A stretch of 64,000 nucleotides of DNA from Thermocrinis albus DSM 14484 (GTDB taxonomy: Bacteria > Aquificota > Aquificia > Aquificales > Aquificaceae): NCBI RefSeq assembly GCF_000025605.1, contig NC_013894.1, positions 295,529 to 359,528 of the forward strand, read 5' to 3'. Below are positions 1-64,000 of this stretch, piece by piece. The notes beneath the pieces are model-generated. The model made no database searches and was not told the DNA's origin. It was given only the letters and a program-made list of their open reading frames with translations. Made by a program: the position numbers and the translations under genes. The stretch's first letter is position 1. The number at the start of each line of letters is the position of its first letter.

Positions 1-156
1 CTAAGACCTGGGCGATGTGAGGAGTGGCAAACCTCTCCCTGTAACGTCCACGACAAATGGGTGGCACTAAGGGAGCACGTACTGGAGTATCTCACCACTA
101 CCACTATAGCGGAACTGGCAGGTGTAGAGGATAAACACAGGAAACCTGTAAAATAG
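1..156 (+). CDS. Rrf2-family transcriptional regulator, C-terminal fragment (partial at window edge)
   Basis: Reading frame 1 is open from the window edge to a TAG at 154-156 and gives 51 residues of a C-terminus. The pattern Cys, a six-residue gap, Cys, then a Trp and the segment TTTTIAEL matches the tail of Rrf2/IscR-type winged-helix regulators, where nearby cysteines often bind an Fe-S cluster and a Thr-rich 'TTL.dL' helix closes the protein. The DNA-binding domain lies outside the window, so the ligand and targets cannot be judged. It sits 5 bp before a metal-type transporter gene, which would suit a metal- or Fe-S-responsive regulator (inference). Confidence 0.6.
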   Translation, partial: LRPGRCEEWQTSPCNVHDKWVALREHVLEYLTTTTIAELAGVEDKHRKPVK

Positions 157-161
157 TCAAC

Positions 162-899
162 GTGGGAGAGTTTTCAAGAATAGCATTGGCATATATCCTG
201 ATCTTCTTCTTGGTGTTTCTTTCTCGTCGCTACAGGTTGTCGGCGGAGAGGGATCTAATAGAATCCACCCTCAGAACCACCCTACAGTTACTCCTCCTAG
301 GTTACTTCCTCGGATATCTGTTTCACTGGAGATCCACCACATCTCTCCTTGCGGTGATACTCCTTATGTCTTTGGCAGCATCCTTCATAGCGGCAGAGAG
401 GTTCCCCTTAGGAGGCAGTAGGTGGAGAGGACTCTTGGTGGGAGGGTTTTCCCTCAATGTGTCCAGTGCTTTGGTATTTCTAAGTCTGTATCTTATGGGA
501 GCCATAAAGCACAACTATGCGGAAACCATAACCCTGTGGGGTCTTGTTTTGGGAAACTCTCTCAGCAACGTAACATTGGCTTTTGAACGCTTGAGTGCAG
601 AGGCCAAAAATAGAAGGAACGAAATAGAGGCCAAGGTGGCCCTAGGTGCTAGCCTCAGAACAGCCATGGAGGACTGTATAAAAGCAGCCATGAGGGCAGC
701 TATGATGCCTAAGTACAATATGCTGAAGTCAGCGGGTATAGTGCATATACCAGGTGTGTCGGCGGGTATGGTGATAGCAGGTATGGATCCTATGGAGGCT
801 ATGGTATACCAGATACTGGTCATGTACATGCTTCTTTCGGTGGGTTTCCTCACATCTTTACTGGTGCTACTGATGAGTTACAGACACGCCCTCCGTTGA
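162..899 (+). CDS. fetB: ABC-type permease, FetB / UPF0014 family
   Basis: This 245-residue inner-membrane protein has about six or seven hydrophobic segments. It carries the family signature in its second half: EIEAKVALGAS near residue 157, then a Met/Ala-rich helix, MPKYNMLKSAGIVHIPG and a GMVIAGMDP segment. In E. coli the FetB permease works with the FetA ATPase in iron export and peroxide resistance. The start is GTG, 5 bp after the upstream Rrf2 gene, so the two are probably co-transcribed. No FetA-type ATPase is adjacent; the ATPase at 1719 looks ZnuC-like. The family call is firm, but the metal exported and the partner ATPase are unknown. Confidence 0.8.
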   Translation: MGEFSRIALAYILIFFLVFLSRRYRLSAERDLIESTLRTTLQLLLLGYFLGYLFHWRSTTSLLAVILLMSLAASFIAAERFPLGGSRWRGLLVGGFSLNVSSALVFLSLYLMGAIKHNYAETITLWGLVLGNSLSNVTLAFERLSAEAKNRRNEIEAKVALGASLRTAMEDCIKAAMRAAMMPKYNMLKSAGIVHIPGVSAGMVIAGMDPMEAMVYQILVMYMLLSVGFLTSLLVLLMSYRHALR

Positions 900-905
900 T
901 ATAAT
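900..905 (+). promoter_or_regulatory. -10 box ahead of the metal-binding protein gene
   Basis: A perfect TATAAT begins at the last base before 901 and ends 7 bp before the ATG at 913. A weak -35-like GTTACA lies 17 bp upstream inside the fetB 3' end. Transcription from it would begin at or next to the start codon, giving a leaderless message. This is sequence inference only. Confidence 0.5.
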
Positions 906-912
906 CAAAAAG

Positions 913-1728
913 ATGAGGTTCCTAATTCTTTTACTGTTTTCTTCCTTTCTCACCTTTGCAAAAGGTCTTCTACTGGCCACCACATATCCCATCTACTACC
1001 CTCTTAAGTTTATAGCCTACCCAGAAAGGAACGTGGACGTTCTTATAAACACACGAACGGATCCCCACCACTACGAGCTTAGACCCACAGAGGTGAAGAA
1101 GATGCTTTCTGCAGACTACGTGTTCACCTTAGGTCTAGAACCTTGGGAGAGATCTCTGAAGGGAAGGGTCGTAAAGGTGGGTAACGTGAGAGGTCTTATA
1201 TCTTACGGGCGCCAGCAGGATCCTCACCTGTGGCTATCGCCCAAAACTTACATCTATCTGGTGGAGAACCTCTGCAGACAGCTAAAGGAAACAGATCCTT
1301 CCAGGCAGGTGGTTTATGAAAAGAGATGCAAAACCTATCTACAAAAACTGGAAGAGCTGGACAAACTTTTTCAGAACACCTTATCCAGATGCAGGGTGAG
1401 GTACTTGGTGTCTACACATACCGCCTTTGCCTACCTTGCACGGGATTATCAACTTATCAACGTGGGTCTAAGAGGTGTACATGCTGAAGAAGAACCAAAA
1501 CCTTCCGAGCTCTTTAAGATAATACGCCTTATGAAGGAAAAGGGTGTCAGAGCCATTTATGTAGAAGAAGGTTATGATACCACCACGGCACGCTACATAG
1601 CAGAGCAAGTGGGAGCAAAGGTATACTTTCTAAACAGCTCTCTGTATCCATCATCACCCCAGGACGATTACTTTTCCATAATGAAAAGAAACCTACAACA
1701 GCTGAAGGAAGGTCTTGAATGCCAGTAG
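913..1728 (+). CDS. znuA: ABC transporter metal-binding lipoprotein-like protein (ZnuA/TroA family)
   Basis: This periplasmic solute-binding protein of 271 residues belongs to the cluster A-I (zinc/manganese) family. It has an N-terminal signal sequence of about 17 residues. The expected metal ligands are visible: His in DPHHYELRP (about 52), His in DPHLWLSP (about 105), His in STHTAFAYLARDY (about 169) and an acidic residue in VEEGYDTTT (about 219-222). The His-rich loop typical of many ZnuA proteins is absent. The gene overlaps the ATPase gene by 10 bp, so both belong to one uptake system. No matching membrane permease is present in the window. Zn versus Mn specificity cannot be read from the sequence. 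Confidence 0.85.
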   Translation: MRFLILLLFSSFLTFAKGLLLATTYPIYYPLKFIAYPERNVDVLINTRTDPHHYELRPTEVKKMLSADYVFTLGLEPWERSLKGRVVKVGNVRGLISYGRQQDPHLWLSPKTYIYLVENLCRQLKETDPSRQVVYEKRCKTYLQKLEELDKLFQNTLSRCRVRYLVSTHTAFAYLARDYQLINVGLRGVHAEEEPKPSELFKIIRLMKEKGVRAIYVEEGYDTTTARYIAEQVGAKVYFLNSSLYPSSPQDDYFSIMKRNLQQLKEGLECQ

Positions 1729-2399
1729 AAGAAGTCATAAGGGTAGAGGATCTGTCCTTCGGCTATAGGAAGGGTGAGCTTCTCATACAAAACCTCAGTT
1801 TCCACGTTCGCAGGGGGGAGTTCTTCGGGATAATGGGTCCCAACGGTGCTGGCAAAACGACCCTCCTGAAGATACTGCTGGGTTTTTTAAAACCTACTCA
1901 TGGCAGGGTTTTCCTCATGGGAAAACCTTTGGAGAAGTTCCGTGAGTGGCACCGTATAGGCTACGTACCTCAGAGATGGACCACCGAAAGATCCTTTACA
2001 GGTACTGTAGCAGAGATCCTGAGAGCCTTTGCTCCTAAGGAGAGGGTAGGATGGATCATATCCTTTTTACATCTGGAACACCTATTGAATCGCCAGTTTA
2101 ACAAGCTCTCCGGTGGAGAACAGCAGAAGTTGATGCTGGCCATAGCTCTCACTACAAACCCTGACATACTCTTTCTGGATGAACCTCTTACCGGGCTGGA
2201 CATCCACGCTCAGGAGCACATAGAGAGCGTCCTTAAGGAAATAGCTAAAAGCAGGACGGTGGTGGTGGTGTCTCACGACATAGGTTTTGTTATGAGAAAC
2301 GCAACACGTGTGCTTTGCTTAGGTATGCCTTCCTGCGTGGTGGTAGAACCCCATCAGTTCAAGGACATAATGAAGGATCTTTATGGACTCCATCCCTGA
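1719..2399 (+). CDS. znuC: metal ABC transporter ATP-binding protein (ZnuC-like)
   Basis: This 226-residue ABC ATPase has a complete motif set: Walker A GPNGAGKTT (40-48), Q-loop in GYVPQR (about 85), signature LSGGEQQK (130-137), Walker B ILFLDEP (150-156) and switch His in VVSHDIG (about 186). The YVPQ region and length resemble ZnuC/TroB. It overlaps the binding-protein gene by 10 bp. The expected third gene, a ZnuB-type permease, is missing: an IS605-type element starts 3 bp after the stop codon. The permease may be encoded elsewhere or have been lost here. Confidence 0.85.
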   Translation: MPVEEVIRVEDLSFGYRKGELLIQNLSFHVRRGEFFGIMGPNGAGKTTLLKILLGFLKPTHGRVFLMGKPLEKFREWHRIGYVPQRWTTERSFTGTVAEILRAFAPKERVGWIISFLHLEHLLNRQFNKLSGGEQQKLMLAIALTTNPDILFLDEPLTGLDIHAQEHIESVLKEIAKSRTVVVVSHDIGFVMRNATRVLCLGMPSCVVVEPHQFKDIMKDLYGLHP

Positions 2400-2401
2400 A
2401 G

Positions 2402-2719
2402 TTTATAGAAAAACTTGCGGGCTAAAACCCCGTATCTGTGATGCGGGGATACAGCCAGCCCCGAAAGGGTTGACACAAAAACATTACTGAATTAATTTAA
2501 TGTATAGCTAATACCCCACCGCTCTCCTGGGTAGGAGAGTTCAACGGCTTTAAGGTGGGGTATAGATGAATCAGGAGAGCTAAAAGTAGCTCCGCTATAT
2601 CGCTACATGGCGGTATAGGCAGGAGTAGGGGCGGTGTGAACCCGCCTGTGGTAGTAAGGAACGCGTTAAGCGTTCAAACCTACCACGAAGCTCCGCATCT
2701 TTGATGCGGGGTAGTTCAC
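2402..2719 (+). mobile_element. non-autonomous IS605-type element (tnpB deleted)
   Basis: This roughly 315-bp stretch without a gene has the same left end (TTTATAGAAAAACTTG followed by GGGCTAAAACCCCGTAT) and the same right end (about 135 bp, finishing GTAGTTCAC) as the two tnpB elements at 35202-36631 and 54941-56430. The tnpB body is absent. In its place, about 2440-2580 holds unique sequence containing a strong hairpin: TACCCCACC at about 2513 pairs with GGTGGGGTA at about 2554, with an inner GCTCTCC/GGAGAG stem. TTTAT at 2402-2406 also precedes the other two copies and may be the target-side tetra/pentanucleotide. Such MITE-like derivatives would be moved in trans by a TnpA encoded elsewhere. 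Confidence 0.8.
2586..2719 (+). ncRNA. candidate omega/reRNA-like right end, copy 1
   Basis: This region aligns to the right ends of the two tnpB elements although there is no reading frame left to preserve. It holds hairpins CTATATCGC/GCGGTATAG (2595-2603/2610-2618), GTGGTAG/CTACCAC (2648-2654/2680-2686) enclosing GAACGC/GCGTTC (2659-2664/2670-2675), and a terminal CCGCATC/GATGCGG. Base changes relative to the other copies keep the pairs. In IS605-type elements the right end encodes the TnpB guide RNA. Expression here is inferred, not shown. Confidence 0.5.
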
Positions 2720-2734
2720 ACTATTCTATCCGGC

Positions 2735-4048
2735 ATGGTTTCACTGGAGGATCTGGAAAAGGGAAAGGAGAGTATATGTGTGGTAGGCTTAGGATACGTA
2801 GGTTTACCTTTGGCTGTAGCCCTCTCTAAGCATTTCCGTGTTTTCGGGTACGACAAAAACACCAAGAGGGTAGAGGAGCTTAAGGTGGGTATAGACTCCA
2901 CAGGAGAGGTAGAAGCTGAGAAGTTAATAGGTACCAACGTTCAGTTTTCCTCAGATCCCTCCGTCATATCCCAATCCAGGTTTATAATAGTGGCTGTTCC
3001 CACACCTGTGGATAAACTTAAGAACCCGGATCTCTCCTTTATAAGATCTGCATCCGCCTTGGTGGGTAGGTACATGAGGAGGGGAAGTGTGGTGGTTTAC
3101 GAATCTACCGTCTATCCCGGTGCTACAGAAGAGGTGTGCGTACCGATACTGGAAAGGGAGAGCGGTCTTGTGTGGAAGAGGGACTTCTTTGTGGGATACT
3201 CCCCGGAGAGAATAAACCCGGGAGATCCTCATCACAGCTTGGAGAAAGTGGTAAAGGTGGTGTCTGCTGATACACCCCAGACGCTGCAGGTGGTGAAAGG
3301 GGTTTACGAAAAGGTGGTGAAAGCTGGCGTGTATGTTGCTCCTGATATAAAGACTGCAGAAGCGGCCAAAGTGATAGAGAACATACAGCGAGACATCAAC
3401 ATAGCTCTCATAAACGAACTAGCCATAATATTTCACCGTCTTGGGCTGGATACAAGGGAGGTTCTAAAAGCGGCCTCCACCAAGTGGAACTTTCTGAAGT
3501 TTGAACCTGGACTCGTGGGAGGACACTGTATACCTGTGGATCCCTACTATCTGGCTCACAAATCTAAGGAGGTGGGATATATTCCGGAGCTTATTCTAGC
3601 AGGCAGAAGGGTTAACGAGCATATACCCGTGTTTGTGGCCCACCAAGTGGTAAAGACTTTAGTGAGAAGTGGAAAAAAGATTAAGGGAGCACGCGTACTG
3701 GTACTGGGAGTCTCTTTCAAGGAGAATGTACCAGATGTAAGAAACTCTAAGGTTTACGACCTGGTAAAAGAACTAGCCGACTTTGAGATGGAAACTTACA
3801 TCTTTGATCCTATAGCGGACAGGGAAGGTTTGAAAGAAGAGTACGGCCTGGAGCTGGTAGAAGACTACACAGTAGGAGCCCCCTACCATGCCGTGATTTT
3901 TGCGGTAAGACACAACATTTTTAAGGAAATATTTTCCTTAGAACTCCTTAAAACTCTGTGCGATAAGCCCCCTATCCTAGTGGATATAAAAGGGATGTGG
4001 GACAAAGAGGAGGCTCAAAAACTCGGCTTCGTGTATTGGAGGCTGTAG
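2735..4048 (+). CDS. UDP-N-acetylhexosamine 6-dehydrogenase (nucleotide sugar dehydrogenase)
   Basis: This 437-residue cytosolic enzyme of the UDP-glucose/GDP-mannose dehydrogenase family would oxidise C6 of a UDP sugar to the acid in two NAD-dependent steps for surface polysaccharide synthesis. The Rossmann motif VVGLGYVGLPLA starts near residue 17. The catalytic Cys is in VGGHCIPVDP (about 265). The segment IENIQRDINIALINELA (about 214-230) is the variant typical of WecC/TviB/WbpO rather than plain UDP-glucose dehydrogenases, so an N-acetylated substrate is likelier. The ATG lies 15 bp beyond the IS605-derived element, and a TATTCT seven bases before it may be a -10. It is followed 1 bp later by argS. 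Confidence 0.85.
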   Translation: MVSLEDLEKGKESICVVGLGYVGLPLAVALSKHFRVFGYDKNTKRVEELKVGIDSTGEVEAEKLIGTNVQFSSDPSVISQSRFIIVAVPTPVDKLKNPDLSFIRSASALVGRYMRRGSVVVYESTVYPGATEEVCVPILERESGLVWKRDFFVGYSPERINPGDPHHSLEKVVKVVSADTPQTLQVVKGVYEKVVKAGVYVAPDIKTAEAAKVIENIQRDINIALINELAIIFHRLGLDTREVLKAASTKWNFLKFEPGLVGGHCIPVDPYYLAHKSKEVGYIPELILAGRRVNEHIPVFVAHQVVKTLVRSGKKIKGARVLVLGVSFKENVPDVRNSKVYDLVKELADFEMETYIFDPIADREGLKEEYGLELVEDYTVGAPYHAVIFAVRHNIFKEIFSLELLKTLCDKPPILVDIKGMWDKEEAQKLGFVYWRL

Positions 4049-4049
4049 C

Positions 4050-5705
4050 ATGAGAAGGTATCTATTTCAGAAGATAAGGGAGATAGTACGTCAGGAATAC
4101 AAGACAGAGGTGGAAGAGTTTCAGGTGGAACCACCTCGGCAGGAGGAACTGGGAGATCTTGCCACCAACGTGGCCTTTATCCTGTCTAAGACTCTCAGAA
4201 GAAACCCACAGGAAATAGCCCAGTATTTGGCAAACCTCTTATCACAGCACGGTTTTGATGCAACAGCTCAGAGAGGCTTTATCAACATCCGCATACTGGA
4301 AAGTACAGTGAAAGAGATGACAAAACAAATTCTACAGGAAGGTGAAAGCTTCTTCCTTGAAAAGGTGGGAGAAGGCAAGAGGATACTGGTGGAACTGGTG
4401 AGCGCCAACCCCACCGGTCCGTTACACTTAGGACACGGCAGGATAGCGGTGGTAGGTGACGTCATAGCAAGACTTTTAACCGCCTTTGGTTTTGATGTAA
4501 CGAGGGAGTACTACATAAACGATGCGGGAAGACAGGTGTACCTCTTGGGACTGTCCATTCTTTACAGGTGTCTGGAGATGACCGGCAGGGATCCAGAGGA
4601 TATAAGACCCACCTTTGAGGAGGAAGGCTACAAAGGCACCTACGTAATGGATCTCGCCAAGGAGGCCCTACAGACATACGGGGAGGAACTTTTTAAAGGA
4701 GATAGGGAAGAGACTATAAGAACCCTTTCTCAGTTAGGTATCCGTAAGATCTTAGAGGAGATATCTCAGACACTCAGCAAACTAGATGTCTCTATAGACA
4801 GTTGGTTCAGTGAGAGAAGTTTGGTGGAAGAGGGCAGAGTGGAGGAAGTCCTTTCCGTACTACAGGAGAAAGGCTACCTTTACGAGAAGGATGGTGCCAT
4901 ATGGTTCAAAAGTACCCTCTTTGGAGATGACAAAGACAGAGTCCTCAGAAAGTCTACGGGAGAGTACACCTACTTTGCCACCGACATAGCCTACCACTAT
5001 GAGAAGTACAAAAGAGGTTACCAGCAAGTAGTTAACGTGTGGGGAGCAGACCATCACGGTTATCTGCCGCGCCTTGTGGGAGCTCTGAGAGCTCTCGGTA
5101 TACCAGATCAGTGGTTAAGGGTAGAGTGGGTGCAGATGGTAAGACTCTTCAAGGGTGAAGAGGAGGTACGCATGTCTAAGAGAGCTGGGGAGTTTGTTAC
5201 CTTAGAAGAGCTTATGGAGGAAGTGGGGAAAGATGCTGTTAGGTTCATCTTTTTGACAAGAAGATCCGACACACCTCTTGACTTTGATATACAACTGGCC
5301 CTTGAGAAGAGTTCTGAAAACCCAGTTTTTTACGTACAGTACGCTCACGCCCGTATACGGGGTGTGTTCAGAGAAGTAAAGACCCGGTACGGCATAGACC
5401 CGGATAACGCAGGTCTTGGAGAACATATACAGAATCTAAGGGACGAAGCAGGCGTTAAACTGTGCAAGAAATGCATCTTTCTAAAGGATACTCTGTGGGA
5501 CGCCGTATCCAAACTGGCACCCCATATAATAACCTCGTGGCTCATAGAAACCGCCAAAGACTTCCACAATTACTACAACCATCACAGGGTGATGGTGGAA
5601 GACAGAGAGCTTATGCTATCAAGACTGGCCGTCTTAAAAACAGTGGAGATCTCCTTAAAAACTGCGTTAAACTTGATAGGTGTGTCTGCTCCGGAAAGAA
5701 TGTGA
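4050..5705 (+). CDS. argS: arginyl-tRNA synthetase
   Basis: This 551-residue class I aminoacyl-tRNA synthetase charges tRNA-Arg with arginine. The N-terminal Add-1 domain covers about residues 1-90. The HIGH signature appears as NPTGPLHLGHG (about 120-130), and the KMSKS equivalent as VRMSKRAGE. The C-terminal anticodon-binding helical domain includes YVQYAHARI. Length is normal for the family. It directly follows the sugar dehydrogenase gene with a 1-bp gap, so the two are probably on one transcript, an unrelated pairing of the kind common in this genome. Confidence 0.97.
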   Translation: MRRYLFQKIREIVRQEYKTEVEEFQVEPPRQEELGDLATNVAFILSKTLRRNPQEIAQYLANLLSQHGFDATAQRGFINIRILESTVKEMTKQILQEGESFFLEKVGEGKRILVELVSANPTGPLHLGHGRIAVVGDVIARLLTAFGFDVTREYYINDAGRQVYLLGLSILYRCLEMTGRDPEDIRPTFEEEGYKGTYVMDLAKEALQTYGEELFKGDREETIRTLSQLGIRKILEEISQTLSKLDVSIDSWFSERSLVEEGRVEEVLSVLQEKGYLYEKDGAIWFKSTLFGDDKDRVLRKSTGEYTYFATDIAYHYEKYKRGYQQVVNVWGADHHGYLPRLVGALRALGIPDQWLRVEWVQMVRLFKGEEEVRMSKRAGEFVTLEELMEEVGKDAVRFIFLTRRSDTPLDFDIQLALEKSSENPVFYVQYAHARIRGVFREVKTRYGIDPDNAGLGEHIQNLRDEAGVKLCKKCIFLKDTLWDAVSKLAPHIITSWLIETAKDFHNYYNHHRVMVEDRELMLSRLAVLKTVEISLKTALNLIGVSAPERM

Positions 5706-5717
5706 GAGGAGGTTAAA

Positions 5718-6236
5718 ATGAAGAGGGAGAGACTTATACTACTGGTGGGCTTACTGGTGGCACTGGTGTCCTTTTATGTGGGACTAAATCAGTGGCTCTC
5801 CAGCAAGAACCAACCTTCAACACCTGTTACCATCATGCCGGTAAAGCCCACACCTTCACCACCCCCAGCTACATCCGCACCTTCCTCAACAACAACCCCT
5901 CCCGAATCTTCGCAACAGACACAGGCTGCAACTCCTACAGAAAAGCACGTATCTCCTACTCCTTCTACCACCACCGAAGCTCATGAAAAACCTCATGAGA
6001 AGCCTAAAGAAAAACCCAAGCCTCGCCCGAAAAAGGAGTACCTGATACAGGTAGGTGCCTTCACCTACCAAGAGAATGCTCAGAAAGCCTTAGAGAAAGC
6101 CCAAAAGATGGGATATAAAGGTCATATAAAGAAGGAAGACGGGTTCTATAAGGTCCTACTGGTGGTAAAGACCGACAACATAGATGAGCACCTTCAGAAA
6201 CTGAGGAAAGAGTTCGGGGGAGCTTTCGTGAAATGA
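5718..6236 (+). CDS. SPOR-domain membrane-anchored protein
   Basis: This 172-residue protein has one N-terminal membrane anchor (residues about 5-25). A long Pro/Thr/Ser-rich linker (about 33-90) passes into a Lys/Pro-rich stretch, and a C-terminal SPOR domain begins at about 106 with YLIQVGAFTYQENAQKALE. SPOR domains bind denuded peptidoglycan glycan strands at division sites, so this is a periplasm-facing cell-wall protein resembling FtsN or DedD in layout, although it is shorter. A good AGGAGGT ribosome site lies 6-7 bp before the ATG. It overlaps the next gene, which also ends in a SPOR domain, by 4 bp. Confidence 0.8.
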   Translation: MKRERLILLVGLLVALVSFYVGLNQWLSSKNQPSTPVTIMPVKPTPSPPPATSAPSSTTTPPESSQQTQAATPTEKHVSPTPSTTTEAHEKPHEKPKEKPKPRPKKEYLIQVGAFTYQENAQKALEKAQKMGYKGHIKKEDGFYKVLLVVKTDNIDEHLQKLRKEFGGAFVK

Positions 6237-7294
6237 TACGTAGATGGCTACTCCTTTCGCTGATAGTAAGTAGCTGTGCACAGATACAGGAAAACAAAGG
6301 GGCGGAGTCAGCAAGGTACTACTACGACATGGGTATGTCTTCCCTCATATCCCGCAACTACTCGGAAGCTATAGCTAACTTATTTAGGGCTTCTCGTGAG
6401 AACCCATACGACCCAAAGATCTGGAACGCTTTGGGTATAGCTTACATGGAAGCGGGAGAATACGAAAAAGCGGAATCAGCCTTTGTAAAGGCGCTCAGTG
6501 TGGATAAGAACTTCACTGATGCTACTCTACAACTAGGCATTCTTCACTTTAGGAAGGGTGAGTATGACAAGGCTAAGGAGTATTTGCTTAAGGCTATATC
6601 TGACGAAGGTTTTCCCCAGAAACACATGGCCTTCTATTACCTGGCAAGGGTGGAAAAAGCTGTAGGGAACGAGAGAGGATATCTAGAGAATCTCAGGAAA
6701 GCTGTGGCTTATTACCCCCTCTTCTTGGAGGCACAGATGGAACTAGCTCAAGCTTACGAAAGCAGGGGGGAGTACGATGCCGCTTTAGACGTTTACAGAA
6801 CTCTTCAAAGTAACGGTGTTAATTCTCCCAGCGTCCGTCTGGGAATGGCGAGAGTCTACTACGCCATGGGAGATACAGAGAAAGCTAAGGGTCTGTTGAG
6901 GGAACTGCTAGAGGATAGACAGATAGATGCTCCTACAAGATCTGCTGCTATGGATCTCCTCACCAAGGTGCTGGTAAAGGAGCAGGAACTTAAGTTGGGG
7001 ATGAGAAAACCCCCTCCCCTTGAGAAACCTCAACCTTCCACACCACCGGTAAAGGAGCAGGAACATAAGCCTGTAAAGAGGTGGCGCATACAGCTGGGTG
7101 CCTTCTCTTCGAAGGAGAAGGCCAACAGCTGGAAGGAGAAACTGGAGAGAGAGCTGGGCCTTAAGGATATAACGGTGGAGGAACAAGGGGGTGTTTACAG
7201 GATATTCTACGGAAGCTTTGAAGACAGAAAAGATGCAGAGAGAGAGCTTAGAAAGCTTAGGGACCTCAACGTCTACGGTTTTATCGTTGACTGA
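6233..7294 (+). CDS. TPR lipoprotein with C-terminal SPOR domain
   Basis: This 353-residue protein starts with a lipoprotein signal (LIVSSC, Cys15). About five to six tetratricopeptide repeats follow (about residues 26-245), with consensus pieces such as AWNALGIAYMEAGEYEKAESAF-like units. After a Pro-rich linker (about 255-275) comes a SPOR domain starting RWRIQLGAFSSKEKAN. It is probably a peptidoglycan-binding outer-membrane or periplasmic scaffold. It overlaps the preceding SPOR gene by 4 bp (ATGA), so the pair is translationally coupled and likely works in the same cell-envelope process. It ends 4 bp before the convergent hisB. Confidence 0.8.
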   Translation: MIRRWLLLSLIVSSCAQIQENKGAESARYYYDMGMSSLISRNYSEAIANLFRASRENPYDPKIWNALGIAYMEAGEYEKAESAFVKALSVDKNFTDATLQLGILHFRKGEYDKAKEYLLKAISDEGFPQKHMAFYYLARVEKAVGNERGYLENLRKAVAYYPLFLEAQMELAQAYESRGEYDAALDVYRTLQSNGVNSPSVRLGMARVYYAMGDTEKAKGLLRELLEDRQIDAPTRSAAMDLLTKVLVKEQELKLGMRKPPPLEKPQPSTPPVKEQEHKPVKRWRIQLGAFSSKEKANSWKEKLERELGLKDITVEEQGGVYRIFYGSFEDRKDAERELRKLRDLNVYGFIVD

Positions 7295-7298
7295 TACC

Positions 7299-7880
7299 TC
7301 ACAGTATATGTTCCTTGGTGGAGGGTATGCGGGAGTGGGTTAATATGACCGCTTGTTTCAGAGACAGAGCAAAGGCCTTGAAGCAGGCTTCTGCCACGTG
7401 ATGCAGAATTCTCCCCGAGAGAACCCTCATATGCAAGGTTATCTTGGACTCAAGAGCAAAACCTTTGAAGAACTCCCATATCAGTTCAAAGTCAAAATCC
7501 GTTATTTTGCCTCTGAGGCCTCCATCTTCGTAAAAAAAGAGAGGCCTACCACATATATCCAAACTGCACATCACCAGTGCTTCGTCCATGGGTACTATGG
7601 CGTAACCGAAACGATTTATGCCCTTCATTTCACCTAAAGCCTTTAGGAAAGCTGTACCAAGAACTATACCTGCGTCTTCTACCGTGTGGTGGTGAGAAAC
7701 ATGAACGTCTCCCTCTGCCTTAAGGTGTATATCAAAACCTGAGTGTCTTGCCAAAGTCTCTAACATGTGGGTGAGAAAACCCACAGGCGTCTCTATATGA
7801 TACTGGCCACTACCGTCAAGATTGATCTTCGCCCATATCCTGGTTTCCTTCGTCTCCCTCTTGAACTCTGACCACCGCAT
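7299..7880 (-). CDS. hisB: imidazoleglycerol-phosphate dehydratase
   Basis: This monofunctional 193-residue HisB carries out the dehydration of imidazole glycerol phosphate in histidine synthesis. Family motifs present include [15 protein letters not shown] at the start, GFLTHMLE, the Mn-binding HHHTVED (about 63-69) and the second metal motif [10 protein letters not shown] near residue 164. It is the last gene of the mnmE-rho-holA-hisB operon and overlaps the 3' end of holA by 65 bp in another frame. The start chosen agrees with the family N-terminus. hisC lies far away at 33850, so the his pathway is scattered. Confidence 0.95.
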
Positions 7881-8853
7881 CGGAGAGGTATTCTATCACA
7901 AAACGCCTCAGAGTATCCTCTGGCTTTTTATAATAGACCTTCTCCCCAAAGTCCAACCAAAACAGTCCATCTATGAGTTTTCTAAGTTTTTCCTCACCGT
8001 TGATGGATATGTACTCTTTGTAGAGCTTTATCTGATAGGGATGCCTTACACCCAACTTTCTGAGAGTTTCATCCATATCTTTACCACCCGATAACCTGAC
8101 AGCGGTGTAAAGTAGGATAACCAGGTTAGCGAGAGACTTCTGTATCAAAAGAGGATGAACACCGTACCTGTAAAGGGTGTCTAAACTGACGAGAGCCTTC
8201 TCCACATTTCTCGTGAAGAAGGCTTCCAAGAAATCGAAGATGGATCCTTCACCACTGGGTACACACACTCTCCTTACATCCTCAAGGGTTATCCTCTTAC
8301 CGTAGAGGGTCAGTTTATCTACCTCTGTTTTCAACATCATAAGATTGTAGGAGAAAGCCTCCAGAAGGTAGTTTAGTGCATCTTCATCTATCTGTATCCC
8401 TTCTTTCTCAAAACGTCTTTTCACCAAGTCTTTAACCTTCTTAGAGTTCAGTTTCTTGGCTTCTATTACGTCCCCCACCTCTCCTATGGTTTGGTAAGGA
8501 GGTTTTTCCAACTGTCTTTTGTCCACTTTACCTACTACGAAGAACACCTTCTTCTTCTTAAGATTTCTTGCTATCCTCAAAACCAGTTTGGGATCCTTAA
8601 GCTTCTTAAGAACTTCCTCTCCGTTCTTCACCACCACTATCTCGTGAGACTTTCCTTCAAAGAGGTTGGTTTCACCTAGCTGGTTGAGAAAATCCTCCAG
8701 GGTAAGCTCGTCCCCCCAAAGAACACGTAGGGAGGCTATCCGAGATAGTTTTTCCAGGAAAGTTTTAACCAGATACTCCTCCTCCCCTATCACTAAGTTT
8801 ATGGGCTTTATTTTATCAATACTTATGTTTTTTTGATACTCCAGTATGTCCAT
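7816..8853 (-). CDS. holA: DNA polymerase III delta subunit
   Basis: This 345-residue HolA-family protein is the delta subunit of the clamp loader, which opens the beta sliding clamp during replication. The N-terminal domain includes [17 protein letters not shown]. The AAA-like fold lacks a Walker A motif, as usual for delta. A helical C-terminal collar domain follows. The ATG overlaps the rho stop codon by one base (TGATG), indicating coupled translation. Its last 65 bp overlap the start of hisB. Confidence 0.9.
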
Positions 8854-10139
8854 CAGGAATGCATAGCCTTAAGGAACTCTCTGTTGTTTTTGAACTTCTT
8901 AAGTTTGTCCAGCAGAAACTCCATCGCCTCTATGTTGTCCATGGTGGCGAGGAACTTCCTGAGCACCCATATTCTCTGAAGCTCCCAATCTTCCAGCAAC
9001 AGCTCCTCTTTTCTGGTTCCCGATTTCTCTATGTTGATGGCGGGGAATATTCTACGTTCCATCAAACGCCTGTCTAAGTGTATCTCCATATTTCCAGTAC
9101 CTTTAAACTCTTCGTATATAACATCGTCCATACGGGAACCTGTCTCTATCAAAGCTGTGGCTATTATGGTGAGGGAACCACCTTCTTCTATGTTCCTGGC
9201 AGCACCAAAGAACTTCTTGGGTCTCTGGAGAGCGGTTGCCTCTATACCACCCGTTAGTACACGACCTGTGGGTGGGGTGATGGCGTTGGCTGCCCTTCCG
9301 AAACGTGTCATAGAGTCCAAAAGTATCACCACGTCTTTCTGTAGTTCCACCATTCTCTTGGCTTTCTCTACCACCAACTCTGCCACCTGTACGTGTCTTT
9401 CCGGAGGTTCGTCAAAAGTGGATGCCACCACCTCCGCACCTTCCCCCACTATCCTACGCATCTCGGTAACTTCTTCCGGCCTTTCGTCTATGAGGAGTAT
9501 GATGAGATAAACCTCAGGATGGTTTTGGATGAGGGCTTTGGCTATCTTCTGAAGGAGTACCGTTTTACCGGCCTTCGGAGGTGCCACTATGAGGCCTCTC
9601 TGACCTTTACCTATGGGAGCTATAAGACTCACCACACGGGTTGACAGTTCGTCGGGTGTTGTCTCCAGTTGGAACCGTTCGGTGGGATGGAAGGGTGTCA
9701 GTTTTTCAAAGATGGGACGAGATTTTAAAACATCTGGATCAGGAGGAAGTCCGCTAACGGACTCTATTCTTATGAGAGCCTGGTACTTTTCCCTCTCCTG
9801 AGGAGGGCGTGCGTACCCCACTATGGTATCCCCTGTTCTGAGGCCAAACTTCTTTATCTGGGAGGGAGCTACGTATACGTCGGTGTTACTGGGCATGTAG
9901 TTGTTCTCCGGGCTCCTGATGAAACCGTAACCTTCGGGGAGAATCTCCAAAACCCCCTTCACAAAGTTAAGACCCTCTTCCTTCGCCTGTGCCGCCAGTA
10001 TACTCTCTATAAGCTCCTCTTTGCGAAGTCCTGTAACCCTTTTGAGTTCAAATTCCCTCCCTATCTTCTGAAGTTCTGCAAGTGACATTTTTTTGAGTTC
10101 CTCAAAACTGTAAGTTTTCTTCTCTTGAACTTCCTGCAT
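8853..10139 (-). CDS. rho: transcription termination factor Rho
   Basis: Hexameric RNA-dependent helicase that ends transcription. Counted from the preferred ATG at 10139 it is 428 residues. The Rho N-terminal helical domain ([17 protein letters not shown]) is followed by the cold-shock-like RNA-binding domain ([16 protein letters not shown]) and the ATPase core with Walker A APPKAGKT, Walker [17 protein letters not shown] and Q-/R-loop elements. An in-frame GTG at 10172 would lie in the loop of a leader hairpin, so the ATG is preferred; AGGG at about 12 bases upstream is a weak ribosome site. The mRNA leader contains the candidate structured RNA at 10153-10246. Confidence 0.96.
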
Positions 10140-10152
10140 GCTGAACCCTGAT

Positions 10153-10246
10153 ACCTGGGCCTTTATCCTCACACCCAGGTGCCGGGCTATTTATACCCCG
10201 CCTCAGAGGAGCGCCCACATACCCGGCAGGCGGCATTTGGACGCCC
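10153..10246 (-). promoter_or_regulatory. candidate structured leader RNA upstream of rho (copy A)
   Basis: Read on the minus strand, the 97-bp mnmE-rho gap contains three crossing stems. Stem c is GGGCGTCC (10246-10239) with GGGCGCTC, two G-U pairs. Stem b is CCGCCT with AGGCGG. Stem a is GCCGGGT with GCCCGGC (10187-10181). AAAT links c to b, and TATAAATA precedes the second strand of a. A fourth hairpin, ACCTGGG/CCCAGGT (10180-10174/10159-10153), follows, and the rho ATG is 13 bases later. The same architecture occurs at 24690-24776 and 62080-62166. TAAATA lies 8 bases before stem c and may be a -10. I do not recognise it as a known riboswitch. Confidence 0.65.
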
Positions 10247-10253
10247 TCACGCT

Positions 10254-11612
10254 TTATTTACCTATGCAAAAACTGGAGAAAATACTATCCAAAACATCCT
10301 CTGTGGTAACAGTACCGATCACCTCCTCAAGGTAGTGCACGGCTTCTCTAAGATAAAGCATGAGTATTTCCGGCGATATGTCCTGCTCCCTCAGTTGCTG
10401 ATAAACTAATTTTATCACCGAAAGGGAGTTTTGCAAGAGGTTGGCGTGCCTGGCAGATACGTAGATACTTCCTCCCTCCGCCGTGTAAAAACCAGCTCTT
10501 CTGAGGATCTCCTTCCTCAGATCCTCCAATCCATCCCCCGTCTTGGCACTTACCATAACAAACTCAGGGAAAGCCTTGGCTGTATCTTCGCACACCCCTA
10601 GATCCTTCTTGTTTAAAACCACTATGTGATCTTTATCTTTCACCATACTGTATATGGAAAGATCCTCCTCCTCCAGAGGTTTTGAACCATCCACCACCAG
10701 CAGAACTATGTGGGCACTACCCAGTTTCTCAATGCTCCTCTGCACACCCATCTGCTCTACAGGATCTGTAGTGGTCCTTATCCCCGCTGTGTCCACCAAG
10801 TTTATGGGAATTCCCCCGATGTTCCACTGCTCCTGTAAAAAGTCCCTGGTGGTACCGGGTATGTCGGTAACTATAGCTCTCTGAGATCCTAGAAGGGCGT
10901 TAAATAGAGAGGATTTTCCCACGTTGGGCTTGCCCACTATGGCCAGGTTTAGACCTTTTCTAAGAAAGTTACCTACACGTGCCGTGGCCAAAAGATCTTC
11001 CAGATCCTTTATCAAATCTTCAAGGCGCTTCAGTATCTCCTCCCTACTGAGGGTGGGAATGTCCTGTTCTGAGAACTCTATGTCTGCCTCCACGTAGGCG
11101 ATAAGCTCTAAAAGTTGGGAACGTATCCTCTCTATGCGATCCGAAAGCTCACCTCTCAGTTGACGCAGGGCACACCGGACAGCCAGCTCCGTCCTGGCAC
11201 CTATAAGGTCTGCCACAGCCTCAGCTTGTAGTAGATCCATCTTTCCGTTCAGGAAGGCCCTTCTGGTAAACTCACCAGGTTCCGCCAGTCTTATACCTGC
11301 CGACAGGAAAAGTTCCAAAGCTCTATGAAGAATAAGGGGATTACCGTGTAGGGAAAGTTCTATCATATCTTCTCCTGTGTAACTTTTGGGAGAGGGATAG
11401 AAGACCAGTATACCTTCGTCTATCTCCCTACCCTCTTCGTCCACAAGGGTCACCAGATGGGCATACCTAGGTTTTACAGCACCCTTCAGCTTTAGAAAGG
11501 GTTTAATCTTTTCCAGCACACCTTTACCAGACAGGCGTAGGACACCTATGGCACTCTCACCGTAGGGGGTCGCAAGAGCCACTATCGGTTCTCTTTGACG
11601 TATCATGAGCAT
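10254..11612 (-). CDS. mnmE: tRNA uridine-5-carboxymethylaminomethyl GTPase MnmE
   Basis: Works with MnmG to modify U34 in the wobble position of several tRNAs. The N-terminal folate-binding domain starts REPIVALATPYGESAIGVLRLSG. The GTPase G1 motif is GKPNVGKSS, G3 is DTAG and G4 is NKKD. The protein ends in the family hallmark FCIGK, whose Cys is catalytic. Two close ATGs, at 11612 and 11606, are possible; the second gives MIRQREPIVAL. It heads a minus-strand operon with rho, holA and hisB, although rho appears to have its own leader. The divergent cytochrome gene starts only 14-20 bp away. Confidence 0.95.
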   Translation of the reverse strand: MLMIRQREPIVALATPYGESAIGVLRLSGKGVLEKIKPFLKLKGAVKPRYAHLVTLVDEEGREIDEGILVFYPSPKSYTGEDMIELSLHGNPLILHRALELFLSAGIRLAEPGEFTRRAFLNGKMDLLQAEAVADLIGARTELAVRCALRQLRGELSDRIERIRSQLLELIAYVEADIEFSEQDIPTLSREEILKRLEDLIKDLEDLLATARVGNFLRKGLNLAIVGKPNVGKSSLFNALLGSQRAIVTDIPGTTRDFLQEQWNIGGIPINLVDTAGIRTTTDPVEQMGVQRSIEKLGSAHIVLLVVDGSKPLEEEDLSIYSMVKDKDHIVVLNKKDLGVCEDTAKAFPEFVMVSAKTGDGLEDLRKEILRRAGFYTAEGGSIYVSARHANLLQNSLSVIKLVYQQLREQDISPEILMLYLREAVHYLEEVIGTVTTEDVLDSIFSSFCIGK

Positions 11613-11625
11613 ATAATTTAATGGC
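11607..11625. promoter_or_regulatory. compact divergent promoter, mnmE / diheme cytochrome
   Basis: The divergent start codons are separated by 13 or 19 bp of AT-rich sequence. On the plus strand TATAAT (11612-11617) ends 8 bp before the cytochrome ATG. On the minus strand TAAATT ends 6 bp before the ATG at 11606. Both transcripts would be leaderless or nearly so. Confidence 0.45.
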
Positions 11626-12585
11626 ATGAGGAAGTTGGTGATATTCATCGGACCTCTGGCGGTAGCTTTTGCACAAAATGTAGCAATAGATCCTCCCTTT
11701 GCCGATAGGGTGTTTCCCTACATCACCTACAGTGAGGTGTGGAAAGGTACTCCTGCCTCTCTGAAGGATGTGGCTGTCCCCAACCTTCTCATCGTCTATG
11801 GCGTTAGGGAGGATCCTCAGGTGGTAGCCCAGGCAGGCAAGATAGCCTTCTATCTGGGACAGTGGACCGACGATATCGGCTTTGGTGTAGAGGAAGTAAA
11901 AGAGTCCCGGATACCACCCCTTTTGGTGAGCGATCTGCAGCTCAGAGAAATCCCCTGGAAGAACATAATAGTGGTTGGTACCAACAATGATGTGGTAAAG
12001 AGTTTGGGAATCACCTTTTCCGGACCCACCATAAAGGTGGTGGATAAGGACGGTAAAAAGATAATGGTAGTAGGTGGTAGAAATGAAAAGGAGGTGATAC
12101 AAGCAGCCAGGTACCTGTCTGATGTGCGCCTAAACTTCAAGGCCGGTGCTTACAAAACCTTCTTCTCCTTCGTGACTTTAAGAGGTCTTTTGGAGAAAGG
12201 AGAGTGGGAGAGCGCCCTAAGACTCATAAAGAGTCCTCAAGGCGTCTCTGCCTGTGGTAAGAACATGTCTTTGGCAGCTCCCATGGTGGCATCCTGGTCC
12301 GATGAGGTGAAGAGTGTGGTCCAAAAGAGAAACAGTATCCTCTACAAGGATCTTCCGGAGGCCATAGAGAAGAGGGACAGAAAGAAAGCGGTATCCCTTT
12401 GGAAAGAGGCTATGGTAACCTGTTACCAGTGTCACCAAGGGGAAGGCATCCCCCAGATGAGGAAGTTCGTACCCTTAGAGTCCATTCACGCCAAACACCA
12501 ACGTATAGCGGAGAGCTTTGGTCTCTCTTGTATCAACTGTCATGCGGGTCCTACCAGTAAGAGGGGTTACAGTAGCGCTCCTTAG
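11626..12585 (+). CDS. exported diheme c-type cytochrome with N-terminal domain of unknown function
   Basis: This 319-residue protein has an N-terminal signal peptide (about 1-16, ending AFAQ). Two haem c motifs lie near the C-terminus: CYQCH (about 264-268) and CINCH (about 303-307), with further His residues (IHAKHQ) that could serve as distal ligands. The first 200 residues hold no haem motif but include an alpha/beta segment (IIVVGTNNDVVKSLG, then IMVVGGRNEKEVIQAARYL) that I cannot assign. It would act in the periplasm as an electron carrier or haem sensor; the partner is unknown. Its 3' end overlaps a DUF1461 membrane protein gene, suggesting a shared transcript. Confidence 0.75.
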   Translation: MRKLVIFIGPLAVAFAQNVAIDPPFADRVFPYITYSEVWKGTPASLKDVAVPNLLIVYGVREDPQVVAQAGKIAFYLGQWTDDIGFGVEEVKESRIPPLLVSDLQLREIPWKNIIVVGTNNDVVKSLGITFSGPTIKVVDKDGKKIMVVGGRNEKEVIQAARYLSDVRLNFKAGAYKTFFSFVTLRGLLEKGEWESALRLIKSPQGVSACGKNMSLAAPMVASWSDEVKSVVQKRNSILYKDLPEAIEKRDRKKAVSLWKEAMVTCYQCHQGEGIPQMRKFVPLESIHAKHQRIAESFGLSCINCHAGPTSKRGYSSAP

Positions 12586-13186
12586 TGTTCTGCTCCCCTT
12601 CTTGCTGGTGATGGGGACGGTGAAGCTTGCCTTTACCGAGAGTTTTGTGAAGTTGGTGTACGCGGTGGGAGATCTCCCACCAGACAGATGGGGCATGGAC
12701 GATGCCACACGCTTACGTATAGCTCTGCTGGGTCTCAGGGCTGTCCTCTCTGAAGAGGGAATGGAGGAGTTTATAAAGTCCGGACTCTTCAACGAGAGGG
12801 AGATAAAACATATGAAAGATGTCCAGAAAGTACTATCTTACCTCACCAAAGCCTTTTATGGGATACTCCCTCTGTGGGTTGTGGGGGTGGTAAGTCTAAG
12901 AGATAAAAGGAGGATAGGGGGCGTGTTTCTAATAGGTGGTTTCTTAGGTCTGCTGTTGGTCCTTCTCTCCCTTCTTTTGTCCTTTCTGAACTACGATGCC
13001 CTCTTTGAGAAGTTCCACAATATAGTTTTCGATCCTTACTCGTGGCGTTTCTTTGACCAAGATACTCTACTGAGGGTTTATCCTATGAGATTTTGGTTCG
13101 TATCCACCCTACTGGCAGGAATCCTTATGTTGATACTGTCCTCAGTCTCCCTGCTGGTGGGTCTCCTTTTGAGAAAATCCCGTTAG
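12542..13186 (+). CDS. DUF1461 (TIGR01906-type) integral membrane protein
   Basis: This protein of about 214 residues, counted from ATG 12542 (another ATG at 12518 is in frame), has four hydrophobic segments: one N-terminal, two central and one C-terminal. Between the first two lies a soluble loop with EIKHMKDVQKVL, matching the conserved HMxDV of the DUF1461 family. Function is not established for the family. The start lies inside the 3' end of the diheme cytochrome gene, so translation is probably coupled. Its last 45 bp overlap the 3' end of the convergent GGDEF/EAL gene. Confidence 0.7.
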   Translation: MRVLPVRGVTVALLSVLLPFLLVMGTVKLAFTESFVKLVYAVGDLPPDRWGMDDATRLRIALLGLRAVLSEEGMEEFIKSGLFNEREIKHMKDVQKVLSYLTKAFYGILPLWVVGVVSLRDKRRIGGVFLIGGFLGLLLVLLSLLLSFLNYDALFEKFHNIVFDPYSWRFFDQDTLLRVYPMRFWFVSTLLAGILMLILSSVSLLVGLLLRKSR

Positions 13187-15988
13187 TGGCGTAGGTTTTC
13201 CTAAATAGAAACCCTGTCCGTAGTCTACACCTAACTGTGACATCACGCGTAGTATCTCTTCGTTTTCCACAAACTCTGCCAACGTCTTTATACCCAACCT
13301 CTTGGCCATATTTACTACAGCTTCCACAAAGATCCTATCCACAGGGGATACAACAGCACTCTTCACAAACTCCCCATCTATCTTTATGTAGTCCACTGGG
13401 ATAAACTTCAGATAGTAGAAGGAGGAGTAACCAGAACCAAAGTCATCTATGGCAAAAGAAAAACCTTTGGATCTCAGAGAGTTTACAAACTCTACTACAC
13501 TTATCATATTTCCCACCGCCTCCCTCTCTGTTATCTCCAGAACTACCCTATGGGTGGGTACTCTGTACTTTTCACATAAGGACGTAAGAAGCTCTGTGAA
13601 CTTAGGTGTAGCGTTTCTGAGCTCTAAGTTTATAAACAACAGAGGTTCACCTTCCAGCGTATGGTACCCCTCCAGAACCTTTTCTATAAGGAGTACGTCC
13701 AGTTGGGGCATTACTCCCAGTTTTTCTGCCACCTCCACAAACTGCCCCGCCGTTAGAATCTGGCCATCTACCTCAAGGCGCATGAGAACCTCGTAACCTA
13801 ACACCTTCATATCTTTGAGCTCCACTATGGGCTGTAGGTAAGGTATAACAGCATCTTTCTCTAAGGCTTGCATCAGGATACGTTCCATTCTGTAAAAGAC
13901 ATATAACCTTTCCCTTTCCTCCTCTCCCAGCACCCAGATTCCACCTTTGCCCTCCCTTTTAAGCTTCCCCATGGCCAGCTCACCAATGTGTATCATCTCC
14001 TCAGGTTTATCCGCGTCCTCCGGATAAGTGAGTATCACCATACTTACACTCACCCTGGCCACCACACCGGGCTGAGGCTCCCATCCCCATGCTTCTATCT
14101 CCTTCCTTATCCTTTCAGCCACTATCTTCGCCACCTTTTTAGGGGTGTTAGGTAAAAGGATAGCAAACTCGTCTCCTCCCACCCTACCCACCGTGTCCCA
14201 CCTCCTTACGCTTCTTCGTAGGACGCTGGCCATACCATTCAGTAGTAGATCCCCAGCAGAAAAACCGTAGGTATCGTTTATAACTTTGAGGTTGTCTATG
14301 TCTATCAGTATGATGGAGAAGATGTCATGCTTGGTGGCCTTTTGTAACTCCTTTTCAAAACTGACCCTGTTGAGAAGAGCGGTTAAAGGATCGTACTGGG
14401 AGAGAAACTTTACACTCAGCTGAGCCTTTTGGAGATCTTCTATCGCTTTCATCAATCTAACTACGTGGAAAAGCTGGTGGAAAACTGTCCGGAGGAACAT
14501 AAGCTGATCACTGTCAAAAACTCCGCCTTTTCTGAAGGCTAACACACCCACCACCAAATGCCCATACTCCCCCTTAGCGTATATGAACCCTTCTTCCACA
14601 CCGTAAGAACTATCCTTTTCCAATACCCGGCTCACATAACCGGATACTGGAAGATCACCCAGTTTTCCCAAAAAGCCGGACGAAAAGGTCAGCTTGTCGG
14701 TAGTGTCGGAATTTTTGTTGTACATAAAGAACAGACTACCGTCTAGATGAAGGATCTGATCAATTTTGTTGAGAACTTGCCGGGAGAATGTCTCTATGTT
14801 GTTGTAGGCTTCTGCTACGTACTGGGACGTTTCCAGCAGAAGTTTCATTTTACTGAGTTCTTTGTGAAGCTCTAAAGTGTAAAGACCATAGCTAACTATC
14901 AAGTTCTCTACGTTTAGCACGTGCAACCTCTCTATGGGATTTTCCAACTTCCCTGCCAGAAGGCTTATGACCCAGTACCTTCCCCGATACAGTTCCACAT
15001 GAAATCCTTTCCAGCTCTTCTCCGTGTAAAACTTCTCCCACTGGGAGGGTGGACTGGAAGGTTCGTAGGCGTAAGCGTGTATCTTCAGTTGGTTGTCTCT
15101 TTTATCGTAAACCCACACCTCCCTCACAAGACCCTTTGCAAAAGCCTCTTCCAGCTTCATGTAAACCACATGATCCTTCACCTCTGGTTTAAGGTAAGAG
15201 AGAACTGAGAGAATTTTCCCACTAAGTTGCACCACAAGATGTGCCCTGTGGCGTAGACCTACCACCAACAAAGACCACACGAGAAATAGATAAGAGACCA
15301 AGAGAAAACCACTACACACCACGAGGGTTAAGTCGGTGAATCTAACGGCGGTAGAACTCAGCAAAAACCCCAGAGACAGGTAAAGTAAAGAGAGGCGCAA
15401 AAACCCTTCACTACCTATACTTCTCCACAGAAGGAGGGATGCTCCTGCCAACGCTACCTGGAAAACTTCTCTGTACCATGGGAACCCTTCCCCTTCCAGC
15501 CACATGGGAGGTAGCCACGGGTAGTAAAGGACCACGAGAGCAGAGAAGAGAGAGGAAAGAAAGGTGCTGAAAAGAAAGACCACTCTGGTGGTGGAAGTTT
15601 TCCATCTCCTACCCAGAAGGAAGCCTATGTAAAGGGCTGTCAGAAGAAACAGGTGGGATAAGGAAAAGAGATAAGCCACTTTATCTCTGGTGTTAGGTGT
15701 GATGAAGGAGGGGAAGAAGACAAAAGACAAGATGTGAAGAGCGTTGGGTATAAGGGCGGGTATCATGAAGAGGCCCGTGAGATAAAGCCTCCTACACACC
15801 AAGCCCCTGCCCAGTATCAGCACCGTTAGAGAGAAGAAGAGAAGAGTGAAGAAGGCGGTTATACGCAGAAGCGCTGTGAGATAGCCGAAGGTGGTCATAT
15901 CTATGTGAATGGTATCCCTCACCGCCAAGGTGGAGAAGAACACCAAAAGACCCAAACCTGCCAAAAAGATCTCAGAGTATGTCCTCAT
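13142..15988 (-). CDS. membrane-bound GGDEF-EAL cyclic-di-GMP signalling protein
   Basis: This 948-residue protein starts with about eight hydrophobic helices (1-240), a membrane sensor region resembling MASE/7TM modules. A GAF-like region follows (about 370-520), then a diguanylate cyclase domain with an intact GGDEF (about 602) and an RRWD inhibitory I-site five residues before it. The C-terminal phosphodiesterase domain has EVL instead of EAL (about 732) but keeps the family NxE, ITE, DDFGSGYSS, KIDG and QGFYLGKP motifs. It could therefore make, degrade, or both make and degrade c-di-GMP. The gene overlaps the start-proximal SDR gene by 17 bp and DUF1461 at the 3' end by 45 bp. Confidence 0.9.
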   Translation of the reverse strand: MRTYSEIFLAGLGLLVFFSTLAVRDTIHIDMTTFGYLTALLRITAFFTLLFFSLTVLILGRGLVCRRLYLTGLFMIPALIPNALHILSFVFFPSFITPNTRDKVAYLFSLSHLFLLTALYIGFLLGRRWKTSTTRVVFLFSTFLSSLFSALVVLYYPWLPPMWLEGEGFPWYREVFQVALAGASLLLWRSIGSEGFLRLSLLYLSLGFLLSSTAVRFTDLTLVVCSGFLLVSYLFLVWSLLVVGLRHRAHLVVQLSGKILSVLSYLKPEVKDHVVYMKLEEAFAKGLVREVWVYDKRDNQLKIHAYAYEPSSPPSQWEKFYTEKSWKGFHVELYRGRYWVISLLAGKLENPIERLHVLNVENLIVSYGLYTLELHKELSKMKLLLETSQYVAEAYNNIETFSRQVLNKIDQILHLDGSLFFMYNKNSDTTDKLTFSSGFLGKLGDLPVSGYVSRVLEKDSSYGVEEGFIYAKGEYGHLVVGVLAFRKGGVFDSDQLMFLRTVFHQLFHVVRLMKAIEDLQKAQLSVKFLSQYDPLTALLNRVSFEKELQKATKHDIFSIILIDIDNLKVINDTYGFSAGDLLLNGMASVLRRSVRRWDTVGRVGGDEFAILLPNTPKKVAKIVAERIRKEIEAWGWEPQPGVVARVSVSMVILTYPEDADKPEEMIHIGELAMGKLKREGKGGIWVLGEEERERLYVFYRMERILMQALEKDAVIPYLQPIVELKDMKVLGYEVLMRLEVDGQILTAGQFVEVAEKLGVMPQLDVLLIEKVLEGYHTLEGEPLLFINLELRNATPKFTELLTSLCEKYRVPTHRVVLEITEREAVGNMISVVEFVNSLRSKGFSFAIDDFGSGYSSFYYLKFIPVDYIKIDGEFVKSAVVSPVDRIFVEAVVNMAKRLGIKTLAEFVENEEILRVMSQLGVDYGQGFYLGKPTPLTGFSQKETHQQGD

Positions 15989-16673
15989 AGTCCAAGGAAA
16001 CTGAAGAAGGTCTTAGCTTTATAAGACGGAGCACGGCTCGCGCCACCTCCTCGGGAGACTTTAGCCTCGTGGGATCCTCCTGAGGGTAAGCCTGTGCTCT
16101 CATAGTGGTGCGGGTGGCACCTGGATTGAAGGCGTATACCCTTATGTCTCTTTCTCTCAGCTCCTCTGCCAGTAAGAGGGAGAAACCTTCTGTACCGAAC
16201 TTGGAAACAGCGTAAGCACCCCACGTTGGTGCAGGGCGCTTCCCCACTCCCGAGGACATGTTTATGATGAAACCACCTCTCTCCATATAGGGTATGAAGT
16301 ACTTGGTTACAAAAAACATACCGTTAAGGTTAACTCGTAGAACCTCCTCCCACACATCTTCCGGATAACCCTCTATCTTCTCCCTCACACCCAACACTCC
16401 TGCGTTGTTTACCAAAACATCCACTTTTCCGAGAAAAGAGACACAGTGGTTTACAAAACTCTTCACCGAGTCCCTATCCTTCACATCACAGGGCATAGCA
16501 AAAAGATTTATCGGATCTCCCAGCTCTCTTTTTAGTACGAGAAGACCCTCTTGGTGGCGCGCGCAGGTACACACCCTGTAGTTCTCTTTCAGAAAGGCCT
16601 CCACTATGGCTCTACCTATCCCTCTACTTCCCCCTGTCACTACAGCACGCACAAAAAAAGTATATCTTGACAT
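15972..16673 (-). CDS. short-chain dehydrogenase/reductase
   Basis: This classical SDR of up to 233 residues has the NAD(P)-binding TGGSRGIG near the N-terminus, NNAG (about 90), an active-site Ser in INMSSGVGK and YAVSK (about 154) as the catalytic Tyr/Lys pair. Substrate unknown. Two starts are plausible: ATG at 16673, or GTG at 16652, which removes seven untypical residues and lies 7 bases after a TATACT that could be a -10. It overlaps the GGDEF/EAL gene by 17 bp, so the two are likely co-expressed. Confidence 0.85.
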   Translation of the reverse strand: MSRYTFFVRAVVTGGSRGIGRAIVEAFLKENYRVCTCARHQEGLLVLKRELGDPINLFAMPCDVKDRDSVKSFVNHCVSFLGKVDVLVNNAGVLGVREKIEGYPEDVWEEVLRVNLNGMFFVTKYFIPYMERGGFIINMSSGVGKRPAPTWGAYAVSKFGTEGFSLLLAEELRERDIRVYAFNPGATRTTMRAQAYPQEDPTRLKSPEEVARAVLRLIKLRPSSVSLDYEDIL

Positions 16674-16688
16674 CCTCAGAAACCGGAA

Positions 16689-16779
16689 TATAATGTTTTA
16701 ATGTGGAAGGGTGAGAAACTCCCTCCCCCTCCCTCCCCTAATTTGTTTGCCCCTCCGCCAGGAGGGGCCTTTCTAAAAG
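16689..16779 (+). promoter_or_regulatory. sfsA promoter and C-rich hairpin leader
   Basis: TATAAT at 16689-16694 would start an approximately 80-nt leader. An almost pure C/T tract (16721-16738; four C-runs separated by single T) is followed by a GC hairpin: GCCCCTCC (16749-16756) pairs with GGAGGGGC (16761-16768), then CTTTCT. The hairpin contains the only good ribosome site (GGAGGGG), 12 bases before the sfsA ATG. The C-rich, G-poor tract resembles a Rho loading site. The opposite strand has a compact G-quadruplex pattern. The layout suggests attenuation or translational control (inference). Confidence 0.5.
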
Positions 16780-17418
16780 ATGCTCCTTGGAACTCTTAGA
16801 GAGGCCATCTTCCTGGAACGTATCAACAGGTTTATATGCAGAGTACTTTACCGAGATGGGCAGCATACCGCTTACCTTCGCAACACAGGAAGACTGAGAG
16901 AACTTCTAAAAGAAGGCACAAAGGTGTACGTGCGGGAGAAGGAGGGAGGAAAACATCCCTTAGAACTCCTTTTGGTAGACGCAGGTTCATCTTTGGTGTG
17001 TGTAGACTCCACCATCCCACCTTTTCTCTACGAGGAGTACACAGGAGTTAAAGGAAAGAGAGAGCCACGCTTTGGCAACGTAAGGTTTGATCTCTTGGTG
17101 GACAAAAAGATAATAGAAACCAAATCTGTCAATCTGGTGAGAGATAAAGTGGCCCTTTTCCCCGATGCTCCCACCTTGAGGGGAAGAAAACACGTGGAGG
17201 AACTCATAAAACTGGGTGAAGAAGGTTATGAACCCCTTATAGTCTTTGTGGTTCAAAGAGAGGACGCTCTGTACTTCTCCCCTAACTGGGATACGGACCC
17301 GGACTTCTGCCGTGCACTTGTGCGGTACAGAGAAAAGGGTTTTCAGCTGCAGGCTTACGCCTGCAAGGTTAGTATGAAGGAGATCATGATAGAAAAGCCG
17401 TTGGACATTATATTTTAA
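16780..17418 (+). CDS. sfsA: SfsA family DNA/RNA-binding protein (putative nuclease)
   Basis: This 212-residue SfsA has the family landmarks AYLRNTGRLRELL (about 30-42), ETKSVNLV (about 110) and ALFPDAPTLRGRKHVEEL (about 122-139). The domain has an OB-like N-terminus and a restriction-nuclease-like core in which the acidic residues of RFDLLVD and the ETKS motif would form the active site. It was named for sugar fermentation stimulation in E. coli, but its cellular role is unsettled. It is preceded by an unusual C-rich leader and followed 5 bp later by ispH. Confidence 0.9.
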   Translation: MLLGTLREAIFLERINRFICRVLYRDGQHTAYLRNTGRLRELLKEGTKVYVREKEGGKHPLELLLVDAGSSLVCVDSTIPPFLYEEYTGVKGKREPRFGNVRFDLLVDKKIIETKSVNLVRDKVALFPDAPTLRGRKHVEELIKLGEEGYEPLIVFVVQREDALYFSPNWDTDPDFCRALVRYREKGFQLQAYACKVSMKEIMIEKPLDIIF

Positions 17419-17423
17419 TTGCC

Positions 17424-18284
17424 ATGGTGGAAATACTTATAGCACCACATGCGGGTTTCTGTTTCGGTGTGAGAAGAGCTATAAACATAGCGGAAAAAGC
17501 CTCCTTGTTGACGCAAGAGGGCAGAAGGGTCTTCACCATGGGACCTCTTATCCACAATCCTCAGGAGGTGGACAGGTTAAGGGGGAAGGGTGTAGAGGTT
17601 CTGTCCTCGGCAGATGGTTTGAGGGAAGGAGATGTGGTTATAGTAAGATCTCACGGCATTCCTCCAAAAAGGGAAAGGGAGCTTCGAAGAAAAGGTTTAA
17701 CTATTATGGACGCCACGTGCCCTTACGTGAAGGCGGTTCACGAAGCTGTCACCCAGCTGGCAAAGGAGGGTTACTTTGTGGTCATAGTGGGGGAAAAAGA
17801 TCATCCCGAGGTGGTAGGTACCCTCGGTTATCTGGAGGAAGCAGGAGGAGAGGGTGCAGTGGTGGAAAGAAAGGAGGACCTTAGGGAGGTACTGGGTAAA
17901 GAGAGGGTAGGTGTTGTAGCACAGACCACACAGAACGAGGCCTTTTTTAAAGAGGTGGTTGGGGAGCTCTGTTTGTGGGTAAAAGAACTGAAAGTGATAA
18001 ACACCATATGCAACGCCACCTCTGAAAGACAGGAGGACGTCTATCAGCTGGCACCAGAAGTGGATGTTATGATAGTGGTGGGTGGTAGAAACAGTGGAAA
18101 CACACGCCGACTTTACCAAATATCCCTCTCTTTAAATCCCCGCACTTACCATGTGGAGCTTCCTGATGAACTACAACCAGACTGGTTTAAAGGTGTGAAA
18201 CGTGTGGGAGTAACTGCGGGAGCATCTACACCCGACTGGATCATACAGGGTGTTGTGGAGAAAATAAGGGAGCTATGTAGTTAA
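17424..18284 (+). CDS. ispH: 4-hydroxy-3-methylbut-2-enyl diphosphate reductase
   Basis: This 286-residue IspH (LytB) catalyses the last step of the MEP pathway, reducing HMBPP to IPP and DMAPP. The three Fe-S cluster cysteines are present in GFCFGVRRA (Cys13), DATCPYVK (Cys99) and TICNATSERQ (Cys196). The substrate-binding histidines occur in PLIHNPQ, RSHGIPP and KDHPEV. A TATATT within the last codons of sfsA, 9 bp before the ATG, may be an extra promoter. Two other MEP genes occur in the window, ispG at 28577 and dxr at the right edge, all unlinked. The 3' end overlaps the convergent CPBP gene by 44 bp. Confidence 0.97.
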   Translation: MVEILIAPHAGFCFGVRRAINIAEKASLLTQEGRRVFTMGPLIHNPQEVDRLRGKGVEVLSSADGLREGDVVIVRSHGIPPKRERELRRKGLTIMDATCPYVKAVHEAVTQLAKEGYFVVIVGEKDHPEVVGTLGYLEEAGGEGAVVERKEDLREVLGKERVGVVAQTTQNEAFFKEVVGELCLWVKELKVINTICNATSERQEDVYQLAPEVDVMIVVGGRNSGNTRRLYQISLSLNPRTYHVELPDELQPDWFKGVKRVGVTAGASTPDWIIQGVVEKIRELCS

Positions 18285-18711
18285 ACCAGAGAAGGTTGAA
18301 GAGGGTATGAAGTAACACGCTGAGAGGTAAGGATCTTGTCCTCATGTACACCCAACCCAAGAACAAGGATGGAAAGAAGGTGAGAGCGGAAAAAAGGTTA
18401 AACCTCACACTGAGATGGGCCAAGGCAAAGATGAAAGATGCACGTATGTTACCCAGTTGGGGTGTAAGGTAAGCTCTGAAAAACACCTCTTCAGCAAAGG
18501 CACCAAAGAGGTAACTGAGGGAGGAAACTCCACCGAGGAAAGGGAGGAAGAAGATACCTGCATAGGCTACATAGCTCCAGAGGCTCATCAGTCCGAAACG
18601 GGAGGGGGGAAGAAAGATCAGAGGTAACAGAAGAGAAGGATAGACCGGGAGCGAGACAAAAAGACTTAGAAAAAGTAGAACTATCAAAAGGTATGTTAAA
18701 CTTTTACTCAT
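18241..18711 (-). CDS. CPBP family intramembrane glutamic endopeptidase
   Basis: This membrane protein of about 156 residues has four to five hydrophobic helices. The Abi/CPBP (CAAX protease-like) motifs are visible: AEEVFFRAYL (paired Glu and Arg), FALAHLS (His) and LLHTLFNLLW (His and Asn). Bacterial relatives are implicated in peptide processing or bacteriocin immunity; no substrate is suggested here. The ATG used, at 18711, gives MSKSLTYLL and overlaps the divergent ATG of the next gene within a CATG. At the other end it overlaps ispH tail to tail by 44 bp. Confidence 0.8.
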   Translation of the reverse strand: MSKSLTYLLIVLLFLSLFVSLPVYPSLLLPLIFLPPSRFGLMSLWSYVAYAGIFFLPFLGGVSSLSYLFGAFAEEVFFRAYLTPQLGNIRASFIFALAHLSVRFNLFSALTFFPSLFLGWVYMRTRSLPLSVLLHTLFNLLWFNYIAPLFSPQHPV

Positions 18712-18712
18712 G
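18709..18712. promoter_or_regulatory. overlapping divergent start codons (CATG)
   Basis: The palindrome CATG supplies the ATG of the CPBP gene on the minus strand (18711) and of the diiron MBL gene on the plus strand (18710). No intergenic DNA remains, so each promoter must lie inside the other gene. A TATGTT 12 bp upstream of the plus-strand ATG is a possible -10. Confidence 0.6.
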
Positions 18713-19468
18713 GTAGCTAAGGTCATCTACAACACTCCAGATCATAAGATAGCCTTCTTTGAGGAACTTACACCTGCCTCCGCAGTACAGGCAAATCAAC
18801 TGCTCATTGTTCACAAAGGGGAAGGCATGCTCCTGGATCCAGGAGGTCACAAAGTTTTTTCCAAGCTTCTCTCCGATATCTCCCTACTCATACCCCCCAA
18901 CCAGATAAAGTACATCTTTCTCTCCCATCAGGACCCGGACATAGTGGCCAGCATAAACGGGTGGCTCATGACCACAAAAGCCGTCGCCTACATCTCAAAG
19001 CTCTGGATGAGGTTCCTCCCCCACTTCGGACTGGACTCCCAGCTGGAGGATAGGGTTATACCCATAGAAGACAGTGGAACCACCTTGACCCTCGGAGGTG
19101 ACTGTCAGCTGTTGGTTCTGCCTGCTCACTTTCTCCACTCTCCCGGTAACTTTCACGTCTACGATCCTTGCGCCAAGATGCTCTTTTCCGGTGATCTGGG
19201 TGCATCTCTGGGGCAGGACTACTATGTGGTGGAGAACTTTGAGGAACACGTAAAGTACATGGAGCCCTTCCACAAAAGGTACATGGCCTCCAACAAGGTG
19301 CTCCGTTTCTGGGTCAACATGGTCCGTCAGTTGGACATAGAGATGATAGTTCCTCAGCACGGTGCCATCTTTAAAGGCAAACAGATGGTGGAGAAGTTCC
19401 TAAATTGGTTGGAAAACTTACAGGTGGGTGTTGATCTTATGACGCAGGACCATTACCGACTACCTTAA
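18710..19468 (+). CDS. diiron metallo-beta-lactamase-fold protein (ODP family)
   Basis: This 252-residue MBL-fold protein resembles the oxygen-binding diiron protein (ODP) branch related to flavodiiron proteins but without a flavodoxin domain. The metal-binding pattern is SHQDPDI (about 65) in place of HxHxDH, followed by LPAHFLHSPGNFHVYDP, LFSGDLG (about 160) and PQHGAIF (about 221). It may act in O2/NO detoxification or as an oxygen/redox sensor (family knowledge; the exact role here is inferred). It is followed 3 bp later by dnaE. Confidence 0.75.
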   Translation: MVAKVIYNTPDHKIAFFEELTPASAVQANQLLIVHKGEGMLLDPGGHKVFSKLLSDISLLIPPNQIKYIFLSHQDPDIVASINGWLMTTKAVAYISKLWMRFLPHFGLDSQLEDRVIPIEDSGTTLTLGGDCQLLVLPAHFLHSPGNFHVYDPCAKMLFSGDLGASLGQDYYVVENFEEHVKYMEPFHKRYMASNKVLRFWVNMVRQLDIEMIVPQHGAIFKGKQMVEKFLNWLENLQVGVDLMTQDHYRLP

Positions 19469-19471
19469 GGT

Positions 19472-22400
19472 ATGAGGGACTTTGTCCACCTTCATCTTCA
19501 CACTCAGTACTCCCTCCTGGACGGTGCTATAAAGATAAAGGATCTTGCTGAAAGAGCACAGGCTTATGGATACAGAGCGGTAGCCATAACAGATCACGGT
19601 AACCTCTTTGGACTTTTGGAGTTCTACAAGACCCTTAAGGAAAAGGGTATAAAACCCCTTCTGGGAATGGAAGCCTACTTCACCACAGGTTCCCGTTTTG
19701 ACAGGAAAGGTAAGGGAAGCGATGACAACCTCACCGACAGGATAAACCATCACATAATCCTCATAGCAAAGGACCAGGAGGGACTTAAAAACCTCTTCAG
19801 ACTCTCCTCCCTTTCCTACAGGGAAGGTTTCTACTACAAGCCCCGTATAGATTATGAGCTCCTTCAGAAGTATCATAGGGGACTGATAGCGGTGACGGCT
19901 TGTCTGAAAGGTGTGCCCACTTATTACGCCAGCATGGGAGAGGAAAGAAAAGCGGAGGAGTGGGTAAAGAAGCTGAAGGACCTTTTTGGAGATGATCTGT
20001 ATTTGGAACTTCAGGCTAACGGTCTGCCGGAGCAGGAAACTGCCAACAGAGTTCTCATAAACATCGCCAAGAGGTTTGGGGTCAAGTTGGTGGCCACCGC
20101 CGACGCTCATTATCTGGACCCGGAGGACAAAACCGCCCACTCTGTTCTCATGGCCCTTCAGATGAAAAAAACACTACAGGACATACAGAAGGAAGGACTT
20201 AAGTACTCGGTCTGCGATCTTCATTTTGCCCCTCCCCAAGAGATGTGGGAACGGTTCAGAGGAAAGTTTGATGGATGGGAAGACGCTCTGAAGAACACTT
20301 TGGAGGTGGCCGAAAAGTGTGCCGACAGTTTTCCTCAGCTGGAAAACAAAGACTATCTCTTACCTAAAGCCTACGAAGGTGTGGAGGAGGGTCAGCTTCT
20401 GGAGGATCTGGCAAGGGAGGGACTCAGAAGAAGGCAGGCTCTTGGACACTGTCCCGACAGTAAGGAGTACTGGGACAGACTGGAGTACGAAATAGAACAA
20501 GTACGCAGGATGGGGTTTGCAGGGTACTTCCTCATAGTGCAGGATTTTATAAACTGGGCTAAGAACCAGGGTGTACCTGTAGGACCCGGAAGAGGTTCCG
20601 CAGCGGGATCTTTGTTGGCCTACGCTCTTGGTATAACGGACGTGGATCCGGTAAAACACGGCCTTCTCTTTGAGAGATTCCTTAATCCGGAACGCATCTC
20701 CATGCCGGACGTGGATGTGGACTTCTGTATGGAGGGAAGGGAGAAGGTGATTCAGTACGTGAGAGAAAAGTACGGAGAGGACAAGGTGGCTCAGATCATC
20801 ACCTACAACGTGATGAAGGCCAAACAGGCACTGCGCGATGCGGCAAGGGCTCTCGGGCTTCCCTATTCGGTGGGTGATAGGCTGGCCAAGTTGGTACCTC
20901 CCGGCGACGTACAGGGCTCGTGGCTTAGCCTGGAGGAGATGGTACACACCCCTCTAGAAGAACTTCTGGAGAAGTACGGCCATCACAGAACCGATATAGA
21001 GGAGAACGTAAAGACCTTCAGACAGCTTATGGAGACGGACGCGGAGATAAGAAGGGTGGTAGAGATAGCTCTTAAGCTGGAGGGGCTCGTCAGACATACC
21101 TCACTGCACGCGGCAGGTATAGTGATATCTCCTTTACCTTTGGAGGAGGTAGTACCTACTTACTACGACGACGGTCAGGTGGCCACACAGCTGGACATGG
21201 GCCAGCTGGAAAAACTGGGTCTCGTAAAGATGGACTTTCTGGGTTTGAAGACTCTTACGGAACTTAACGCCATGAGGAACCTGATAAGGGAGAGGCACAA
21301 GGCGGACGTAGACTTTCTGAAGATACCTTTGGACGACGAGAGAACCTTTGAGCTCCTGAGGAAGGGTAACACCTCCGGCGTGTTCCAGTTGGAAAGTAAG
21401 GGAATGCAGAGACTCCTCAGTAAGCTGTCTCCCGATAGGTTTGAAGACCTTGTGGCTGCCATAGCCCTTTACAGACCAGGACCTCTCAAATCGGGTCTTG
21501 TGGACTCTTACGTGAAGAGAAAGCACGGTAAGGAGGAAGTGGAGTATCCTTTCCCTGAACTGGAGCCCGTTTTGAAGGAAACTTACGGTGTATGGGTGTA
21601 TCAGGAGCAGATAATGAAGGCCAGTCAGATACTGGCAGGCTTTACTCCCGGTGAGGCGGACACCCTCAGAAAGGCCATAGGTAAGAAGGATAAAGAACTT
21701 ATGGCCTCTCTGAGGGAAAAGTTTATAAGAGGAGCGGTAGAGAGGGGCTACAAGGAGGAGAAGATTACCAAACTGTGGGAGGACTTTGAGAAGTTTGCCA
21801 GTTACTCCTTCAACAAGTCTCACTCGGTGGCTTACGGTTATCTCTCTTACTGGACCGCTTACCTCAAAGCCCACTACACAGAAGAGTTCTTTGCGGTGAA
21901 ACTCTCTTACGAAAAGAACGACGCCAAGTTTTTGGCACTGGTTAACGATGCCAAGAAGCATCGCATCACTATACTACCACCTGATATCAACAAAAGCCAC
22001 GTCCACTTTGTTATAGAAGGTGATAGAACACTAAGATTTGGTTTAGCACGTATAAAGGGTATAGGAGAAGACACAGCCTATCAGATAGTGAAAGCTCGTA
22101 AAACCACCTGGACTCAGCCTTCTCAGGTGGCCAGAGCGGCGGGTCTCAACAAGAAAGCTTTGGAAGCCCTCATAAAGGCAGGAGCCTTTGATTTTACCGG
22201 AAAGAGTAGAACCGCATTACTGAAAGCGTTGGAAAGTAAAAACGCTCTTTTGGGTGGTGTCAGTCTCTTTGAGAAAAACTCCCAAAGCACCGAAGACCGT
22301 CAAGAAGACATATTCCATTACGAGAAGGAAGTTTTGGGATTTTACCTCACCAGACACCCCATAGACGTGTGGGAAGGTTTTCTAGAAGACACCTGCAAGA

Positions 22401-22924
22401 AACTGGAAGAAGTGGAAGAACTGGAGGGGGGTCCGTATCTGTTTGCAGGATCTCTTACTGACATAAAGGTGAAGAAGACTACAAAGAACACCCTTATGGC
22501 CACAGCTCACCTCACCGACAGAACAGGTATGGTACCCCTGATAATCCCACCTTCTGTGTACGAAGAGGAGAAGGACAAACTGAAAGAAGACAGCGTGGTG
22601 GTGATAGAGGGCTTAGTGGAGAGGGACGAGGAGACGGAAGAAGTCAGTATAATAGCACGTGCTGTACACGGTGTGGAGGAGTTTCTCAAAAGAAAGGGTC
22701 ATTACATCACTCTAATCTTCACCTGTGAGCTGGAGGAGGACAAACTCCTGCAAGTTCACAGGACACTGACCGCTTACACAGGTCCAGATGGCCTTCCCAT
22801 CACCATAGAGATCATCACACCCCGTTATCGCACTTTACTGGAGGTGGATCCACGGATACGCGTAGTCCCCACACCTGAACTGCGGGAAGCACTGCGTTCT
22901 TTGGGTGTGGAAATCAGAGTTTAA
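19472..22924 (+). CDS. dnaE: DNA polymerase III alpha subunit
   Basis: This replicative polymerase of 1150 residues belongs to the C-family DnaE1 group. The N-terminal PHP domain begins with HLHTQYSLLDGAIK and includes DHGNLFG. The polymerase core has GPGRGSAAGS and the catalytic acidic PDVDVDF (about 410). A tandem HhH region and an OB-fold domain follow near the C-terminus. No intein is present. Length is normal. The start codon lies 3 bp after the diiron MBL gene, with AAGG just before the ATG. The stop overlaps the convergent DUF309 gene by 4 bp. Confidence 0.97.
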   Translation: MRDFVHLHLHTQYSLLDGAIKIKDLAERAQAYGYRAVAITDHGNLFGLLEFYKTLKEKGIKPLLGMEAYFTTGSRFDRKGKGSDDNLTDRINHHIILIAKDQEGLKNLFRLSSLSYREGFYYKPRIDYELLQKYHRGLIAVTACLKGVPTYYASMGEERKAEEWVKKLKDLFGDDLYLELQANGLPEQETANRVLINIAKRFGVKLVATADAHYLDPEDKTAHSVLMALQMKKTLQDIQKEGLKYSVCDLHFAPPQEMWERFRGKFDGWEDALKNTLEVAEKCADSFPQLENKDYLLPKAYEGVEEGQLLEDLAREGLRRRQALGHCPDSKEYWDRLEYEIEQVRRMGFAGYFLIVQDFINWAKNQGVPVGPGRGSAAGSLLAYALGITDVDPVKHGLLFERFLNPERISMPDVDVDFCMEGREKVIQYVREKYGEDKVAQIITYNVMKAKQALRDAARALGLPYSVGDRLAKLVPPGDVQGSWLSLEEMVHTPLEELLEKYGHHRTDIEENVKTFRQLMETDAEIRRVVEIALKLEGLVRHTSLHAAGIVISPLPLEEVVPTYYDDGQVATQLDMGQLEKLGLVKMDFLGLKTLTELNAMRNLIRERHKADVDFLKIPLDDERTFELLRKGNTSGVFQLESKGMQRLLSKLSPDRFEDLVAAIALYRPGPLKSGLVDSYVKRKHGKEEVEYPFPELEPVLKETYGVWVYQEQIMKASQILAGFTPGEADTLRKAIGKKDKELMASLREKFIRGAVERGYKEEKITKLWEDFEKFASYSFNKSHSVAYGYLSYWTAYLKAHYTEEFFAVKLSYEKNDAKFLALVNDAKKHRITILPPDINKSHVHFVIEGDRTLRFGLARIKGIGEDTAYQIVKARKTTWTQPSQVARAAGLNKKALEALIKAGAFDFTGKSRTALLKALESKNALLGGVSLFEKNSQSTEDRQEDIFHYEKEVLGFYLTRHPIDVWEGFLEDTCKKLEEVEELEGGPYLFAGSLTDIKVKKTTKNTLMATAHLTDRTGMVPLIIPPSVYEEEKDKLKEDSVVVIEGLVERDEETEEVSIIARAVHGVEEFLKRKGHYITLIFTCELEEDKLLQVHRTLTAYTGPDGLPITIEIITPRYRTLLEVDPRIRVVPTPELREALRSLGVEIRV

Positions 22925-23271
22925 AGCTTAGGAAACCTCTCTATGTTCCCCCCTCTCTGTAACGTCTCTATCGCCTCCTCTATCCAACTCACCAGACAGG
23001 CTACATCTATATCCCTAAAGGTGGGTGTACAGGAGGAGAGCTGATCCCTGCACATGTTAAGAACACGCAGGGAGCTCTCTCTCCTCCCCTGTTGGTAGTG
23101 GTTTATAGCTATGGCAAGCCTTATCAGTCCCTGATAACACTGGCGGGATAACCTATCCTCCTTGGGAAAGAGTCTCCAGATATCTTCCAACACTTCGTGA
23201 GCCTCGTAAAACTTCCCTTCTTCCCACAGCTCCCTGGCTCTTCTGAGAAGTTCTCTCTCTTCCTGCATCAT
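22921..23271 (-). CDS. DUF309 family protein
   Basis: This small all-helical protein of 116 residues has the DUF309 signature FYEAHEVLEDIWRLFP (about 21-36), followed by QCYQGLIRLAIAINHYQQGR. The conserved His/Glu and Trp positions are intact. The family has no defined biochemical function. It is the last gene of a tightly packed minus-strand operon with FUN14 and the radical SAM gene, and it overlaps FUN14 by 4 bp. Confidence 0.8.
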   Translation of the reverse strand: MMQEERELLRRARELWEEGKFYEAHEVLEDIWRLFPKEDRLSRQCYQGLIRLAIAINHYQQGRRESSLRVLNMCRDQLSSCTPTFRDIDVACLVSWIEEAIETLQRGGNIERFPKL

Positions 23272-23561
23272 CCCGTCTTAAAGCCCAGCGTGAAACCCAC
23301 CATAAAGGACCCGGAGAAAGCGATGGTTCTCACAAGGCCCTTAACAAAGGCATCAAAACTACTTACAGAAGACTTGAGGAGGACCCACAACTGCCCCCAG
23401 TTTACGTCCAGTATACCAATATGAGACAGCCACATGATGGAGAGGATGTAAAGTCCCATCAGCATAAGGAAGACGTTGAGAACCTTCTTGACGGCAAAGC
23501 CCACCACAAAACCTGCAAACCCTCCGTAGCCCATGTCAGTGAGAATCTTCTCTATCTCCAT
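23268..23561 (-). CDS. FUN14 family membrane protein
   Basis: This 97-residue membrane protein has three hydrophobic stretches and the FUN14 pattern GYGGFAGFVVGFAVKKV near the N-terminus, with a C-terminal SFMVGFTLGF. Prokaryotic FUN14 proteins are uncharacterised; the eukaryotic relative FUNDC1 is a mitophagy receptor, and nothing suggests that role here. It shares one base with the upstream radical SAM gene and overlaps DUF309 by 4 bp, so the three are one transcriptional unit. Confidence 0.8.
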   Translation of the reverse strand: MEIEKILTDMGYGGFAGFVVGFAVKKVLNVFLMLMGLYILSIMWLSHIGILDVNWGQLWVLLKSSVSSFDAFVKGLVRTIAFSGSFMVGFTLGFKTG

Positions 23562-24676
23562 CAGTGATACCTCATAGTACTGGGGTTGAGTATGTCAGGG
23601 TAGTTGGTGGTCATCTCGTAGTCCATCATCTGCTTTCTTATCCTTTCCAGCTCCTGTCTGTTAGGTTTGAAGGGATAACTTCTTATATCGCTGGGAGAAC
23701 TGTCACCGAAGGGCCTGTTGCAGGCCACCTCTACCGTTTTACCCCTGCATCCTGATGTCATGAAAGGCCTCCCACTCCAGAATATCTCCTCAAAGGTCTC
23801 CTTAGGTATACCGAAATCTACTATCTGACCCTTCTCGTTGAACTTCATATCCTCGTAGCGGGCCATACCGTTGTCTATGAGATATCTGGCAAACTGCACT
23901 CTCCTGTACTGAGGTGCCGGACAAGGAGGCTCTTTCTCCATCATAGAACCTTCCTCTGGCCAGAAGGAGAACAGGTGTGTACGCGCCCCTAAGTCCCTCA
24001 CCCTCTGTATGGTCTCTACCATCTCCTGCTCCGTCTCACCTAGTCCCACCACCAAGTGACAACCTGCGTAGCCGTCTCCCATTACGTCCACTGCCCATTC
24101 CAGAACCTTCCAGAAAGTCTCCCAGCGGTGAGGACTGTTCATAGGTCTTCCTCTCAGCTTCTCAAAGAGTTGGGGTGTTGCACAGTCAAGAGCCACCGTA
24201 ACGGTATCTGCACCCAACTTCTTGTAATCCAGCATGTCTTGATAGGTGGTTCCCGTAGCATTTATCAGCAAAGAGACAAATATCTGGTCTCCCAACTCTT
24301 TCACCACCCTCTCCAGCACATACTTGGTATCAGATATAGCTCTCGGATGGGTGATCTGGGCTATACAGAGCCTTTCCACATGACCCACCTTTTTGGAGCG
24401 CTCTATAATATCTTCCAGTTTGACGGTGGGCCACTCTACCCTGATGAAGTTCTTCTTAGAGTACTCCACATCTCTCGCCTTCTGAAGACCACAGTAAGCA
24501 CACGTGGCATGACAACCGGAAGGATACGTGAGGAGGGTGTTTATACAGCTGAGTTTAGTGTTCTTATAAAACATACCGGGTACGAGGCCCAACGTCATAG
24601 CTGCTGCCATGCTTATCTGAAGATACTCGGGACTCTCCTTCTGCTGGGTGAGTTTTTCTAAAAGAACTCGGTCCAT
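23561..24676 (-). CDS. radical SAM enzyme, possibly LipS1-type lipoyl synthase
   Basis: This 371-residue protein has the radical SAM cluster motif CHATCAYC (about 46-53) and biotin-synthase-like segments (VALDCATPQLFEKLRG, then GLGETEQEMVETI). A C-terminal Cys pair in TSGCRGKTVEVACNRP could hold an auxiliary cluster. The overall form suits the BioB/LipA/LipS group. LipS1/LipS2 enzymes assemble lipoate in archaea and sulfur oxidisers, and that is my preferred but unproven assignment. The ATG at 24676 has a good AAGGAAGGGAG ribosome site; a TTG at 24703 falls in the leader structure and is rejected. The leader carries copy B of the structured RNA. Confidence 0.7.
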   Translation of the reverse strand: MDRVLLEKLTQQKESPEYLQISMAAAMTLGLVPGMFYKNTKLSCINTLLTYPSGCHATCAYCGLQKARDVEYSKKNFIRVEWPTVKLEDIIERSKKVGHVERLCIAQITHPRAISDTKYVLERVVKELGDQIFVSLLINATGTTYQDMLDYKKLGADTVTVALDCATPQLFEKLRGRPMNSPHRWETFWKVLEWAVDVMGDGYAGCHLVVGLGETEQEMVETIQRVRDLGARTHLFSFWPEEGSMMEKEPPCPAPQYRRVQFARYLIDNGMARYEDMKFNEKGQIVDFGIPKETFEEIFWSGRPFMTSGCRGKTVEVACNRPFGDSSPSDIRSYPFKPNRQELERIRKQMMDYEMTTNYPDILNPSTMRYH

Positions 24677-24689
24677 GACTCCCTTCCTT

Positions 24690-24776
24690 ACCTGATCCTC
24701 CAAGGACCAGGTGCGGGGCTACTTGTATAGCGCCCTCTGAAGCTGGGGAGGACCCCGCAGGCGCTATTTCCCCAGC
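24690..24776 (-). promoter_or_regulatory. candidate structured leader RNA upstream of radical SAM gene (copy B)
   Basis: On the minus strand a TATAAT (24789-24784) is followed about 8 bases later by the element. Stem c is GCTGGGG/CCCCAGC, a different sequence from copies A and C but a perfect pairing. Stem b is TAGCGCC/GGGCGCTA-type, and stem a is GCGGGGT/GCCCCGC. AAAT links c to b, and ATACAAGTA precedes the last strand of a. A bulged hairpin ACCTG/CAGGT (24712-24708/24694-24690) ends 13 bases before the start codon, leaving the ribosome site just after it. This is the best conserved of the three copies. Confidence 0.7.
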
Positions 24777-24797
24777 CCTCTCTATTATACCTATACA

Positions 24798-25601
24798 TCA
24801 CCGTGAGCCCTTTATCTTTAAAATTATCTGAGATACCTCCGCCGCCTTCTGAGGATCCATCGCCTCCAGTATGGAAGCTGCCTGTCTCTCCTTGAGTCTT
24901 ACGAGGATCTGGGCCACCAGATGAGGGTCCATGTTGTTCATTATGGCACCCGCCTCATCGGGGGAAGCTTTGTTGAAGATATTCACCAGTTTCTCCACGT
25001 ACTCTTTGCTCCTTTCCTCTTGAGGTTGTTGTCTCCTCAACATGTTTAGCCTCTTCTTCTCTTCCTCCAACCGCTTTAGCTTAAGATCTATGTCTTTGGA
25101 TATCTCTGTCAGACCCTCCTCCACCACCCTCCTTTGCTGCTCCTTCATCTTCTTCTGAAGTGCTCCTTCACCCCCAGCCGTTCCTACTATGAACAGGAGG
25201 AGAAGCGATGCCTTTCTCAGCATATGTAAGAAGGAGACGCCCGTTATCTCCCTCTTTAGCAAGGTAGCCTCCTCCTCCCTCTTTCTGTTTCTGCAGAGGA
25301 TTCTAAGGGCCTGTATGTCTATCATAACATCCTCGAGGGATCTTAAAAGCTCCTCTCTCTTGGTTTGTAGTGCCATCAGCTGGCGGTAGACATCCCTCTT
25401 CTTGGCAGAAAGAGATGCGTACCTTGTCCGTACCTTCTCGGAGGGATCAACCTTGAACCCATCATTTACCAGTTCCATTTCCTTCACCAACTCTCGCAGG
25501 AGGCTCTCAAGACGAGCTATATCGCTGTCCAGCATCGTCAACTCCCTTCTGATCTCCTCCTTCCTGCTTTCCATCAGCCTGAGAAGTTTCTCAGGGTCCA
25601 T
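24798..25601 (-). CDS. FliJ-like / MotE-like fusion protein
   Basis: This 267-residue protein looks like two flagellar proteins joined. Residues about 1-125 are a charged coiled coil of FliJ type, the soluble export chaperone/stalk component. A hydrophobic segment (SLLLLFIVGTAGG, about 132-144) follows, then another coiled coil and a C-terminal helical MgtE-N-like domain (ASPDEAGAIMNNMDPHLVAQILVRL, quoted in part) typical of MotE, a periplasmic chaperone of the stator protein MotC. With the hydrophobic segment in the membrane, the FliJ part would be cytoplasmic and the MotE part periplasmic. There is no frameshift or internal stop. Each half matches a normal free-standing length. Flagellar genes flgD/flgE occur in the window but not nearby. 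Confidence 0.65.
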   Translation of the reverse strand: MDPEKLLRLMESRKEEIRRELTMLDSDIARLESLLRELVKEMELVNDGFKVDPSEKVRTRYASLSAKKRDVYRQLMALQTKREELLRSLEDVMIDIQALRILCRNRKREEEATLLKREITGVSFLHMLRKASLLLLFIVGTAGGEGALQKKMKEQQRRVVEEGLTEISKDIDLKLKRLEEEKKRLNMLRRQQPQEERSKEYVEKLVNIFNKASPDEAGAIMNNMDPHLVAQILVRLKERQAASILEAMDPQKAAEVSQIILKIKGSR

Positions 25602-25618
25602 GGTAATATTTTAGAACC
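25602..25618. promoter_or_regulatory. compact divergent promoter, FliJ-MotE / response regulator
   Basis: Only 17 bp separate the two ATGs. The core TAATATTTTA (25604-25613) is near-palindromic. TATTTT ends 6 bp before the plus ATG and TAAAAT ends 6 bp before the minus ATG, so both messages would be leaderless. The same core recurs at 40556-40565. Confidence 0.5.
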
Positions 25619-26299
25619 ATGCCCAGGATCCTTCTGGTGGAGGACGATCTCTACTTAGGGCAGATGATGGTGGAGGGGCTCAGACACGAAGGATTCACTG
25701 TGGAATGGGTTCAGGACGGCTTTACTGCCCTCAGGCGTGTGGTGGAAGAGAACTACGATCTTGTAATACTGGACATAATGCTTCCTAAGTTTGATGGCAT
25801 GAAAGTTTGCAGAAAGATAAGAGAAACGAAGGATATACCCGTCATCATGGTCACCGCAAGGTCGCAGATAGAGGACAAGGTAGAGGGTCTATCTGCGGGG
25901 GCAGACGACTACATAACAAAACCCTTCTCCTTCAAGGAACTCTCCGCACGCATACAGGCCGTGCTGAGAAGGTACAGGAAAAAAGAAGGGGTGATAATGG
26001 TGGGAGATCTGCGCATAGATCCCTCTGCGGTAGAGGTTACCTACAGAGGGCAGAAGATACACCTCACCCGTAGAGAGTTTGAACTTCTGAAGCTTCTTGC
26101 CGAAAACGCCAACAGGGTAGTCAGCAGGGAGGAGATATACGCCAAGGTCTGGGGATACTCTCACGAGGAAGGATCCAACATAGTGGACGTGTACATAAAG
26201 AATCTTAGGAACAAACTGGGGGACAAACCACCACGCCTCATACAGACGGTGAGGGGATACGGTTACATACTGCGTACAGAAGATGTCGGTCAGACTTAA
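25619..26299 (+). CDS. OmpR-family response regulator
   Basis: This 226-residue two-component regulator has an N-terminal receiver domain: acidic pocket ED at 8-10, phospho-acceptor Asp52 in LVILDIMLP, Thr in VTAR and Lys in ITKPF. The C-terminal winged-helix DNA-binding domain (about 128-222) includes LTRREFELLKLLAEN and VRGYGY. It overlaps the histidine kinase gene by 17 bp, so the two form a cognate pair. The signal and regulon are not visible in the sequence. Confidence 0.93.
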   Translation: MPRILLVEDDLYLGQMMVEGLRHEGFTVEWVQDGFTALRRVVEENYDLVILDIMLPKFDGMKVCRKIRETKDIPVIMVTARSQIEDKVEGLSAGADDYITKPFSFKELSARIQAVLRRYRKKEGVIMVGDLRIDPSAVEVTYRGQKIHLTRREFELLKLLAENANRVVSREEIYAKVWGYSHEEGSNIVDVYIKNLRNKLGDKPPRLIQTVRGYGYILRTEDVGQT

Positions 26300-27593
26300 G
26301 TTCACTCTTTACTTTTTGGGTATATACACCATCAGTTTTCTCCTACTGCTGATTTTCTCCTTAGCTGCCCTCCGCAGTTATCTGCTGGAGTATACCTACA
26401 GCTATATGGAGAGATACGTACAGCCAGTACTGGAGTTTTACAAAAACTTCCCGGTGGATGAAAAACATTACGTGAAACTTCTAGCCTCTGACATAGTTTC
26501 CAGGGAGATGGCGGTGGTGGTAGCAGACAGGAACAACCGCGTGATTCATAAGGAACCCTTCTTGGGAGAGGAAGAACCTCAGTTAGATGAAGCCCTCGTC
26601 CAGAAGTTCCTAAGAACCAAGAGAGGCGTGTGGGGAGATTACGCCTACCTTGTCAAGGAGATCAACGGACGCTACAGACTCCTCCTCATTATGGATATAG
26701 ATCGCATAGAGAACATTCAGGTAAGGGTACTAAGATCCAACTTAGTGGCGTTCAGTCTCCTGTCGGTAATCATGTCGGTGGTCCTCATGTTGGTGCTCAA
26801 AAAACTTCTCCAGCCCTTAGAGTACCTCACCTATGTATCCAAAGAGGTGTCAAGGGGAGGCCTGAAGGTGGATGTGGAGTCCACAGATAGGTCCGACGAG
26901 TTTGGACTTCTTCAGAGAGCTTTCAGGGAAATGATCCTTCGCCTTAGGGAATCGGTAAGCTGGCAGATACAGTTTATGAGAGACTTTGCCCACTCCCTCA
27001 AAACACCTCTCACCTACATAAAGGGTCAGCTAGAACTTCTGCAGAAAGGCATATACGATCCTGTAAAGGAGGAAGAAGTTCTCAGAAACATGCAGGTCCA
27101 GGTGGGGAGAATGGAGAACCTCATCAACAGACTCCTCACCCTCATGCGTTTAGAATCCCACGTACCTCTCCAGATGGAGGATGTGTCCCTTAATGAGATC
27201 TTCGCAGAGTTAGAGGAGGAGTACGAGTTTGTAAAGAGTAGTCATAACTTTCGGGTAGAGTATATGGAAGAGGACGTTATCATCAGAGCGGACAGAAGCT
27301 ATCTTAAGTTGGCCCTCTCTAACCTTTTGGACAACGCATACAAGTACACACCGGCAGGAGGCAGTATAAGACTTTACTTTTCGGGGGACAGTATCGTGGT
27401 GGAAGACACAGGGAGGGGAGTGGAGGACACGCGGAGGATTCTGGAAGCCTTCTACCGTGAGGCTAAAGACACGGAAGGTTTCGGCCTTGGCCTAGCCATA
27501 GTAAAGGCTGTGGTAGAAAAACACGGTTTTCAGCTCATCATAGAGAGTACAAAAGGTATGGGTACAAAGGTAAGCATAAAAGTGTTCTCCTAA
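26283..27593 (+). CDS. sensor histidine kinase
   Basis: This 436-residue membrane kinase is the partner of the upstream regulator. It has a transmembrane helix at about 7-30, a periplasmic sensing region of about 115 residues and a second helix at about 150-172. A HAMP linker follows, then a HisKA domain with the phosphorylated His in RDFAHSLKTPLTYI (about 237). The HATPase domain has an N box (NLLDNAYKY), G1 (EDTGRGVED) and G2 (GFGLGLAI). The periplasmic sensor part has no recognisable ligand motif. Confidence 0.92.
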   Translation: MSVRLKFTLYFLGIYTISFLLLLIFSLAALRSYLLEYTYSYMERYVQPVLEFYKNFPVDEKHYVKLLASDIVSREMAVVVADRNNRVIHKEPFLGEEEPQLDEALVQKFLRTKRGVWGDYAYLVKEINGRYRLLLIMDIDRIENIQVRVLRSNLVAFSLLSVIMSVVLMLVLKKLLQPLEYLTYVSKEVSRGGLKVDVESTDRSDEFGLLQRAFREMILRLRESVSWQIQFMRDFAHSLKTPLTYIKGQLELLQKGIYDPVKEEEVLRNMQVQVGRMENLINRLLTLMRLESHVPLQMEDVSLNEIFAELEEEYEFVKSSHNFRVEYMEEDVIIRADRSYLKLALSNLLDNAYKYTPAGGSIRLYFSGDSIVVEDTGRGVEDTRRILEAFYREAKDTEGFGLGLAIVKAVVEKHGFQLIIESTKGMGTKVSIKVFS

Positions 27594-27620
27594 AGGGAAG
27601 GATATATTTTTATCTTTACT

Positions 27621-28580
27621 ATGCTTACATTCCAGCTCCAGAAGGAAGATACAAGGTCCGTACAAGAGCTTCAGAGAGAGATAAGAAGACTGGCAGAGGA
27701 GAAAAAGGCTGTTATACTGGCCCATTACTACCAAAGACCCGAGGTTCAGGAGATAGCGGACTTTGTAGGTGATTCCTTAGAGCTTTCACGGAAAGCTGCC
27801 CAAACAGATGCGGAGATAATAGTCTTCTGTGGTGTCAGGTTCATGTGCGAAACAGCCAAGATCCTCAACCCTACCCGCAAGGTTCTGCATCCCAACCCGG
27901 AATCCGGTTGTCCCATGGCGGACATGATAACACCTCAGCAGGTTATGGCTCTGAAGGAGAAGCATCCCGATGCTATGGTGGTGTCTTATGTAAACACCAC
28001 CGCAGAGGTGAAGGCCGTCTCTGATGTATGCGTGACCTCTGCCAACGCTATAAAGGTGGTACAGAAACTGCCCGCCAGAAAGATCATCTTCGTTCCCGAT
28101 CAGGCGCTGGGTAACTGGGTAAAGAGGCATGTACCCGACAAGGAGTTCATAATATGGCAGGGTTTCTGTCCCCCCCACTTTGAGTTCACAGCCCGTGAGG
28201 TGAAAAAACTGAAGGAGAAGTATCCGGATGCTCCGGTGGCCGTTCATCCCGAATGTCATCAAGAAGTTATAGACATGGCAGACTTCGTAGGATCCACATC
28301 CCAAATAGTGCAGTTTGCTACCACATGTCCCGCACAGAGAGTTATAGTGATAACGGAGGTGGGTCTCAAGCACACCCTCATGAAGAAGAACCCCAACAAG
28401 GAGTATATCTTCCCGGATTCTATGAACTACTGTGGTAGCGTTTACTGTTGTACCATGAAGGCCATAACACTGGAAAAGGTCTACACCACCCTAAGGGATG
28501 AGATCAACGAAGTGACACTGCCGGAGGAAATAATAGAGAGGGCAGTGATTCCCATAAGGAGGATGTTGGAACTGACATGA
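27621..28580 (+). CDS. nadA: quinolinate synthase
   Basis: This 319-residue NadA condenses iminoaspartate and dihydroxyacetone phosphate to quinolinate for NAD synthesis, using a [4Fe-4S] cluster. Signatures include AHYYQRPEVQEIADFVGDS near residue 36, VRFMCETAKIL with one cluster Cys, HPECHQEV and a C-terminal MNYCGSVYCCTMK. Length fits the family. A TATATT 12 bp before the ATG may be its -10 box. It overlaps ispG by 4 bp (ATGA), linking two Fe-S cluster enzymes in one operon. Confidence 0.96.
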   Translation: MLTFQLQKEDTRSVQELQREIRRLAEEKKAVILAHYYQRPEVQEIADFVGDSLELSRKAAQTDAEIIVFCGVRFMCETAKILNPTRKVLHPNPESGCPMADMITPQQVMALKEKHPDAMVVSYVNTTAEVKAVSDVCVTSANAIKVVQKLPARKIIFVPDQALGNWVKRHVPDKEFIIWQGFCPPHFEFTAREVKKLKEKYPDAPVAVHPECHQEVIDMADFVGSTSQIVQFATTCPAQRVIVITEVGLKHTLMKKNPNKEYIFPDSMNYCGSVYCCTMKAITLEKVYTTLRDEINEVTLPEEIIERAVIPIRRMLELT

Positions 28581-29647
28581 TACAGCGCAGAAAGACGCGC
28601 CAGATCCAAGTAGGATGGGTGAAGGTGGGTGGATCAGCCCCCGTGGTGGTTCAGTCTATGACCTCCACTAAGACCCACAAGGTGGAAGAGACTCTACAGC
28701 AGATAAAGAGACTGTGGGAGGCAGGATGTGAGCTCATAAGGGTGGCTGTGCCCCACGAGGAAGATGTGATAGCCTTGCCCGACATAGTTAGGAACTCTCC
28801 CATGCCTGTGATAGCGGACATCCACTTTGCACCTTCCTATGCCTTCCGATCCATGGAAGCGGGAGTACACGGCATAAGGATAAACCCGGGAAACATAGGA
28901 AAGGAGGAGATAGTGAGGGAGATAGTGGAGGAGGCCAAGAGAAAGGGTGTGGCTATCAGGATAGGGGTTAACTCAGGATCATTAGAGAAGGACCTTTTGG
29001 AAAAGTACGGTCATCCTTGTGCACAGGCTCTCTTTGAAAGTGCCATAAGGTGGTCGGAAAAGTTTGAAAAGTGGGGCTTTTACAACTTTAAGGTTTCTAT
29101 AAAAGGATCCGATGTTATGGAAAACATAAAGGCCAACCTTCTGTTTGCAAAGGAGACAGACGTGCCCCTTCACATAGGGATAACAGAGGCAGGTATGGGA
29201 ACCAAGGGTATAGTAAAGTCTTCTGTGGGTATAGGCATTCTCCTCTACTTAGGAATAGGAGACACGGTGAGGGTGTCCCTGACAGACGACCCTGTAGTGG
29301 AGGTAGAGGTAGCTTACGCCATCCTCCAGTCTCTCGGCATAAGGAGAAGGGGTGTGGAGATAGTAGCGTGTCCCACCTGTGGCAGGATAGAGGTGGACCT
29401 TCCCAAAATAGTGAAGGAAGTAGAGGAAAAACTCAAGGGTATTGAGAAGCCCATCAAGGTGGCGGTGATGGGATGCGTGGTTAACGCCATAGGTGAAGCC
29501 AGAGAAGCGGACGTAGGTTTGGCCTGTGGTAGAGGTTTTGGGTGGATCTTTAAGAAGGGTAAACCGGTAAGACGAGTTGAAGAAGAAGAGATGGTACAAG
29601 CATTACTGGAAGAGGTGTTAGGCCATGACGGAGAAGGAAAAGTTTGA
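28577..29647 (+). CDS. ispG: 4-hydroxy-3-methylbut-2-en-1-yl diphosphate synthase
   Basis: This 356-residue IspG (GcpE) is the Fe-S enzyme that converts MEcPP to HMBPP in the MEP pathway. The N-terminal TIM barrel starts RRKTRQIQVGWVKVGG, with SMTSTKTHKVEET as a typical piece. The C-terminal cluster domain has ACPTCGR and MGCVVNAIGEAREADVGLACG (quoted in part); its cysteines CPTC and GC bind the cluster. It overlaps nadA and, by 23 bp, a small Cys-containing protein gene, so the three are co-transcribed. Confidence 0.96.
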   Translation: MIQRRKTRQIQVGWVKVGGSAPVVVQSMTSTKTHKVEETLQQIKRLWEAGCELIRVAVPHEEDVIALPDIVRNSPMPVIADIHFAPSYAFRSMEAGVHGIRINPGNIGKEEIVREIVEEAKRKGVAIRIGVNSGSLEKDLLEKYGHPCAQALFESAIRWSEKFEKWGFYNFKVSIKGSDVMENIKANLLFAKETDVPLHIGITEAGMGTKGIVKSSVGIGILLYLGIGDTVRVSLTDDPVVEVEVAYAILQSLGIRRRGVEIVACPTCGRIEVDLPKIVKEVEEKLKGIEKPIKVAVMGCVVNAIGEAREADVGLACGRGFGWIFKKGKPVRRVEEEEMVQALLEEVLGHDGEGKV

Positions 29648-29960
29648 GAAACTCCTGCAAAAGGCACAACTGGTAGATCCTAATATCACCATAAACTTTG
29701 TGATGCTGGATCTGTCACCTAGGTGGATGAAGTGCAGGCGTACCAGAAGACTTGTCTTCCAGTTTCACAAGCTGGGTGATCAGGAAGGTGTGACTCAGTG
29801 TGGGAAGAGTCTCCAACAGTATCAGATACTGCCCGAAAGGCAGGAGAATCTGGTCATCACCCAAGTCAACATGATGCTGGGTGGTTTGGGGCTTCAGGTG
29901 TTCTTTGATCTCTGTCCCCAGTGCTTTGGTAACGTGAACAGATGTAATCCAGAGGAATAA
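29625..29960 (+). CDS. small cysteine-containing protein of unknown function
   Basis: I do not recognise this 111-residue protein. It is soluble, begins MTEKEKFEKLLQKA and has five Cys residues. Two lie in the middle (MKCRR, TQCGK) and three at the end (LCPQCFGNVNRC), where CPQC with the last Cys could bind zinc or an Fe-S cluster. It starts inside the 3' end of ispG and follows nadA, both Fe-S enzymes, so a role linked to Fe-S proteins is conceivable but unproven. Its final 67 bp overlap lspA tail to tail. Confidence 0.6.
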   Translation: MTEKEKFEKLLQKAQLVDPNITINFVMLDLSPRWMKCRRTRRLVFQFHKLGDQEGVTQCGKSLQQYQILPERQENLVITQVNMMLGGLGLQVFFDLCPQCFGNVNRCNPEE

Positions 29961-30412
29961 AGGAGATAGAGAAAGATACCGCAGGTGATGGAAGCATCTG
30001 CTATGTTAAAAGCTGGCCATGAAAACCAACCGTAGTGTAAGTATAGAAAATCTCTCACCTGCCCAAGAAACAGCCTGTCATACAGGTTCCCAAGAGAACC
30101 ACCCCCTATCAGTCCCATGAGAAAACCGGTCACCGGCTCCTTCCTTTTGAGGGAGTAAAAGAAGGTAATTATGAGAGCTAGGACAGGAGCCAAAAGGAGG
30201 ATGGGTAGTCTTATAAGATCATGACTGTCCGAGAACAGTCCAAAGGCAACACCTTTGTTATACACCAACACTAAGCTGAGAAAAGGGAGTATCTGTATCT
30301 CTTTCCCTGCCAGGAGTTCTTCTGCCAGCTTCTTGGTCCAGAGATCCACCACAAGGACCACCGCAGAAGTAAGCAGGTATATCAGAGAAACTCTTCCAAC
30401 GCTTCTCTCCAT
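29894..30412 (-). CDS. lspA: lipoprotein signal peptidase
   Basis: This 172-residue inner-membrane aspartyl protease removes signal peptides from prolipoproteins. It has four hydrophobic helices. The two catalytic aspartates are visible in GNLYDRLFLGQVRDFL (second Asp) and FNIADASI. The gene overlaps the 3' end of purL by 31 bp and probably depends on the purL transcript. Its own 3' end overlaps the convergent Cys-protein gene by 67 bp. Likely substrates in this window include the TPR-SPOR lipoprotein and the M48 lipoprotein. Confidence 0.95.
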   Translation of the reverse strand: MERSVGRVSLIYLLTSAVVLVVDLWTKKLAEELLAGKEIQILPFLSLVLVYNKGVAFGLFSDSHDLIRLPILLLAPVLALIITFFYSLKRKEPVTGFLMGLIGGGSLGNLYDRLFLGQVRDFLYLHYGWFSWPAFNIADASITCGIFLYLLYSSGLHLFTLPKHWGQRSKNT

Positions 30413-32607
30413 ACCTTCTCCAAGGATGCTACCTCTTCTTTAAAGATCTCCTCTCCGTAGTTTCTCACCACCAAGATGGGTCTGTCGATGACTCTGCCTA
30501 AGAGGAGCCAGTCAAGTCCTGCCATTTCTACAGCATCCTTAAAGTCCTCCTCCTTACCCCTCGGGACACTAACCACCACCCTCGTAGGATCCTCCGCAAA
30601 GAAGAAAAGATCCAGCCGCTCGTCTTCATAAAGGTCTATCTCTAAACCTAAACCTGTGGAGAACACACTTTCCACAAGAGCTATCATAAGCCCACCTACC
30701 GACACATCGTGAGCGGAGAGAATAAGACCGTTCTCTATCACCTCCCTCAGAAGATTATGAAGGGCCAGCTCTTTCCCGAGATCTACGGGAGGGACATCTC
30801 CCGCCACCTTAGAGTGGACCACCTTAAGGAACTCACTCCCTCCCAAGGTGAGTTTTCTGTTAAGATCACCTATAAGGAACACGGCTGAACCTTCTTCTCT
30901 AAAGCTGTGGGACACCCACCTACGCCCAGCCACTTTACCTACCGCCACCAGTATGGGTGTAGGATACACGTTACGAGCACCTTCCTTCTCTACAGTTTCG
31001 TTGTAAAGGGAAACGTTTCCACTCACAACAGGCACACCAAAGAACCTACAAGCGTCCGCTATCCCTTCCACCGCTTTCTCCAACTGCCACATGATCTCAG
31101 GTCTTTCGGGATTGCCGAAATTAAGACAGTCCGTTATGGCGAGAGGCTCAGCACCTACACACGCTAAGTTTCTCAAAGCTTCTGCCACCAGATATTTACC
31201 CCCTTCGTATGGATTCAGAAACACCATCCTACCGTTTCCTTCGCAGGTGAGAGCCACCAGCTTTTCAGACTTCACTTCCGGTCTTACCACCCACTTGATC
31301 CTCAGAAGAGCAGCGTCAGCACCAGGTTTAAGAACGGTGTTGGTACCTACCTGATAGTCGTACTGGGTGTATATCCCCTCTTTGGAACATACGTTGGGAG
31401 ACCTCAGAAGTAAAAAAACCGACTCCTTAAGGGGTGCTTGAGGTAGATCTTCGTCCTTATAGTTTCTCAGCTCCTTAAGGTAAGCAGGTTCCTCGCTGGG
31501 TCTGTGATAAAGGGGTGCCTCTCGCACAATCAGACTTACCGGTAGCTCTGCCACTATACTTCCCATGTAAAAGGCTCTCAGATAACCATCATCTGTCATT
31601 CTGCCCACCACCGCACCTTCCAGATGGTGTTTTTTCGCTATGCGATAGAGCTCCTCTGTGGCCTCTTCTTCCGCCACCAACAGCATTCTTTCCTGACTCT
31701 CTGACAGGAGTATCTCAAAGGGTGTCATACCCTCCTCCCTTTGGGGCACCTTCTCCAGAAACAACTCTACCCCCATCTGAGACTTACCGGCAAGTTCCGA
31801 AGAAGCACCTGCCAAACCACCGGCTCCCAGATCTTGCATACCCACTATGAGATCTTTTTCCAGTATTTCCATAATGGCTTCTATCAGCTTTTTACCAAAG
31901 TAAGGATCTCCCACCTGGACGGTAGATCTCTTCTCTTCCGTCTCTGTGCTGACCTCGGCAGATGCCATAACGGCACCATGAATACCATCTCTACCAGTAG
32001 AAGAACCTATGAGAAATAGAACCTGTCCCACCCTTGTGGCTCTGGCCCTGTAAAGTCTGCCGGCAGGCATAACACCTAAGCAGAAGGCGTTTACGAGAGG
32101 GTTGGTAACGTAACACTCTTCAAAGTAAGTCTCACCACCTACGTTGGGGATCCCTATGGAATTACCGTAATGGGATATACCTCTCACTACACCTTTGAGG
32201 ATATGTCTGGTTCTTCCTTTAACGGGATAACCGAAACGGAGGGAGTTCATAAGAGCTATGGGTCTTGCGCCCATGGACAGTACGTCCCTTATGATACCAC
32301 CTACACCTGTGGCAGCACCGTTGAAGGGTTCTATGTAAGAAGGATGGTTGTGGCTCTCTATCTTAAAGGCTAACCAAACCTCGTCATCCAGCTTCACCAC
32401 TCCGGCGTTCTCTCCCGGCCCCTGTATAACATGAGGACCCTCCGTAGGAAAGAGCTTCAGAACCCTACGGGAAGATTTGTAAGAGCAGTGCTCCGACCAA
32501 AGAGCTCCCAGTATACCCAACTCCACCTGATTGGGTTCACGCCCCAAACGTTCCTTTATCTTTAAATACTCCTCCTGTGTCAGTCCAAAAGCTGAGTAGA
32601 GTTCCAT
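30382..32607 (-). CDS. purL: phosphoribosylformylglycinamidine synthase subunit PurL
   Basis: This is the synthetase subunit of FGAM synthase in purine synthesis, the small-PurL type that works with PurQ and PurS. From ATG 32607 it has 741 residues. It shows SEHCSYKSSR (active-site His, about 43), the ATP-binding IESHNHPS and tandem AIRS-like halves (GAATGVGGIIRD, then NVSLYNE). An upstream in-frame start would add 13 untypical residues. The -10 candidate TATAAT lies 12 bp before the ATG inside a palindromic ATTATAAT shared with the divergent comEC-like gene. Confidence 0.95.
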   Translation of the reverse strand: MELYSAFGLTQEEYLKIKERLGREPNQVELGILGALWSEHCSYKSSRRVLKLFPTEGPHVIQGPGENAGVVKLDDEVWLAFKIESHNHPSYIEPFNGAATGVGGIIRDVLSMGARPIALMNSLRFGYPVKGRTRHILKGVVRGISHYGNSIGIPNVGGETYFEECYVTNPLVNAFCLGVMPAGRLYRARATRVGQVLFLIGSSTGRDGIHGAVMASAEVSTETEEKRSTVQVGDPYFGKKLIEAIMEILEKDLIVGMQDLGAGGLAGASSELAGKSQMGVELFLEKVPQREEGMTPFEILLSESQERMLLVAEEEATEELYRIAKKHHLEGAVVGRMTDDGYLRAFYMGSIVAELPVSLIVREAPLYHRPSEEPAYLKELRNYKDEDLPQAPLKESVFLLLRSPNVCSKEGIYTQYDYQVGTNTVLKPGADAALLRIKWVVRPEVKSEKLVALTCEGNGRMVFLNPYEGGKYLVAEALRNLACVGAEPLAITDCLNFGNPERPEIMWQLEKAVEGIADACRFFGVPVVSGNVSLYNETVEKEGARNVYPTPILVAVGKVAGRRWVSHSFREEGSAVFLIGDLNRKLTLGGSEFLKVVHSKVAGDVPPVDLGKELALHNLLREVIENGLILSAHDVSVGGLMIALVESVFSTGLGLEIDLYEDERLDLFFFAEDPTRVVVSVPRGKEEDFKDAVEMAGLDWLLLGRVIDRPILVVRNYGEEIFKEEVASLEKVWREALEEFL

Positions 32608-32627
32608 AAGTGAAAGAAAATTATAAT
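32608..32627. promoter_or_regulatory. compact divergent promoter, purL / comEC-like
   Basis: Twenty base pairs separate the ATGs. ATTATAAT (32620-32627) is a perfect palindrome giving TATAAT on both strands. It is 12 bp from the purL start but touches the plus-strand ATG at 32628, so for the plus gene it would fit only a downstream start or a different -10. Confidence 0.4.
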
Positions 32628-33869
32628 ATGTCTGCCCGATTCCCACACCTGAAGTTATTCCTCCTCTTTACACTGGCTCTTCTGTTGGCCCTTCAGAGAG
32701 GAAAACCGGATCCTTTTCTGTGGGATGAAGACATGGGAGAGGGTAAGGTGTCCGTCAGGTTTCTTTCCTTCTGCCAAGAGGAAGAAGGAGGAGTCCTCTG
32801 TAGATGTGAGATAACGGGTGGAGACTTTCCTGAGCTGTATGGGAAAAAAGCTTACCTTAGAGTGTACGGTGCTTCTCACTTTCATCATCCATGGCGAGTA
32901 GAAGGTTGGATGAAGGTAAGGGTGAAGGAGGGAAGGGTATGGATGACTACCTATGCAGGTGATCTGGAACCTTACTACGGACCCATGCCTCTGAGGGAAA
33001 GGCTGTTACAGAGATTAGAGGAAAAGATAAAAGATCCTTCCGTGAGATCTTTGGTGGCCACCTTCTTTATGGGTGAGGACATGAGCCTTCTTCCCCTCCG
33101 CGTACAGTACTACTACACCGCTACAGGTTTGGTGCACCTTCTGGTGGTTTCGGGAGGGCATCTGGGTATTCTGTTTCTTCTCACCAGACATCTCTTACCC
33201 TACAGGTACGGCCTTGTGTTGTCGGCTGTGGTCATAAGCGCTTACGCCTTACTACTGGTCCCTCAGGAACCCCCCGTTCTGAGAGCCTACTTTATGATCC
33301 TCCTCTACATCATCCTAAGACTTCTCTACGAAAGACCAGATATCTTCGGTCTGCTTCTTTTTTCAGGAGTGGTGTTACTGGTACTCTTTCCCCAAATGGT
33401 TTACTCTTACTCTTTCTGGCTGTCCTTCTGTGGTACAGCCTTTCTGATTCTCTCCTTCAGGAACATCTCCTTTCCAGAGGGTGTAAAAGGTTGGTGGATT
33501 AGTTCCCTCTGGGCCTCCTTCTTTGCTTTCCTGGGTGTCTCGCCCATACTGGCCCTTTTTACCCACATCACTCCCCTCACAGTGATCCTCACCCCTCTCC
33601 TCACACCCATAGTGCTACCCTTCAGTTTTTATGGGTTTGTGGATCTCTTTACCGGCTTTAGTCTCCCTTCACTTCCTTTAGAATTCCTTGCAAAAGTTAT
33701 GAACATCACGGTAGCCTACGCCTCCACAGTGGCACCTCAATTGGAGTGGGAGGTAAGCTTTTATGGTGTGGTGGTTACGGAGGTGGTAGGTATGTTGATC
33801 CTATACCTGACGAAAGGTTACAGAAAGCTTTTGGTGGTTCCCCTCTTTCTTATAGCATCTTTTCTATAA
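32628..33869 (+). CDS. ComEC/Rec2-like DNA uptake channel protein (no MBL domain)
   Basis: This polytopic membrane protein of about 413 residues (ATG 32628) has an N-terminal anchor, a soluble OB-like region to about 130 and a ComEC core with LVHLLVVSGGHLGIL and the PPVLRAYFM segment, followed by several more helices. ComEC forms the inner-membrane channel for single-stranded DNA in natural transformation. The C-terminal metallo-beta-lactamase domain of longer ComEC proteins is absent. No other competence genes are close. It overlaps the 3' end of hisC by 20 bp. Confidence 0.8.
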   Translation: MSARFPHLKLFLLFTLALLLALQRGKPDPFLWDEDMGEGKVSVRFLSFCQEEEGGVLCRCEITGGDFPELYGKKAYLRVYGASHFHHPWRVEGWMKVRVKEGRVWMTTYAGDLEPYYGPMPLRERLLQRLEEKIKDPSVRSLVATFFMGEDMSLLPLRVQYYYTATGLVHLLVVSGGHLGILFLLTRHLLPYRYGLVLSAVVISAYALLLVPQEPPVLRAYFMILLYIILRLLYERPDIFGLLLFSGVVLLVLFPQMVYSYSFWLSFCGTAFLILSFRNISFPEGVKGWWISSLWASFFAFLGVSPILALFTHITPLTVILTPLLTPIVLPFSFYGFVDLFTGFSLPSLPLEFLAKVMNITVAYASTVAPQLEWEVSFYGVVVTEVVGMLILYLTKGYRKLLVVPLFLIASFL

Positions 33870-34905
33870 CTTTGTGGAGAGCTTCCAGAAAGGCGTCGTT
33901 CTCTTCAGGCTTTCCTATACTTACCCTCAGGCATCTTTCTAGGCGCGGAAGATAGGACACGTCCCTCACTAAAACCCCCTCCTCCAGCAGCTTTTCCTGG
34001 AGCAAAGGGGCAGGTAGCGGTGTTCTAAACAGGAAGAAGTTGGCTTCGGAAGGAAACACCTCCACACCCTTCATACTACGCAGTGCATCCATTAGCCTAT
34101 CCCTTTCCCTCTTTACTGTGTTTACCGCTTCCTCCACAAAATGGTAGAACTTGGTAAGCATCAGAACCGCTATCACCTGGGAAGGATAAGTGATGTTAAA
34201 GGGTAAGCGCATCCTGTTTATGTAGTCAGCCACGTCCTGTCTGGCTATTAACACTCCCACCCTGAGGCCAGCCATGCCTATTTTGGAAAGGGTCCTTAGG
34301 ACTACCGTGTCTTCTCTGGATAGGGCTTCTTCCAGGAAGGTTTTGCCGGAAAAGTGGTAGTAGGCTTCATCTATTACACAGAAGACACCTTCGTTCCTTA
34401 TGGCGGTTATCTTGTTTTTGTCAAAGCAGTTACCTGTAGGGTTGTTGGGGTAGGAGAAGAAGGCTAAAATGGGTTTTCTACGCCTTATCTCTTTCAGGGA
34501 AGAGTCCAGATCTATGTCCAGATCCTCTCCCAAAGGTACCTCCAGCCTTTCTTTACCCACCGTCTGGGCAGATATACCATACATGGGGAAAGTGGGGACG
34601 GGGTAGAAGACCGCATCTCCCGATTCACCTACCGCCATACACAGATACTGAATGAGTTCGTCAGAACCATTACCCAACACCACGCAAGAGGGGTCCACTC
34701 CGAACCTTAGGGCCACCGCTTCTTTGAGTTCTGTTGCCTGAGGATCAGGATAACGGTTAAAAGGAATGCGGGCCACAGCCCGCGCTATCTCTTCTTTCAC
34801 CTCAGCCGGCAGATCCAAAGAAAGTTCGTTGGAGGAAAGTTTTACCTTCGCAGACCTCTTTTCGGTCTTGTAAGGAGACAGACCCTTTATGCGCGCACTT
34901 ATCAT
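33850..34905 (-). CDS. hisC: histidinol-phosphate aminotransferase
   Basis: This 351-residue PLP-dependent aminotransferase of fold type I acts in histidine synthesis. The internal motifs are KLSSNE near the N-terminus, GNGSDELIQYL, YPNNPTGN and RTLSKIGMAGLRVG with the PLP lysine. Its ATG overlaps the stop of the small RHH protein gene by 4 bp. It is remote from hisB (7299), showing the his pathway is split. HisC-like enzymes can also act on aromatic amino acids, so a double role is possible. Confidence 0.92.
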   Translation of the reverse strand: MISARIKGLSPYKTEKRSAKVKLSSNELSLDLPAEVKEEIARAVARIPFNRYPDPQATELKEAVALRFGVDPSCVVLGNGSDELIQYLCMAVGESGDAVFYPVPTFPMYGISAQTVGKERLEVPLGEDLDIDLDSSLKEIRRRKPILAFFSYPNNPTGNCFDKNKITAIRNEGVFCVIDEAYYHFSGKTFLEEALSREDTVVLRTLSKIGMAGLRVGVLIARQDVADYINRMRLPFNITYPSQVIAVLMLTKFYHFVEEAVNTVKRERDRLMDALRSMKGVEVFPSEANFFLFRTPLPAPLLQEKLLEEGVLVRDVSYLPRLERCLRVSIGKPEENDAFLEALHKVIEKML

Positions 34906-35153
34906 TCCTTAGGCTGTTCTTCGGATTCGGCCATTTCCTCCTCCTCTTCCTCCTCACCCCTTCCAAGATAGAGTTCCAACTCAGCCACGGTGGATTCTAA
35001 AAGTTTGTCCTCAAGAATCCCCTTTATAAGTCTGTTGAGTTTTCTCTCGTCTCCCATAGCTATACCGTTGAGGATAGCATACAGTCTCTTGGGAAGAGAT
35101 ATGGTGACTCTCCTGTATCTTGCTCCGCCTCTCTTTCTTCCTCTTCTTGCCAT
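34902..35153 (-). CDS. small ribbon-helix-helix-like DNA-binding protein with acidic tail
   Basis: This 83-residue protein has a very basic start (MARRGRKRGGARYRR). A beta-strand plus two helices follow (VTISLPKRLYAILNGIAMGDERKLNRLIKGILEDKL, quoted here as one domain at about 16-52 with key residues VTISLP and NRLIKG), matching the ribbon-helix-helix pattern. A run of acidic residues (about 64-83) closes it. It is likely a DNA-binding regulator. It overlaps hisC by 4 bp, but nothing shows that hisC is its target. A good AGGAGGTG ribosome site precedes the ATG. Confidence 0.6.
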   Translation of the reverse strand: MARRGRKRGGARYRRVTISLPKRLYAILNGIAMGDERKLNRLIKGILEDKLLESTVAELELYLGRGEEEEEEEMAESEEQPKE

Positions 35154-35269
35154 TTTTCACACCTCCTTGGAAGATATTTTAACACTTTTTTTAACTTTTA
35201 TAGAAAAACTTGTGGGCTAAAACCCCGTATCTATGATATGATTTAGATCATCAGGAGGTATATTGAGGA

Positions 35270-36616
35270 ATGCCAAAATCTCTAAGATGTATCACCATAT
35301 CCTTAAACGACCTTCCCCAAGAGTACAGGATTGCCCTCGGGTATCTTACCTATCACTCGGGAAAGCTCTACAACCAGGCTCTCTACTTTCTCAAAAACAA
35401 ACTTGCCAAGGTTAATATGTTTGACCTCTACAACAAGCTAAACTCCTCAATCCACCTCAAAGCCCTCCAGTCAAGAACAGCCCAGATAGTCTTAGATGAG
35501 CTTGTAAGAGCCTACAAAAACTGGTCTGAGAAGGTAAAGCCTCCCAAATTCAGGCCCAAGAGAAAACCCCACAGAACCTTAACTTACGACAGGACAGGCT
35601 TTAAGGTGATAGGCACTAAAGTGAGGCTCAGTCTCTCTAAGGAGCTAAGAAGGTGGCTCAGAGAAAGGCACGACATACACGTCAAATACCTCTGGATAGA
35701 GACAGGGCTTGAACTGAGAGAGGAGCTCGTGAAGAATATCCAGATAGTCCCTAAAGGGACAGGGTTTGAGCTTCACATAATCTACGAGCATAAAATAGAA
35801 AACAGGGAGTATTCAGGAAACAAGGTAATGGTAATAGACCCAAACTCAGGAAACTTCATGGTGGTGGGGATAGAAGGGATAAAGACTCCTTACATAATAG
35901 ACGGAAAAGGACTAAAGGGCCTGCTCAGGAAGTATTTAAAGAAGATAGCAAAGCTCCAGAGCTTAAAAGACAATCTCAAGAACAAGGGACTTCCCTACCA
36001 CAGGGTGGAGGAGAGGATAAGCAAGCTCTGGGTGAAGATAAAGAGACTTTTAAGGCACTACGCTCATACGGTATCAAATCTGATACTTGAGCTTGCAATC
36101 AAGCACGGAGTGAAAGAAATCTACATAGGAGATGCGGTGAGGGATAAGAACAAAGAGAGCAAACTGAACTCCGTGGCGGACCAGATATGGAGCCTGCTTC
36201 CACACGGGAAGGCGAAGGAGTATCTGGAGTATAAAGCTCTGGAATACGGTATAAGTGTGGATTACATAGATGAGAGCTACACTTCAGGGGTAGACTCCAC
36301 GCTCTTTTGTGGAGTTAGCAAAGAAAACTACACCCCTGAAGGAAGGATAAAGAGAGGACTTTTCAGAACCTCTCTTGGACTTTTGAATGCTGATGTCAAC
36401 GCAGTGAGGAACTATCTCAAGAAGCTCAGAAAGTTTGACCTTGAAACCGCTCTGGGAAGACCTGTGAGGCTGAGGGTATTTTACAAGCTAAAGGGAAGTA
36501 GCTCCGCTATACCACTGTACGGTGGTATAGGCAGGAGTAGGGGTGGTGTGAACCCGCCCGTGGTGGTAAGGGACACGTTAAGTGTCCAGACCCACCACGA
36601 AGCTCCGCATCTTTGA
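35270..36616 (+). CDS. tnpB: TnpB-family RNA-guided nuclease (IS605-type OrfB), copy 2
   Basis: This 448-residue TnpB has an N-terminal helical/WED region, then a split RuvC domain: VMVIDPNSGNF (first Asp), EIYIGDAVRDKNK in the second motif and ADVNAVRNYL (last Asp). The zinc-finger CxxC pairs are reduced to a single Cys. It is about 96% identical to copy 3 by eye, but between NW (about 85) and PKFRPKRK it has SEKVKP where copy 3 has 17 residues. A ribosome site AGGAGG lies upstream. The reading frame runs on into the structured right end. Confidence 0.88.
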   Translation: MPKSLRCITISLNDLPQEYRIALGYLTYHSGKLYNQALYFLKNKLAKVNMFDLYNKLNSSIHLKALQSRTAQIVLDELVRAYKNWSEKVKPPKFRPKRKPHRTLTYDRTGFKVIGTKVRLSLSKELRRWLRERHDIHVKYLWIETGLELREELVKNIQIVPKGTGFELHIIYEHKIENREYSGNKVMVIDPNSGNFMVVGIEGIKTPYIIDGKGLKGLLRKYLKKIAKLQSLKDNLKNKGLPYHRVEERISKLWVKIKRLLRHYAHTVSNLILELAIKHGVKEIYIGDAVRDKNKESKLNSVADQIWSLLPHGKAKEYLEYKALEYGISVDYIDESYTSGVDSTLFCGVSKENYTPEGRIKRGLFRTSLGLLNADVNAVRNYLKKLRKFDLETALGRPVRLRVFYKLKGSSSAIPLYGGIGRSRGGVNPPVVVRDTLSVQTHHEAPHL

Positions 36617-36631
36617 TGCGGGGTAGTTCAC
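36498..36631 (+). ncRNA. candidate omega/reRNA, copy 2 right end
   Basis: Three hairpins are CTATACCAC/GTGGTATAG (36507-36515/36522-36530), GTGGTGG/CCACCAC (36560-36566/36592-36598) enclosing GGACAC/GTGTCC (36571-36576/36582-36587), and CCGCATC/GATGCGG (36605-36611/36615-36621). The inner stem changed from GAACGC/GCGTTC in copy 1 at two positions on both sides, keeping every pair. It overlaps the tnpB 3' end, as guide RNAs do in this family. Confidence 0.6.
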
Positions 36632-38154
36632 TCCCATTCTATGGTGGCGGGAGGTTTAGAAGATATGTCGTAAACCACTCTGTTTATCCCCTTAACTTCG
36701 TTTATGATTCTTCTCATCACGTGATCCAGAAAGTCATAGGGTAGTCTTGACCAGTCTGCCGTCATACCATCCACACTGTCCACAGCTCTGAGGGCTATTA
36801 CCCTCTCGTAAGTTCTTTGATCTCCCATAACACCCACACTTTTTACCGGCAAAAGAACAGCAAAAGCCTGCCACACGCGGTGGTAAAGTCCCCACCTTTT
36901 GAGTTCCTCCACGAAGATGTAGTCGGCCTCACGGAGGAGTTCCAAGTCTTCTTCTTTTACCTCACCCAGTATCCTTATGGCAAGACCTGGACCCGGGAAA
37001 GGATGTCTGTTTAAGATCTCGTCGGGTATGCCTAAAAGCTTACCCAACTGACGCACCTCATCTTTAAACATGTCCCTCAGAGGCTCCAGAAGTTCCAGGT
37101 TCATCTTCTCTGGCAATCCTCCCACGTTGTGGTGGGACTTTATAACTTGAGAACCAGCTATACCTGCACTCTCCACCACATCAGGATAAAGAGTACCCTG
37201 GAGGAGAAGCTGGGCACCTATTTTCTCAGCCTCCTTTTCAAACACCTCTATAAAGGTGTGACCTATGATCCTGCGTTTCTCCTCCGGATCCTCAACTCCC
37301 CTCAGCCTTTCCAGAAACAGCTTACCTGCCGACACTACGCGAAAGGGAAGGTTCATTTTTCTAAAGGCCTCTGTGACCTGTTCTAACTCTCCCTTACGCA
37401 AAAGGCCATGATCCACAAAGACACACTCCAGAAGATCTCCCACCGCTCTGTGGGTAAGAACTGCAGCTACTGTGGAATCTACACCCCCCGAAAGGGCAGA
37501 TATCACCTTCCTTCCCTTTACCTGAGAGCGTATCTCTTCTATCTTTTCCTTAAGGATATCACCCATCTGCCAGTGGGCGGGAGCTTTACAGATACCAAAG
37601 AGGAAACGGGCCAGAAGATCCTTACCGTAAGGAGTATGAGAAACCTCGGGATGAAACTGAAGACCGTAAAGGGGAAGTTCTCTGTGTCTCACCACCGCAT
37701 AAGGGGAGTTTTCGGAGATGGCCAGCACTTCAAAATCTTCCGGCAGAGAAGAGACCTTGTCGGCGTGACTCATCCAAACATCCATTTCCTCAGGAAGACC
37801 TTCAAAGAGGATATCTCTCTTAATGATCGTGAGACGAGCTCTCCCATACTCCTGACGGGTGGCCCTCTCCACTTTACCACCCCACTGATGCACCATCACC
37901 TGAAGGCCATAACAGATACCCAAAAGGGGAACACCCAGACGGTAGATACCAGCATCAGGAAGGGGAGCTCCCTCTTGGTAAACGGAAGCAGGACCACCCG
38001 ACAGGATAATTCCATAAGGCTCCTTGGTTTTTATTTCTTCCGCACTGGTCCAGTAGGGGATTATCTCGCTGTAAACACCCAGTTCCCTTATACGCCGTGC
38101 TATAAGCTGAACATACTGAGAACCAAAGTTAAGGACTAGAACACCCCTTCTCAT
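36628..38154 (-). CDS. guaA: GMP synthase (glutamine-hydrolysing)
   Basis: This 508-residue enzyme (ATG 38154) converts XMP to GMP. The N-terminal class I amidotransferase has [25 protein letters not shown] with the catalytic Cys and QFHPEVSHT. The ATP-pyrophosphatase domain has SGGVDST, and the C-terminus ends in the family-typical [11 protein letters not shown]. The TGA stop codon is supplied by the right end of the IS605-type element, so the protein is complete although the gene's natural end was replaced. The ATG lies directly after the porin terminator's T-run. Confidence 0.96.
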
Positions 38155-38188
38155 ACCATAAAAAAATAAAGGCCCCCTGACGGGGGCC
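38155..38188 (-). terminator. intrinsic terminator of the porin gene
   Basis: On the minus strand GGCCCCCG pairs with its complement ending GGGGGCC (38188-38171), followed by a T-rich run (TTTATTTTTTT). It lies 17 bp after the porin stop codon, and its T-run ends at the guaA ATG. Confidence 0.85.
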
Positions 38189-38204
38189 ACAGAGTTTCCT
38201 TAGC

Positions 38205-39389
38205 TTAGAACTGAGTTTGTAAAGCCAGCGTTACGTCTGTGTAGTTCTTTTCGTTAGGTGTTTTGTTCTTCAGTTTTACGGAGTCAAAGCCAAGCTGTAT
38301 CTTGGCGTCATGACCCTTTATGTAGTAGTTGACAAACACACCGTACCTGTCTGTATCCTGGTTGGCAGCACTTCTGTCATCCTGCTTTTCGTATCTGAAG
38401 GCTATGGCAGGCTTACCTATACCCACCACCTGATCGTAGAGGAGCTGACCTTGCACGTAGTAGGCCCTGTCCTTCACCTTGTTGGGTGCAGTACCAGGCA
38501 TGTCCTTTCTGTCTTGGTAGCCAAGCTGGAGGTTGGGCACCAAGTCTCCAAACTTCTGCTCCCACATGGCGTCCACCACCCATGCCTTGGCGGTACCGCT
38601 AAAGCCTTGGCCATTGTCCCACTTTTGGGCGTTGTAACCGAGACCTATGCTCAGCACGTTCTGCTTTCCGAGATAGGTGTCAGCAAGGGTATAGCCCTTC
38701 TCAGGTTTGAAGCCCAGCATGGTGGGTGTGAACTGGATCCTTCCGGAAAAGGCGAGGTTGTCCTTCACACCAAGACCATTTGGATTTACATGATCCCATC
38801 TACCGTCAAAGACACCCAGCTGGTACTTGATCATACCGTCCAGCAGGTTACCCCAGAGGGTCACACCCGCATCTCTGTAGCTGTTACCCATGTTAGAGTT
38901 AGATCCTATGGTAAAGGGTGCAAAGTAGTTACCCCTTGTGCTGTAACCGTAGCCTGTGGGAATTATGTATTGGTAGCTGTCGGTGAGGGATGCTCTGCTG
39001 AAGGGTAACCTGTAGAGACCTGCCATCAGCTGAAGCTCGTCGGAAGCCTTCAGGTTGATGAAGGCATCTTGGGCCCTTGAGGTGCTAGTATTTTTGGTAC
39101 CAATGCCTTGGTGAGTTCCCCTACCGGCAGGACCAGGGTGTACAGCAAACTCCAAGTTGGCACCAAACTGGACGTACTTGTTGACCTGACCGTTAAAGTA
39201 GATACGTGCGCTGCTTATAGAGAAGTCCGTGTAGTCTTTACCACCGGGAGTGGTTTTTCCTAAGCGCTGAGCCCAGATCTGGAGTTTGAGGCCCGTGTTG
39301 GCAAAGGTGTCTTCGTCGATTCTGATGACCGCTGCGTTGGCACCGGTGGCTCCCACCAGTAGTGCCGTCAGAAGTAGCTTTTTCCTCAT
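38205..39389 (-). CDS. outer-membrane porin (OprP/phosphate-selective porin-like)
   Basis: This 394-residue beta-barrel protein has a clear signal peptide (MRKKLLLTALLVGATGANA, cut near residue 20). Alternating hydrophobic strands follow, with aromatic residues at strand ends, a C-terminal Phe (LALQTQF) and motifs such as FSISSARIYFNGQVNKYVQFGANLEF (partly quoted). It should be an abundant outer-membrane channel; substrate specificity is not readable. The strong consensus promoter, an AGGAGGG ribosome site 7 bp before the ATG and a dedicated terminator indicate high expression as a single-gene transcript. Confidence 0.82.
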   Translation of the reverse strand: MRKKLLLTALLVGATGANAAVIRIDEDTFANTGLKLQIWAQRLGKTTPGGKDYTDFSISSARIYFNGQVNKYVQFGANLEFAVHPGPAGRGTHQGIGTKNTSTSRAQDAFINLKASDELQLMAGLYRLPFSRASLTDSYQYIIPTGYGYSTRGNYFAPFTIGSNSNMGNSYRDAGVTLWGNLLDGMIKYQLGVFDGRWDHVNPNGLGVKDNLAFSGRIQFTPTMLGFKPEKGYTLADTYLGKQNVLSIGLGYNAQKWDNGQGFSGTAKAWVVDAMWEQKFGDLVPNLQLGYQDRKDMPGTAPNKVKDRAYYVQGQLLYDQVVGIGKPAIAFRYEKQDDRSAANQDTDRYGVFVNYYIKGHDAKIQLGFDSVKLKNKTPNEKNYTDVTLALQTQF

Positions 39390-39422
39390 AGCTTACCCTC
39401 CTTTGAGGTTTTGTTAGTTTTT

Positions 39423-39451
39423 ATGATAGCACATGGATGAAGATCTGTCAA
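39423..39451 (-). promoter_or_regulatory. strong sigma70-type promoter of the porin gene
   Basis: The minus strand shows TTGACA (39451-39446), exactly 17 bp, then TATCAT (39428-39423), with an A/T-rich UP-like stretch before the -35. A leader of about 25-30 nt carries AGGAGGG. Confidence 0.85.
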
Positions 39452-39495
39452 GTTTTTTTGAAGTGGTTTTTTTGCAAAATGTAAAAATTCCTTTT

Positions 39496-39527
39496 TGAAA
39501 AGTAAGGCTTTTGGTAAGGGGGCCTTT
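39496..39527 (-). terminator. weak terminator after alr
   Basis: Minus strand AAGGC (39526-39522) can pair with GCCTT (39508-39504), followed by ACTTTTC, just after the alr stop codon. The stem is short and the loop long, so this is tentative. Confidence 0.35.
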
Positions 39528-39533
39528 TTGCTT

Positions 39534-40547
39534 TTACGCAAAAACTCTGTGAACCCTTCTGGAAAGGAGGGACATGAGTTCGTAAGGTATGGTACCTGCT
39601 TCTTTTGCCAACTGAGTAAAGCTCTGGTGGGGTCCTACTATCTCCACCCAGTCACCTACTTCTGCTTCCACAGAGGAGAGATCCACCATGGTCATGTCCA
39701 TGGTGATGTTTCCCAGAAGGGGGACAGGAACACCTCTGTAATAAAAGCGGGCTTTCCCTGAGAGACTCTTAAGAAGGCCGTCTGCGTAGCCTATGGCCAC
39801 AACTCCTACGCGAGTGTCCCTCTTCAGTACACAGCTATCACCATAAGACACCCGGTGTCCTGCAGGCAACACCTTCACCGAGATGATACGGGCCTTTAGG
39901 GATAGAGCTGGAGACAGCTCTATGGGGTAAGAGGAAAGAGGTTTTTCACCGTAAAGGGCAAGACCTACCCTCACGTGGGTGGCGTAATCTACGCGGTAAA
40001 TTAACCCAGCAGAACTTTCCAGATGCACCCATTTTACTCCTCTGTAATGACTCACTATCTTTCTGAAGGTTTCTATCTGTTTTAAAGTAAAAGATCTGTC
40101 GGCAGGATGAGAAAGATGAGTCATAACTCCTTCCACTCTACGGTCCTGAATAATTTCCTCCAGAAAACCCAACCGTCCCATCCCCGTATCGTACTTGACG
40201 TGAAACTTAACGAAGCTCCCTTCTAAAGCTTTCAGATGGGAGGGATGGGACACTACGGGAGTGAGGTTCCATCTTACGAGTTCCTCCAGCTCCTCTGGGA
40301 GAACACCTCCCAGCACCAGAATGGGTTTTTTCACACCAGCCTCTCTCAGTTCTACCCCCTCCTCTACGCAGGCTACCGCAAAAGCGGCTACTTCCTCAAG
40401 AGGTTCTAAAAGAGATGCTATCAGAGTTGCTCCTACGCCGTAGGCGTTGGCCTTTACCACCGCTATCAGTTTTTTACCGGTGAAGGTGTTTATCCTCTTT
40501 ACGTTCTGTAAAAGGGCATCTCTGTTTATCTCCAGAAGAATGCGCAT
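39534..40547 (-). CDS. alr: alanine racemase
   Basis: This 337-residue fold type III PLP enzyme interconverts L- and D-alanine for peptidoglycan. The PLP lysine is in VVKANAYGVG (Lys32). The second catalytic residue, Tyr, is in HRVSYGDSC, and GNITMDMTMVDLS is a family landmark. It is monocistronic by position. The divergent M48 protease gene starts 22 bp away, with a shared TTAATATTTTAA region between the two ATGs. Confidence 0.95.
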   Translation of the reverse strand: MRILLEINRDALLQNVKRINTFTGKKLIAVVKANAYGVGATLIASLLEPLEEVAAFAVACVEEGVELREAGVKKPILVLGGVLPEELEELVRWNLTPVVSHPSHLKALEGSFVKFHVKYDTGMGRLGFLEEIIQDRRVEGVMTHLSHPADRSFTLKQIETFRKIVSHYRGVKWVHLESSAGLIYRVDYATHVRVGLALYGEKPLSSYPIELSPALSLKARIISVKVLPAGHRVSYGDSCVLKRDTRVGVVAIGYADGLLKSLSGKARFYYRGVPVPLLGNITMDMTMVDLSSVEAEVGDWVEIVGPHQSFTQLAKEAGTIPYELMSLLSRRVHRVFA

Positions 40548-40569
40548 TGAGGCTTTAATATTTTAACCT
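40548..40569. promoter_or_regulatory. compact divergent promoter, alr / M48 protease
   Basis: Twenty-two bp separate the ATGs. TTAATATTTTAA (40555-40566) gives TATTTT 5 bp before the plus ATG and TATTAA 7-8 bp before the minus ATG. It shares the TAATATTTTA core with the site at 25604. Confidence 0.5.
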
Positions 40570-41820
40570 ATGAGGGCTCTTTTGAGTTTTATCCTTCTTT
40601 TCCTCTTTTCGTGTGCTCAGGTTTCTTCCTCCTTTACCCTCCTGCCTGAGGAGGAGGAGATACGCATAGGAAAAGCATACGTGCCTCTGGCTATAGAGGA
40701 GATGGACGGTCTGTATCCGGACCCTCAGGTGCAAAGGTACGTGTCGGAAGTGGGTATGAGGCTGGCAAGACACACCGAAAGGAACCTACCTTACAGTTTT
40801 TACGTGGTGAACTCTGATCAGGTAAACGCCTTTGCTTTGCCCGGTGGACCCATTATGATAACGCGGGGACTTTTGATGCGCCTGGAAAAGGAGAGTGAGC
40901 TGGCGGGTGTGTTGGGACACGAGCTGGGCCACCTCAACGCTCGACATCACGCTCGCTTTATGGAAAAAATGGTGGCCATGAATCTGCTTTTACAGATAGG
41001 TTCAGTATTTCTTCAGGATAAAGCTTACGGCCCTCTCTTGGTACGCTTTGGGGAGATAGGAGCCCAGCTTATGAGTCTTAAGTTCAGCAGGGATCAAGAG
41101 AGGGAGGCAGACAGATACGGTGTCATCTATGCCATCAGAGCAGGTTATGATCCCAACGGTCTTATAGGCACCTTTCGCATCTTAGAAAAGGTGGGTGGTG
41201 ATGAGAGGGTAGAGTGGCTCTCCACCCATCCCCTTCCCAAGACGCGCATTGAAGAAACTAAAGATCTAATAAGATCGCTAAGGCCAAGCGGTACTTTGGT
41301 GGACGACACCGAGGAGTTTCAGAAGATAAAGAGGTCCCTCCTTGCCACAAAACCCTCCTTTGATGCCTTTGCGGAAGGAAAGAAGTACTACCAAAAAGGT
41401 GACTTGAGAACAGCACTCCTCTACATGGAGAGGGCCATAAGACTCTATGACAGAAACTATATGGCCAGAGTGTACGCAGGTATGATACTGGCCCGTATGG
41501 GAAGAGGGAAAGATGCCCTCTCTTACGTAGAAAGAGCTTACAGAGAAATGCCTCAAGTCTTTTCCACCAACTACGCCTACGGTTATGTCCTCTTTATAAC
41601 AGGTGATTATCCTAGAAGCGTAAATTACCTGAGAAGAGCCAGAGATCTCATACCCAGCTATCCAGACACTTACTACTACCTGGGTAGGTGTTACGAAGCT
41701 ATGGGAGATAGTGAGAGAGCTGTGGAAAACTACAGAACGGCCCTTCAGCTGGCGGGAGGTGAAAGACCATGGGTTTACGATGCCCAAGAGAGACTCAGAA
41801 GATGCTCAAGGGGTTGCTAA
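40570..41820 (+). CDS. M48 family metalloprotease lipoprotein with TPR repeats (BepA/YfgC-like)
   Basis: This 416-residue protein has a lipoprotein signal (FLFSC, Cys15). A peptidase M48 domain follows with the zinc motif HELGH (117-121) and the third zinc ligand Glu in READRYGV (about 178). C-terminal tetratricopeptide repeats span about 265-410. In E. coli BepA assists outer-membrane protein folding and degrades misfolded LptD/BamA; the same quality-control role is likely. It overlaps the start of the YbbR-like gene. Confidence 0.9.
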   Translation: MRALLSFILLFLFSCAQVSSSFTLLPEEEEIRIGKAYVPLAIEEMDGLYPDPQVQRYVSEVGMRLARHTERNLPYSFYVVNSDQVNAFALPGGPIMITRGLLMRLEKESELAGVLGHELGHLNARHHARFMEKMVAMNLLLQIGSVFLQDKAYGPLLVRFGEIGAQLMSLKFSRDQEREADRYGVIYAIRAGYDPNGLIGTFRILEKVGGDERVEWLSTHPLPKTRIEETKDLIRSLRPSGTLVDDTEEFQKIKRSLLATKPSFDAFAEGKKYYQKGDLRTALLYMERAIRLYDRNYMARVYAGMILARMGRGKDALSYVERAYREMPQVFSTNYAYGYVLFITGDYPRSVNYLRRARDLIPSYPDTYYYLGRCYEAMGDSERAVENYRTALQLAGGERPWVYDAQERLRRCSRGC

Positions 41821-42191
41821 CGGAAGATATACCCCTCAAACTGATAGCCCTTACGGTGGGTTTTTCCCTGTGGTTTGTGGTCAACTTCGGTACCCGGGTA
41901 CCCGTCACAGTGGAAAAACCTGTGGAGATCCTCCACCCTCAACAGGGGTTTTCCTATCACCTCAGCGTAAAAAAGGTGAAGATAAAGCTCCTTCTCATAG
42001 AGAGGCTTATGCCTGAAGACGTGGTAGAGGGTGTTAAGGCTTACGTGGACGTAAGGGGTTTATCGGAAGGTAGTTATACACTGAAGGTTCAAGTAGAGAC
42101 ACCCTTTAAGTTCCTCGCTTTCCCTGAAAGCGTTCACCCAGAGTATGTAAAAGTGAAGATATCAAAAGCCCCCCCGGAGGGGGACCGATAA
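41802..42191 (+). CDS. YbbR-domain membrane-anchored protein
   Basis: This protein of about 129 residues (ATG 41802, overlapping the upstream gene end by 19 bp) has one N-terminal transmembrane helix (LKLIALTVGFSLWFVV) and one YbbR-like beta domain (VPVTVEKPVEILHPQQGFSY onward, partly quoted). YbbR/CdaR proteins of Firmicutes carry several such domains and modulate the diadenylate cyclase CdaA. Here no CdaA gene is adjacent and the function is open. An alternative ATG at 41769 would add eleven residues inside the upstream gene. Confidence 0.7.
   Translation: MLKGLLTEDIPLKLIALTVGFSLWFVVNFGTRVPVTVEKPVEILHPQQGFSYHLSVKKVKIKLLLIERLMPEDVVEGVKAYVDVRGLSEGSYTLKVQVETPFKFLAFPESVHPEYVKVKISKAPPEGDR
42160..42184 (-). 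terminator. terminator after the IscA-like gene
   Basis: On the minus strand, CCCCC and GGGGG form a short GC hairpin with a four-base loop, followed by GCTTTTGATAT. It lies just past the IscA-like stop codon and inside the last codons of the convergent YbbR gene. Confidence 0.5.
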
Positions 42192-42193
42192 CC

Positions 42194-42538
42194 TCAGCCG
42201 CAGGAGAAGGAGTTGCCGCAACCGCAGGATCCCGTCACGTTGGGGTTCCTTATGGTGAAACCACCTCCCATAAAGTCCACCACGTAGTCCAGCTCGGCGT
42301 TGTTGACGTAAGGCATAGAGAACTGATCTATAGCTATCTTCAGACCACCGAACTCAAAAACGTGGTCACCCTCCTCTACCGTGTCGTCAAAACCCATGGC
42401 GTACTGGAATCCGGAGCATCCTCCGGGAACAACCCTTATCCTCAGGATAGGTTCGGTTATTCCATTCTCCTGTGCTATCCTGAGAACTTCCTGCACAGCC
42501 TTCTCGGTGGCGTAAAAGTTAAAGCTTACCTTCTGCAT
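42194..42538 (-). CDS. A-type Fe-S cluster assembly/carrier protein (IscA/ErpA family)
   Basis: This 114-residue HesB/IscA-fold protein has the three conserved cysteines: GGCSGFQY (about 41) and the C-terminal CGCG (about 105). These proteins carry [2Fe-2S] or [4Fe-4S] clusters to client enzymes; likely clients here include NadA, IspG, IspH and the radical SAM enzyme. It has a GGAGG ribosome site 6-7 bp before the ATG. It lies 12 bp after ybeY in the same direction, so may be part of the phoH-ybeY transcript. Confidence 0.9.
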   Translation of the reverse strand: MQKVSFNFYATEKAVQEVLRIAQENGITEPILRIRVVPGGCSGFQYAMGFDDTVEEGDHVFEFGGLKIAIDQFSMPYVNNAELDYVVDFMGGGFTIRNPNVTGSCGCGNSFSCG

Positions 42539-42550
42539 CTTACTACCTCC

Positions 42551-43036
42551 TTAAGAGTTTTTCCTTTTCAAAAAATTAGCCCCCCAACTCCACGGTGCAA
42601 TATGAGAAAGCTCAGAGAGAAGATAGTTCTCTAAGGAGAAGAATTTTCTCTCCTCCTCACCACCCAGTTCGTGATCGTAACCCAAAAGGTGTACAAGACC
42701 GTGTAAAGCAAGTCTCTTTATCTCCTCCTCGGTGGAGTGTCCGTACTCCTTTGCCTGTTTTTTAGCGGTGTCCCAGGATATCACTATGTCTCCCAAGAGG
42801 GTAAAGGAACCCACCTTTTCCCCTATGGGAAAAGAAAGCACGTCGGTGGGTTTATCCTTTCCCCTATACTCCCTGTTGAGTTCTCTTATCACCTGATCTG
42901 TGGTGATGTAAAGGCTCAGCTCCACCTTCTTAAGGTGGAGAAGGTCAAGAGCCTTCAGCAGTAGAGCCTTTAACCACCTTCTTCTTACTCTTCCTCTCTC
43001 CACTCTCAGAAGAACTTTGTTTTTCGTACTCCTCAT
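42551..43036 (-). CDS. ybeY: endoribonuclease YbeY
   Basis: This 161-residue metal-dependent RNase acts in 16S rRNA maturation and ribosome quality control. The zinc site [11 protein letters not shown] (about 122-132) and [17 protein letters not shown] are diagnostic. The chosen start overlaps phoH by 92 bp in another frame. Aligning the NREYRG motif at about residue 54 with E. coli YbeY supports this start rather than a shorter one. The phoH-ybeY pairing is conserved across bacteria. Confidence 0.93.
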
Positions 43037-43976
43037 AAGCCCTTATTATCCTCGCCACTATGGGGTGCCTAACTACGTCTTCTTGGGAAAACCACACGAA
43101 GGCTATCTCTTCTATCCCCTGTAGTACCTTTATAGCCTCTACCAGACCCGACTCCTCCTTTTTGGGAAGGTCTATCTGGGTTATGTCTCCCGTTATCACT
43201 ACTTTGGAGCCGAAACCTATACGGGTGAGGAACATCTTCATCTGATCTCTTGTAGCGTTCTGAGCTTCGTCCAGTATTATAAAGGCATCGTTGAGGGTCC
43301 TACCCCGCATGAAGGCCAGAGGTGCTATCTCTATAACGTTCCTCTCCAGCATATAAGTAGCTTTGTCGTAATCCACCATATCATAGAGGGCATCGTAGAG
43401 GGGTCTTAGGTAAGGATCTACCTTCTCCGCTATACCCCCCGGTAGAAAACCCAGCTTCTCACCCGCTTCTATGGCTGGCCTTGTGAGGATTATCTTGTTG
43501 ACCTTACCCTCCTTTATATGAGCCAGCGCCATAGCCATAGCCAGATAGGTCTTACCGGTACCTGCCGGACCCACACCGAACACTATGTCCTTCTCCCTTA
43601 TCGCTTGTACGTACAACTTCTGGGTGGGTGTCTTGGGAACTATGGCCTTTTTCCTGTGAGTTACCAAGATAACTTCTTCCTGGGTCTGAGGTGTTGTTTC
43701 TTGAGGACGTGCTTTCAACAGAGCCTTCGCTCTTTCTCTTACTTCCTGTGCCGTCATGGGTGTGGTCTTTATCTCCCTCATGATGGTTCTTATAAAGTCG
43801 GCAAGCGCCCTTACTTTCTCCTCCTCCCCCTTTATGATGACCTCGGTGCCTCTTGCCGTCACTTTAACACCGAAGAGCTGGGAAAACTGCTTTAGATTCT
43901 CGTCGCCTCTGCCTACTATAGCGTAAAACCTCTCGTCGAAACTTCCTAAGTCTATCCTCTCTTCCACCTGCACCAA
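42945..43976 (-). CDS. ybeZ: PhoH-like ATPase (YbeZ)
   Basis: This 343-residue protein has an N-terminal KH-like region ([19 protein letters not shown]) followed by the PhoH P-loop NTPase: Walker [12 protein letters not shown], Walker [12 protein letters not shown] and [13 protein letters not shown]. YbeZ acts with YbeY in RNA metabolism. It overlaps ybeY by 92 bp and begins one base upstream of the DUF89 gene's end, placing it in the DUF89-phoH-ybeY-iscA minus-strand run. Confidence 0.93.
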
Positions 43977-44849
43977 TTAAAAAGTATAACGATTTTTCTT
44001 CCCTTGACAAGTTCCGAAAAAGATCCTACCTTTCTTCCCTCCTGTCTCCCTCTCTATAGGAAGACACTTCACAGTGAGAAGAAAGAAGATCTCTCTGTCT
44101 GCCTTTGATAGGGTTTCAAAGTTGGCCTGCCCCTTACTTATAACCAGGTGAGCCTCTTGGAAAAGGCGCCGAAACTCTTGGGAACAATCTTCCAGAACTG
44201 TACCTACCCTATCGGAACCGTTACTGACAACTCGGCAGAGGGAAGTGAGGCCGGCTTCCTCTGCATCCTCCATAAGAGCGTCGTTGAGGATGGGAGCACC
44301 TTTCACGGCGTATATCACTTCCTTACCTCTCTTGATGAGTTCCTCCACCAGCAAGCGATCCAAAACTATCTCACCTGCGTTATCTCCTATAATGAGCACC
44401 TTTTCTGCCTTCTGAAGTCTCTCCAAAAAGAGAGGGTACTCAAAGAGGGCAGGTTCGGTGTTGAGGATCTCCTTAACCCTTTCCTCAAGGTCCAGTTGCT
44501 GGGCTATGGCAAAGTCCACCGCGTTGCCAGCGCCTGACAGCTTTATGGCCCTCTCCAGAGGATCCTCTGTAGGAAGCTGGGAAAGCTCCTGCAAAAGTTT
44601 TAGAGCCACACGGTTGGATACTTTTTTGACTTGGTAGAAGGGGTCCTCCACTCCCGTAACTTCCTTTACCAGTCTCTGTATGTGATAAGCGTAGTGAGCC
44701 GGTGAGAGGGTAAGGTCCTGATGAGAAGCTAAGTAGCGTGCCAGTTCCAGAAGTATATGCATCTGTTGGTCTGCCGAAAGGTTCAACTTCTGTACTGCGT
44801 TGAGTCCCTGTTGAAGAAGACACGGAACGCACTCAGGATGTGACCTCAC
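43977..44849 (-). CDS. DUF89 / ARMT1-like damage-control phosphatase
   Basis: This 290-residue protein has PECVPCLLQQGLNAV at its start and the metal-binding GDNAGEIVLDRLLVEEL (about 155-171) with VKGAPILNDALMEDA. These are hallmarks of DUF89 metal-dependent phosphatases, proposed to remove damaged phosphometabolites such as sugar phosphates. Its exact substrate is unknown. It overlaps nfo by 17 bp, and together with nfo and the DHH phosphoesterase forms a damage-repair-themed gene run (inference). Confidence 0.85.
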   Translation of the reverse strand: MRSHPECVPCLLQQGLNAVQKLNLSADQQMHILLELARYLASHQDLTLSPAHYAYHIQRLVKEVTGVEDPFYQVKKVSNRVALKLLQELSQLPTEDPLERAIKLSGAGNAVDFAIAQQLDLEERVKEILNTEPALFEYPLFLERLQKAEKVLIIGDNAGEIVLDRLLVEELIKRGKEVIYAVKGAPILNDALMEDAEEAGLTSLCRVVSNGSDRVGTVLEDCSQEFRRLFQEAHLVISKGQANFETLSKADREIFFLLTVKCLPIERETGGKKGRIFFGTCQGKKNRYTF

Positions 44850-45678
44850 TGTAGAGCTCCTTAAGGGTGTTTAGGTTCTTAGTATCCCAATCCCCTTCCT
44901 TAGGTGTCTCAAGATAGTAGGGTAGTTGGGAAAAATACTCGTCCCGAAGAAAGTTGGCAAAGCCATCACGCCCTATGTAACCATACCCTATGTGTTGATG
45001 ACGATCCTTCCTTGCTCCCAGAGGTACTTTAGAGTCGTTGCAGTGTATGGCCTTAACCCTCTGTATACCCACCTTACCGTCCAGGGATAGCTTAAAGAGT
45101 TCAAAGCCTTCTGCTGTGTTGATGGCATAACCATAAGCAAAAGCATGACAAGTGTCTATACACACCCCCACCTTATCGTGAGGAAAAGGCTCTGTAAGAA
45201 GGGCCAGTTCCTCCACACTCTTACCTATATCTCCCCTCTCCCCGGCAGTGTTCTCTATGAGTAGCATGGTGTGTTTAGGTTCGTAGATACTCAGGATCTT
45301 CTCTAAGGAAGACACAACTTTTCTGACGGCTTCCCTCACATCTCCGTGAGCGGTTCCAGGATGCAAAACGTAGTAGTCTATCAGAAGCTGGTCACACAGC
45401 GCTAATTCCTCCGCCACAACTCTGACGGAAGTTTCCAGGAGATCCTCCTTATCTGTGGCCAAGTTTATAAGGTAAGGTGCGTGTACCATGAGGGGGCCTT
45501 TCCAGTTTTTACGCTTTTCAATAAACTGATGTAAGATTTCGGGGGTATACTCTTTTATCTTCCAGCTTCTGGGACTTCTAAGGAAGAACTGAAAAACCTC
45601 CGCATTTAGCTCTTTAGCCCTTTCAAAGGTGAGGACCCAAGAACCCGCTGAAGAGACGTGAAGTCCAAAAAGGGGCAT
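44833..45678 (-). CDS. nfo: endonuclease IV (AP endonuclease)
   Basis: This 281-residue TIM-barrel, three-zinc enzyme cuts DNA at abasic sites in base excision repair. Metal-ligand segments include VHAPYLINLA, the Glu of IENTAGERGDIG, CIDTCHAFAYGY and IHCNDSKVPLGARKDRHQHIG (partly quoted). Length is normal. It is sandwiched between the DHH phosphoesterase (sharing one base) and DUF89. Abasic sites form quickly at high temperature, which makes the gene fitting for a thermophile. Confidence 0.95.
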   Translation of the reverse strand: MPLFGLHVSSAGSWVLTFERAKELNAEVFQFFLRSPRSWKIKEYTPEILHQFIEKRKNWKGPLMVHAPYLINLATDKEDLLETSVRVVAEELALCDQLLIDYYVLHPGTAHGDVREAVRKVVSSLEKILSIYEPKHTMLLIENTAGERGDIGKSVEELALLTEPFPHDKVGVCIDTCHAFAYGYAINTAEGFELFKLSLDGKVGIQRVKAIHCNDSKVPLGARKDRHQHIGYGYIGRDGFANFLRDEYFSQLPYYLETPKEGDWDTKNLNTLKELYSEVTS

Positions 45679-46658
45679 CAGACCTTTACCTTTTCCTCCA
45701 CCAGCTCTTGCCGTATGGAGTGTAGGAGTTTCTGAAGGGCTTCTTCCACAGAACCGGCTCTTATCTTACAACCGCTGGCGTACCTGTGACCACCACCTCC
45801 CAATCTCTCCGCTATACGTGCCACGTTGACACCGTTTTTGGATCGTAAAGACACCTTAAACACACCTTCGTCGGGTTTTTCTATCAGGGCAAAGGCCACT
45901 TCTACACCCTCTATACTACGTGGGAAGTTCACCAAACCTTCTGTGTCCGGATACTGGGCACCTGTCTCACGGAGGAAACGGTCCAGAATCACTATACCGG
46001 CCACCTTACCGTCCTCGTAGAGGGTGAGGGTATCCAGAACACGGGATATGAGCTTCATCTTGGCCAAAGACTCTCTTTCGCTGAACATGGTGTAAGTTCT
46101 GTAAGGGTCTGCTCCCAGCTGAGTTAGTTCTTTGGCCATCTGAAACACTTCGGCGTTGGTGTTGGAGTACCTGAAAAAGCCTGTATCGGTAGCAAGTCCC
46201 GCATAGAGACACTCGGCTATCTGAGGATCTATCTCCTTCTCATCCCAGAGTTTGAGGAGTTTGTAAACTAAACTGGCTGTGGCAGGAGCCTCCGTATCTA
46301 TGTAATCGTACTCTCCGTAAAACTCTCCTCCTATGTGGTGGTCTATACGTACCCGTGTGTAGGCATCAACGGGCGCTCCTACCCTGTAAAAGCCGGAGGC
46401 ATCCACCACTATCGCCACGCTGAAAACCTGAGGTAGGGGAAGTCTCACCACCTCCGAAGCTCCTGGCAGAAAGTCCAAAAAGTGAGGCACAGGATCCTTA
46501 CAACCTACGTAAACCCTCTTACCCTTCTTCTTGAGGAAGAGATAAAGGGCCAACGCACTACCCAAAGTGTCTGCATCCGGGTTTTCGTGGGAAGCTATGA
46601 GAATACTTCCCTCTTCTCTACTCAGCAAATCTATGAGAGGTACCCTTTCCTCCAACAT
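45678..46658 (-). CDS. DHH phosphoesterase, NrnA-like oligoribonuclease/pAp phosphatase
   Basis: This 326-residue protein has a DHH domain, NPDADTLGSALAL near residue 26, VDAS and RIDHHIGG (about 108), and a C-terminal DHHA1 domain ending GGGGHRYASG. NrnA proteins degrade 2-5-mers of RNA (nanoRNA) and dephosphorylate pAp; some degrade c-di-AMP breakdown products. It shares one base with nfo downstream and lies 12 bp after folD, so the folD to ybeY minus-strand genes may form one long transcript. Confidence 0.9.
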   Translation of the reverse strand: MLEERVPLIDLLSREEGSILIASHENPDADTLGSALALYLFLKKKGKRVYVGCKDPVPHFLDFLPGASEVVRLPLPQVFSVAIVVDASGFYRVGAPVDAYTRVRIDHHIGGEFYGEYDYIDTEAPATASLVYKLLKLWDEKEIDPQIAECLYAGLATDTGFFRYSNTNAEVFQMAKELTQLGADPYRTYTMFSERESLAKMKLISRVLDTLTLYEDGKVAGIVILDRFLRETGAQYPDTEGLVNFPRSIEGVEVAFALIEKPDEGVFKVSLRSKNGVNVARIAERLGGGGHRYASGCKIRAGSVEEALQKLLHSIRQELVEEKVKV

Positions 46659-46670
46659 GGTGTGGCCTCC

Positions 46671-47558
46671 TTATAACCTGTTTAAATTTAATCCCTTTAT
46701 GTTCCTCTTGTAAGCTTTTAGAGTATTAAGAAGGAGAGCTGTTACCGTCATGGGACCCACACCACCCGGTACGGGAGTTATGGCCGAAGCCTTATCCTTC
46801 ACAGATTGGTAATCCACATCCCCCACTATCTTGTCTCCCAAACGGGATATGCCTACGTCTATGACCACGGCACCTTCCTTCACCATGTCACCTTTTATGA
46901 GGTGTGGGACTCCTGTGGCAGATATGAGGATATCTGCGGTAAGGGTGTGGCGCTTCAGGTCCTTGGTGTGAATGTGGCATACGGTTACGGTAGCATCCCT
47001 CCACAGCAGTAGCATGCTGAGAGGTCTTCCCACTATGAAACCTGCACCCACCACCACCACATCTTTACCTTTGAGGGGTATGTTGTAGTGACGGAGGAGA
47101 AGGTCTATCCCTAAGGGAGTGCAGGGTATAAAACCATCCTCCATGCGGGCTATCAGTTTACCCATGTTTTCGGGTGTGAAACCGTCCACGTCCTTGCGAG
47201 GAGAGATGGCCGTTATCACTTCGTGTAGGGGTATATGGGGAGGTAAAGGCAATTGAACCAGTATACCGTCCACCTCATCGCGAGCGTTAAGATCCGCTAT
47301 GAGATCCAAAAGCTCTTCACTGGATGTGTTGGCAGGAAGATGGTACAGTAAGGAAGTTATACCCACCTTTTCACAGGCAAGGCGTTTGTTCTTTACGTAT
47401 ATATGACTTGGAGGATCGTCTCCCACCAGAACCACCGCCAGACACGGGGGTCTTAAACCTTTCGTTACGTAAAACTCTATCTCTCTCCTTATCTGTTCTC
47501 TTATGACCTCTGCTACCGCCTTGCCGTCCAAAATCTGGGGTATCACGCCCTTTTCCAT
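46671..47558 (-). CDS. folD: bifunctional methylenetetrahydrofolate dehydrogenase/cyclohydrolase
   Basis: This 295-residue FolD interconverts methylene-, methenyl- and formyl-tetrahydrofolate, feeding purine synthesis (purL and guaA are in this window). Typical segments are [15 protein letters not shown] with the catalytic Tyr/Lys, [17 protein letters not shown] and the NADP-binding [12 protein letters not shown]; GRSxIVG is more usual, here [22 protein letters not shown] completes the set. The start overlaps the cysS 3' end by 16 bp. Confidence 0.95.
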
Positions 47559-49015
47559 TTGGTACCTGCCGGAGTATCCTCTAAGATTATGCCCAGTTCT
47601 CTCAGTCTATCCCTTATGAGGTCCGCTATGGCATAAGCTTTCTCTTGTCTGGCCTTGGATCTCACTTCTATGAGTAGTTCTATGAGCCTTTCGTCCAGCA
47701 CATGCCCCGCCTCCATCTCCTTCTCCACCACCCGCCTTACGCTACACACAGGATAAAGATCCTCAAAGAGACCGAAGATACCCCTCAGATGCTTAAGAAG
47801 AGTTTCGGAGGCCTGCTGATAGGCATCCAGCTCCGATGTTTTTACCCGCCTTCTTTCCAAAACCTCCTTCTTCAGCTTTCCCATCTCACTCACGAGGGTG
47901 AAGAGCCTTCCAAGGGCAGAGGGTGTGTTAAAGTCGTCGGCAAGATCCGCAAAAAACTTTTCCTCCGCATCTCTTATCTTATCAAGAAGTGGGTGCTTCT
48001 CTCTGACTTCCTCCGAAGGAAGCTCCTTCAGAAGCTCTGCGTCGGTTATGGCGTTTTTTAGGCGCTCGTAAGAACGCTTTGTTTCTTCCATTTTATCCCA
48101 TGAAAAATCTAAGGGACTTCTGTAATGGGTCATAAGCACAAGAAGCCTCAGCACATCTGGATGATACCGACTGTAAACTTCCCGAAGGGTCACGTAGTTT
48201 CCCAAAGATTTGGACATCTTCTGCCCACCTACCGTTACCAGTCCGTTGTGTACCCAGTATCTGGCAAAAGGCCTTCCTGTGAGAGCTTCCGCCTGAGCTA
48301 TCTCGTTCTCGTGGTGGGGAAAGACAAGATCAAGACCACCACCGTGTATGTCTATAGTGGTGCCCAGGTGCTTGAAGATCATGGCCACACACTCGGTATG
48401 CCAGCCAGGTCTTCCCGGACCCCACGGTGAGTCCCATGCCGGTTCTCCCGCCTTGGCAGCTTTCCAAAGGGCAAAGTCTAAGGGATCCCTCTTCTTCTCG
48501 GAAGGTTCAACGCGTGCGCCTGCCTCCAGTTCCTCGGGGTTTCTACGGGACAGTTTCCCATACTCAGGAAAAGCCTTCACCGAAAAGTAAACGTCACCGC
48601 CCGACACGTAGGCGTATCCCTTATCTATAAGTCCCTGTATAAGCTGTATTATCTCCTGTATATGTTCTGTAACTCTAGGTTCTACATCCGCCGGTCTTAC
48701 ACCTATGGCTTCCATGTCACGGTAGTAACTGGCTATGTATCTGTTGGCCACCGTCATGAAATGGGTGCACTCTTCCCTTGCTTTGTTTATTATCTTGTCA
48801 TCCACATCGGTAAAGTTTCTCACAAACTTCACTCTGTAACCCAGATACTCCAGGTACCTTCTCAGCACGTCAAACACTATAAGGCTTCTGCCGTGCCCTA
48901 CATGAGAGTCATCATAGACGGTGACACCACAGGTGTAGATGAGCACTTGGGGCGGGTTCAGAGGTACAAACTCCTCTACTCTACCTGTGAGGGTGTTGTA
49001 AAGACGCAGACTCAT
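47543..49015 (-). CDS. cysS: cysteinyl-tRNA synthetase
   Basis: This 490-residue class I synthetase charges tRNA-Cys. The HIGH-like motif is [12 protein letters not shown] (about 33-44). Zinc ligands are Cys in YTCGVTVYD, Cys in WHTECVAMI and the His pair in FPHHENE. KMSKS is present as [11 protein letters not shown] (about 268). It overlaps folD by 16 bp and is divergent from moaB, with a symmetric AT-rich promoter of 19 bp between the two starts. Confidence 0.97.
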
Positions 49016-49034
49016 TACATTAATATATTAAATC
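49016..49034. promoter_or_regulatory. compact divergent promoter with palindromic -10, cysS / moaB
   Basis: TTAATATATTAA (49020-49031) is a perfect palindrome between the ATGs. TATATT is read on both strands and lies 5 bp from the plus ATG and 6 bp from the minus ATG, so both transcripts would be leaderless. It is the clearest example of the divergent-promoter pattern seen at several places in this window. Confidence 0.6.
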
Positions 49035-49565
49035 ATGGAAAAGGCCAAGTTCGGTGTCCTTACGGTGTCCGATAGAGCAAGTAGGGGTGAGTACGAGGAC
49101 ATAAGCGGAAAATACATAATAGAGTATCTTAAGGATGTGGTGACATCACCCTTCGAGATAGTCTACAGAGTGGTACCGGACGAGCGGGACATCATAGAGG
49201 GTGCCCTCATCCATATGGCGGACGAAGAGGGTTGTTGTCTTATACTAACCACAGGAGGCACAGGCCCAGCCCCCCGTGACGTGACCCCGGAAGCCACGAT
49301 GGCCGTTTGCCACAAGATACTACCGGGTTTCGGAGAACTCATGAGGCAGGTATCTCTGCAGCAGGTTCCTACCGCCATACTATCCCGTCAACTGGCAGGT
49401 ATAAGGAACAGAACCCTCATCATCAACCTGCCAGGAAAACCCCAGTCTATAAAACTCTGTCTGGATGCTGTTTTTCCTGCAGTACCTTACTGTATAGATC
49501 TCATAGGTGGTCCCTACATCACTACCGATGAGAATAAGGTTAAGGCCTTCAGGCCAAAAGGGTGA
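49035..49565 (+). CDS. mog: molybdopterin adenylyltransferase (MoaB/Mog family)
   Basis: This 176-residue MoCF-fold protein adenylates molybdopterin before metal insertion. Diagnostic motifs are LTVSDRASRGEYEDISG at the start, ILTTGGTGPAPRDVTPEA (about 72-89) and NLPGKPQSIK. The insertion pattern fits Mog/MogA better than the shorter MoaB, but this is not certain; hyperthermophiles often use tungsten instead of molybdenum. It ends 19 bp before the tRNA-Val gene. Confidence 0.88.
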   Translation: MEKAKFGVLTVSDRASRGEYEDISGKYIIEYLKDVVTSPFEIVYRVVPDERDIIEGALIHMADEEGCCLILTTGGTGPAPRDVTPEATMAVCHKILPGFGELMRQVSLQQVPTAILSRQLAGIRNRTLIINLPGKPQSIKLCLDAVFPAVPYCIDLIGGPYITTDENKVKAFRPKG

Positions 49566-49568
49566 TGT

Positions 49569-49574
49569 TATAAT
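49569..49574 (+). promoter_or_regulatory. -10 box of tRNA-Val
   Basis: TATAAT lies 10 bp before the mature tRNA 5' end. No strong -35 is visible in the moaB 3' end. Confidence 0.5.
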
Positions 49575-49584
49575 TTCTAAGGTA

Positions 49585-49657
49585 AGGCGCGTAGCTCAGT
49601 AGGCAGAGCGCTGGCCCGACACGCCAGAGGTCGGCGGTTCAAGTCCGCCCGCGCCTA
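49585..49657 (+). tRNA. tRNA-Val(GAC)
   Basis: A full cloverleaf folds: acceptor AGGCGCG/CGCGCCT, D-stem GCTC/GAGC with an 8-base loop, anticodon stem CTGGC/GCCAG, variable AGGTC, T-stem GGCGG/CCGCC with loop TTCAAGT, discriminator A. The seven-base anticodon loop CCGACAC puts GAC at 34-36, so valine. Position 33, almost always U, is C here. The CCA end is not encoded. accA begins 17 bp later, so the tRNA and accA may share a transcript. Confidence 0.9.
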
Positions 49658-49674
49658 TTTATGCGAGACACACC

Positions 49675-50628
49675 ATGCTGGAGATAGAGAAAGACCTTGA
49701 GGAACTGGCTCAAAAGATACTACAACTCAAAAAGCTCCTTCAGTTAGGAGAGAGACACAGAGAGAGTGAGCTGAGAAGACTGCAAAGGGAGTTCAGGGAA
49801 AAGGCCAGGAAGGCTTATCAGAAGCTGGATCCTTGGGACCGTGTACAGTTAGCCCGCCATCCTAAGAGACCTCACACCATGGACCTCATACCTATCCTCT
49901 TTGAGGAGTTTACAGAACTCCACGGAGACAGACTTTTTGGAGATGACAGAGCGGTGGTAGCAGGGTTTGCTTACTTTGAGGGTATGCCCGTGGCGGTGAT
50001 AGGCCATGAAAAGGGTAGAAGTACTAAAGAGAAGATGGAGAGGAACTTTGGTATGCCTCATCCCGAAGGGTACAGAAAGGCGGTGAGAATAGCCAAACTG
50101 GCAGAAAGTTACGGTATGCCGGTGATAACCTTTGTGGACACTGCGGGAGCTTACCCAGGTGTTGGTGCGGAGGAGAGGGGACAGGCGGAGGCTATAGCCC
50201 AGTGTCTTTACACCTTCGGATACCTGAGAACACCGGTGGTGTCGGTGGTGATAGGAGAAGGTGGTTCGGGAGGTGCACTGGCCTTTGGAGTGGCCAACAG
50301 AGTTTACATGTTGGAGAACGCTGTGTACTCTGTTATATCTCCCGAAGGGTGTGCCGCCATTCTGTGGAAGGATCAGAGCAAGGTGAAGGAGGCAGCTAAA
50401 GCTCTCAAACTCACCTCGTGGGATCTACTCCGACTGGGTGTTATAGACGGTATAATAAGAGAACCTTTGGGTGGAGCCCACTGGGACTATATGAGGACAG
50501 CAAGACTTATAAAAAGATGCTTGAGGAAAGCCCTGAGAGAACTGCTGGAGTTAACTCCAGAGCGCCTCGTAGAAGATAGGATTAAAAAGTTCTCCTCCAT
50601 GGGAGTCTTCCAAGAGGTGATGCCATGA
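49675..50628 (+). CDS. accA: acetyl-CoA carboxylase carboxyltransferase subunit alpha
   Basis: This 317-residue AccA transfers CO2 from carboxybiotin to acetyl-CoA as part of the AccAD complex in fatty acid synthesis. The N-terminal coiled helix (LEELAQKILQLKKLLQLGE) and the crotonase-like core with GRSTKEKMERNFGM, FVDTAGAYPGVGAEERGQAEAIA (partly quoted) and VIGEGGSGGALAFGVAN are typical. Length is normal. It overlaps the next gene, a PilT-like protein, by 4 bp (ATGA). Confidence 0.96.
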   Translation: MLEIEKDLEELAQKILQLKKLLQLGERHRESELRRLQREFREKARKAYQKLDPWDRVQLARHPKRPHTMDLIPILFEEFTELHGDRLFGDDRAVVAGFAYFEGMPVAVIGHEKGRSTKEKMERNFGMPHPEGYRKAVRIAKLAESYGMPVITFVDTAGAYPGVGAEERGQAEAIAQCLYTFGYLRTPVVSVVIGEGGSGGALAFGVANRVYMLENAVYSVISPEGCAAILWKDQSKVKEAAKALKLTSWDLLRLGVIDGIIREPLGGAHWDYMRTARLIKRCLRKALRELLELTPERLVEDRIKKFSSMGVFQEVMP

Positions 50629-51464
50629 ACTACGCGCCGGAGATCCTCAGCTACATGAGTAGCTCCAAAGACATAACGGAGGTGCTGCTGGTACCTAAAG
50701 CGCCACCCACCGAAAGAAGGGAAGGTAAACTCATAAAGTTTATGGATGTAGTACTAAGTGCCGATGACGTGAGAGACACCCTTGTAGCTCTAAGGACACA
50801 TGCTCCCACTCTCATGGGACCTCTTGGTAGAGAGGGTAGTTTTTCCTTCGGCATGCACGGCGTGGGACGTTTCAGAGTGAGTTACATCACCCAGAGAGGA
50901 AGTTATGTAGTATCTATCATCAAAACGCCTATGGAGATACCACGCCTCTACACCCTCTGTGAAGATGAAGGTATAATACCAAGACTGGAGGAGCTTCTCA
51001 GGCTGAGCCATCAACGCCTTTACGTGATAAAGGGAAGGGATCCCATAAGAACCTCCACCTTTGTCTACTCTCTACTCCAGCACATAGTAAACACCATGTC
51101 TAAGGTTATCTTCGTGCTAGAAAAGAACCTAACTTTTCTTTTGAAACACGGTAGTTCCCTGGTGGTACAGAGGGAGGTAGGTTTAGACGTGGAGAGTTTC
51201 GAGGAGGGTCTGCTGGATGCTATGCGCATAAACCCAGATATTTTGTACATCAACTTTCAGGATGTAATGTCCCAAAGGGAGCTGGACCTGTTGGTACGTC
51301 TGTCCCACATGGGTACTGTAGTTCTACTTCAGGCTCCTGTGGCGGAGGAACATCTCCTTCACTCTACAGGAGTTGTGCAGATAGAGGTACGGCCCTCAGG
51401 TGTATCAGGAAAGCTTAAGGTTCAGATCATGGAAACACTACCTGAGGAACCGGAAAACCGTTGA
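50625..51464 (+). CDS. PilT/PilB-like protein with degenerate ATPase motifs
   Basis: This 279-residue protein resembles type IV pilus retraction ATPases in order and spacing: an N-terminal PAS-like part (LSYMSSSKDITEVLLVPKAPP), RFRVSYITQRGSYVVSIIK (compare PilT RVNAF...AAVFR) and an ATPase-like core. The P-loop is lost: YVIKGRDPIRTSTFVYSLL stands where GPTGSGKSTTL is expected, with no Lys. The Walker B region DILYINFQDVMSQREL replaces the usual DVILVGEMRD. It is therefore probably catalytically dead, perhaps a regulator of a real PilT or of AccA. It overlaps accA by 4 bp and the convergent decarboxylase by 38 bp. Confidence 0.65.
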   Translation: MNYAPEILSYMSSSKDITEVLLVPKAPPTERREGKLIKFMDVVLSADDVRDTLVALRTHAPTLMGPLGREGSFSFGMHGVGRFRVSYITQRGSYVVSIIKTPMEIPRLYTLCEDEGIIPRLEELLRLSHQRLYVIKGRDPIRTSTFVYSLLQHIVNTMSKVIFVLEKNLTFLLKHGSSLVVQREVGLDVESFEEGLLDAMRINPDILYINFQDVMSQRELDLLVRLSHMGTVVLLQAPVAEEHLLHSTGVVQIEVRPSGVSGKLKVQIMETLPEEPENR

Positions 51465-52599
51465 AGTTGGCCGCATAAACCGTCGTGTAGGCACCTGCGG
51501 ACAGTATGTATAGGTAGTCGCCTACTTCTGGTTCAGGTAGTGGTACACTGCGTGCCACCACATCCATACTGTCACAGGACACACCCCCTATGGTCCACTC
51601 CTCCAGTTCCCCTTCCCTATCCAGATAGAAGGCGTATCTTATACCCCCCAACGCTTCTGCAAGACCGTTGAAAACACCTGTGTCTATGTATATCCAGTTT
51701 TCGTTACCCCTCCGAGCCTTACCTATAACCCTCGTTACCATTATTCCCTGATCACCTACTATACCCCTTCCCGGTTCTATCTGGAGTTCATGGGGCATAC
51801 TGGGAAAGAACTTCTGGAGGAGACCCCTCACGTAATAGGCTATGTCCTCCACACTCAGGGCCTCGTAGGTGTAGCGTACTGGTATCCCTCCTCCCAGATT
51901 TAACATCTGTAATCTCAAACCCCTCTCTTTAGCCTTACTCCAAAGTTCCGCAGCCGTCCTTATACCGATAAACCAGTTTCTGTAGTTGTTGCACTGAGAC
52001 CCCACGTGAAATGTTACTCCATAGGGTATAAGTCCCTTCTCCCTTGCGTACTCCAGTATATCCAGAGCTGTGTTTACGTCAACACCGAACTTCTTAGAGA
52101 GTGGCCAGTCGCTCCCTTCGTTGGGTACCACAAGCCTTACGTAAACCCTGGATCTCTTTGCTACCTTAGCCAGTTTATCTACCTCCGTAAAGGAGTCTAC
52201 CGCAAACCGGTCTACACCCTTACTGTAAGCGTACTCTATAAAGTCCATAGGCTTTACAGGGTTGCTGGATATAACCCTGTCTGGACTCACCCCCATTTCC
52301 AACACTCTCCTCAACTCCTCGGAAGAAGCTACCTCAAAACCAGATCCTAGCTCCGCCAGGACCCTTATGATCTCGGGATGATCGTTAGCTTTAACAGCGT
52401 AGTAGACCTTCACCTGTGGCAGGTGATACCTTAGCTCGATATACCTGCTCTTTATACCTTCCAGGTCCATGTACAGAACAGGTGTAACCTGTGGTTTTAA
52501 GTAAGGAAGAAAACGCTCCCTCTCCGACAAGAAGGCCTCAAAACTCCTCTTAGCAAACTCAAACTGAACCCTACGCCTGTCTACAACTTCCTCCACCAT
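51427..52599 (-). CDS. fold type III PLP-dependent decarboxylase (ornithine/lysine decarboxylase-like)
   Basis: This 390-residue alanine-racemase-fold decarboxylase has the PLP lysine in YYAVKANDHPE (Lys70), HVGSQ, the glycine loop GGGIP, EPGRGIVG and the dimer-partner motif GVSCDSMDVV with the catalytic Cys. GAYTTVYAANFNGF follows. The CDSMD form suits ornithine or lysine decarboxylases, so polyamine (putrescine or cadaverine) synthesis is the likely role. Diaminopimelate decarboxylase is less likely from the motif. It is a single minus-strand gene, overlapping the PilT-like gene tail to tail. Confidence 0.85.
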   Translation of the reverse strand: MVEEVVDRRRVQFEFAKRSFEAFLSERERFLPYLKPQVTPVLYMDLEGIKSRYIELRYHLPQVKVYYAVKANDHPEIIRVLAELGSGFEVASSEELRRVLEMGVSPDRVISSNPVKPMDFIEYAYSKGVDRFAVDSFTEVDKLAKVAKRSRVYVRLVVPNEGSDWPLSKKFGVDVNTALDILEYAREKGLIPYGVTFHVGSQCNNYRNWFIGIRTAAELWSKAKERGLRLQMLNLGGGIPVRYTYEALSVEDIAYYVRGLLQKFFPSMPHELQIEPGRGIVGDQGIMVTRVIGKARRGNENWIYIDTGVFNGLAEALGGIRYAFYLDREGELEEWTIGGVSCDSMDVVARSVPLPEPEVGDYLYILSAGAYTTVYAANFNGFPVPQVVFP

Positions 52600-52642
52600 A
52601 GAGGCTTAATAGTAGTCCTGTAGTGAAGAAATGTCAAGGTAA

Positions 52643-54007
52643 CTATCTTACCAGATTGACCGTCTCATCCAGCACGGCGTTGGTGGCGGTTATGGTCTTA
52701 GCGTTGGCCTGATAAGCTCTTTGTGCCGATATGAGGTTCACAAACTCGGTGGCTATATCCACGTTGGACATTTCCAGCATACCGGATCTTACCTTTTCGG
52801 CTCCGCCGGGTACCATAACGGTGGGAGTGGATATGGAGGTGTATAGGTTGGCTCCCTTTTTAATGAGTTCTTCAGGATCCGAGAACACCGCCACAGCGAC
52901 CCTGTAAAGGGGCAGAGATTTTCCGTTGGAGTATACACCCACCACGGCACCATCCTCCGAAAGGACATATACGTCCACCAGATCTCCTCTGGCGTAACCG
53001 TTCTGACTTGCAGTAACAACAAAATCAGAAGCGTGTTGAGTTACGAAGGATGTAGGTATAGGCTGTCCTGGATTTGGGGCACCGGATTGAAGGGAGGTTC
53101 CTACGTAGATTCTCCACACAGAGGCAGATGGGAAAGTACCACCACTGGGAGTTGAGGCAGGAACGCTTAAATTGGCGGGATTAAGATAGTAGGCGAAGTT
53201 ACTACCCTGAGGTTCTCTCAGAACGGTGGCGTTGTCATAGATCAGCTTACCGTAGCTGTCAAAGGTAACGGTCCAATCCCCACTGAGTTCATAGCCCGGA
53301 CTGTTAGGGTCTATGTCAGCTCTGAGGTGTATCTCCCACTGATTAGGTAGATTGGTTTTTCTAAAGTACATGTCCGCTTGGTAGGGTGTCCCTAAGCTGT
53401 CGTAGATGGTCAGCGTGTATCTGTAGTTGTAAGAGGAAGGATCCAGAGGATTAAAGGGATTAGGTGGCTCAGTGGCCGTGGCATTAAGGTTAGAAGGTTG
53501 CAGGAAGTTTATAACTCCAGTGGGTTTGGGTTCCAGTTGAGGAACAACCTTTATGTCTTCTAAACCCGTTCCTACTGTTCTCCCGTTTTCATCAACACGG
53601 AAACCTTGCAGCTTGAGTCCAGCAGAGTTAACCATGAAACCATCCCTACTCAAACGGAACTCACCGTCTCTGGTGTAGTAATGAGCGCCGCTGATAGGAT
53701 CCTTCAGTATAAAGAGCCCTCTGCCCTGTATGGCCAGATCCGTGTTTATTCCCGTTTGCTTGAAGTTTCCTATTGTCCATATTTTCTGGGTGCTGTCTAT
53801 CAAAACTCCGGCACCGTATGTGGTGGTCTTTATAGTGTTGGTTACAGTGTTGAGACCCACCGTCACAGAGGAGATGACATCCTGAAATATAGGCCTGCTA
53901 GCCTTGAACCCAATGGTGTTCACGTTGGCCAGGTTGTCAGAAGTTATATCCATCCATGTCCTGTAGGCGTTGAGTCCTGTGACCGCATTAAAGAAACTTC
54001 TCAGCAT
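52643..54007 (-). CDS. flgE: flagellar hook protein FlgE
   Basis: This 454-residue hook subunit (ATG 54007, GGAGGG 5-6 bp upstream) has the conserved N-terminal rod/hook motif FFNAVTGLNAYRTWMDITSDNLANVNTIGFKA (partly quoted) and the C-terminal EMSNVDIATEFVNLISAQRAYQANAK (partly quoted). The middle, about residues 160-370, is the surface-exposed D1/D2 region with no strong conservation. A TTG at 54013 is a rejected earlier start. It follows flgD 2 bp later in the abrB-flgD-flgE operon. Confidence 0.93.
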   Translation of the reverse strand: MLRSFFNAVTGLNAYRTWMDITSDNLANVNTIGFKASRPIFQDVISSVTVGLNTVTNTIKTTTYGAGVLIDSTQKIWTIGNFKQTGINTDLAIQGRGLFILKDPISGAHYYTRDGEFRLSRDGFMVNSAGLKLQGFRVDENGRTVGTGLEDIKVVPQLEPKPTGVINFLQPSNLNATATEPPNPFNPLDPSSYNYRYTLTIYDSLGTPYQADMYFRKTNLPNQWEIHLRADIDPNSPGYELSGDWTVTFDSYGKLIYDNATVLREPQGSNFAYYLNPANLSVPASTPSGGTFPSASVWRIYVGTSLQSGAPNPGQPIPTSFVTQHASDFVVTASQNGYARGDLVDVYVLSEDGAVVGVYSNGKSLPLYRVAVAVFSDPEELIKKGANLYTSISTPTVMVPGGAEKVRSGMLEMSNVDIATEFVNLISAQRAYQANAKTITATNAVLDETVNLVR

Positions 54008-54009
54008 GG

Positions 54010-54621
54010 TCAACCCTCCACGCGTACAAGTTTTGTGATGGGAACGTTTCCCCCCTTGTAAAGCTCCAGCATGACTTGCCCGCCCATAAGCTCTACGGAC
54101 CTTACTTTGTCCTTCACAAGAAGAGAAACACCCTGCACCTGCTCCCCCCCATACAGCACGTTAACTTTCCACGTTCCTTCAGACAGAGCCTCCGTAGATA
54201 ACACATTCACACCCTTTTCTATATCCATCCGGATAGTCTTAACATCACCTCTGTCGTTGGTAAACTGCACAACGGCACCCTTTATATCTCGGTCCGACAT
54301 AAGGTAGTAGGTGGCTCCGTTGGGTATGATATCCTCCGAAGATACATACACCTCCCTGTTCAGCACACTCAGACCCGCAGCCAGAGTCATCTGAAGGGTG
54401 AGATCTTTCAAGTTCTCCAGAGTGTTCCTCACATCATTGAAGAACTTCACCTGGTTCAGTTTTACCATATCATCCAACATCTTGGAAAGGTCCTGTTGCT
54501 GGAAAGGATCCTGAAACCTCAACGTCTCCAAATATATCTTCAAAAAGTCCTGTGGAGACAGGTTATCCACTCCCTGTGTGTAATTGGGCGGTAAGATACG
54601 AACCTTCTCCACCTGTGTCAT
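54010..54621 (-). CDS. flgD: flagellar hook-capping protein FlgD
   Basis: This scaffold protein of about 203 residues caps the growing hook and allows FlgE to assemble. The N-terminal conserved segment LSPQDFLKIYLETLRFQDPF (about 20-39) is followed by MVKLNQVKFF. A C-terminal FlgD Ig/tudor-like region follows. The ATG at 54621 overlaps the abrB TGA stop (ATGA) with GGGGGAG four bases upstream; an ATG four codons earlier is less likely. The next gene is flgE. Confidence 0.9.
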   Translation of the reverse strand: MTQVEKVRILPPNYTQGVDNLSPQDFLKIYLETLRFQDPFQQQDLSKMLDDMVKLNQVKFFNDVRNTLENLKDLTLQMTLAAGLSVLNREVYVSSEDIIPNGATYYLMSDRDIKGAVVQFTNDRGDVKTIRMDIEKGVNVLSTEALSEGTWKVNVLYGGEQVQGVSLLVKDKVRSVELMGGQVMLELYKGGNVPITKLVRVEG

Positions 54622-54860
54622 ACTCTCCCCCATTTTTTCTTAAGCTCCTCCTGAAGCACTTGAGCGAAGGAGACGGAACCTCCCTCTGAGGTTGCAAGCC
54701 TACCCTTCAGGTCATACACACGGGCCTCTTTCCTTATGATGAGCTTATCCCCCTCTACTTGGATTTTAACAAGATCTCCCTCCTTTAGACCCAGCTTTTT
54801 CCTCAACTCGCTGGGTATAGCTATCAGCCCCCTGGCCATGACTCTGGCCACATCCTCCAT
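54618..54860 (-). CDS. AbrB/MazE-type (SpoVT-AbrB fold) transcriptional regulator
   Basis: This 80-residue protein (ATG 54860) begins with an AbrB fold, VARVMARGLIAIPSELRKKLGL, then GDLVKIQVEGDKLIIRK (about 28-44). A C-terminal extension of about 35 residues (VYDLKGRLATSEGG onward) has no match that I recognise. Such proteins bind DNA as dimers, as regulators or antitoxins; no toxin gene is adjacent. It heads the flgD-flgE operon, so it may regulate hook genes. An ATG 16 codons further up would lie upstream of the predicted transcription start. Confidence 0.75.
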   Translation of the reverse strand: MEDVARVMARGLIAIPSELRKKLGLKEGDLVKIQVEGDKLIIRKEARVYDLKGRLATSEGGSVSFAQVLQEELKKKWGRV

Positions 54861-54867
54861 ACAGGTA

Positions 54868-54896
54868 AATATACACAGTAAGTTGGATGCTGTCAA
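54868..54896 (-). promoter_or_regulatory. promoter of abrB-flgD-flgE, leaderless
   Basis: On the minus strand TTGACA (54896-54891), exactly 17 bp, then TATATT (54873-54868), followed 7 bp later by the abrB ATG at 54860. Transcription would start at the start codon, giving a leaderless message. The right end of the IS605-type copy 3 is about 45 bp upstream. Confidence 0.75.
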
Positions 54897-54940
54897 TATG
54901 TTTGACATATATGATATATCTAACCTGTGGCTCTGTTATT

Positions 54941-55077
54941 GTGAACTACCCCGCATCAAAGATGCGGAGCTTCGTGGTAGGTTTGAACGCTTAACGCGTT
55001 CCTTACCACCACTGGCGGGTTCACACCGCCCCTACTCCTGCCCATACCACAATACAGCGGTATAGCGGAGCTACTTC
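54941..55077 (-). ncRNA. candidate omega/reRNA, copy 3 right end
   Basis: This region has the same three hairpins as copies 1 and 2. The first is CTATACCGC/GTGGTATGG, with a G-U pair where the others have A-U or G-C. The second is GTGGTGG/CTACCAC enclosing GAACGC/GCGTTC. The last is CCGCATC/GATGCGG. Host sequence beginning AATAACAGAG follows the end and would form the guide part if the TnpB guide-RNA model holds. Confidence 0.55.
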
Positions 55078-56335
55078 CCTTTAGCTTGTAAAATACCCTC
55101 AGCCTCACAGGTCTTCCCAAAGCGGTTTCAAGGTCAAACTTTCCGAGCTTCTTAAGATAGTTCCTCACAGCATTAACATCAGCATTCAAAAGTCCAAGAG
55201 AGGTTCTGAAAAGTCCTCTCTTTATCCTTCCTTCAGGGGTGTAGTTTTCTTTGCTAACTCCACAAAAGAGCGTGGAGTCTACCCCTGAAGTGTAGCTCTC
55301 ATCTATGTAATCCACACTTATACCGTATTCCAGAGCTTTATACTCCAGATACTTTTTCACTTTACCGTGTGGAAGCAGGCTCCATATCTGGTCCGCCACC
55401 GAGTTCAGTTTGCTTTCTTTGTTCTTATTCTTCACCGCATCTCCTATGTAGATTTCTTTCACTCCGTGCTTGATTGCAAGCTCAAGTATCAGATTTGATA
55501 CCGTATGAGCGTAGTATCTTAAAAGCCTCTTTATCTTCACCCAGAGCTTGCTTATCCTCTCCTCCACCCTGTGGTAGGGAAGTCCCTTGTTCTTGAGATT
55601 GTCTTTTAAGCTCTGAAGCTTTGCTATCTTCTTTAAATACTTCCTTAGCAGGCTTTTCAATCCTTTTCCGTCTATTATGTAAGGAGTCTTTATCCCTTCT
55701 ATCCCCACCACCATGAAGTTTCCTGAGTTTGGGTCTATTACCATTACCTTGTTTCCTGAATACTCCCTGTTTTCTATTTTATGCTCGTAGATTATGTGAA
55801 GCTCATATCCAGTCCCTTTCGGAACAATCTGAATATTCTTCACGAGCTCCTCTCTCAGTTCAAGCCCTGTTTCTATCCAGAGGTATTTGACGTGTATATC
55901 GTGCTTTTCTCTGAGCCACCTTCTTAGCTCCTTAGAGAGACTGAGCCTCACTTTAGTGCCTATCACCTTAAAGCCTGTCCTGTCGTAAGTTAAGGTTCTG
56001 TGGGGTTTTCTCTTGGGTCTGAATTTGGGATGCTTTATCTCCTGTCCTTTGAACTTCTGAGGGTTTTTGAGGAACTCAAACCAGTTTTTGTAGGCTCTCA
56101 CAAGCTCATCTAAGACTATCTGAGCTGTTCTTGACTGGAGGGCTTTGAGGTGGATTGAGGAGTTTAGCTTATTGTAGAGGTCAAACATATTAACCTTGGC
56201 GAGTTTGTTTTTGAGAAGGTAGAGAGCCTGGTTGTAGAGCTTGCCCGAGTGGTAGGTAAGATACCCGAGGACAATCCTGTACTCTTCGGGAAGGTCGTTT
56301 AAGGATATGGTGATACATCTTAGAGATTTTGGCAT
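54956..56335 (-). CDS. tnpB: TnpB-family RNA-guided nuclease (IS605-type OrfB), copy 3
   Basis: This 459-residue TnpB is the longer form. It differs from copy 2 at about 17 scattered residues and by an 11-residue longer linker after NW (FEFLKNPQKFKGQEIKH). RuvC Asp residues in VMVIDPNSGNF and ADVNAVRNYL are intact. The second acidic motif reads IYIGD, as in many thermophile TnpBs. The zinc-finger cysteines are mostly missing. It looks functional as a nuclease, with no frameshift or stop. Its frame ends inside the structured right end. Confidence 0.88.
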   Translation of the reverse strand: MPKSLRCITISLNDLPEEYRIVLGYLTYHSGKLYNQALYLLKNKLAKVNMFDLYNKLNSSIHLKALQSRTAQIVLDELVRAYKNWFEFLKNPQKFKGQEIKHPKFRPKRKPHRTLTYDRTGFKVIGTKVRLSLSKELRRWLREKHDIHVKYLWIETGLELREELVKNIQIVPKGTGYELHIIYEHKIENREYSGNKVMVIDPNSGNFMVVGIEGIKTPYIIDGKGLKSLLRKYLKKIAKLQSLKDNLKNKGLPYHRVEERISKLWVKIKRLLRYYAHTVSNLILELAIKHGVKEIYIGDAVKNKNKESKLNSVADQIWSLLPHGKVKKYLEYKALEYGISVDYIDESYTSGVDSTLFCGVSKENYTPEGRIKRGLFRTSLGLLNADVNAVRNYLKKLGKFDLETALGRPVRLRVFYKLKGSSSAIPLYCGMGRSRGGVNPPVVVRNALSVQTYHEAPHL

Positions 56336-56444
56336 TCTTCAATATACCTCTTTTCGCTTTCCGCAACCATTTAAGATTTAATTATATGGTCAACCATACA
56401 GATACGGGGTTTTAGCCCGCAAGTTTTTCTATAAAGTTATTATC

Positions 56445-57383
56445 ATGCCTATGCTGGTCTGGGTAGCTCCATTGGTGGGTTTAATAGCGGCTTTCTTTAT
56501 AGATGTGAGTCTTCTGCGTTTTTGGGAAAGGCGGGGTCCCTTTGGAAGTTTGGTGGCTTCCCTCAGAAAGTGGTTGTATCCCTTTCTGATGGTGGTATCT
56601 CTGCACGTGGCTGTCCAAATGGAAGGGGTTCCTCCCAGATACGAGAAACTTCTCAACAGAGGTCTCATGACAGCCTACGTGCTGATAATCTCTCTGTTTG
56701 TTTCCAGCTTTTTTATCCATCTTTGGACATCTTTTGCTACCAGGAGAGGCATACAGGTAACCGCTCTCTCCGTGTATATTCTGAGGGCTGCCTTTCTCTT
56801 ACTGGCTTTGCTGATAATTTTGGACAACTTGGGGATATCCGTCACACCTATACTCACCACCTTAGGTGTGGCGGGTTTAGCGGTCTCCTTAGCTTTGAGG
56901 GACACTCTCGCAAACCTCTTCGCTGGCCTATACATAACCATGGCAAGGCAGGTTAGGCCGGGTGACGTGATAAGCCTCTCCACAGGTGAGGAAGGCACGG
57001 TTCTGGATATAACGTGGAGGAGTACCCTGTTAAAGGATAAAGAAGGAAACTTGATTCTCATTCCCAACGAAAGGTTGTCTCAATCGGTAGTTAAAAACTA
57101 CAGAAGGGACGATGGTCTCTTGGTGGTAACCCTTCATGTACCCCACTCGGTAGAGCTTTACCGCGCAGAGCTACTGGCCATAGATGTGGCGCAGGCGGTT
57201 TTGAAGGAACTCTACCCCTCTGACATGCCTGAGGAGGAGGTAAAGGTCCGGTTTCATACCTTTCAAGATACTGGTGTACTGCTGGATGTGCTGATACCTT
57301 TTAAATCCTTCCAAGATAGAGCCCTGATTCGTCACGAGTTTATAAAGAGGTTTCACAAGGTTCTGAGGGAAAATGCTGGATAG
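56445..57383 (+). CDS. mscS: MscS-family mechanosensitive channel
   Basis: This 312-residue small-conductance mechanosensitive channel has four hydrophobic helices in the first 170 residues. The pore-lining helix includes LTTLGVAGLAVSLALRDTLANLFAG (partly quoted). The MscS beta domain follows with VRPGDVISLSTGEEGTVLDITWRST (partly quoted) and IPNERLSQSVVKN. It releases solutes during hypo-osmotic shock. It lies 14 bp past the left end of IS copy 3 and overlaps rdgB by 11 bp, forming mscS-rdgB-lysC. Confidence 0.92.
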   Translation: MPMLVWVAPLVGLIAAFFIDVSLLRFWERRGPFGSLVASLRKWLYPFLMVVSLHVAVQMEGVPPRYEKLLNRGLMTAYVLIISLFVSSFFIHLWTSFATRRGIQVTALSVYILRAAFLLLALLIILDNLGISVTPILTTLGVAGLAVSLALRDTLANLFAGLYITMARQVRPGDVISLSTGEEGTVLDITWRSTLLKDKEGNLILIPNERLSQSVVKNYRRDDGLLVVTLHVPHSVELYRAELLAIDVAQAVLKELYPSDMPEEEVKVRFHTFQDTGVLLDVLIPFKSFQDRALIRHEFIKRFHKVLRENAG

Positions 57384-57984
57384 AGTACTTCTGGCCACCG
57401 CTAACCCTAAGAAGGCCCAGGAGATCATCAGGCTGCTCTCTTCCTCCGGTATTGAGGTAATCCTGCCTGACAGATCCCTGCAGGTGGAGGAAGGTGGATG
57501 TTCTTTCCTGGAAAACGCTTATCTGAAGGCAAGGGCTTACTGGGAGCGTTACGGGATACCCACTCTGGCGGATGATTCAGGTCTCGTGGTGCCTTCTTTG
57601 GAAGGATATCCGGGAGTTTTCTCCAGCAGATTTTACCAGATAGAGTGGGGCGGAAGGGAGGAAGTTACAGAAACAGAGGATGAGGCCAACATAAGGAAGC
57701 TTCTCCGTCTTATGGAAGGTAAGGAAGACAGAAGGGCTTACTTTGTGGCCTACGTGGTTCTGTACGCAGGAGACTGGGGTGTGTGGACAGAGGGAAGGTG
57801 TTGGGGAAGTATAACTACCGAGAGAAGGGGAAACAGGGGTTTTGGTTACGACCCTGTCTTTGTACCCGAAGGTGATCACAGAACTATGGCAGAACTTTCT
57901 CCGGAAGAAAAGGACAGTGTGTCTCACCGAGGTAAAGCACTGAGAAAACTGCTACATATCTTAAAATACTTCACCTATGGATAA
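57373..57984 (+). CDS. rdgB: XTP/dITP diphosphatase (RdgB/HAM1)
   Basis: This 203-residue house-cleaning enzyme hydrolyses dITP, XTP and ITP so deaminated purines do not enter DNA. Motifs include [13 protein letters not shown] near the start, [31 protein letters not shown] (about 67-86) and [12 protein letters not shown] (about 158). It overlaps mscS by 11 bp and lysC by 8 bp. Deamination is faster at high temperature, so the enzyme suits the apparent thermophile. Confidence 0.95.
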
Positions 57985-59221
57985 ACTGCTGGTGGTCAAG
58001 TTTGGAGGAACTTCTGTTGGAAGTATAGAGAGGATAAAGAACGCAGCCCGTAAAGTAATCGACAAGGTACAACAGGGTTATAAGGTGGTGGTAGTATCCT
58101 CAGCCATGGCGGGAGAAACAGACAGACTCATAAATCTTGCCAAAGAGATAGATCCGTTACCTCCCGAAAGGGAACTAGACATGCTGGTGTCCACCGGAGA
58201 ACAGCAGGCGATAGCCCTCTTTGCCATGGTACTGAACAGTATGGGGTATCCTGCCGTAAGTCTGTGTGGTTGGCAAGTTCCCATCATCACAGACAGTGTT
58301 CATACCAAGGCCCGTGTGAGAAAGATAGGTGTTCAGCGCCTTAAAAATATACTGAAAGAAGGCTACATACCGGTGGTGGCAGGTTTTCAAGGCGTGACGG
58401 AAGATTGGGAAATAACCACTTTGGGAAGGGGAGGCTCTGACCTGACGGCGGTGGCCCTCGCCTACGCCTTGGGAGCAGACTGTGAGATATACACCGATGT
58501 GGAGGGAGTGTTTACCGCAGACCCACGTATTGTTCCCTCTGCCCGTAAGATAGCTCGTATATCCTACGAGGAGATGTTGGAAATGGCTTCTCTGGGAGCA
58601 AAGGTTATGCAAGCGCGTAGCGTGGAATTTGCCATGAAATACAACGTGAGAATACATGTCAGAAGTTCCTTTTCTGATCAGGAAGGTACATGGATAGTAC
58701 CGGAGGAGGAAGTCATGGAGAAAGTGGCTGTAAGGGCTATAACCCTGGAGACTAAGGAGTCCAGAATAACGGTGGTGAGAGTTCCCGACAGACCGGGTAT
58801 CGCCTACAGAATCTTTAAAGCGCTGGGGGATGCCCACATAGTGGTGGACATGATAGTGCAGAACGTTTCCCACCAAGGTTATACGGATCTTTCCTTCACC
58901 GTCAACAAAGCAGACGCTCCGAGAGCGGAAGAGATAGTGAGGAAGGTGGCTCAGGAGATAGGTGCCCAAGAAGTGGTGAGGGATGACAACGTGGCTAAGG
59001 TGTCGGTAGTAGGTATCGGTATGAAAAGTTCTTACGGTACAGCTGCCAAGATGTTTGAGGTTCTTTATAAGAACAACATCAACATCATGGCTATATCCAC
59101 GTCGGAGATAAAGATATCCTGTCTCATAGATCAAAAGTACGGGGAGTTAGCGGTCAGAGAACTGCACTCCGCCTTTGTGGAGGAAGGAGAGGAGATAAAG
59201 ATCGTCAACGATGGAACCTGA
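57977..59221 (+). CDS. lysC: aspartate kinase
   Basis: This 414-residue enzyme catalyses the first step of lysine, threonine and methionine synthesis. The N-terminal kinase domain starts [15 protein letters not shown] and has [11 protein letters not shown] and [13 protein letters not shown]. The C-terminal part has two ACT domains (about 265-410, including [20 protein letters not shown] partly quoted), the usual site of feedback inhibition by lysine or threonine. No homoserine dehydrogenase is fused. It overlaps rdgB by 8 bp and the heptose kinase gene by 11 bp. Confidence 0.96.
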
Positions 59222-60143
59222 GAGAGTAAGGAGCCTTCTTCAATCCTTCAGAGGCCTCAAAATCCTTGTGGTGGGTGACATAATACTGGACAGATACGTT
59301 TTCGGAAGGGTAGAGAGAATATCTCCGGAAGCACCTGTACCAGTTTTGGAAGTGGAGAGGGAGGAGTTTAGATTGGGGGGTGCAGGTAACGTAGCGGCCA
59401 ATCTGGCGGATCTGGGAGTGGAGACATACCTGTGTGGTCTTCTGGGAGACGATGAGGCTGCCAACAAGGTAAAGAATATGCTACTTGAGAGAGGTATAAG
59501 GGACCTTACCATTCAAGAGAGGGGAAGACCTACCACAGAAAAATCCCGCATGGTTGCTCTATCTCAACAACTTCTGAGAGTAGATAGAGAGGTGAGAAGG
59601 CCACCGGACCCTTCCGTGTTAAAGGACATCTTAGAGAGGTTGGAGGTGGTGGTGGACGGGATCATTGTTTCCGACTATGCTAAGGGTGTGGTAACAGGCT
59701 CCTTGATGGAGAGGGTAAAGGCTAAGGGTGTTTTCGTGGCTGTTGATCCAAGACCTCACAACAGGGACCTGTACCGCGGTGTGGATCTGATGACTCCCAA
59801 CGAAAAGGAAGCACGCCAGATGCTTCCGATAGAAGATCTGAGAGACTTAGGATTCAGTTTGAAAGACTACCTTGGTTTGAAGACCCTTGTCATAACTATG
59901 GGACCAAAAGGTATGATGCTCTTTAGAGAAGGCAGAGAGAAGAGCTTTCCGGCAAGAGCTAAGCAAGTGTACGACGTTTCCGGAGCAGGTGACACAGTGG
60001 TTGCAGTACTTACAGCATCCTATCTGGTGAGTGGTGATTGGGAGCTTTCCTGTGAGCTGGCTAATGTGTGTGCGGGAATAGTGGTAGGTAAATTGGGAAC
60101 CGCCACCGTAAAACCTCACGAAATATTGGAAAATCTGAGATGA
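59211..60143 (+). CDS. hldE1: D-glycero-beta-D-manno-heptose-7-phosphate kinase (HldE domain I)
   Basis: This 310-residue PfkB-family kinase phosphorylates heptose-7-phosphate at C1 in the ADP-heptose pathway of LPS core. Motifs are [25 protein letters not shown] (partly quoted), [16 protein letters not shown] and the catalytic [15 protein letters not shown] with the base Asp. Only the kinase domain is present; the adenylyltransferase domain (HldE II or HldC) must be elsewhere. kdsD at 62714 belongs to KDO synthesis, so core LPS genes are scattered here. It overlaps lysC by 11 bp and yraN by 4 bp. Confidence 0.93.
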
Positions 60144-60469
60144 AAGGTAAGGGAAGGGAGTTTGAAGATGTGGCCTGCCTGTACCTTACCCGGATAGGTT
60201 ACAAGGTTCTGAGGCGCAACGTACACTGTAGATATGGAGAGATAGACATTTTGGCTTTGGATGGTGATACCTTGGTTTTTGTGGAAGTGAAGGGAGGTGC
60301 AGGGCACAGCTCGACGGACCCCGCCTACAGGATGGATACCACTAAGCTAGCCAAAATACTAAAATGTGCGGAGAAGCTCATGGCCGAGTTCCCCGCACAG
60401 GACTGTAGGGTAGATCTCTTAGTTATAAGAGGTAGTGAAGTAGAACACTTAAAGAACATCTCACTCTAG
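60140..60469 (+). CDS. yraN: YraN/UPF0102 family nuclease-like protein
   Basis: This 109-residue protein has the Holliday-junction-resolvase-like fold signature [32 protein letters not shown] and LVFVEVKGG, where the acidic D/E and K of GEID and EVK form a restriction-nuclease-type site. The function of the family is not settled. It overlaps the heptose kinase gene by 4 bp and the convergent khpA gene tail to tail by 9 bp. Confidence 0.88.
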
Positions 60470-60700
60470 TATTTCCAAAACCACCCTCTTGTTCTGTTTC
60501 CTGCCCATGGCGGACAGGATGGTTCTCAGGGCGCGGGCTATTCTACCCTGTTTTCCGATGACTTTACCCACGTCCCCTTTCTCTACTCTCAGCTCTATAA
60601 CTATAGTCTTCTCTCCTTCTATCTCCACCACGTTCACGGCGTTAGGATTGTCTACAAGGGACTTGGCGGTTATCTCCACAAGATCTCTCAGTTGGCTCAT
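60461..60700 (-). CDS. khpA: KH-domain RNA-binding protein KhpA
   Basis: This 79-residue single-KH protein carries the GKQG loop in [21 protein letters not shown] (partly quoted), the RNA-binding element of KH domains. KhpA with KhpB binds many RNAs in other bacteria. It sits 13 bp after rpsP, the conserved rpsP-khpA order found across bacteria, and both follow dnaJ on the minus strand. A GGAGGTGG ribosome site precedes the ATG. Confidence 0.92.
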
Positions 60701-60713
60701 CTTTCCACCTCCT

Positions 60714-60953
60714 TCAGAGTATGTTGGCCTTTTTGAGTATACTTTGGGCGCGGTCCGTCAGCTGTGCACCTTTGGCTAACCACTCCTTCACCTTCTCAGG
60801 CTTTATCTCAAGTATCTCCCCCCTTTTGGGGTCATAGGTTCCCAGTATGTCTATATACTTACCTTCCCTCGGTGACCTGGAATCCATAACCACTATTCTG
60901 TAAATGGGGTGGTGAGTTCTTCCCATTTTGGCAAGTCTTATCCTCACAGCCAT
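60714..60953 (-). CDS. rpsP: 30S ribosomal protein S16
   Basis: This 79-residue S16 starts [31 protein letters not shown] (partly quoted), with [10 protein letters not shown] and [12 protein letters not shown] as further signatures. It is a 30S assembly protein. It is located between dnaJ and khpA on the minus strand; a GAGG ribosome site precedes the ATG. In many genomes rimM and trmD follow, but not here. Confidence 0.97.
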
Positions 60954-60978
60954 CTGAAACCTCCTCTCGAAGGGAGTA

Positions 60979-62058
60979 TTATAACACAGATTGTATGGCT
61001 CTCCTTATCTTCTCCATCAGGTGAGGCTCTGTATCTACCCCCTTCTCTCCCAGTTCTTTTGCCAGTTTCATCAGTAGTTTTTTGATTTTGCCAGAAGGGT
61101 CCTTGGGAACTTCTATACGGAAGGTGAGAACGAGGTTTCCTGCAGAGCCACTGGATGGGAAACCCATACCAGGTATAGTTTTGGTGGATCCACACTCCAC
61201 ACCTGGCTGAAGAAACACCTCCAGTTCCTCTCCCGACAGAGTTTTGACCTTAACTACACCTCCCAAAACAGCCAACGGAAAGGATATGAAGACCTCCCTA
61301 TGAAGGTCTTTGCCTATCTTTCTGAAAACAGGGTGAGGTTTGAGAACAACCCGCAGATAAAGATCGCCAGGTTCTCCTCCCCTCTCTCCCGTATGGCCAA
61401 AACCCTTTACCTTCAGAACATCTCCTTCGTCGGTACCCGGTGGTATGCTCACCTTAACGGTGGACAAACGTGCCACTCTACCTCTTCCTGCACACAAGCT
61501 ACAGGAGTTCTTTATCAGGTAACCTCTGCCCCTACAAACAGAACAGGGACGTGGAAAGTCAAATATACCGCTCACCCTTCTACCTGTTCCTTCGCAGGCA
61601 TGACATGTCTCTTTCTCTATACTCTCCCCTAAGTATCCTTTACCTTCACATTGTGGGCAGTCCACCCACCTTTCGTACTCTATACTTTTCTCACAGCCGA
61701 AGGCAGCCTCTTCCAAACTTAGTTCCAGTCTAAGTCTTATATCTTCTCCTTTACGAGGTCCCGGCTTCCGCCTTATACCTTTCCAAACTTCCTGTAAAAA
61801 CTCCTGTATGTACTCCATAAAGTCCCGGTATTTCCTTTCGTCCCCGCTCTCCAGAATCCGGTCGTACTGAGCTCTCTTCTCGTCATCGGACAATACATGA
61901 TAAGCCTCGTTGATGAGCTTGAACTGTTCTTCAGCTCGTGGATCAGGATTTACGTCAGGGTGCCATTCTTTGGCTAATCTCCTGTAAGCCCGCTTTATCT
62001 CATCCTTTGTGGCAGACTTACTGACGCCCAGTATCTCGTAATAGTTCTTCACGGCCAC
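60979..62058 (-). CDS. dnaJ: chaperone protein DnaJ
   Basis: This 359-residue type I J-protein acts with DnaK in protein folding. The J domain (1-70) has the HPD motif in [10 protein letters not shown] short Gly-poor linker follows. The zinc domain has four CxxCxGxG repeats ([32 protein letters not shown]; about 134-195). The C-terminal substrate-binding domains follow. The G/F region is much shorter than in E. coli DnaJ. The divergent ppa gene starts 122 bp away behind the structured leader. Confidence 0.95.
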
Positions 62059-62065
62059 TACAGAT

Positions 62066-62071
62066 TATAAT
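62066..62071 (+). promoter_or_regulatory. -10 box of the ppa transcript
   Basis: A perfect TATAAT ends 8 bases before the first base of stem c of the structured leader, so transcription should start at or right before the element. Confidence 0.55.
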
Positions 62072-62079
62072 AATCCTCT

Positions 62080-62166
62080 GGGTGTCCAAATGGCGCCTGC
62101 CGGGTCTCTGGACACCCATAAAGGGCGCGTTAAAAATAGCCCGGCCCCGGTATGGTAGTATCCGGG
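62080..62166 (+). promoter_or_regulatory. candidate structured leader RNA upstream of ppa (copy C)
   Basis: Stem c is GGGTGTCC (62080-62087) with GGACACCC (62110-62117), a perfect 8-bp pairing. Stem b is GCGCCT (62093-62098) with GGGCGC (62123-62128). Stem a is GCCGGGT (62099-62105) with GCCCGGC (62139-62145). AAAT follows the first strand of c, and TTAAAAATA precedes the second strand of a. A hairpin CCCGGTA/TATCCGGG (62146-62166) follows, then AAGGG and the ppa ATG at 62181. Layout and conserved linkers match copies A and B. Confidence 0.7.
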
Positions 62167-62180
62167 AAGGGACACACCCC

Positions 62181-62717
62181 ATGAGTGTTAGGGATCTACC
62201 TCCAGGAAAGAACCCTCCCGAGGACATATACGTGGTGATAGAGATACCTCAGGATAGCTCCATAAAGTACGAACTGGACAAAGAGAGTGGTGTCCTCTTC
62301 GTAGATAGGTTTCTCTTTACCGCCATGCATTATCCCTTTAACTACGGATTCATACCTCAGACCTTAGCAGATGATGGTGATCCTGTAGACGTGCTGGTGG
62401 TGTCCCGGTATCCGGTGGTTCCGGGTAGCGTCCTCCGTTGCAGGCCCATAGGAGCCCTTCAGATGAGGGATGAGGAAGGTGTAGACACAAAGCTGATAGC
62501 GGTCCCCCACACCAAACTGGACCCTACTTACGACAGAGTCAAGACGTTGGATGATCTTCCTCCTGTGGTTCTTGATCGTATAAAACACTTCTTTGAACAC
62601 TACAAGGAGTTGGAACCGGGCAAATGGGTGAAGGTGGAGGAGTTTAAGGGTGTCCAGTTTGCTATAGAGGAGATAAAGAAGGGCATAGAGAACTATAAAA
62701 AGAAAGCGGGTGGATGA
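62181..62717 (+). CDS. ppa: inorganic pyrophosphatase
   Basis: This 178-residue soluble family I pyrophosphatase (ATG 62181) hydrolyses PPi to drive biosynthesis. Landmarks are [28 protein letters not shown] and the metal-binding [10 protein letters not shown] (about 68-77). A longer reading frame from 62082 would translate the structured leader and is rejected. The ribosome site AAGGG lies 11 bases before the ATG, just past the leader's last hairpin. It overlaps kdsD by 4 bp. Confidence 0.96.
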
Positions 62718-63679
62718 AGGAGGACATCTTACAGAAGGCAAGGCGTGTTTTTGAGATAGAGATAAGCCAGATAAAGAGACTTATGGACAGTTTGGATGAC
62801 AGTTTTGTGCGCGCGGTGGAGATACTTCTTTCCTGTGAAGGAAAGGTTATCACCACAGGTGTAGGTAAATCGGGACACATAGCGCGTAAGATAGCTTCCA
62901 CTTTATCCTCTACAGGTACACCTGCCCACTTTCTACATCCCTCGGAAGCGTTGCACGGAGATCTAGGTGTCATAGACAAGAAGGATGTTCTCCTCGCTAT
63001 ATCCAACAGTGGTGAGTCCAAGGAGGTTTTGGATCTTCTGCCCTACGTCAAACTACTGGGTGTTCCTCTTATAGCCATCACCAACAGGAGGGACTCCACT
63101 TTGGCAAAACACGCCGATGTTCATATATTCCTCAACGTGGAGAAAGAAGCCTGTCCCCTTCACCTGGCACCCACCAGTAGTTCCACCGCTTCTTTGGTAC
63201 TGGGTGATGCTCTGGCTATGGTTCTGCTGGAGCTGAGAGGTTTTACAGAGAAAGACTTTGCCCTACGCCACCCTGCCGGTAGCTTGGGGAGAAAACTCAA
63301 GCTGGTACGTGATCTTTACCATACAGGAGAGGAGTTACCGGTGGTGGAAGAAGACACGCCTATGCCTCAAGTGGTACTGGAGATAACCAGTAAAGGTTTT
63401 GGTGCTACCGCCGTAGTCAACAAGGAGGGTAAGTTGGTGGGTATAATCACGGACGGAGATCTAAGGAGGTTCATCAACAGAGGGGGAGACCTATCGAGAA
63501 GTACCGCCAAAGACGCCATGACCAGAAATCCCAAGGTAGCTTACCCAGACGAGCTGGCGGCACAGGCTCTGAGTCGTATGGAAAGTTACAAGATAACGGT
63601 TCTCATAGTAGTGGACCAAGAGAACAGACCCATAGGTATAATTCACATGCACGATATTCTGAGAGCGGGTATAGTATGA
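62714..63679 (+). CDS. kdsD: arabinose-5-phosphate isomerase
   Basis: This 321-residue KdsD/GutQ enzyme makes arabinose-5-phosphate from ribulose-5-phosphate for KDO in LPS. The SIS domain (about 35-175) includes [22 protein letters not shown] (partly quoted), [11 protein letters not shown] and [10 protein letters not shown]. Two CBS domains follow (about 205-321). It lies between ppa and dxr, overlapping each by 4 bp. Confidence 0.94.
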
Positions 63680-64000
63680 AGCTTAGCGTGTTGGGATCTA
63701 CAGGCTCTGTGGGTAGCAACGCTCTTCAGATAGTTTCCGCATACCGCGGTAGGTTTGAACTGGTGGGTATAATGGCCCGGAGAGCTTCTCCCCAACTCTT
63801 ACTTCAGGCCCAGCAACTCAGACCGCGTTATGTGGTGTCCTACGAAGAACCTACTTCCCACTGGCTCTCTTCCCTTCCTGAGGGTACTAAGTATCTCAGA
63901 GGTGAGGAAGGTCTCATGGCCCTTCTGGAAGAGTCAGAACGTATCCTCAACGCCATATCGGGTGTAGACGGTCTTTTACCCACCTATCACACACTCACAA
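63676..64000 (+). CDS. dxr: 1-deoxy-D-xylulose 5-phosphate reductoisomerase, N-terminal part (cut by window edge)
   Basis: The first 108 residues are present. They start [20 protein letters not shown] with the NADPH-binding GSTGSVG motif of Dxr (IspC), the second MEP pathway enzyme, followed by a Rossmann fold and [15 protein letters not shown] (compare the family's A.vG..GL.PT). The ATG overlaps the kdsD stop (ATGA). The catalytic domain is outside the window. Confidence 0.93.

Follow-up and report, generated by a model that had tools for sequence, protein, structure and literature searches.

A FliJ-FlgY/MotE fusion gene predicted in Thermocrinis albus and recurrent among Aquificota

The window analysed here, a stretch of 64,000 nucleotides from Thermocrinis albus DSM 14484, carries on its minus strand a single uninterrupted ATG-to-stop frame of 267 codons; the plus-strand translation of the same segment contains stops. 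The predicted protein opens with a coiled-coil half (residue 1 to about residue 118), which is followed by a hydrophobic core at residues 131-144, then by a second helix and finally by an MgtE_N/ARM domain (Table 1). An earlier note on this DNA had described one 267-residue frame holding a coil, a membrane-type segment and a MotE-type domain, and this description was borne out, with the addition that the strand, left unstated there, is the minus one. On the evidence of the sequence, the FliJ and MotE/FlgY families are almost certainly fused in frame in this one gene. No Shine-Dalgarno core precedes its ATG, and just 17 bp (25602-25618) separate this start from the divergent start of a response-regulator gene (25619-26299, plus strand). 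The T. albus genome, a single contig of 1,500,577 bp, also encodes FliI, FliH, FliG, MotB and flagellin. The organism is described as motile, with a monopolar monotrichous flagellum, in the available text of PMC3035279.

Table 1 Features of the fusion gene and their positions in the window.
Feature	Position	Strand	Basis or remark
Very probable fliJ-flgY(motE) fusion gene, 267 aa	24798..25601	-	One ATG-to-stop frame; architecture shared by 42 Aquificota genomes (of 87 with a match)
FliJ-like half, residues 1-118, antiparallel helical hairpin	25248..25601	-	Pfam, family profile, AlphaFold2 model
Hydrophobic core, residues 131-144, ASLLLLFIVGTAGG, R-K just before; putative internal signal sequence or membrane anchor	25170..25211	-	
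Possible signal-peptidase sites AGG-EG and GTA-GG (cut at the hyphen)	End of the core, 25170..25211	-	
FlgY/MotE/YlxF-like half, long helix and ARM-like domain	24801..25169	-	PF03448 MgtE_N, Foldseek
ARM-like (MgtE_N) domain, residues 195-266	24804..25019	-	Pfam MgtE_N, AlphaFold2
Candidate internal start TTG, codon 114	25260..25262	-	AGGAGG 8 nt upstream (25271-25276); not conserved among relatives
Internal ATG, codon 127, immediately ahead of the hydrophobic core	25221..25223	-	Without Shine-Dalgarno

The C-terminal half scored 33 bits against Pfam MgtE_N (PF03448, cut-off 25.9). In the AlphaFold2 model of the whole protein (mean pLDDT 84.5, pTM 0.43, the mutual arrangement of the parts being unsure) this half forms a long helix (residues 147-191) followed by a small helical ARM-like domain, and a Foldseek search against the PDB returned FliG, 9a67_B (a FliF-YlxF model) and MgtE, each at E 0.019 or weaker. 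According to the available text of PMC13023049, flgY most often adjoins fliJ or fliK; the T. albus C-half is fused to FliJ, and in relatives the two are separate neighbours. From the MgtE_N score, the model, the Foldseek matches and the published adjacency, the C-half is identified by homology as a MotE/FlgY/YlxF protein, a component of the flagellar E-ring. The designation of this half as a stator chaperone in the earlier note is outdated, the protein now being known as an E-ring component.

The identity of the N-terminal half required a wider comparison. The T. albus half alone scored 11.6 bits against Pfam FliJ (PF02050), under the cut-off of 28.4, with other coiled-coil families equal or better, and purpose-built FliJ profiles gave 15.3-18.7 bits, values that the best of the coiled-coil controls also reach. 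Because its own score falls within the upper range of these controls, its membership in the FliJ family rests on relatives. In a Pfam search with 21 N-halves, FliJ was the most frequent family (12 of 21 at E <= 1, best 5.2e-4), and TIGR02473 FliJ matched three of 17 whole fusion proteins (best 8.4e-5). None of the 41 genomes of a first set of relatives contains a FliJ over the Pfam cut-off, and the full-span FliJ matches found there are the fusion gene itself. Among 136 Aquificota genomes the cut-off was exceeded in 12, of which 11 were inspected: a separate overlapping motE came next in eight, a fusion was present in one (G120), and two had no motE next door. The profile of the Aquificaceae fusions (residues 3-119) matched the stand-alone FliJ of genome G112 (C8:508-864) at E 4.7e-9, and this protein itself reaches 42.5 bits against Pfam FliJ. 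The G120 fusion (L093, 332 aa) lies directly after fliI, and its FliJ half, at 29.5 bits, exceeds the cut-off; in T. albus adjacency to fliI is absent, fliG-fliH-fliI being followed by another gene. Genome G120 (C116, C64) contains, besides the fusion, another MotE-like match in a 167-aa frame of its own.

An Aquificota FliJ profile built without sequences of the Aquificaceae (family f1) gave the fused N-halves a median of 25.5 bits, with 30 of 36 over 20. The corresponding values were 4.7 for reversed copies, none of 43 exceeding 20, 5.3 for windows of long coiled coil, with 5 of 158 above 20, and -1.2 for the C-halves. As an intentionally severe control we used PF02050 matches in frames of about 900-1200 aa, which probably represent coiled coils from unrelated families. 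AlphaFold2 predicted for T. albus two helices (3-51 and 55-141) in an antiparallel hairpin with high pLDDT, a fold common to many proteins. PDB profile searches with the fusion and with its N-half found no FliJ structure among the matches listed, which were mostly unspecific coiled coils, and FliG for the C-half, an absence that does not exclude FliJ; nor was there a FliJ structure among the listed fold matches of the model. The VIA-align fold matches, mostly hairpins of unrelated proteins, were set aside. By homology, the N-half is to be regarded as FliJ by descent. The profile comparison of both halves proposed in the earlier note yielded FliJ homology for the one and MgtE_N over the cut-off for the other, and the FliJ-type N-half is upheld by profile homology to a certified FliJ. 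That the N-half might be MotE's own coil is ruled out by this match and by its existence as a free gene.

The same fusion, which the earlier note had proposed to look for in relatives, is widespread. A profile search of the 136 Aquificota genomes gave a match in 87, and 42 of these hold the fusion: 38 Aquificaceae from seven genera (g1 5, g2 1, g3 4, g4 5, g6 16, g9 2 and g10 5), three genomes of family f2 and one of f5 (G120), the frames of G033 and G120 having been read individually. Eight genomes of genus g11, a sister clade within the Aquificaceae, have the halves as separate genes. G027 (contig edge) and G043, G067 and G077 (partial) were left out of this tally, and the other 33 of the 87, from f3, f4 and f5, have the two genes separate or match in one half only; a minority of these were inspected individually. 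The first set of relatives gave a match in 28 of its 41 genomes; stop-to-stop frames held both halves in 16 of 18 Aquificaceae genomes (a 19th, G018, was dropped for a weak, chance-like match) and also in f2 (L020, L025, L027), and in f3 and two genomes of g11 the halves lay apart. A further 24 contig loci, partly overlapping with the Aquificota genome set, comprised 19 fused and five separate cases. Elsewhere in Aquificota, fliJ and motE are overlapping neighbours. The recurrence of the fusion across genomes rules out a sequencing error or a random read-through. The earlier view that both halves are of normal length is upheld. Separate genes combined with a sequencing error had been named as a possible explanation; the former do occur in the sister clade, but the error does not hold, since the fused state is widespread.

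Several loci deserve separate mention. In three f3 loci (L022, L024 and L054, from G040, G038 and G030) motA-motB-fliJ-motE form one run, so that the FliJ/E-ring pair stands alongside stator genes. In L086, L089, L090, L094, L099, L101, L104 and L109 (f4, f5) a gene of about 340-390 aa, PilZ-type-like by eye, immediately precedes fliJ. Five genomes of genus g7 (G012, G020, G061, G062, G063; 99% listed completeness) gave no match to the fusion or to either half, and the genus is perhaps without flagella. At G067:C60:15286-15687, a frame of 175 aa holds two match pieces (1-86 and 222-267) spaced by 9 nt, which looks like a deletion of the middle part with the hydrophobic core. L076 (RFFP01000017.1), labelled an Acidobacteria MAG, carries an fliJ-motE locus of the Aquificaceae type with the same neighbours, so this contig is probably mis-binned.

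The first split in the tree separates f3, with separate genes, from f1 and f2, with fused ones, and one separate-gene clade lies inside f1; f5 contributes the one further fused case, G120. T. albus was grouped with the separate-gene clade (94/86, unstarred) on a long branch, and a constraint holding the split rows together was not rejected (p 0.31). The two share locus neighbours, here named by eye: a radical-SAM-like gene, a small membrane protein, a DUF309-like gene and dnaE. The T. albus junction aligns without gaps with that of most other Aquificaceae fusions, which favours the view that T. albus kept the fusion rather than rejoining its parts. The free FliJ of the separate-gene clade retains an F-x-H-L-I-K/R-like end motif, the same motif that stands before the core in the fusions, suggesting that the separate genes of this clade arose secondarily, by fission of an older fusion.

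The fate of the protein would be decided at the joint, where signals of topology and of cutting can be read. The core is positively flanked before the segment (positive-inside order) and short, with a median of 13 residues in 33 fusions. It has a small-x-small, signal-peptidase-like end in 22 of 33 fusions and in 13 of 23 separate motE genes; among other internal hydrophobic segments whose N-side is positive, 12 of 61 satisfied the same rule. Two family members, L057 and L058, were contained in this control set, one of them among the 12, and after their removal 11 of 59 controls remained (Fisher p 9e-6 versus fusions, kinship ignored). The motif count hinges on an automatic core-end rule, by which L012, L018, L067 and L081 were misplaced and left as counted; a wider motif rule (29 of 32) is too lax for meaning. 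The small-x-small end is absent altogether from the Thermocrinis fusions L006, L007 and L008, and in the sister clade three of seven separate motE have a proline ahead of the expected cut. It is unusual for a signal sequence to follow some 125 cytoplasmic residues. According to the available text of PMC13023049, a membrane anchor is retained in two thirds of FlgY homologues, and this was counted against cutting, together with the missing motif in L006-L008, the prolines and the unusual signal position.

Based on these data, we consider that the protein has about an even chance of being made as one chain and then cut into FliJ and an E-ring protein with separate work sites. A single chain would be translated, and its FliJ half would fold in the cytoplasm. 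The short internal hydrophobic segment would then engage the Sec machinery, bringing the C-half to the periplasm, and in the majority of these species signal peptidase I would most likely cut behind this segment. Each round of translation would in this way supply one FliJ and one released E-ring subunit, working at their own sites; the FliJ product would bear a hydrophobic tail, perhaps to be trimmed afterwards. That the C-half is translocated, that the chain is cleaved and that the halves work separately are steps that we infer. Four observations favour cutting: the motif, the shortness of the core, the existence of a clade in which the proteins are separate, and the poor match of an E-ring to an export stalk in copy number and location. 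We nevertheless put the chance of a cut at only about even.

If the chain stayed uncut, a periplasmic ring of FlgY dimers would carry a cytoplasmic ring of FliJ coils via the short membrane segments, linking the E-ring to parts of the export apparatus or of the rotor. We regard this as possible though somewhat doubtful. It agrees with a single frame without a conserved internal start, with the positive-inside order ahead of the segment, with the lack of a signal-peptidase-like end in the three Thermocrinis fusions, with the anchor retained by most FlgY homologues and with the position of the fliJ-motE pair directly behind motA-motB in f3 genomes. Number and place speak against it. An export gate has about one FliJ and is located inside the MS-ring collar. 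The E-ring, by contrast, has 13 to 17 copies of its symmetry unit in measured species (available text of PMC13023049), 17 dimers in Campylobacter, whose ARM domains surround the MS-ring collar, and it lies outside that collar (available text of PMC11870540); by this published geometry an E-ring protein would hold its FliJ outside the rotor wall, away from the export gate. Moreover, the sister clade copes with both proteins made from separate genes, so the covalent link is not indispensable. A standing export-stator bridge, as envisaged in the earlier note, is not supported: the segment also resembles a cleavable signal, the halves are separate in a whole clade and the geometry fits poorly. An intact protein is still well conceivable, most of all for those Thermocrinis that lack the motif, and we would only tentatively propose that the uncut protein spans the membrane many times round the rotor, giving the E-ring a crown of cytoplasmic FliJ coils and coupling E-ring assembly to export.

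Two other explanations appear improbable. The gene could yield both the full-length protein and a FlgY from an internal start. In T. albus the search for internal starts near the membrane segment, suggested in the earlier note, did produce candidates, TTG 114 with its AGGAGG and ATG 127 right before the core, but the TTG site is not conserved in relatives. A 6-nt Shine-Dalgarno core precedes only 17 of 1650 internal start-like codons, TTG 114 being among such sites; its AGGAGG, however, is a portion of a run of GAG codons, and ATG 127 has no such core. Just five of 32 fusions have a start codon preceded by a Shine-Dalgarno core, so an internal start is no family feature, and in 10 of 32 the tested stretch holds no candidate start at all. 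It is likewise improbable that the N-half descends from FliJ but has lost its export role and now serves only as a cytoplasmic anchor or spacer for the E-ring, export proceeding without FliJ. The low FliJ score and long branch of T. albus, the distance of the gene from fliI there, and the joining of the C-terminal end of the N-half to a membrane-directed segment would suit such a loss. It is opposed by the 41 relatives, whose only full-span FliJ matches are the fusion gene, with nothing elsewhere over the cut-off, by the fliI-fliJ order kept in G120 and by the free FliJ-sized protein of the sister clade.

FliJ (PF02050, TIGR02473), the coiled-coil stalk of the flagellar export ATPase, resembles the N-half in length, hairpin and profile homology, in the fliI-fliJ order of G120 and in its position right before motE. 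It differs in that the fused half runs on without a stop into a signal or anchor segment and a periplasmic domain, and in that the T. albus half by itself stays under the Pfam cut-off. With FlgY/MotE/YlxF/FlbB (COG3334, PF03448) the fusion shares the signal or membrane segment, the long helix, the ARM-like domain over the cut-off and the fliJ neighbour, whereas it bears a whole FliJ ahead of the segment at which the members in the available text of PMC13023049 begin. The separate overlapping fliJ-motE pairs of f3, f5 and genus g11 have the same order and homologous products, and the g11-type clade also the neighbours of T. albus, but consist of two frames, motE having its own start.

FliJ, FlgY and the adjacency of their genes are already known. 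In the accessible literature on the flagellar proteins FliJ, MotE, YlxF and FlgY we found no description of their fusion: the words 'Aquifex', 'Aquific' and 'fusion' are all absent from the available main text of PMC13023049, and that of PMC11870540 lacks 'Aquific' and mentions no FliJ fusion. Should the protein remain uncut, it would be a covalent tie of the export stalk to a periplasmic motor ring, described in no paper found within that accessible literature. The fusions also offer proteins of thermophiles for a direct test of the link, namely whether the chain is cut or intact and whether FliJ still functions when tethered. The occurrence of the fusion in at least seven Aquificaceae genera and two other families strongly suggests that FliJ and the E-ring protein are required jointly, be it in number, in time or in place, and it bears on the role of the E-ring and on the adjacency of flgY and fliJ in many phyla.
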